Source of the DNA: Candidatus Woykebacteria bacterium GWB1_45_5
GTDB lineage: Bacteria; Patescibacteriota; Microgenomatia; Woykebacterales; RBG-16-39-9b
Assembly (NCBI GenBank): GCA_001816645.1
Contig: MHCO01000052.1
Location: 7,411-28,120, forward strand
Direction: 5' to 3'
Length of the DNA stretch: 20,710 nucleotides
A program made the translations under genes and the position numbers. Positions 1 to 20,710 of the stretch are shown here, piece by piece (the stretch's first letter is position 1; the number at the start of each line of letters is the position of its first letter). The notes under the pieces were generated by a model. That model searched no databases, had not been told where the DNA came from, and saw only the letters and a program-made list of their open reading frames with translations.

Positions 1-20
1 TGGCTCCCGAGTTCTTCGGT

Positions 21-200
21 AATTATATCTCGCTCTGGAGAAACAATAGAAAGCTTCGCTTTCTGCGTCGAGTAACTTCTACGCGAGATGTAATCTTGCG
101 ATTATATCCTGCAAGGAAACAATACGCAGGATGTAATCCTTGCGGATTATATCGTCCTCGATACAATCGGTGAACGATGTAATCGTAAGACGATTATAAC
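21..200. repeat. Tandem array of hairpin repeats with conserved arms and variable inner stems
   Basis: Three consecutive units each start with (G)ATTATATC and end with GATGTAATC, which are near inverted complements. Arms are at 21-33/83-95, 100-112/126-138 and 145-155/174-184, and a lone half-site GATTATAAC ends the array at 192-200. The bases inside the conserved arms differ between units but stay complementary: TCGC with GCGA, CTGC with GCAG, CGT with ACG. The junctions also form small hairpins (GTAATC-TTGC-GATTAT; GTAATCC-TTGC-GGATTAT; GTAATCGT-AAG-ACGATTAT), so two mutually exclusive foldings exist. The first, longer loop contains a further perfect 7-bp hairpin (48-54 with 58-64). A further unit lies at 16972-17020. 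No gene is seen here. It may be a REP/MITE-like element or a cis-regulatory RNA. Confidence 0.8.
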
Positions 201-268
201 CACGCTCACAAACTATACAGTGCTGGAAAGACTAAAACAACAGTACCAACAGATTTATGCTGCTCAAG

Positions 269-297
269 TTGCTTATTAGGCAGAGGTTATCTATAAT
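269..297 (+). promoter_or_regulatory. Promoter of the 305 gene, apparently leaderless
   Basis: TTGCTT (269-274), a 17-base spacer and a perfect TATAAT (292-297). Seven bases separate the -10 box from the ATG at 305, so transcription should begin on or next to the start codon. No Shine-Dalgarno sequence precedes the ATG, which agrees with a leaderless message. Confidence 0.65.
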
Positions 298-304
298 TTA
301 ACTA

Positions 305-1117
305 ATGCCTGAAACCCCAAATCAACCAACTGACTACATACCGCCCTGGAAATTACCTTCCGAAGGTTCTGAGTCCCAAGAGTCAGAAGTGGCTCAACAG
401 CCTACACCAAAAGAGCAGATACCCCAAAACCTTTCATCGACAACAACACCCTCAGATAAAAATATACGTAAGACGAGCTGGATAACGACGTTAATTGTAG
501 TTCTTCTAACAATCGGGGTGGTAGTGGGTCTGCTTTACTTGGTGTCCTCGGAATTTTACAACTTTGTTGCGGAGGGGTCGGTTGAAACTATCCAAAAAAG
601 TATGTTCCTGAATGTTTTTACCCACAGCAATTCTTTTAAATTGCTGGTGGGGTATCTTATTATAAGCCTTATCGCTGTCTGCTTAATATTTTTCAGAAAA
701 ACTGGTTCTACGTCTCGGGTTGTGTTAGCGATTTTGATCTTACTAATGATTCTAATTCTTGGTTCCACATACCCTCATGTTCGTCAGGAAACAAACGAAT
801 TTAATACTTTATTAGAAGATATTAAGTACCCAAACGTGTCCAGGTATGAATTTGATAGATTTGCAGCGATTACTCAAAATGATCGGGATATAAATTTTAT
901 TGTCAATGATGAAATTGATAATGTCTTAGATTACTACAAGACCAATGTAGCTAGTACTAATAATTTCGACCCTTTAAGTCCTTCTAGTGTTACGGAGCCG
1001 TACAGACAAGGAAACTACCGTATGGCCAGCATCTTATTTAAAAACGGCACTGGTGTAAGTTTATTATCGGAAAGCGGTAGTAGAAAAACCGAAGTAAGTG
1101 CGTGGAAAAACTACTAG
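305..1117 (+). CDS. Three-helix membrane protein with Pro-rich cytoplasmic head, unknown function
   Basis: A 270-residue protein that I do not recognise. Residues 1-57 are hydrophilic and rich in Pro, Ser, Gln and Glu, like a disordered cytoplasmic tail. Three hydrophobic segments follow at about 59-80, 112-130 and 139-156. The first is preceded by basic residues (KNIRK), which predicts an inside N-terminus and therefore an outside C-terminal domain (157-270). That domain is polar with few charged clusters and no cysteine pair or catalytic motif I can name. The ATG at 305 was chosen because it is the first in frame and sits 7 bases after a perfect -10 box. The gene stands alone between the hairpin array and a non-coding stretch. 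A role at the cell envelope is inference only. Confidence 0.75.
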   Translation: MPETPNQPTDYIPPWKLPSEGSESQESEVAQQPTPKEQIPQNLSSTTTPSDKNIRKTSWITTLIVVLLTIGVVVGLLYLVSSEFYNFVAEGSVETIQKSMFLNVFTHSNSFKLLVGYLIISLIAVCLIFFRKTGSTSRVVLAILILLMILILGSTYPHVRQETNEFNTLLEDIKYPNVSRYEFDRFAAITQNDRDINFIVNDEIDNVLDYYKTNVASTNNFDPLSPSSVTEPYRQGNYRMASILFKNGTGVSLLSESGSRKTEVSAWKNY

Positions 1118-1164
1118 ACTATTGGGATTGTAAAAAAGCGGCTTAATTTTTGCAACGTAGGTGA

Positions 1165-1193
1165 TTGACATTTAGCCTCTATAGGTTTATCCT
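1165..1193 (+). promoter_or_regulatory. Strong promoter with TATCCT -10, no clear gene downstream
   Basis: Perfect TTGACA (1165-1170), a 17-base spacer and TATCCT (1188-1193). The predicted transcript starts near 1200 and meets a hairpin plus T-run within about 55 bases. The next accepted gene to the right is on the opposite strand, so the product would be a short or structured non-coding RNA, or the promoter is a leftover. Confidence 0.5.
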
Positions 1194-1228
1194 AAAAGTA
1201 GGAAAAGTTAAAGTTTTTAGTGAAGAGT

Positions 1229-1257
1229 AAAGAGCCAGCAAGCCTTTGCTCTTTTTT
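1229..1257 (+). terminator. Rho-independent terminator-like hairpin with a competing alternative fold
   Basis: AAAGAGC (1229-1235) pairs with GCTCTTT (1248-1254), and the T-run extends to 1257. The 3' arm can also pair further downstream: AAGCCTTTGC (1240-1249) with GCAAGGCTT (1261-1269), leaving one bulged T. The two folds exclude each other, as in an attenuator. The large loop lowers confidence. Confidence 0.45.
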
Positions 1258-1629
1258 GTTGCAAGGCTTTGGGGTTGCCATATTGACAACTATTCAAGGC
1301 TTCTCCTCTCTACAGGAGTTTGTCAGGGTTTTTTTGACCGAGCTTTCTCAAGGAAATTTGAAGATTTCTTTTGAGACAGCAGTCAGACTAACGCCGAAGC
1401 GGAAACCGATGTCGAGGAATTTGACGGGCAGACTACGGAATAACCGCCTCTGAAACTATGTTTGTATCTTGCCGAGATTCTTCTTTGAAGGCCCTTTTGG
1501 TTAAAGGCTAGTTGGATGATTTTTGGACTAGTATAACGGCCCGATAGCGGAGCTTCAATACGGCTTCAAGTCCTTATTTATTCTTCCTTAACCTTATCTT
1601 ACCTTCGTAACTCTCTTACCATACCTCCA

Positions 1630-1959
1630 TTAGCTTCTCCCGCCTTTCTTTTGCATATAACAATCCCTGCAATAAACTGGTCTATCTCCGGTTGGCTTAA
1701 AAGGCACTTGCGTCTGCTTCCCACAATTAGCGCACTTTACGCTATAAAGCTGACGACCTTGTTGATCGGTTCCTGCCGGTTCAGCCACATCACCTACCGG
1801 GGCGGCTGTACCGCTGTCAGGTTCTTCAACCTTTGGCTCTTCGACTTGTGGTTCTTCAGCTTCGGGTTCTTCGGTTGATTTAACATCGGCAACTGGTTTA
1901 TCACCAGCCTTTGGTTCTTCAGCTGGCTCCTCAATCACCGTCTTATTTTTATCTGTCAT
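1630..1959 (-). CDS. CxxC-x17-CxxC zinc-ribbon protein with acidic Glu/Pro-rich N-terminus
   Basis: A 109-residue protein. Residues 1-66 are a low-complexity acidic region built from degenerate VEEP/AEEP repeats, probably disordered. Residues 70-109 hold the zinc-binding part: C76-A-N-C79 and C97-R-D-C100 separated by exactly 17 residues, with an aromatic-basic-Pro pattern (QVPFKPTGDRPVYC) typical of the small CxxC-x17-CxxC domain family common in CPR and some Firmicutes. The family's function is not established; a nucleic-acid or RNA-polymerase-associated role is a guess. The start is firm: AAGGAGGTGAT, a near-complete complement of the 16S rRNA 3' end, lies just upstream of the ATG. The gene is monocistronic, with about 250 bases of non-coding sequence on its 5' side. 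Confidence 0.85.
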   Translation of the reverse strand: MTDKNKTVIEEPAEEPKAGDKPVADVKSTEEPEAEEPQVEEPKVEEPDSGTAAPVGDVAEPAGTDQQGRQLYSVKCANCGKQTQVPFKPTGDRPVYCRDCYMQKKGGRS

Positions 1960-2205
1960 TAATAATCACCTCCTTTACAGATATATTACCTTAAATTAAA
2001 CGGCTTTATAACTACCAATGTAAATTTCTTAGTTCCAAATTAAGGGGGGAAAAATAGGAAAGAGGACTTAAAAATTCTAATAAGAACAACTCAGCTCGAA
2101 GAGTGGGATGGTTTTAGAACTTTTTACGCTTCCTCTTAGCAAAGAAAAATGAGCCGTTCAGTTCGCTTTCGCTACTAAATAAACCTAATAAGAGACTTGT
2201 TTTAA

Positions 2206-2817
2206 CTAGTGCGCTCGGATGAGGTGGAATTCGCCTTTAATAACTCCATAGGGAGTAGTCGCCGTCATTGTTCCAGAGATAATGTCAGTTGTAAAGTTGC
2301 CTTGCATGGAAAAAGTGGCGCCGCCAGTGCTAACTGTACCAAAGTCCAGCCTGCTACCGCTGACCCTTATTTGAGTTGCCCGGGCGCCCGTATCGGCAAC
2401 GCACTGTCTTGGTACTGAAATGTTGCCATAACCTGGAACCGATGTACTGCCTGTAGTGCACAGATTGGTGTAACGCATTGTGCCGGAAGCAATATTATTT
2501 TCCACCTTATCGATTATTAACTCGACATCACCGTCTTCATAAACTGTTGTGGTCCCTGGGCCGGTGGCAAATTGGCCGTATAGTTGGATTCCCTTACCCC
2601 TGATCGAGGAGGTCCAAGTGCCTTTAAGGTCGCGAGCGGGTGTCAGATTTCCGATCAGTGGCTTGGCAATCTTTATTGATTTGAGTTTTTGTTCAACGGA
2701 TTTAAGAAGTTCGGGGTTTTCTCCCGCAACATACACCCCAGCTGCAACGGCTCCTCCTATTAATCCCAAAACTATTAAGAGCTTAATAATTGAAAACCCT
2801 CGTTTATTATTTTTCAT
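2206..2817 (-). CDS. Pilin-like, membrane-anchored surface protein
   Basis: A 203-residue protein whose N-terminus resembles a class III (type IV pilin) signal: a short basic leader MKNNKRG, possible cleavage after Gly7, then FSIIKLLIVLGLIGG and a hydrophobic helix to about residue 30. The +5 position, normally Glu in pilins, is Lys12. The rest (about 60-203) is polar and beta-rich in appearance, with many Gly, Thr and Ser residues and two cysteines (NLC...RQC) about 20 residues apart that could form a loop disulfide. GGAG about 9 bases upstream supports the ATG, and a weak promoter (TTAAAA-17-TAAAAT) lies on the minus strand near 2837-2866. It may be a pseudopilin or simply an N-terminally anchored outer protein; no other pilus gene is in the window. 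Confidence 0.7.
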   Translation of the reverse strand: MKNNKRGFSIIKLLIVLGLIGGAVAAGVYVAGENPELLKSVEQKLKSIKIAKPLIGNLTPARDLKGTWTSSIRGKGIQLYGQFATGPGTTTVYEDGDVELIIDKVENNIASGTMRYTNLCTTGSTSVPGYGNISVPRQCVADTGARATQIRVSGSRLDFGTVSTGGATFSMQGNFTTDIISGTMTATTPYGVIKGEFHLIRAH

Positions 2818-2943
2818 ATTAAAGCTCCGTTAGTATTACAGTATAATTTTACCACACATTTGGGCGATTTTTAACTAGCTGGTTCTTTGCAGGCTTAGCA
2901 ATTTTAAGGCTAAAATTCGTGGCTCCGAATCGTGGATGATGCT

Positions 2944-2965
2944 TGTCCTGAGCGAAGCCGAAGGG
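2944..2965. repeat. Short dispersed intergenic repeat (TCCTGAGCGAAG type)
   Basis: TGTCCTGAGCGAAGCCGAAG followed by GG. I recall this semi-palindromic motif and close variants as recurring intergenic sequence in many uncultured bacterial genomes. Only one copy is present here, so its status as a repeat rests on memory rather than on this window. Confidence 0.45.
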
Positions 2966-2988
2966 TTAGAACTTTCTCATGCACCAGC

Positions 2989-3017
2989 TTGATAACGAAG
3001 ATTTCTAGTGGTAAAAT
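2989..3017 (+). promoter_or_regulatory. Promoter ahead of the tRNA-Asn fragment and GIY-YIG gene
   Basis: TTGATA (2989-2994), a 17-base spacer and TAAAAT (3012-3017), 12 bases before the tRNA-like fragment at 3030. The spacing suits a tRNA promoter. I see no comparable promoter immediately before the intact tRNA-Asn at 3381, so this one may now drive the fragment, the GIY-YIG gene and tRNA-Asn as one transcript. Confidence 0.55.
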
Positions 3018-3029
3018 TGCCTCTTGCAT

Positions 3030-3047
3030 TCCGGGGTAGCTCAACGG
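3030..3047 (+). pseudogene. Truncated copy of the tRNA-Asn 5' end
   Basis: TCCGGGGTAGCTCAACGG is identical to the first 18 bases of the intact tRNA-Asn at 3381. It covers the 5' acceptor strand, the 5' strand of the D stem and part of the D loop. It is followed by a 40-base palindromic insert, then by TAAAGCAGAC, which loosely continues the tRNA (intact: TAGAGCGGCT) before similarity is lost. No 3' half follows before the GIY-YIG start. Confidence 0.7.
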
Positions 3048-3087
3048 CCCGCCTGCAAAAGCTGATGCTTTAGCATCTGCGGGCAGG
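3048..3087. repeat. Palindromic element inside the tRNA remnant
   Basis: An inner hairpin GATGC-TTTA-GCATC (3064-3077) lies within outer arms GCCCGC (3047-3052) and GCGGGC (3079-3084). CCTGC and GCAGG at the edges offer an alternative pairing. It sits exactly where the tRNA fragment's D loop is broken, as if inserted there. Confidence 0.6.
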
Positions 3088-3121
3088 TAAAGCAGACAGC
3101 TGGGATAAATATATTAATTTT

Positions 3122-3373
3122 GTGGCTAGGTTTTATTACACCTACGTTTTACGGAGTTTTAAGGACGGAAAGCTTTATGTAGGTTGGTCCGATAATTTAG
3201 GGATGCGGGTTAAAAAACACAATAAAGGGTTGGTGCACGCAACTAAAGATAGATACCCGCTGGAGCTGGTTTATTACGAAGCTTGTTTATCGAAGGGTAA
3301 AGCGATTGAAAGAGAGAAGTCGCTGAAAACTGGTTTTGGAAGGAAATACTTAAAGCGAAGATTAGGAAAATGA
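3122..3373 (+). CDS. Small GIY-YIG nuclease-domain protein (YhbQ/UvrC N-terminal type)
   Basis: An 83-residue single-domain GIY-YIG protein. The strand pair is read as YTYVL (6-10) and LYVG (18-21). It is followed by Arg29 and His33 in MRVKKHNKG, the LVYYEA strand around Glu53, and the IEREKSLK helix typical of this small family. The family comprises stand-alone relatives of the UvrC N-terminal nuclease and of homing endonucleases; cutting of nucleic acid is expected, but the target is unknown. The start is a GTG with no Shine-Dalgarno sequence; a TATATT 7 bases upstream could make it leaderless, though no -35 box is evident. The gene lies between an 18-base copy of the tRNA-Asn 5' end and the intact tRNA-Asn, 7 bases from the latter, as expected if a mobile endonuclease entered the tRNA locus. 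Confidence 0.85.
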   Translation: MARFYYTYVLRSFKDGKLYVGWSDNLGMRVKKHNKGLVHATKDRYPLELVYYEACLSKGKAIEREKSLKTGFGRKYLKRRLGK

Positions 3374-3380
3374 TTATCGG

Positions 3381-3455
3381 TCCGGGGTAGCTCAACGGTA
3401 GAGCGGCTCCCTGTTAAGGAGATGGTTGTCGGTTCGAATCCGACCCCCGGAGCCA
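3381..3455 (+). tRNA. trnN: tRNA-Asn (anticodon GTT)
   Basis: The cloverleaf is complete: acceptor TCCGGGG with CCCCGGA, D stem GCTC/GAGC, anticodon loop CTGTTAA (GTT, Asn), T arm GTCGG-TTCGAAT-CCGAC, discriminator G and an encoded CCA. The top pair of the anticodon stem is G-A, a mismatch. It starts 7 bases after the GIY-YIG stop codon. Confidence 0.95.
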
Positions 3456-3515
3456 TTTTGTTTGTTTACATTTCCACCCTACTCTGCTAGATTTACAATT
3501 CAAAAGGAGGCGCCC

Positions 3516-4025
3516 ATGATTAAAACTTTGTTGAAGATAATTGACCGAATTTCTCCACCCAAACTGATTTACGCCCATTGTGATATTCCTTGTGGAATCT
3601 ACGATCCTCATCAAGCCCAACTCGCCGCCCATACTGTAATCCGGATGGTTAATTTAATCAATGAATTAAAGCCGACTTCGGAAGAACCGGATCTTAAAGA
3701 ACGAAAGAGAATCATTCATCAAATCTCCCGCTACACAGCGGTGAAAGAAGAACACGCAGAACTAGTGAAAAAAGAAATTAGAATCATCTGGGCTGATTAT
3801 TTCAAGAGCGAGCACCTGGAAAAATATCCAGGTTTACACAATTTAGTCTTTGAGATCATGAAGCTAGCGTCGAAAGCCCGGCAAGAAGTTAATCTTGAAG
3901 CTAGCCAGCAATTACTATCTAAAGTCCAAGAATTTGCCGAGATCTTCTTTAAAACAAAGGGTGTCGAACCAATCCGAATTAAAACAGTTTATCCTACGGA
4001 AGGAGAAATCGTTCTACATAAATAA
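3516..4025 (+). CDS. sodN: Nickel superoxide dismutase precursor
   Basis: A 169-residue precursor of Ni-SOD, which converts superoxide to hydrogen peroxide and oxygen. The diagnostic nickel hook is HCDIPCGIYDP at residues 21-31. In the known enzyme, cleavage just before this His exposes H1, C2 and C6 as nickel ligands, with D3 and Y9 supporting the site. Residues 1-20 (ending KLIYA) are the propeptide; it is not a typical secretion signal. The rest is helical, as in the four-helix-bundle, homohexameric family, and length matches. The ATG is preceded at 5 bases by AAAAGGAGG, so the frame's extension upstream into the tRNA is not used. The probable maturation protease gene follows 24 bases downstream. 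A weak TTTCCA-17-TACAAT element lies at 3471-3499. Confidence 0.95.
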   Translation: MIKTLLKIIDRISPPKLIYAHCDIPCGIYDPHQAQLAAHTVIRMVNLINELKPTSEEPDLKERKRIIHQISRYTAVKEEHAELVKKEIRIIWADYFKSEHLEKYPGLHNLVFEIMKLASKARQEVNLEASQQLLSKVQEFAEIFFKTKGVEPIRIKTVYPTEGEIVLHK

Positions 4026-4049
4026 TTTTCAATTTGAAATTTTAAATGT

Positions 4050-4352
4050 ATGTTTTTTCCTCTCAATAAGTTTAAAGTTGTTGGTCATAGCATGGAACCA
4101 GCCTTCAAAGAAGGTAACCGAATACTTGTCAACCGTTTAGCCTATCTTTTTTCCCGACCAAAACCTAACGACATCGTGGCTATAAAACATCCCAGAGAAC
4201 GAGATAAAATCCTACTCAAAATAATAAAAATGTCACTACCAAAAAACCAATATTTTGTTGTTGGAATCAACCCAAGTGACAGTTGCGATAGTCGTAATTT
4301 TGGGTCGATTAGTAAGGATCTAATCTTCGGAAAAGTCTGGTTCAGTTATTGA
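4050..4352 (+). CDS. sodX: Nickel-SOD maturation protease (S26 signal peptidase family)
   Basis: A 100-residue S26-type serine protease. It has the Ser box GHSMEPAFKEG with catalytic Ser14, a Lys in ILLKIIK (about residue 57) as the expected general base, and the box-E motif GINPSDSCDSRNFGSI (72-87). In the SodN-SodX system this protease removes the SodN propeptide so that the mature N-terminal His can bind nickel. Position directly after sodN supports this over a general signal peptidase. There is no transmembrane helix, which fits a cytoplasmic processing enzyme. The ATG has no Shine-Dalgarno sequence and may depend on translation of sodN; the gap holds an A/T-rich palindrome (TTTTCAATTTGAAATTTT). 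The protein is at the short end for the family. Confidence 0.88.
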   Translation: MFFPLNKFKVVGHSMEPAFKEGNRILVNRLAYLFSRPKPNDIVAIKHPRERDKILLKIIKMSLPKNQYFVVGINPSDSCDSRNFGSISKDLIFGKVWFSY

Positions 4353-4381
4353 CCAGAACTCATTTATCCACCCCTTTAAGC

Positions 4382-4410
4382 TTGCAGGCCAGCTCGATTT
4401 GGTTTATCCT
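4382..4410 (+). promoter_or_regulatory. Candidate promoter of the P-type ATPase gene
   Basis: TTGCAG (4382-4387), a 17-base spacer and TATCCT (4405-4410). The -10 lies in GGTTTATCCTAA, a string also present at the 1165-1193 promoter. The start would fall near 4417, giving a leader of about 15 bases that begins at the ribosome-binding site. Confidence 0.4.
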
Positions 4411-4431
4411 AACTATAAAGGAGGAGCTGCC

Positions 4432-7137
4432 TTGAACCAAGATCAGCCAATTTACTCTCTAATTAAAGAGGATCTTATCCGCCGCTTCGGCACAGCAGAA
4501 AAAGGCTTAACCGAGGACGAAGCAAGTCTGCGCTTAGCTGAATATGGTTTTAACAAGCTTTCAGAAAAGAAGCAGGTTAGTGGGCTAGCGATTTTTTTCA
4601 GTCAATTCAAAAGTATCCTAGTTTTAATTTTAATTGCGGCTGCTGTGCTTACTTTTGCTGTTTATCTTTTTGGCGGGCAAGAACGCTCTGATCTTATTGA
4701 GAGCTGTCTCATCCTCGCTATTGTTTTATTAATGGCCACCCTTGGTTTTATTCAAGAATACCGGGCCGAGCAGGCTATTGAGGCTCTCAAAAAATTACTG
4801 GCTTACAAAGCCAAGGTATTGCGGGAAGGAAAAGAACACCTAATCGATACCGCTTACCTTGTGCCTGGCGATGTAGTTATCCTAGAAGAAGGACTGAGGG
4901 TACCAGCCGATATCCGTCTTGTCCAGGTTGCTGCCCTGCAAACAAATGAGGCTTCTCTAACCGGAGAGTCATCTTCGGTGGTCAAGCAGGCAGAGCCAAT
5001 CAGTGGATTGCTGGAAATTGCCGATCAAAATAATATGGTTTTCTCCGGCACAGTTGTTGTAAGCGGGAGGGGAGTTGGCGTCGTGGTTGCAACTGGCGAT
5101 AATACCGAAATTGGTAATATTGCCGAACTTGTTGCTACCGCCAGGAAAGAAGAAGCCCCAATCCAAAAACGGCTTGACAAACTCGGCAAGATTTTAGGCT
5201 TGGGAACAATTGTCGTAAGTGCTTTCGTCTTTATTTTCATTGTCTTCTTTGCCCAAGGATACAGCGACTTGAGTCTCAACCAACGGCTTTTGCATTCCTT
5301 CATCGCTGCCGTAGCTTTAGCGGTCGCCGCTATACCCGAGGGGTTACCGGCTGTAGTAACTATTTCCCTAGCCTTTGGAACCAGCCGGATGTTGAAAAGA
5401 AAAACCCTCGTCAGAAGGCTAGCGTCGATGGAAACCCTCGGATCAGTCGATGTAATTTGCACCGATAAAACCGGCACTTTAACCACTGGGGACATGACCG
5501 TGCTACAAATTTACTTTGATGGGTCTGTTTATAATCTCTCCGGTGTGGGTCATGCTTTGTCGGGCGACTTTTTACTCGGGAAGGAAAAAGTCGATCCAAG
5601 AGGACTAGCCCTTATTTTAAAGAGTGGGCTAGCCTGCAATAATGCGGTTTTTGATAGCGAAAGCGGTAAAATTATCGGCGATCCAACCCAAGTTGCTCTG
5701 ATTGTTTCCGCCTTTAAAGGTGGCGTAAAGGAGCCTGGCCAACGGGTTCATGAAATTCCATTTAGTTCAGAGCGCAAGATCGCGAGTGTGGTCGTCGAGG
5801 AAAACGGAAATAAAGTTGTTTACACCACCGGAGCCCCAGAGGTGGTTTTAGCCAAATGCTCGAGTATAATTAAGGACGGCGTAGCTTCGCCTCTCGAAGA
5901 GGAAGATAAGCGAAAAATTTTAAAAACAAACCACACAATGGCTTCGAGTGCCCTACGGGTATTAGGTTTCGCCTACAAGGAAATGCCGAACATTGAGAAC
6001 GATAGAATCGAGCAGGGTTTAACATTTCTCGGCCTCCAAGCAATGTCAGACCCCCCGCGGGAGAAGGTTAAGGAATTAATCACTATCGTGAAGGAAAGTG
6101 GCATCCGCGTGATCATGATTACCGGCGACCATTTGGCCACCGCCAAAGCGGTCGCTTCGGACATTGGCCTTGGCGGACAAGCAGTCACCGGAGCGGAGCT
6201 TGACGCTATGCAGAAGAGTGATTTTACCGAAAGAGTTGAGGAGATAGATATTTATGCTCGGGTAAACCCAGAACATAAATTACGGATTATTGAAGCCCTA
6301 AAAAGCCATGGCCACTTGGTAGCGATGACTGGTGATGGAGTCAATGACGCCCCGGCGCTAAAACGAGCTGACATTGGGATCTCGATGGGAATTACCGGAA
6401 CCGATGTAGCTAAAGAGGCTAGCGATATCGTCCTTCTTGATGACCACTTTGGCACAATTGTGGCTGCGATTGAGGAGGGCCGGGGAATTTTCGATAATAT
6501 TCGTAAGTTTGTTGATTATCTCATTTCCTGCAACGTGGGCGAGGTCCTAGTGGTCTTTTTTGGTCTACTGATCTTCAAGGATATTCCCCTAACCGCCGTG
6601 ATGCTACTTTGGATCAACATCATCACTGACGGACTGCCAGCAGTCGCGCTAGGCCTAGACCCAGTCGAGAAAGGAATCTTGCGTTACTCCCCAAAAAAAT
6701 TTCAAGGGCAGATTATTGACCGCCGGGTTTGGGCAGAAATTGCTATCTTTAGTATCCTTCTAACAATCGCTACTTTGGTTCTCTTTTTTCTCAATTGGCC
6801 GGAGGGTTTAGCTATGGCTCGCGCCAGTGTCTTCATGGCCATTATCGTCTTTGAGATAGTTAGAATCGCTAATATTCGCGGCCGCTATAATATCTCTTGG
6901 AACCAAAATATTTGGCTACTTGGCGCAATTGGGCTTTCCATTCTTTTTCAGATGGCAATCGTTTACCTCCCACCGTTTTCTTCCCTATTTGGTGTCTCCC
7001 CAATTCATCTTCTTGACTGGGTATACATCATTATTGTGAGTGCCGTTCTTTTCTTTATCCTTAAGTTGACCGATCAGATTTTAGATCACTTTTCTGCCTT
7101 TGCCTCAATTAAACCAATTAATAAAAGATCCGTTTAA
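4432..7137 (+). CDS. P2A-type cation-transporting ATPase (Ca2+/Mn2+ exporter type)
   Basis: A full-length P-type ATPase of 901 residues. The order is N-terminal cation-ATPase domain, TGES (177-180) of the A domain, M4 PEGLP (302-306), phosphorylation motif with Asp345 in DKTGTLT, nucleotide-binding domain, hinge TGDGVND (633-639), and six C-terminal helices. Cation ligands match site II of SERCA/PMR1/PacL pumps: Glu303 in M4, Asn701 and Glu704 (NVGE) in M5, and Asn729-Thr732-Asp733 (NIITD) in M6. Export of Ca2+ or Mn2+ from the cytoplasm is therefore the best call; Na+ or K+ types differ at these positions. TTG at 4432 is chosen as the start because AAAGGAGG ends 7 bases before it. The frame stays open 33 bases further upstream without such a site. 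Confidence 0.93.
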   Translation: MNQDQPIYSLIKEDLIRRFGTAEKGLTEDEASLRLAEYGFNKLSEKKQVSGLAIFFSQFKSILVLILIAAAVLTFAVYLFGGQERSDLIESCLILAIVLLMATLGFIQEYRAEQAIEALKKLLAYKAKVLREGKEHLIDTAYLVPGDVVILEEGLRVPADIRLVQVAALQTNEASLTGESSSVVKQAEPISGLLEIADQNNMVFSGTVVVSGRGVGVVVATGDNTEIGNIAELVATARKEEAPIQKRLDKLGKILGLGTIVVSAFVFIFIVFFAQGYSDLSLNQRLLHSFIAAVALAVAAIPEGLPAVVTISLAFGTSRMLKRKTLVRRLASMETLGSVDVICTDKTGTLTTGDMTVLQIYFDGSVYNLSGVGHALSGDFLLGKEKVDPRGLALILKSGLACNNAVFDSESGKIIGDPTQVALIVSAFKGGVKEPGQRVHEIPFSSERKIASVVVEENGNKVVYTTGAPEVVLAKCSSIIKDGVASPLEEEDKRKILKTNHTMASSALRVLGFAYKEMPNIENDRIEQGLTFLGLQAMSDPPREKVKELITIVKESGIRVIMITGDHLATAKAVASDIGLGGQAVTGAELDAMQKSDFTERVEEIDIYARVNPEHKLRIIEALKSHGHLVAMTGDGVNDAPALKRADIGISMGITGTDVAKEASDIVLLDDHFGTIVAAIEEGRGIFDNIRKFVDYLISCNVGEVLVVFFGLLIFKDIPLTAVMLLWINIITDGLPAVALGLDPVEKGILRYSPKKFQGQIIDRRVWAEIAIFSILLTIATLVLFFLNWPEGLAMARASVFMAIIVFEIVRIANIRGRYNISWNQNIWLLGAIGLSILFQMAIVYLPPFSSLFGVSPIHLLDWVYIIIVSAVLFFILKLTDQILDHFSAFASIKPINKRSV

Positions 7138-7142
7138 AAATT

Positions 7143-7171
7143 TTGCAATCTAACTCTCATTTGGGTAAAAT
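7143..7171 (+). promoter_or_regulatory. Promoter of the 7179 gene pair, apparently leaderless
   Basis: TTGCAA (7143-7148), a 17-base spacer and TAAAAT (7166-7171). As at 269-297, exactly 7 bases separate the -10 box from the ATG (7179), and no Shine-Dalgarno sequence is present. Confidence 0.6.
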
Positions 7172-7178
7172 ACAGTTG

Positions 7179-7793
7179 ATGGCCTTTTGGACGAACCTCT
7201 TTGGCAAAGCGGAAGACAAATACGAAACTCTAAGAGAGAGGCTCACTGTTCACGAACAAAATTCCCAGGAACAACTGCATGCTACTCATCCTCACTTGAG
7301 CGATCTCTTCGCCAAACATCAAATCGACTTGCGGCAAATCCGCAAACAGGGCGTTAGAATAGCGACTGCCGCTGCTGTATTAGGGGCTTTTTTGGCGATT
7401 CCCCACCTAATTGGGCATCCCTCGGTAACAACTCCCAGGCCCCAACCAAACGGAGGTAAAGAAGTCACTCGACCAGTAGCTGACCAAAGCGGCCGGATAA
7501 CTCCTACGGCTATCTCTACCCAAGCGGGGACTCCCGTGGAACAGTCTTCAGTGGGCACAGGTACCCCCTCACAGCCGGAAGCACCCCCTTCAGACTCAAC
7601 AGATCAGCCCGATCAACCAAGCTCGAAAGGCCATCAAGGTCATATTCATGGCCGAAGTTACCTAGCTCCACCAAAAGAGCACGGCCTTCATGATCTTGGG
7701 TTACACAGGGGTCAGCTTAAAAACCCGCAGGTCCCCGAAATTGGACCACACCCTAGCGAGTTGACTGTCAACAAGAAGGAGGGTAAAACATGA
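7179..7793 (+). CDS. Single-helix membrane protein with Pro/Thr-rich, His-rich outer segment, unknown
   Basis: A 204-residue protein that I cannot assign to a named family. Residues 1-57 are charged and probably helical, and cytoplasmic. One transmembrane helix lies at about 58-79. Residues 80-150 are rich in Pro, Thr, Ser, Gln and Gly, like an extended linker. The C-terminus (150-204) has eleven or so His residues in GHQGHIHG, KEHGLHDLGLH and nearby, followed by a basic end. The His cluster could bind metal, but this is speculation. The ATG at 7179 is preferred over an in-frame TTG 36 bases upstream because that TTG is the -35 box of a well-spaced promoter. The stop overlaps the next gene's ATG (ATGA), so the two are translationally coupled and may act together. 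Confidence 0.75.
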   Translation: MAFWTNLFGKAEDKYETLRERLTVHEQNSQEQLHATHPHLSDLFAKHQIDLRQIRKQGVRIATAAAVLGAFLAIPHLIGHPSVTTPRPQPNGGKEVTRPVADQSGRITPTAISTQAGTPVEQSSVGTGTPSQPEAPPSDSTDQPDQPSSKGHQGHIHGRSYLAPPKEHGLHDLGLHRGQLKNPQVPEIGPHPSELTVNKKEGKT

Positions 7794-8110
7794 GCGTTTT
7801 TTACGATCATTTAGTTGGCCTTGATGATATCCATAACGAAATTTTGGAGTTTGACCTGCCAACACGGCAGCATTATCATCTTTTGCAAATTGTTGACTCA
7901 ACACTTCACCACGAAGTTTTGAATGTTATTTTGCTTGAAATCCCAGTTGCGGTTCATGAGCATTTTCTGGTCGAATTTAACAATCGACCCGGTGACCCGG
8001 CTCATCTTGACTATCTGAAGCTATTCCGGCCTAATATCGAGGATAAAATTCGGGAAGCAGCTGATGGGACTAAAACCAGGCTGATCCAGGAAATCAGCAG
8101 TTTAAGGTAG
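7790..8110 (+). CDS. Small soluble protein coupled to the 7179 membrane protein, unknown
   Basis: A 106-residue soluble, acidic protein with no signal peptide or membrane segment and no motif I recognise. It is helical in appearance, with a hydrophobic stretch LHHEVLNVILLEIPVAVHEHF in the middle and the sequence VEFNNRPGDPAHLDYLK after it. Start: ATG overlapping the previous stop by 4 bases, with GAAGGAGGG 6-7 bases upstream, so both coupling and a strong ribosome site favour it. The tight link suggests a cytoplasmic partner of the membrane protein's inner domain. A weak hairpin GATAAG...CTTATC follows at 8113-8132, shared with the convergent gene. Confidence 0.75.
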   Translation: MSVFYDHLVGLDDIHNEILEFDLPTRQHYHLLQIVDSTLHHEVLNVILLEIPVAVHEHFLVEFNNRPGDPAHLDYLKLFRPNIEDKIREAADGTKTRLIQEISSLR

Positions 8111-8132
8111 TTCGATAAGTCTGCTTAGCTTA

Positions 8133-8867
8133 TCACTTCACCCGACTATTAATCGCCTCCAAAACTTCAGTAAAAGAAGCGCGAGCATGCCGATATTCCA
8201 ATCCACTATCAAAATGGTGACCCCGCAGCTGCCCGGCTTCTCGCAGATCGACTTCCTCAATCCGAGGAACAATAATATCAAAGGTGATTTGGTCACCAGG
8301 GTCGATACGAATAGTTACGGCTGAGTCGGGAGAGTGGTGGGGTTGGATATCAAAGCGCATTCTTTGTTCCCGGTCTTCTTCAAAGCTTAGTTCTCGTCCC
8401 ACGCCGGCCATTTTTTCGAAAGGCCTTGGTCGAATCATTAGCCGCACATCGTACTCCTGGTTGTCGATTAGGATCCCTATCGCCTGGTAGGCGTAAATAT
8501 TATCTCCTTTCGCCGCCCTTCCTGCCTCATAACCACTACGGTGACTAAATTCAATCTCACCATCGGCAAAGGCCCGTGTTACCCTAGCGACATGCTTCAT
8601 TTCTCTTAAAACCATCTCGTAGCTTTCGCTTTGGAGTCCTTTTAATGCTTCTTTCGCCGCTGTCTCGCCGATTCTTTGGACGGTATACATTAGATTGTCG
8701 TAAATTTCGTTGGCTCTTCGCTGCTCAGGGGTAGGTTTCTCCTTATCAAAAAGGAGAATGCCGCCTTTTTCTTCGTTAGTCGTTCTATCCCGAATCTCGT
8801 TTAAAGCGGCTTGAATTTCACTTTCCCGGCCAATTTCTGCTTCAGCAGATAAAGCTTCGGTAGCCAT
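8133..8867 (-). CDS. Unrecognised cytoplasmic protein coupled to the DUF458 gene
   Basis: A 244-residue hydrophilic protein without signal peptide, helix anchor or recognisable catalytic motif. The N-terminal half (1-110) is charged and helical. The C-terminal half alternates in a strand-like way, with IYAYQAIGILIDNQEYDVRL and AVTIRIDPGDQITFDIIVP, and resembles a beta domain. The ATG at 8867 is chosen because it lies one base after the stop of the upstream gene (TAGtATG), the signature of stop-start coupling. A longer reading from TTG at 8903 would overlap that gene by 35 bases and has no better ribosome site. The coupling implies a joint function with the RNase H-like protein, but nothing in the sequence tells which. 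Confidence 0.7.
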   Translation of the reverse strand: MATEALSAEAEIGRESEIQAALNEIRDRTTNEEKGGILLFDKEKPTPEQRRANEIYDNLMYTVQRIGETAAKEALKGLQSESYEMVLREMKHVARVTRAFADGEIEFSHRSGYEAGRAAKGDNIYAYQAIGILIDNQEYDVRLMIRPRPFEKMAGVGRELSFEEDREQRMRFDIQPHHSPDSAVTIRIDPGDQITFDIIVPRIEEVDLREAGQLRGHHFDSGLEYRHARASFTEVLEAINSRVK

Positions 8868-8868
8868 A

Positions 8869-9342
8869 CTAGGTGTGGCGGTCGGCGACTTTGGTGGCAC
8901 CAAAGGAGTCGGGTTTAATTTTATAGGTTAGACCACTACCAAGCACCATACCGGTCACCCAGCGGATCATGTCGCGAGTGAGACCTTCTTCACCAACATC
9001 TAAGTGGACCTCTGGCTCGTAAGCAGAAAGGCCGTTATGACGAAAGGTGTCCCGCAACTTCCATGCTAGTTCAATAGACAGTTGGGTTTCTTTAGCGATC
9101 CGATCGGCGACGGCGAACAAATTTGGTAGAGAAGATCGGCGCCAAAAATAAATTCCACCGCGTCCTATTCGGTGGACAATTACCGCTGTCGCAAAATCTG
9201 CCAAGCCATTCCGGCTTTCCGAATCAGTACCAACAATTACTTTATAGCGGAAGTTAGGATCTTCCTTGATATAATCAGCAATTTTTTCGATTACCCCCTC
9301 GTAAAGAAGTGGTCCGAAGGTTGGTGAGTTAAATTTTTCCAT
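8869..9342 (-). CDS. DUF458/YkuK-family RNase H-like protein
   Basis: A 157-residue protein of the DUF458 (YkuK) family, predicted to have an RNase H-like fold. Family marks are VGTDSES (37-43, first acidic residue Asp40), the central HLDVGEEGLTRDMIRWVTGMV (about 113-133) and the C-terminal KPDSFGATKVADRHT (143-157). Length is typical. The biochemical role of this family is not established; a nuclease or nucleic-acid-binding role follows only from the fold prediction. The ATG at 9342 has no clear Shine-Dalgarno sequence; a possible promoter lies about 27-55 bases upstream on the minus strand. The stop is one base from the next gene's ATG, giving a two-gene operon. Confidence 0.85.
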   Translation of the reverse strand: MEKFNSPTFGPLLYEGVIEKIADYIKEDPNFRYKVIVGTDSESRNGLADFATAVIVHRIGRGGIYFWRRSSLPNLFAVADRIAKETQLSIELAWKLRDTFRHNGLSAYEPEVHLDVGEEGLTRDMIRWVTGMVLGSGLTYKIKPDSFGATKVADRHT

Positions 9343-9368
9343 AGTTTCTAACTACATCATGCTTCAGC

Positions 9369-9397
9369 AGGATATATTTATCCTATAAATACGTCAC
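9369..9397 (-). promoter_or_regulatory. Candidate promoter of the DUF458 operon
   Basis: On the minus strand, GTGACG (9397-9392), a 17-base spacer and TATCCT (9374-9369). The -10 region is part of the palindrome AGGATATATTTATCCT (9369-9384), which could also be an operator. The leader would be about 20 bases. Confidence 0.35.
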
Positions 9398-9439
9398 GCG
9401 ACAGCGGGACATAAGTTAGATATTGTACCGCAAAGGCGG

Positions 9440-9907
9440 CTAAAAAGCAAAGGTAGCAGCTTGTTTTAAGCCTTCTATCAAACTCCCCCAAACGATTCCT
9501 ACCCAAATAAAGGAGCTGGTGGCTGAAGACAATACCAGCAAAATTGCCGAAGGTCTTTCTTGGTAGCGCAAGATACGTAAGAAGATAGCATAAGGAAACA
9601 CACCAACCAAGAGACCACTTAAAAACAACAGAAGCGGTCCCTTAGTCTCAATTCTTTCGTGGGTTTTGGCCGGCAGTTTTTGCAAAAGATCCTCTGTCCA
9701 CTCCTTGCCGGCGGTAAGCTCAAGCAAGTGAAAATAAAAAATTGAAAATACGCTAGTAAAAATGCTCATAATTAAAGCGGCCGGGAAAGCTTTCAGGTAA
9801 AAAACAAGAACAATTGCTAAAACTCGAAAGAAATTTACTGGTAGCGGCCCAGCAACCGGCCCAGGCCAAATTAGGGTAATAATGGTTTGACGAACCCTCT
9901 CATTCAT
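9440..9907 (-). CDS. Small multi-helix membrane protein, unknown
   Basis: A 155-residue integral membrane protein. Hydrophobic segments lie near residues 20-45 (NFFRVLAIVLVFYLKAF), 45-65 (PAALIMSIFTSVFSIFYF), 88-112 and 122-145. A charged stretch between them (KEWTEDLLQKLPAKTHERIETK) forms one cytoplasmic or outer loop. I cannot place it in a named transporter family with confidence; its size is like that of small exporter-type proteins. The ATG at 9907 (MNERVRQ) was preferred to a TTG 15 bases upstream; neither has a Shine-Dalgarno sequence. A run of four TTTGANN heptamers lies just before the start. It follows the dnaG-rpoD pair on the same strand, but the gap and repeat argue against a shared operon. 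Confidence 0.7.
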   Translation of the reverse strand: MNERVRQTIITLIWPGPVAGPLPVNFFRVLAIVLVFYLKAFPAALIMSIFTSVFSIFYFHLLELTAGKEWTEDLLQKLPAKTHERIETKGPLLLFLSGLLVGVFPYAIFLRILRYQERPSAILLVLSSATSSFIWVGIVWGSLIEGLKQAATFAF

Positions 9908-9916
9908 CAAAGAAAA

Positions 9917-9944
9917 GTTCAAATGTCAAAGCTCAAAGTTCAAA
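9917..9944. repeat. Four tandem heptamers, NNTCAAA
   Basis: GTTCAAA, TGTCAAA, GCTCAAA and GTTCAAA follow one another with an exact 7-base period; the first two bases of each vary. On the minus strand they read TTTGANN and end 9 bases before the start of the small membrane protein gene. Confidence 0.6.
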
Positions 9945-9990
9945 TCAATGCCGAAATGACTAAATGTCCAATTTTTTCGGCGGCAAAATT

Positions 9991-10025
9991 TTATTCCAAA
10001 TAATCTTTAAGCTTCTTTAGAACGA
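9991..10025 (-). pseudogene. Remnant of a second rpoD 3' end
   Basis: On the minus strand the codons AAG AAG CTT AAA GAT TAT TTG GAA TAA (10017-9991) read [12 protein letters not shown], the same as the last residues and stop of rpoD, which ends 61 bases earlier. The 27-base blocks differ at three positions, all third-codon and all synonymous. Upstream, CGTTCT (RS) follows with one extra base, so the frame is broken and similarity then fades. Confidence 0.75.
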
Positions 10026-10051
10026 AGTTCGCAAGAAACTAATACCATTCA

Positions 10052-11125
10052 TTATTCTAAATAATCTTTTAGTTTCTTACTCCGGGTGGGGTGACGCAAC
10101 TTCCGAATCGCTTTTGCCTCAATTTGCCGGATTCGCTCACGCGTGACGCCAAACTCCCGTCCGACTTCTTCTAAGGTTCGCTGCCGGCCATCTTCTAGAC
10201 CAAAGCGCAGTTTCAAAACCTTTTTCTCACGATCGTTCAAGGTGTCAAGGACTTCGGCGAGATGAGACTTTAATAGTTCGGCGCTGGCTTGGTCTTCGGG
10301 ACGAATTTCTTCGTCGGGGATAAAATCGCCAAGAGTAGAATCTTTTTCTTCACCAACCGGTGCTTCAAGACTGGTTGGTTCTTGAGAAACCTTGATAATC
10401 TCGCGCACCTTCTCCGGCTCAATACCCATTTCCCTGGCAACCTCATCAGGTTTTGGTTCACGGCCCAATTCTTGCATCAGTTTACGAGAAGTCCGAATGA
10501 AGCGGTTGATGGTTTCGACCATGTGCACAGGGATACGAATTGTCCTAGCCTGATCAGCAATTGCTCGTGTAATCGCTTGACGGATCCACCAAGTAGCGTA
10601 GGTAGAAAATTTATAGCCTTTTCGCCAATCAAATTTTTCTACTGCCCGCATTAGTCCGATATTGCCTTCTTCGATTAAATCCAGGAGGGAAAGGCCTCGA
10701 CCAACATACTTTTTGGCAATCGAAACTACTAGACGGAGGTTGGAGTTAATTAGCCGCTCTTTCGCTGCCATCTCACCTTTTTCTACTCTTTTAGCCAGAT
10801 CGACCTCCTCGGCGGCTGTTAAAAGAGATACCCGACCAATCTCTTTTAAATACATCCGTACTGGATCACTGATCTGTCCTTCCGCCAGGGTAGTCAAAAC
10901 CTCCAGCTCTTTTTCTAAATCACCCGGCTTTAATTCTTCTTCTGTTCCTACTTCCAAAACATCGATTCCCTCTTCCGCCAGATGAGTATAAAGATCATCC
11001 AATTCCTGGACCCGGGCTTCGGCGTCGGGAAAAACAGCCAAAACATCATCCTGGGTGACAAACCCGACCTCCTTTCCTTTTTTAACTAGTTCAGCGGTAA
11101 CTTCTTTAATCGTTTTTGTGGTCAT
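10052..11125 (-). CDS. rpoD: Primary RNA polymerase sigma factor (sigma-70/SigA)
   Basis: A 357-residue primary sigma factor that directs RNA polymerase to promoters. Region 1.1-like N-terminus at about 5-60, region 1.2 [11 protein letters not shown] (87-97), region 2 from about 115 to 202 with the core-binding [17 protein letters not shown] and the -10-reading [14 protein letters not shown], region 3 at about 203-285, and region 4 at 286-350 with the helix-turn-helix [23 protein letters not shown] for the -35 box. Region 2.2 has Glu where many sigmas have Gln (LIQEGN). It is short compared with E. coli RpoD because the non-conserved insert is missing. Its ATG follows the dnaG stop by 3 bases (TAAgaaATG), a compact form of the macromolecular-synthesis operon. 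It should recognise the TTGNNN-17-TATAAT-like promoters in this window. Confidence 0.97.
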
Positions 11126-11128
11126 TTC

Positions 11129-12889
11129 TTAACTTGTTTCCGGTCTTAACAAGGCCTTCGACAAATCCCGGAATTCCCGACTCAAGGTAGTAATTTTTGC
11201 TTCGTCACCGGTACTTTCGGCCTGTTTTATAGCTAGGGAAAGTTGCCTTAATTTCGTTCGTAAGTTTAGCTCTTCCAAGCGTTGGGCGCAATAGTTGATT
11301 TCTTTTTCCACCCTCTCGCCATCAGCTAATATTTCCTCGTCAATTTCTAGAAGCAAAATCTCATCAAAGGCTGGCAGCAGCGATTCGGGGATAGTCTTAG
11401 CCAAAGATTTAATTTTTAAACGCCCTTGCTTTTTCGTAAACTCGACAATTTTCCTAAATATCTCCCTAGTTTCCGTCTGCTCAAATATTTTTTCCTCCAA
11501 AGCTTTTGGTGGATGGCTACTTTGAACAATCAAGGCTAGTAAATATTTTTCGACAATACTGGCTTTTCTTTCACTCAAAGGTTTTTCCAAAATTTCGGCG
11601 ATATCCCGTGTTTCTTTTCCCTCCCCTTGGTATTTATTTAAAGCCGCCCGTAAAATCCCCTCCTCGATCCCCAATTTGCTCTCGAGAACCTGCAGATAGT
11701 GAGCTTTGATAATCTCGTCGGTCAAACGAGCTAGCTGGGGCAGTACTTCAGCGGCGACCTTTCGTTTGCTTTCGGCACCACTAGGGCCAAATCTTTTTAG
11801 CGCGGAATTGATGAAGTAATCGTAGATCGGCACTGCTTCTTTAATTGACCGTTTCCACTCAAGGGGCTTTTTTTGAATCAACTCATCGGGGTCTTTATCT
11901 TCACCAAGCTCCACAACTCTGATATTAAGGCCGACGTTTTCGGCAATTTCAATCCCGCGTTTAGCAGCGGCGTCGCCGGCTAGATCTGTATCAAAAGCAA
12001 AAAGAAGGTTCTCGGCAAAGCGTCGTAAGATTTCCACTTGTTCCCCAGTAACGGCCGTTCCCAATGGTGCCACTGCGTTGATCGTTCCAACTTGATGGGC
12101 GGAAATTACATCAATATTGCCTTCGACTAGGATCGCACTTTTTTCTTTCTTGATCGCTGTTTTGGCCAGATTTATACCATATAAGGCTTTTGATTTGTGG
12201 AAAAGGGGGGTCTCCGGGCTATTGAGATACTTTGGTTCATCATCCCCTAAACTTCTGCAGGAAAAAGCAATCGTCCGCCCTTGTGTGTCGAAAATCGGGA
12301 AAATAATTCGATTCTTGAACCGGTCAACTATCCCCTCGTTGGTAGTTAGAGTTAAACCAGCTAGACTGATATCTTGGGGTGAAAAGCCTTTTTTAGCTAA
12401 AAACCGAAATAAGAAATTCTTTTGCGGGCTGGCAAATCCTAATTTAAAGTCTTTAATTGATTTACTGGTAATACCCCGCGACTTTAGGTAAGAGCGGGCG
12501 GGCTCTCCGCAAGTGTGTTTGGTAAGAAGATAGTGATAAAGATCGCTGGTGAGTTCAGAGATTTTGAGGAGAGTTTCTTTCTTCTCTTCAGCAGGCGATG
12601 GTTTATATTCTTTTAGCCTAACTCCGGCTCGAGCCGCTAAAAACCGCAGCGCCTCACCAAACTCCATTCCTTCCATCCTCTTTAAGAAAGCAAAGGCGTC
12701 ACCGCCTTCGCTGCAGCCAAAGCATTTAAAAATCTGCCGGTCTGGGCTAACCATGAAAGAGGGAGTTTTTTCGCCATGAAACGGGCACAAAGCTTTATAA
12801 TTCCTGCCCGCTTTCTTTAGCGGTATATACTCACTAATCAGCCCGACAATATCTACTCGAGATTTTACCTCATCAACCTGGCTTTCCAT
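11129..12889 (-). CDS. dnaG: DNA primase
   Basis: A 586-residue DnaG primase, which makes RNA primers for replication. N-terminal zinc-binding domain with C35-x2-H38 (CPFHGEKTPSF) and C56-x2-C59 (CFGC). The catalytic core follows, with RFKNRIIFPIFD (190-201) and the TOPRIM motifs VEGNIDV (255-261, Glu256) and FAFDTDLAGD (297-306, Asp300 and Asp302), which hold the metal ions. The last 150 residues are a divergent helical C-terminal domain, expected to contact the replicative helicase. Length is normal for the family. The ATG is the first in frame; there is no clear Shine-Dalgarno sequence, and a TAGTATAAG sequence about 10-20 bases upstream could give a very short leader. rpoD follows after 3 bases. 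Confidence 0.96.
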   Translation of the reverse strand: MESQVDEVKSRVDIVGLISEYIPLKKAGRNYKALCPFHGEKTPSFMVSPDRQIFKCFGCSEGGDAFAFLKRMEGMEFGEALRFLAARAGVRLKEYKPSPAEEKKETLLKISELTSDLYHYLLTKHTCGEPARSYLKSRGITSKSIKDFKLGFASPQKNFLFRFLAKKGFSPQDISLAGLTLTTNEGIVDRFKNRIIFPIFDTQGRTIAFSCRSLGDDEPKYLNSPETPLFHKSKALYGINLAKTAIKKEKSAILVEGNIDVISAHQVGTINAVAPLGTAVTGEQVEILRRFAENLLFAFDTDLAGDAAAKRGIEIAENVGLNIRVVELGEDKDPDELIQKKPLEWKRSIKEAVPIYDYFINSALKRFGPSGAESKRKVAAEVLPQLARLTDEIIKAHYLQVLESKLGIEEGILRAALNKYQGEGKETRDIAEILEKPLSERKASIVEKYLLALIVQSSHPPKALEEKIFEQTETREIFRKIVEFTKKQGRLKIKSLAKTIPESLLPAFDEILLLEIDEEILADGERVEKEINYCAQRLEELNLRTKLRQLSLAIKQAESTGDEAKITTLSREFRDLSKALLRPETS

Positions 12890-12958
12890 TTGCGTTTCTT
12901 ATACTAGCCAATTGCTGGATAGAAAACAAGATTAATTCAACCAGTTGAGAGTAGAGTC

Positions 12959-12987
12959 TTGACCAAATTAAGTTTCAGCCTTAGGAT
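12959..12987 (+). promoter_or_regulatory. Candidate promoter of the ABC transporter genes
   Basis: TTGACC (12959-12964), a 17-base spacer and TAGGAT (12982-12987). The -35 is good and the -10 is moderate. The start would be about 10 bases before the ATG at 13004. Confidence 0.4.
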
Positions 12988-13003
12988 TAAATACTTAAGG
13001 CAT

Positions 13004-13876
13004 ATGACCACAATCAAAGTTGATAAATTAAAAAAATATTTCGGCAAAACCAAAGCAGTGGATGGGATCTCCTTTGAGGTAAAGGGGGGTGAGATCATGG
13101 GTTTTTTGGGGCCAAACGGCGCTGGGAAAACAACGACTATCCGTTGCCTGATGGATTTCATCCGACCGACAGAAGGAAAAATTGAAATTTTGGGCCTCGA
13201 CGCCCAAAAAAATTCGCCGAAGCTCAAAGCCGACATTGGCTATTTGTCTAGCGAAGTTGATCTCTATAAATCTTGGACTGGCACCGAACATATCCTCTTT
13301 ATGGAACGGCTTAGAGGGATTAGCCGCTTTGATGAGGAATTAATCGATAAGTTGAAATTCGACCCCCGAAAAAAAGCAGGAGCGCTATCAACTGGTAACC
13401 GACAAAAGTTAGGAATAATTCTTGCTCTGATGCACCAACCAAAACTACTTGTTTTAGATGAACCAACACTCGGCCTTGACCCACTATTGCAGAATTACAT
13501 TTACGAGATTTTAAAGTCCGAAGCAGCCAAAGGAAAAACAATTTTTATGTCCTCGCACAATCTCGCCGAGGTGGAAAAAATCTGTGATCGAGTAGTTATC
13601 CTCAAAGAAGGGGAGATAGTTGCCACCGAGTCGATTAACGATATCAGGCGAAAAAGAATCTATACAGTACACGCTTATTTCGAAGGGGAAATACCAAAAA
13701 AAGAAATTGTCACCGACGGCATCGAACTAATAGAGGAGCTTTCTGATGGTCTTGTCCTAAGAATTAAGGCTGACATCCGACCTCTCTTGCACAAACTAAG
13801 TGAATACAACAATCTTAAAGACCTAGAAGTTACTCATGCCAGTCTAGAAGAAGTCTTTATGGAGTTTTACAGATGA
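13004..13876 (+). CDS. ABC transporter ATP-binding protein (ABC-2 exporter type)
   Basis: A 290-residue ATPase subunit. Walker A GPNGAGKT (36-43), signature LSTGNRQKL (128-136, a variant of LSGGQ), Walker B LLVLDEP (148-154), D-loop GLDP and the switch His185 in MSSHNLAEVE. The Q-loop region reads GYLSSEVDLY, without the usual Gln; DrrA-type exporters also vary here. Residues 215-290 form a C-terminal extension like that of DrrA/CcmA-type exporter ATPases. The ATG at 13004 is preferred over a TTG at 12959, which is the -35 box of the likely promoter and precedes the point where family similarity begins. The next gene encodes the membrane partner, 44 bases downstream, so the two form an exporter. 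The substrate is unknown. Confidence 0.9.
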   Translation: MTTIKVDKLKKYFGKTKAVDGISFEVKGGEIMGFLGPNGAGKTTTIRCLMDFIRPTEGKIEILGLDAQKNSPKLKADIGYLSSEVDLYKSWTGTEHILFMERLRGISRFDEELIDKLKFDPRKKAGALSTGNRQKLGIILALMHQPKLLVLDEPTLGLDPLLQNYIYEILKSEAAKGKTIFMSSHNLAEVEKICDRVVILKEGEIVATESINDIRRKRIYTVHAYFEGEIPKKEIVTDGIELIEELSDGLVLRIKADIRPLLHKLSEYNNLKDLEVTHASLEEVFMEFYR

Positions 13877-13879
13877 CAT

Positions 13880-13908
13880 CCTGCGGATGACGTTTTCTCA
13901 CCCGCAGG
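13880..13908. repeat. Palindrome CCTGCGG/CCGCAGG between the ABC genes
   Basis: CCTGCGG (13880-13886) and CCGCAGG (13902-13908) form a perfect 7-bp stem around a 15-base loop. It fills most of the gap between the ATPase and permease genes. It has no T-run, so it is more likely an mRNA stability or spacing element than a terminator. The CCTGC/GCAGG edge resembles that of the 3048-3087 palindrome. Confidence 0.55.
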
Positions 13909-13920
13909 TTCGAAAATAAT

Positions 13921-14730
13921 ATGTGGCCAATATTTACCAAAACACTAAAAACCAATCGAATCGCTCTTTTAGTTTACAACGCCATCTGTATTGGTTTTGT
14001 TTGGTTTTATGCCGCTTTCTTTCCATCGATTTTTAAAGAAAGCGAAAAATTAAAAGAAGCTTTCAAAGCCTACCCACAAGATCTGATGAAGGCGTTTGGC
14101 ATCGAAATTGAAAGCTTTATCTCCAGTTTTGAAGGGTTTATGGCCGGCGAATATTTCAGCATGCTTTGGCCGATTATTTTAATTGTTTTAATTATTGCCT
14201 ATGCTGGATCGGCAATTGCCGGAGAGATAGAAGCAGGAACGATTGAACTATTGCTCGCTCAACCCATTTCCCGGTTGCGGATTTTCTTTGCGAAATATCT
14301 TTCTGGTTTGTTTATCATCACCGTCTTTATTGCTATCTCCAATTCGTCTGTGATTCTTCTCGCCCGTCTTTATAATGTAAGCTTTCATTGGGAAAAGTTT
14401 CTAACAATCTCGATCTTGGGGTTTCTCTTCGCCTTTGCCGTTTTTGGTATTTGCTTTATGCTCTCAGCCGTTTCTTCCTCGAAAGGCAAACCCGCTGCTC
14501 TTACCGGCGGACTGCTGATCATTATGTACGCTCTCAATATATTTTCAAGCTTCCAAGAATCTCTAAAAAACCTAAAGTACGCCTCTTTCTTCCACTACTA
14601 CGATCAAAACGCCGCTCTCCTTAATAATCACATCGATACTTTAAGTATAGCTGTGTTTTTGGCTGTAGGAATAATCTGCACGATAGTTGGCGCAATCGCT
14701 TTCGTCAAAAGAGACATTGCTACAACCTGA
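13921..14730 (+). CDS. ABC-2 type transporter permease
   Basis: A 269-residue membrane protein with six predicted helices near 15-37, 80-102, 122-146, 160-184, 190-212 and 240-264. The sequence EIEAGTIELLLAQPISRLRIFFAKYL (about 100-126) between helices 2 and 3 is the characteristic coupling-helix region of ABC-2 permeases (the E-x-G-T-x-E-L-L-L pattern). Between helices 1 and 2 is a charged loop of about 40 residues (KESEKLKEAFKAYPQDLMKAFG). It pairs with the ATPase encoded upstream to form an exporter; in this subfamily substrates range from drugs to lipids, and nothing here decides. The ATG has no Shine-Dalgarno sequence. The gene ends 26 bases before the convergent trehalose gene. Confidence 0.88.
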   Translation: MWPIFTKTLKTNRIALLVYNAICIGFVWFYAAFFPSIFKESEKLKEAFKAYPQDLMKAFGIEIESFISSFEGFMAGEYFSMLWPIILIVLIIAYAGSAIAGEIEAGTIELLLAQPISRLRIFFAKYLSGLFIITVFIAISNSSVILLARLYNVSFHWEKFLTISILGFLFAFAVFGICFMLSAVSSSKGKPAALTGGLLIIMYALNIFSSFQESLKNLKYASFFHYYDQNAALLNNHIDTLSIAVFLAVGIICTIVGAIAFVKRDIATT

Positions 14731-14756
14731 GTTTCGAAACCTTTTATTTACCCCTA

Positions 14757-16961
14757 TTACTGTTGGCTCAATATGTTTAATAAACCTACTACTTCCTTTG
14801 GAGACCTTAGATTAAATCTTGCTGCCGAGGGTGTGAAACCAACTCGGATTGAATAACAAAATGGGTATTTTGGCAAGGCATTAAAAAGGCTTTCATCTGT
14901 CCAATCGTCTCCAACAGCCAAAATAAAATCCCAATTTTCTTTTGAGAGGTACCGGGAATAAAACGCACCTTTATTAATCCCGCTAATTTTGATCTCGACC
15001 AACTTATTTCCTGGTAAAACGCTTAAGTCTAAATTTGCTGTTAGGTTCGTCAGCGTGTCGCTCATTTCTTTGGCAGCTGCTTCGCCAATTTCCACATCTG
15101 ATCCCCGATAGTGCCAGGCAAGAGAAAAAGTCTTTTCTTCAATAAAAGACTCTGGAATCCTGTCTACAAAAAGTTGCATTATTGGTTTGATTTGTTTTTT
15201 CCAAGTCTCATCCGCAGTAATAGTTGGTTTCCATGTTGAAGTATTTTCACCTCTTACCCAACCGCCGTGCTCGGCTACAAGTGTTACGTGAGGGTTGGGA
15301 AACCAGCGACCAAAGGCTTTTTTTTCTCGGCCACTTATAATCACTACTTTGTTTTTCGATTTAGCAGCCAGCATTCCAAGCAACTCAACTAGTTCTTTCG
15401 AAGGTTTGGCTTTATTGGGTTCACCATAGAAGGGGGCAAGTGTCCCATCGTAGTCTAGAAGAAAAAGGCGACGTTTACTTGCTGCATAGTATTTAACCGC
15501 TTTTTGTCTTCTTTTGCTGTTTAAGTACCTTACGGTAAGCATATTTGAAAGAGAAACAGTCCCAGATAATTTCTCAAGAAAACTCTTTGCCCATTTTTTG
15601 ACATTGTAATTTCTTAGCCTCTTTCGCATTACTCTGTTGCGTCTCGTCTGTTCGCCTGTTGTCATCTCTAACGCTTTATTCAACGCTTCGACTATTTCCT
15701 CTTTACTGTTAGGATTTACCGTAAGGGCCTCAACCAATTCTTTAGCCGATCCCGCCATTTCACTAAGAATTAAAACTCCTTTGAGATCGGGCCTTGCCGC
15801 TATGTACTCCTTTGCGATTAGGTTCATACCGTCTCTAAGTGGGGTTACTAGCGCTATATCGGCGTTGGAATATAAAGCAATTAGCTCAGCGAAATTTAGG
15901 TTGCGGTAGATATACTTTATCGGTAGCCACCTCAGCGTTCCGTATTTGCTATTTACTCTCCCAACAAGCTCATCTATTTCTCTTTTCAAATCAGCATATC
16001 TTTTAACTTTCTCCCTGGAGGGAACAACTACTAAGACAAAGGTTATTTTTTCTCGCCATTCCAAACATTGATCAAAAAATTCCTCTACGGCGTGCAAGCT
16101 TTGGAGGATACCTTTGGTGTAGTCTAGCCGAGAAACTGAAAAAACTAGCTTTGCAGCACCAATTGTTCTCTTTATTGAAGGTGTCTTACTCTGATCTAGA
16201 ATACTACGAGAAGCAGTGGAAAATTTTGTAAAATCTATCCCGATTGGAAAAACATCAACCAAGACCATCCTTTGGTCGAGCACAATCTTACCAAGCTCGT
16301 TATCGTATCCAAACAAACGTCTAGCGGCGGTTAAGAACGACTGGGCATAATCATAAGTATGAAACCCTATTAGGTCCGCTGCTAAGAGGCTTCCCGCGAT
16401 TTCTTTGTTTTGTGGTAGTAGACGAAAAACATCGTATGGCGGGAAGGGGATGTGAAGAAAGAAACCAATTGAAACAGTGGGCAGTCTATCTCTCAAAAAT
16501 TTCGGCAGCAGCATCAAATGGTAATCGTGAATCCAAAAAGTATCATCTGGCCTGGCGATCTTGACAATTTCTTCGCAGAAAAGTTGGTTGGCCCTTTGGT
16601 AAGCTTGCCATTCAGAAAGATCGTATTGGGTGTGGGCGGGAAAGGAGTGGAGAAGAGGCCAAAGTGTGTCGTTAGAAAAACCCTCATAATATTTTTCCAC
16701 CAGGCTTTCGGATAGAAATACAGGATGACAAGCAAACTGTTTAACTAGCTTGGCTTTGACTTCTTCCCTTTTTTCCTTAGGTATTGCGCCGGGCCAACCA
16801 ACCCAAAGAGTCCTCTCGTAGTCTTTACAGTCCCTATAAAAAGAGCCTAGGCTCGTGGCTAAACCGCCGATGCTTGGGGAAAATTGGTAGTTTCGTCCTT
16901 TCTTGCGGATCGTTACAGGCAGTCGGTTTGAAACAATTATCAGCCTGCCATTTTTCTTCAT
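14757..16961 (-). CDS. otsAB: Fused trehalose-6-phosphate synthase/phosphatase
   Basis: A 734-residue two-domain enzyme. Residues 1 to about 475 are a GT20 trehalose-6-phosphate synthase: NRLPVTI and SIGGLATSL at the N-terminus, TLWPLLHSF, WIHDYHL with Asp146, HIPFP, SRLDYTKGI and RDGMNLIAKEYIA, covering the UDP-glucose and glucose-6-phosphate sites of OtsA. Residues about 495-734 are a HAD-type trehalose-6-phosphate phosphatase: DYDGTLAPF with Asp503 and Asp505, SGREKKAFGRWF, AEHGGWVRG and GDDWTDESLF. The single polypeptide therefore makes trehalose from UDP-glucose and glucose-6-phosphate. E. coli uses two proteins; fusions occur in some bacteria and eukaryotes. The ATG at 16961 has at best a weak GAGAG ribosome site; a hairpin-repeat unit begins 10 bases upstream. 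Trehalose would serve as a stress protectant. Confidence 0.95.
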   Translation of the reverse strand: MKKNGRLIIVSNRLPVTIRKKGRNYQFSPSIGGLATSLGSFYRDCKDYERTLWVGWPGAIPKEKREEVKAKLVKQFACHPVFLSESLVEKYYEGFSNDTLWPLLHSFPAHTQYDLSEWQAYQRANQLFCEEIVKIARPDDTFWIHDYHLMLLPKFLRDRLPTVSIGFFLHIPFPPYDVFRLLPQNKEIAGSLLAADLIGFHTYDYAQSFLTAARRLFGYDNELGKIVLDQRMVLVDVFPIGIDFTKFSTASRSILDQSKTPSIKRTIGAAKLVFSVSRLDYTKGILQSLHAVEEFFDQCLEWREKITFVLVVVPSREKVKRYADLKREIDELVGRVNSKYGTLRWLPIKYIYRNLNFAELIALYSNADIALVTPLRDGMNLIAKEYIAARPDLKGVLILSEMAGSAKELVEALTVNPNSKEEIVEALNKALEMTTGEQTRRNRVMRKRLRNYNVKKWAKSFLEKLSGTVSLSNMLTVRYLNSKRRQKAVKYYAASKRRLFLLDYDGTLAPFYGEPNKAKPSKELVELLGMLAAKSKNKVVIISGREKKAFGRWFPNPHVTLVAEHGGWVRGENTSTWKPTITADETWKKQIKPIMQLFVDRIPESFIEEKTFSLAWHYRGSDVEIGEAAAKEMSDTLTNLTANLDLSVLPGNKLVEIKISGINKGAFYSRYLSKENWDFILAVGDDWTDESLFNALPKYPFCYSIRVGFTPSAARFNLRSPKEVVGLLNILSQQ

Positions 16962-16971
16962 TATGCTCTCG

Positions 16972-17020
16972 GATTATATCTCGCTAGAGAAAAAAGCGCG
17001 AGATGTAATCTTGCGATTAC
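16972..17020. repeat. Isolated unit of the hairpin repeat, next to the otsAB start
   Basis: GATTATATCTCGC (16972-16984) pairs with GCGAGATGTAATC (16998-17010), 13 positions with one T-G mismatch on this strand. It is followed by TTGCGATTAC, which forms the alternative hairpin GTAATC-TTGC-GATTAC. Arms and inner stem match the first unit of the 21-200 array. On the otsAB strand the arm reads GATATAATC and so supplies a perfect TATAAT (16978-16973), 11 bases before the ATG; no -35 box is evident at 16-18 bases. Confidence 0.75.
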
Positions 17021-17067
17021 AGCACAAACCACCGAAGCTACTGTATTGGTTTTGAGACTACTGACAA

Positions 17068-17105
17068 AGAGGGCTAACCGCTCGGTAAGTTTATGAAACC
17101 CCTCT
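17068..17105 (-). terminator. Nested hairpin after the propeller genes, possible weak terminator
   Basis: AGAGGG (17068-17073) pairs with CCCTCT (17100-17105), enclosing a second stem ACCG/CGGT within CTAACCG-CT-CGGTAAG. On the minus strand the outer stem is followed by only three T. It lies between the propeller genes and otsAB and may separate their transcripts. A T-run (17114-17119) would follow it on the plus strand, but no plus-strand gene precedes it. Confidence 0.3.
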
Positions 17106-17229
17106 GCCTGGCGATTTTTTATTGGAGCTGTTGAAACAGGGCGAACTCTTCCGCGCTGCCACCTGGGCTAAAGGAATTTTAGGGAGCAAGAAGTGATTTT
17201 GTTTTGTGTTTTATCCACCATCGTTTTAA

Positions 17230-19272
17230 CTAATTATCGGCTTCGGTGACTATAACGTCGCTATAGCCGCATTTACCCTCGTTGTGTTCATCAACATCAT
17301 ATGTCCAAAGAAGCGACTTACCGTTTCCCGATTCTATCTTATGAGATTCATTTTGCACAAAATGCGTTATGCCGTCACCAGTAATGTAATTCAAATCGAG
17401 CGAAACGTTGGCCGGTTTTTTGCTGTCTTGATTGACTACAACCATGTTACAGTAAATCTTATACCTATCCGGGGCGGCCGGTGATGTCTTAATCATTTCA
17501 TAACAGTTATCTTTGGTTTTATTCCATCTGACACAAGTATCTTTTAACGCCCCGCATACTTCACCCAGACATGACCTTCCGGTTTCGCCAAACTCACGAA
17601 CCCAAATATCAATAGGACCGGGGATACGTACTGCATTTTTGGTAAACTCATCCTCATATTGATCCGTTTTTGCTTTCTGTGATTGATCCGTTTCCGCTTT
17701 TTCTATTGGTTTTGGATCCTTTGTCTTAGAATCTTGCTTGAACGGATAAAATAAAAACCCTAAAGCACCAGCAATCGCTGTTATAACAAATGTGATTAGA
17801 AGAATAATTAGCAAGATTTCTATGCTTAATTTCTTTTTTCCACTTTCGTTATCTTGCTTTCTTCTACGATAAATAGCATAAATTATTCCTGCCAAAATAA
17901 GCCCAAAAGCTATTGCCGACGAACATGCGATAACTAAAATGGGCAGTGATTTAGCACTTCTGACCTGTTGGCTGGCCGAACTAGTGGCCTGTGAATTCGT
18001 CTCCTTCTTATCACCCAGAGCGTAAAAATTTCCTCCTTCGTCTCCAAAATAAATCGTGCCGTCGCGGCCTACTGCGGGTGAAGAAACAATCCCGCTACCG
18101 CTTTCGGTTTTCCATCTCCAGAGCTCTTTGCCGGCTGTATCAACGGCATATACTGTGTCAAAAACGTCGGCGAAAACTAATACTCCGTCTTTTGAAAGTG
18201 CTGCGCTAGTACAAATCGTCTCTTTACCAGGATACCCTTCAAACAATTTTGGGTCCCGTCCCACCTTTACATCAAAACGCCACATTTCTTTGCCGGTTTT
18301 TTGGTCAAAGGCATAAAAGTTCCCATCCCAGGAACCGATATAAACGTTTCCGTCACTACCGACAGTCGGTATGGCACTGATGCCGCCCCCGGTCTTAAAC
18401 CGCCATTTTTCTTTGCCATCAGGATTGAGAGCGTAAAAGATACCTTCTTTTGAACCGCTAAATATCGTTCCGTCACCTCCAATCGCTGCTGGTCCTTCGA
18501 GCCACTGCTCTAGAACAAATTCCCACTTTTTCTTTCCATCCGGAGTCAATGCTATGACTCTCCCCCTATTATCAACCGGGTTGGCTGCTCCGGAGATAAC
18601 CGTACCGTCATCCAAAACACTTGGCACTATAGTCACACCTGATGGCTCGGGAGAGAACCATTTCTTGGTTCCGTCGGAATTTAGGGCATAAAGGCCTGAA
18701 CCCTCACTATTTTTATCAAACCGAGCCGTGCCAATATAAACAGTTCCGTCAGGACCAATATTCGGTCCGTTCCAAAAATCATTATGCCATTTGATCGGAA
18801 AACGCCATTTTTCACTGCTATCAGGGTTTAAGGCATGAAGATAACCAGAAGCGCTATTAATATAAATAGTACCGTCCTTGGCGATAGCAGGACTTGCCAT
18901 TATCGCTTTTGAAGTATTCCACCTTGGATCATACGACGGCTCGGTTAACTTAACTTTCCATTTAACCGAGCCGTTTTTGTTGAATGCGTAAAAAACTCCG
19001 TCATGTGATCCCACATAGACTGTCCCGTCCGCCCCAATAGCCGGCGATGATTCTATTGAGCTTCCTGTCTTATAGCTCCAAAGCACTTCTTTTTTGTTTT
19101 TCCCCAAATCATAAGGGCTATTGTTTGTATGCCTTTGGTCGTGGCCAAAAAGCGGCCAGGGCGAATCGGCTGGCTGGGCTTCTACATTTGGAATAAAAAT
19201 GTAAGCCGACAAGAAGGTAAGTAAAAGAAGTATACACAAATTTATCTTTGTTTTTTTATCATTTCTTATCAT
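17230..19272 (-). CDS. Surface beta-propeller protein (PQQ-like repeats) with TM hairpin and six-Cys outer domain
   Basis: A 680-residue protein. Signal peptide 1-32 (cleavage likely in VEA-QPADS). Residues about 33-425 are PQQ-like/WD-type beta-propeller repeats with the recurring pattern SSPAIG.DGTVYVGS.DG.FYA.N..G..KW, about eight blades or partial blades. Two transmembrane helices follow (about 442-467 and 481-508) with a short basic loop RRRKQDNESGKKK, then an outer domain (about 540-680) with six cysteines (SC, VC, TC, NC, YC and KC), suggesting disulfides. The propeller and the Cys domain should both lie outside. No dehydrogenase catalytic residues are apparent, so cofactor use is doubtful; a binding or assembly role is more likely. 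The start overlaps the preceding paralogue by 14 bases, so the two are co-transcribed. Confidence 0.82.
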   Translation of the reverse strand: MIRNDKKTKINLCILLLLTFLSAYIFIPNVEAQPADSPWPLFGHDQRHTNNSPYDLGKNKKEVLWSYKTGSSIESSPAIGADGTVYVGSHDGVFYAFNKNGSVKWKVKLTEPSYDPRWNTSKAIMASPAIAKDGTIYINSASGYLHALNPDSSEKWRFPIKWHNDFWNGPNIGPDGTVYIGTARFDKNSEGSGLYALNSDGTKKWFSPEPSGVTIVPSVLDDGTVISGAANPVDNRGRVIALTPDGKKKWEFVLEQWLEGPAAIGGDGTIFSGSKEGIFYALNPDGKEKWRFKTGGGISAIPTVGSDGNVYIGSWDGNFYAFDQKTGKEMWRFDVKVGRDPKLFEGYPGKETICTSAALSKDGVLVFADVFDTVYAVDTAGKELWRWKTESGSGIVSSPAVGRDGTIYFGDEGGNFYALGDKKETNSQATSSASQQVRSAKSLPILVIACSSAIAFGLILAGIIYAIYRRRKQDNESGKKKLSIEILLIILLITFVITAIAGALGFLFYPFKQDSKTKDPKPIEKAETDQSQKAKTDQYEDEFTKNAVRIPGPIDIWVREFGETGRSCLGEVCGALKDTCVRWNKTKDNCYEMIKTSPAAPDRYKIYCNMVVVNQDSKKPANVSLDLNYITGDGITHFVQNESHKIESGNGKSLLWTYDVDEHNEGKCGYSDVIVTEADN

Positions 19273-20710
19273 TTCTGTACTGTTCTGGCCAAGTGGTATT
19301 TGGACAGTTTTGCTGGATCCACTTTGACTCGTCGTTTGTTAGATCTTTTGTGGTCCTCCCCCCATAGGCGCCGTAAAATCCATTTTCCCAAGTACCATAG
19401 ATATGGTGCGGGCACTTGTCGTTCTCACTATTGCCGGTATCTGTTTGCGGAGTATTTGTATTTTGGCCTTGATTTTGTGCCTCAGGCAGAGTCGTATTTT
19501 TGCAGCTCGACTTAATTTGCTCGTGTTCTTTAACAGAAATATCTTTTTGCACAGCTTTATTATTCTCCCAATAAACTGCATAATATGCATTTTCTCCTCG
19601 TTGATATACGTTTTTGGGACACGATATATGGGTGGTATTATCCTTTTCTTGAGAAGCGGCAGGCGTGCTAACTTTTTTAGTATTTATAAAAAACATATAG
19701 CTTGAACCTCCAAGGGAACCAGCGAAAATCAAGAATATCACGCAGATAATAATCTTATGGTTTTTGCTAAATTCATAAACACTAAGAAGTTTTCCGGAAA
19801 GTTTCTTTCGCAATAAAAAGATAACGAGGTAAAAAATCAGAATAGTTCCCAGTAAATAAGTAGTTGCAAGACCAATAGTTAGCAGATATTTTGACATAAA
19901 TCCCAATTCTTTTTTGCCGGTGGCAGAAGAACTGCTCGCTGATACCCCTTTATTGGGCCCGAAAGCCAAAAGCTCGCCCGGAACTGTCGTAACATAAACT
20001 GTGCCGTCGGCACCAATGGCGGGTGAAGCAACAATTCCTCCCCCTTCGATCTTGGATCGCCATTTTTCTTCTCCGTCCTTAGAATAAGCGAAAAACAATC
20101 CCATAGTTGAGCCAAAATAGAGAGTTCCGTCCGCAGAGATCGCCGGCGAAGAACTTAATGATTCATAAACGCTTTCGCTTTCGGGTATTTGAACCCGCCA
20201 TTTTTCTTTGCCTTGTGCATCATAAGCATAAAATGTTCCTCCCCAGTCGCCAAAATATATCGTTCCGTCATTTGCGATAGCGGGAGTAATGCTTTCTCCT
20301 TGGGAAAGAGGAACTCTCCATTGTTCTGTGCCGTCAGGATTTAAGGCATAAAAATTGGCATTTCTAGGATCATCCTTGCCCTTAGTACCAAAATAAATTG
20401 TTCCGTCTTTCCCAATCGCAGGAGAACCCTCTATTACGCCGTTATCAGGCCAAAAACTCCATTTAGTAGAGCCGTCGGGATTGAAAGCAAAAAGCTTCAT
20501 TTCAAACGGGTGGTCATTCTCTCTAGATTCACTCGTTCCCAAATAAACAGTGCCGTCATCGGCGATAGCGGCAACTGAATTCGATCCGCCAGCCGAACCG
20601 TTGGTTCGCTCCCACTTTTTGGTGCCGTCAGGGTTAAAGGCGTAAACATAGCCGGGTTTCTCCATTTCTTTGCCGGTTTCTCGCGGCGGGGATATTTTGG
20701 AAGAAACATA
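19259..20710 (-). CDS. Paralogous surface beta-propeller protein with TM hairpin and duplicated Cys module (5' end beyond window)
   Basis: The last 483 codons of a gene whose start lies beyond the right edge: the frame is open to base 20710, and the first ATG (20665) falls inside a propeller blade. PQQ-like blades (GTIYFGT...FYALNPDGTEQWR and similar) are followed by two helices (SKYLLTIGLATTYLLGTIL... and IIICVIFLIFAGSLGG...) separated by a short basic segment. The outer C-terminal tail carries two copies of a small module, CPKNVYQRGENAYYAVY...SSC and CPHHIYGTWENGFYGAY...QNC, joined by an Asn/Gln/Thr-rich linker. Domain order matches the downstream 17230-19272 gene, but the Cys domains are unrelated by eye. 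The 14-base overlap with that gene indicates one operon. Function unknown; attachment or envelope assembly is inference. Confidence 0.8.
   Translation of the reverse strand, partial: YVSSKISPPRETGKEMEKPGYVYAFNPDGTKKWERTNGSAGGSNSVAAIADDGTVYLGTSESRENDHPFEMKLFAFNPDGSTKWSFWPDNGVIEGSPAIGKDGTIYFGTKGKDDPRNANFYALNPDGTEQWRVPLSQGESITPAIANDGTIYFGDWGGTFYAYDAQGKEKWRVQIPESESVYESLSSSPAISADGTLYFGSTMGLFFAYSKDGEEKWRSKIEGGGIVASPAIGADGTVYVTTVPGELLAFGPNKGVSASSSSATGKKELGFMSKYLLTIGLATTYLLGTILIFYLVIFLLRKKLSGKLLSVYEFSKNHKIIICVIFLIFAGSLGGSSYMFFINTKKVSTPAASQEKDNTTHISCPKNVYQRGENAYYAVYWENNKAVQKDISVKEHEQIKSSCKNTTLPEAQNQGQNTNTPQTDTGNSENDKCPHHIYGTWENGFYGAYGGRTTKDLTNDESKWIQQNCPNTTWPEQYRNDKK

Follow-up and report, generated by a model that had tools for sequence, protein, structure and literature searches.

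A dispersed, TATAAT-flanked repeat family of Candidatus Woykebacteria is probably a miniature mobile element found at promoters

The repeats described here very probably belong to a family of non-coding miniature mobile elements that insert at TATAAT, which is often the -10 box of a promoter. We observed dispersal of the copies, empty orthologous sites, hexamers at both ends of the element, a position at promoters, and covariation of all four of its helices. The stretch of DNA analyzed (the window; 20,710 nt) comes from a genome, G000, with 882,399 bases in 55 contigs and a completeness of 92.5%. The host belongs to Candidatus Woykebacteria, which we take to be small-genomed, uncultured members of the Microgenomates group of Patescibacteria. 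In a comparison of one protein, the nearest named records were two Candidatus Woykebacteria, with 76-79% identity.

Copies in the window

The window contains 2 of the 46 sites found in its own genome, an array at 22-198 and a single copy at 16973-17021. A first-pass annotation had described three tandem units plus a half-site at 21-200, and the arms and inner stems are indeed present there. Unit 1 (22-106, plus strand) opens with AATTATATC at 21-29, with one mismatch, and is composed of ATTATA at 22-27, a core, the arm GATGTAATC at 87-95, and a closing ATTATA at 101-106. It carries a nested insert of 36 nt at 47-82 (plus strand, TAGAAAGC..CTAC), which is itself a hairpin and recurs in further copies. 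In units 2 and 3 the arms begin at 100 and 145, respectively, and the half-site corresponds to 192-200. Unit 2 (101-151, plus strand) has the inner stem CTGC/GCAG, while unit 3 (146-198, plus strand) has a GT/AC inner stem and matches the model R1 at 145-184. As in other arrays, adjoining units have one ATTATA in common, so that the hexamer at 101-106 belongs to units 1 and 2 and that at 146-151 to units 2 and 3, with 22-27 and 193-198 closing the array on the outside.

The second site (16973-17021, plus strand) is a single near-consensus copy that was absent from the first-pass annotation, with ATTATA at 16973-16978 and the right hexamer ATTACA at 17016-17021. It adjoins an otsA-like gene (14757-16961, minus strand; Pfam glycosyltransferase family 20 and trehalose-phosphatase). 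Read on the minus strand, its left hexamer is a TATAAT at the -10 position (16973-16978), 11 nt ahead of the start codon of this gene. Unit 2 scored 65.0 bits and the second site 62.2 bits, and these scores are not independent because the window supplied three of the 8 copies on which R1 was built. The window holds 22 occurrences of GATTATATC with at most one mismatch, where 4.8 would be expected, and none of 100 shuffles was as high.

Other repeats were also seen in the window. Two adjacent PQQ-like beta-propeller proteins, whose DNA is rich in internal repeats, are encoded at 17230-20665, and three overlapping 24-nt repeats (GGTTCTTCA..) with 15-nt spacing lie at 1820-1873 within a small minus-strand ORF.

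Structure of the element and its end hexamers

When copies were aligned with their flanks, conservation ended at ATTATA on both sides, giving ATTATA-core-ATTATA between unconserved bases. The core comprises 36-45 nt in the 39 units parsed, out of 45 distinct full units. The element is gene-less and about 45 bases long, and its ATTATA is TATAAT on the opposite strand. The fixed outer arms recognized earlier are real, but the unit boundary has to be redrawn, as the arms include the flanking hexamer. Likewise, the junction hairpins do covary, but they are the right part of the same element and not separate structures. No long terminal inverted repeats were seen by eye (left end TATCTCGC; right end, read inward, TAATCGCAA), and the hairpins are internal. 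The core has five segments, x, x', z, y, and y', which can fold in two ways. One has two local hairpins (x with x' and z with y), and the other combines a long hairpin (x with z) with a hairpin on the right (y with y').

Among 66 units, two of them doubtful, the left hexamer was exactly ATTATA in 43 of 57 outer-left units, and the TATA beside the core was kept in 11 of the 14 variants. The right hexamer was found in 58 units and missing from 8; it was exact in 48 of the 58, and 8 of the 10 variants kept the ATTA beside the core. Left hexamers thus vary chiefly at positions 1-2 and right ones chiefly at positions 5-6, so a 6-bp target duplication is not proved. As judged from these sequences, the pattern would fit a TA duplication inside a preferred ATTATA, as in TIR MITE/IS630-like elements. 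It would also fit strand exchange at the middle of a common hexamer, or insertion after a fixed target with a right end owned by the element. With a fixed target present and the hexamer on both sides, the right hexamer copy could derive from the target or from the element.

Two further small repeats are found inside copies. The second hairpin repeat (TAGAAAGC..GCTTTCTGCGTCG..CTAC), which several copies carry within their loop, is present at 47-82 of the window and in G000 at C14:11064, C24:4624, C50:3311, and C33:17416, and it is tandem in one locus (L154) of a related genome, G002. A third palindrome (CCCGCCTGCAACGC..GCATTGCGGGCAGG, with variants) is placed between GATG and TAATC of several copies, at L057, L058, L065, and L155 in G000 and at L156 in another genome, G006.

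Copy number and distribution

A genome-wide search with the two arms found the exact pattern 9 times in G000, against 0 for a reversed-pattern control. At E<=1, R1 gave 58 rows in this genome; removal of 5 opposite-strand duplicates left 53 in 42 clusters, and some of the weakest among them (E above 0.01) may be chance matches. A half-element search added 4 left halves and brought the count to 46 sites, far from the few or no other copies that the first-pass annotation had considered as a case against a family. An identical 49-bp unit is present at 5 sites of G000 with differing flanks and at 1 site in G006.

R1 matched 9 of 94 genomes, G000 included, although the match in G046 (E 0.009) is probably due to chance. 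The wider model R2 matched 26 of 373 genomes of the class, own genome included; these were 7/7 in the own family, 15 in family f4, and 4 in family f8, with 0 in the other families sampled. The R2 copy numbers are minimum values, as 15 candidates per genome were scored. Two half-element patterns gave 0 exact matches in viral contigs, and the 2 matches of a loose pattern there were taken as chance by eye. Plasmid and phage collections queried with one 49-nt unit gave no match. In half-element searches of three genomes for an autonomous partner, the inspected matches were nested or degenerate copies only.

Empty orthologous sites

Mobility is indicated by two protein-coding genes. The murA gene of G000 (431 aa) contains an in-frame 45-bp copy arranged as TTT-TATAAT-core-TATAAT-TTTAATTGG; the gene passes an NCBIfam subfamily cut-off and falls just under that of the murA equivalog model. 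MurA is present in 13 of 14 genomes searched. All 7 compared sequences (6 genomes) are without the insert; the site reads TATAAT in 3 of them and departs from it by one letter in the other 4. These were the 7 of 14 relative loci that passed the motif and were hence comparable, the other 7 being left out. Similarly, a metallo-hydrolase gene of G247 (NCBIfam metal-dependent hydrolase, under its cut-off) has an in-frame 45-bp copy. This gene is present in 16 of 17 genomes, and none of the 15 other orthologues has the element. Twelve of them run straight through the site, while those of G207, G168, and G346 show additional residues of another kind at this point, which we could not relate to the element. 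Exact ATTATA is found at the site in five (G035, G207, G168, G120, and G346). All of these empty sites are from other genera and not from the same species. The simplest reading of the murA and hydrolase alignments is that each segment was gained at TATAAT/ATTATA, adding 45 bp. The different insertion in the G346 hydrolase (L245) is in frame, about 40 aa long, and located at the ATTATA used by the element in G247. A PDB comparison of the hydrolase was too distant for placing the insert.

Two other loci were considered as empty sites. The region upstream of the YchF gene in two Woykebacteria records has no copy, but the DNA is not alignable and was therefore unusable. For the window array, 5 of 280 class genomes matched; G000 and G002 are both occupied, and the other three matches were short and near the threshold. 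G002 is syntenic with the window array locus in part only.

The array flanks in the window (1-21 and 199-255) are 94-97% identical to those of the array in G002 (L179 2562-2788). G002 belongs to another genus, and its array flanks are more conserved than a nearby matching stretch (85%). This conservation might reflect an RNA or a promoter that has escaped recognition, or else a binning effect. An Rfam search of the window and the array gave a tRNA alone at the gathering threshold, with one sub-threshold match at the array of 16.2 bits against a cut-off of 60, and the related G002 locus gave no Rfam match.

Relationship to known elements and the question of the enzyme

The element resembles REPINs, which are described in the source as short, non-coding, and dispersed, with two palindromes that form one long hairpin or two and with occasional tandem clusters (PMC3116915). 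The long hairpin or two short hairpins by which REPs and REPINs are recognized are also found in the element. However, the GTAG end tag of REP/REPIN sequences is not conserved in it; its ends are TATAAT hexamers, which appear as ATTATA or a close variant in the 39 parsed units. Many copies of the element lie just before start codons, whereas REPs are reported mostly near the 3' ends of ORFs (PMC3733652). The PATEs of Haloquadratum, one form of which is only 52 bp, are also similar, having near-terminal palindromes, no terminal inverted repeats, and a conserved terminal oligonucleotide as target in the description available (PMC3119063). Subterminal palindromes without terminal inverted repeats, typical of PATEs and IS200/IS605 elements, are present here too. 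The PATE palindromes are said to resemble those of IS605-type elements (PMC3119063), but the element has the hexamer on both sides and no Y1 partner was found for it.

These likenesses bear on one reading, in which a REPIN- or PATE-like element owes its movement to a Y1 (IS200/IS605-type) transposase that has since disappeared or operates from another location. ATTATA would serve both as target and as cleavage sequence, and the inner arm GATGTAATC would be a guide that pairs with the two ends. We consider this more specific form of the mobile element explanation, in which the enzyme is named, possible but on balance doubtful. It agrees with the two subterminal palindromes, the lack of clear terminal inverted repeats, and insertion beside a fixed short sequence, and GATGTAATC is able to pair with either end hexamer. 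It also agrees with the long-hairpin and clover folds reported for REPINs (PMC3116915) and with the palindromes near PATE termini (PMC3119063). However, the three genomes richest in copies (G000, G002, and G006) gave no match to the Y1 transposase (PF01797), although it is present in 67 of 94 genomes. At 92.5% completeness, the absence from G000 is not absolute; by the same PF01797 search, no related IS605-type element was found there. No copy was found near 8 Y1 loci in G005, G015, G035, G066, and G078 (best E 2.2), sampled from ten Y1 matches in these five element-bearing genomes. Moreover, PATEs are said to cause no target duplication in the source description (PMC3119063). Of the earlier suggestion of a transposase-dependent REP/MITE, dispersal and mobility thus stand, while dependence on a REP-associated Y1 enzyme is unsupported. 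The search for a transposase or recombinase tied to the element covered Y1 (PF01797) and found none.

Other systems are less close. Rickettsia palindromic elements (PMC10969869) and CGTC repeats (PMC3733652) are also palindromic and may sit in frame within genes, and no dedicated transposase is known for CGTC repeats (PMC3733652). However, RPEs are about 150 bp long (PMC10969869), a TATAAT target does not appear in the RPE and CGTC descriptions as available, and the element has no conserved CGTC tag. Yeast mitochondrial GC clusters, with which double-hairpin elements are grouped as similar systems, are described as 42-nt palindromic mobile units with short direct repeat flanks and merging or shuffling of units (PMC4478555). 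They differ in being organelle DNA with AG or ACT flanks (PMC4478555), and they are not known to be related to the element in sequence. Literature searches on Patescibacteria, Microgenomates, Woykebacteria, and TATAAT targets, which covered subscription journals in part, found no description of this family. In structure the element comes close to REPINs and PATEs, but it lacks their tags, and no Y1 partner was found for it.

Folding and covariation

The covariation described earlier is confirmed: the inner stems change together with their partners far beyond chance, and pairing is constrained. The covariation score on 8 copies was reached by 0 of 500 shuffles, and a second such test likewise gave 0/500. 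Permutations, which take no account of the relatedness of copies, gave 0/5000 for the left and 17/5000 for the right inner stem in a first set; in 39 units, they gave 0/5000 each for the left local hairpin, the long-range stem, and the right hairpin, and 0/2000 for the fourth helix, the central hairpin. Less extreme results were obtained for pairs changed on both sides (31/500 and 38/500) and for further pair types (34/500 and 204/500). The two fold sets are mutually exclusive, and all four helices covary. With the plus strand folded as DNA, the mean expected pairs were 2.98 for the left, 5.08 for the central, 2.71 for the long-range, and 2.24 for the right helix, and six single strands had more stable folds than the shuffle mean (z -1.6 to -3.3).

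In the left, long-range inner, and central stems there were 11 G-T and 19 A-C pairs. At variable stem positions A-C is thus as common as G-T, so RNA on either strand is not favored and the suggested RNA regulator becomes less likely. Contrary signs are a slightly better fold of the plus strand in 26 of 39 units and the fixed arm GATGTAATC, which always makes one G-T pair on that strand. Its fixed G accounts for most of the excess of G-T over A-C in the right hairpin (18 vs. 1) and the long-range arm (6 vs. 0).

Covariation could also arise without selection for pairing if template switching or gene conversion copied one arm onto another (quasipalindrome correction), but this is an unlikely explanation. 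The five mutually complementary segments and the lack of a wobble preference at variable positions on either strand are in line with it, but it leaves unexplained the dispersal, the fixed end hexamers, and the covariation kept across three families of the class.

Position at promoters

Many copies lie upstream of genes, as the first-pass annotation had proposed to check, although neither the TATAAT repeats nor the promoter position formed part of it. In 22 of 46 cases, an ORF of 60 aa or more opens with an ATG 3-20 nt past the left border, compared with 1 of 46 for the right border. Once the murA artefact is set aside, 21 remain, at 3-18 nt. The distance was 6-11 nt in 17 of the 22, and a few of the borders had a variant hexamer. 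The same count for ATTATA outside elements was 8/72 (Fisher p 2e-5). In a recount with coding masked, which had slightly different edge handling and fewer loci, ATTATA outside elements had an ATG nearby in 6 of 29 intergenic cases and in 3 of 40 coding ones. The 6/29 promoter-like intergenic hexamers make the excess over other intergenic TATAAT modest, and there is no more than modest support for a promoter preference that goes further than sequence and selection. No start codon was present within 20 nt at 25 of 46 sites. Of 58 loci scanned, 4 have the start of a tRNA gene at a distance of 13-15 nt, two of them in G000.

For the far side, 47 flanks from G000 and related genomes were scanned, at least one of these 47 being an array continuation. 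TGTCAA (TTGACA on the gene strand, at most one mismatch) was found at offset 17-18 past the right hexamer in 8 of them, against 13 at 58 other offsets together. A spacing of 17-18 nt is standard between -35 and -10, so the far TATAAT still has a -35 in those cases; 39 of the 47 right flanks were without a -35 at the tested spacing. Among 52 gene starts of G000 taken as element-free, at least two of which still hold degenerate copies, TATAAT (at most one mismatch) occurred 13 times at 7-8 nt before ATG, far above other distances. This peak suggests, on the basis of sequence, leaderless transcription in G000.

Under the mobile element explanation, the element would insert at ATTATA/TATAAT in one orientation and leave a hexamer on both sides, with either all six bases or the central TA only duplicated. 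Many surviving copies would lie at promoters of tRNAs and of genes, often apparently leaderless, because TATAAT is the -10 box. The gene would retain a TATAAT beside its start, and sometimes the -35 would retain one at proper spacing on the far side, so that insertion may be tolerated and the promoter may still function. Tandem arrays, as in the window, may have arisen by further insertions into terminal hexamers, and movement probably occurs as DNA through a trans-acting enzyme that recognises the folded ends. A more specific version, which we put forward tentatively and hold to be rather improbable as a whole, is a promoter-adapted element moved by a non-Y1 enzyme. In it, GATGTAATC would act as a DNA guide pairing with the -10 hexamer at either end; being one wobble from the perfect hexamer complement, it would not itself be a target. 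A -10 box would be left on each side, and essential genes would stay expressed.

An immobile regulatory array, in which an operator or RNA element of a regulon at -10 boxes is kept by selection on expression, is very unlikely: the promoter position, the strand favored by the fixed G-T pair, and copies at the same gene sites in two genera (rpmF, L024 and L046; prfB, L060 and L047; a P-type ATPase, L013 and L044; and the window array) point towards it, but the in-frame copies in murA and the hydrolase with their empty orthologous sites, the identical 49-bp unit at 5 own sites, and A-C pairs as frequent as G-T at variable stem positions argue against it.

Conclusions

The family is very probably mobile DNA of Patescibacteria whose insertion sequence is the bacterial -10 hexamer itself, and its design appears to spare the promoter. 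It offers a testable case for the survival of selfish DNA in very small genomes, and another for a DNA fold with two states whose four competing helices covary. Should its enzyme be identified, the element would be a compact example of sequence-directed insertion.
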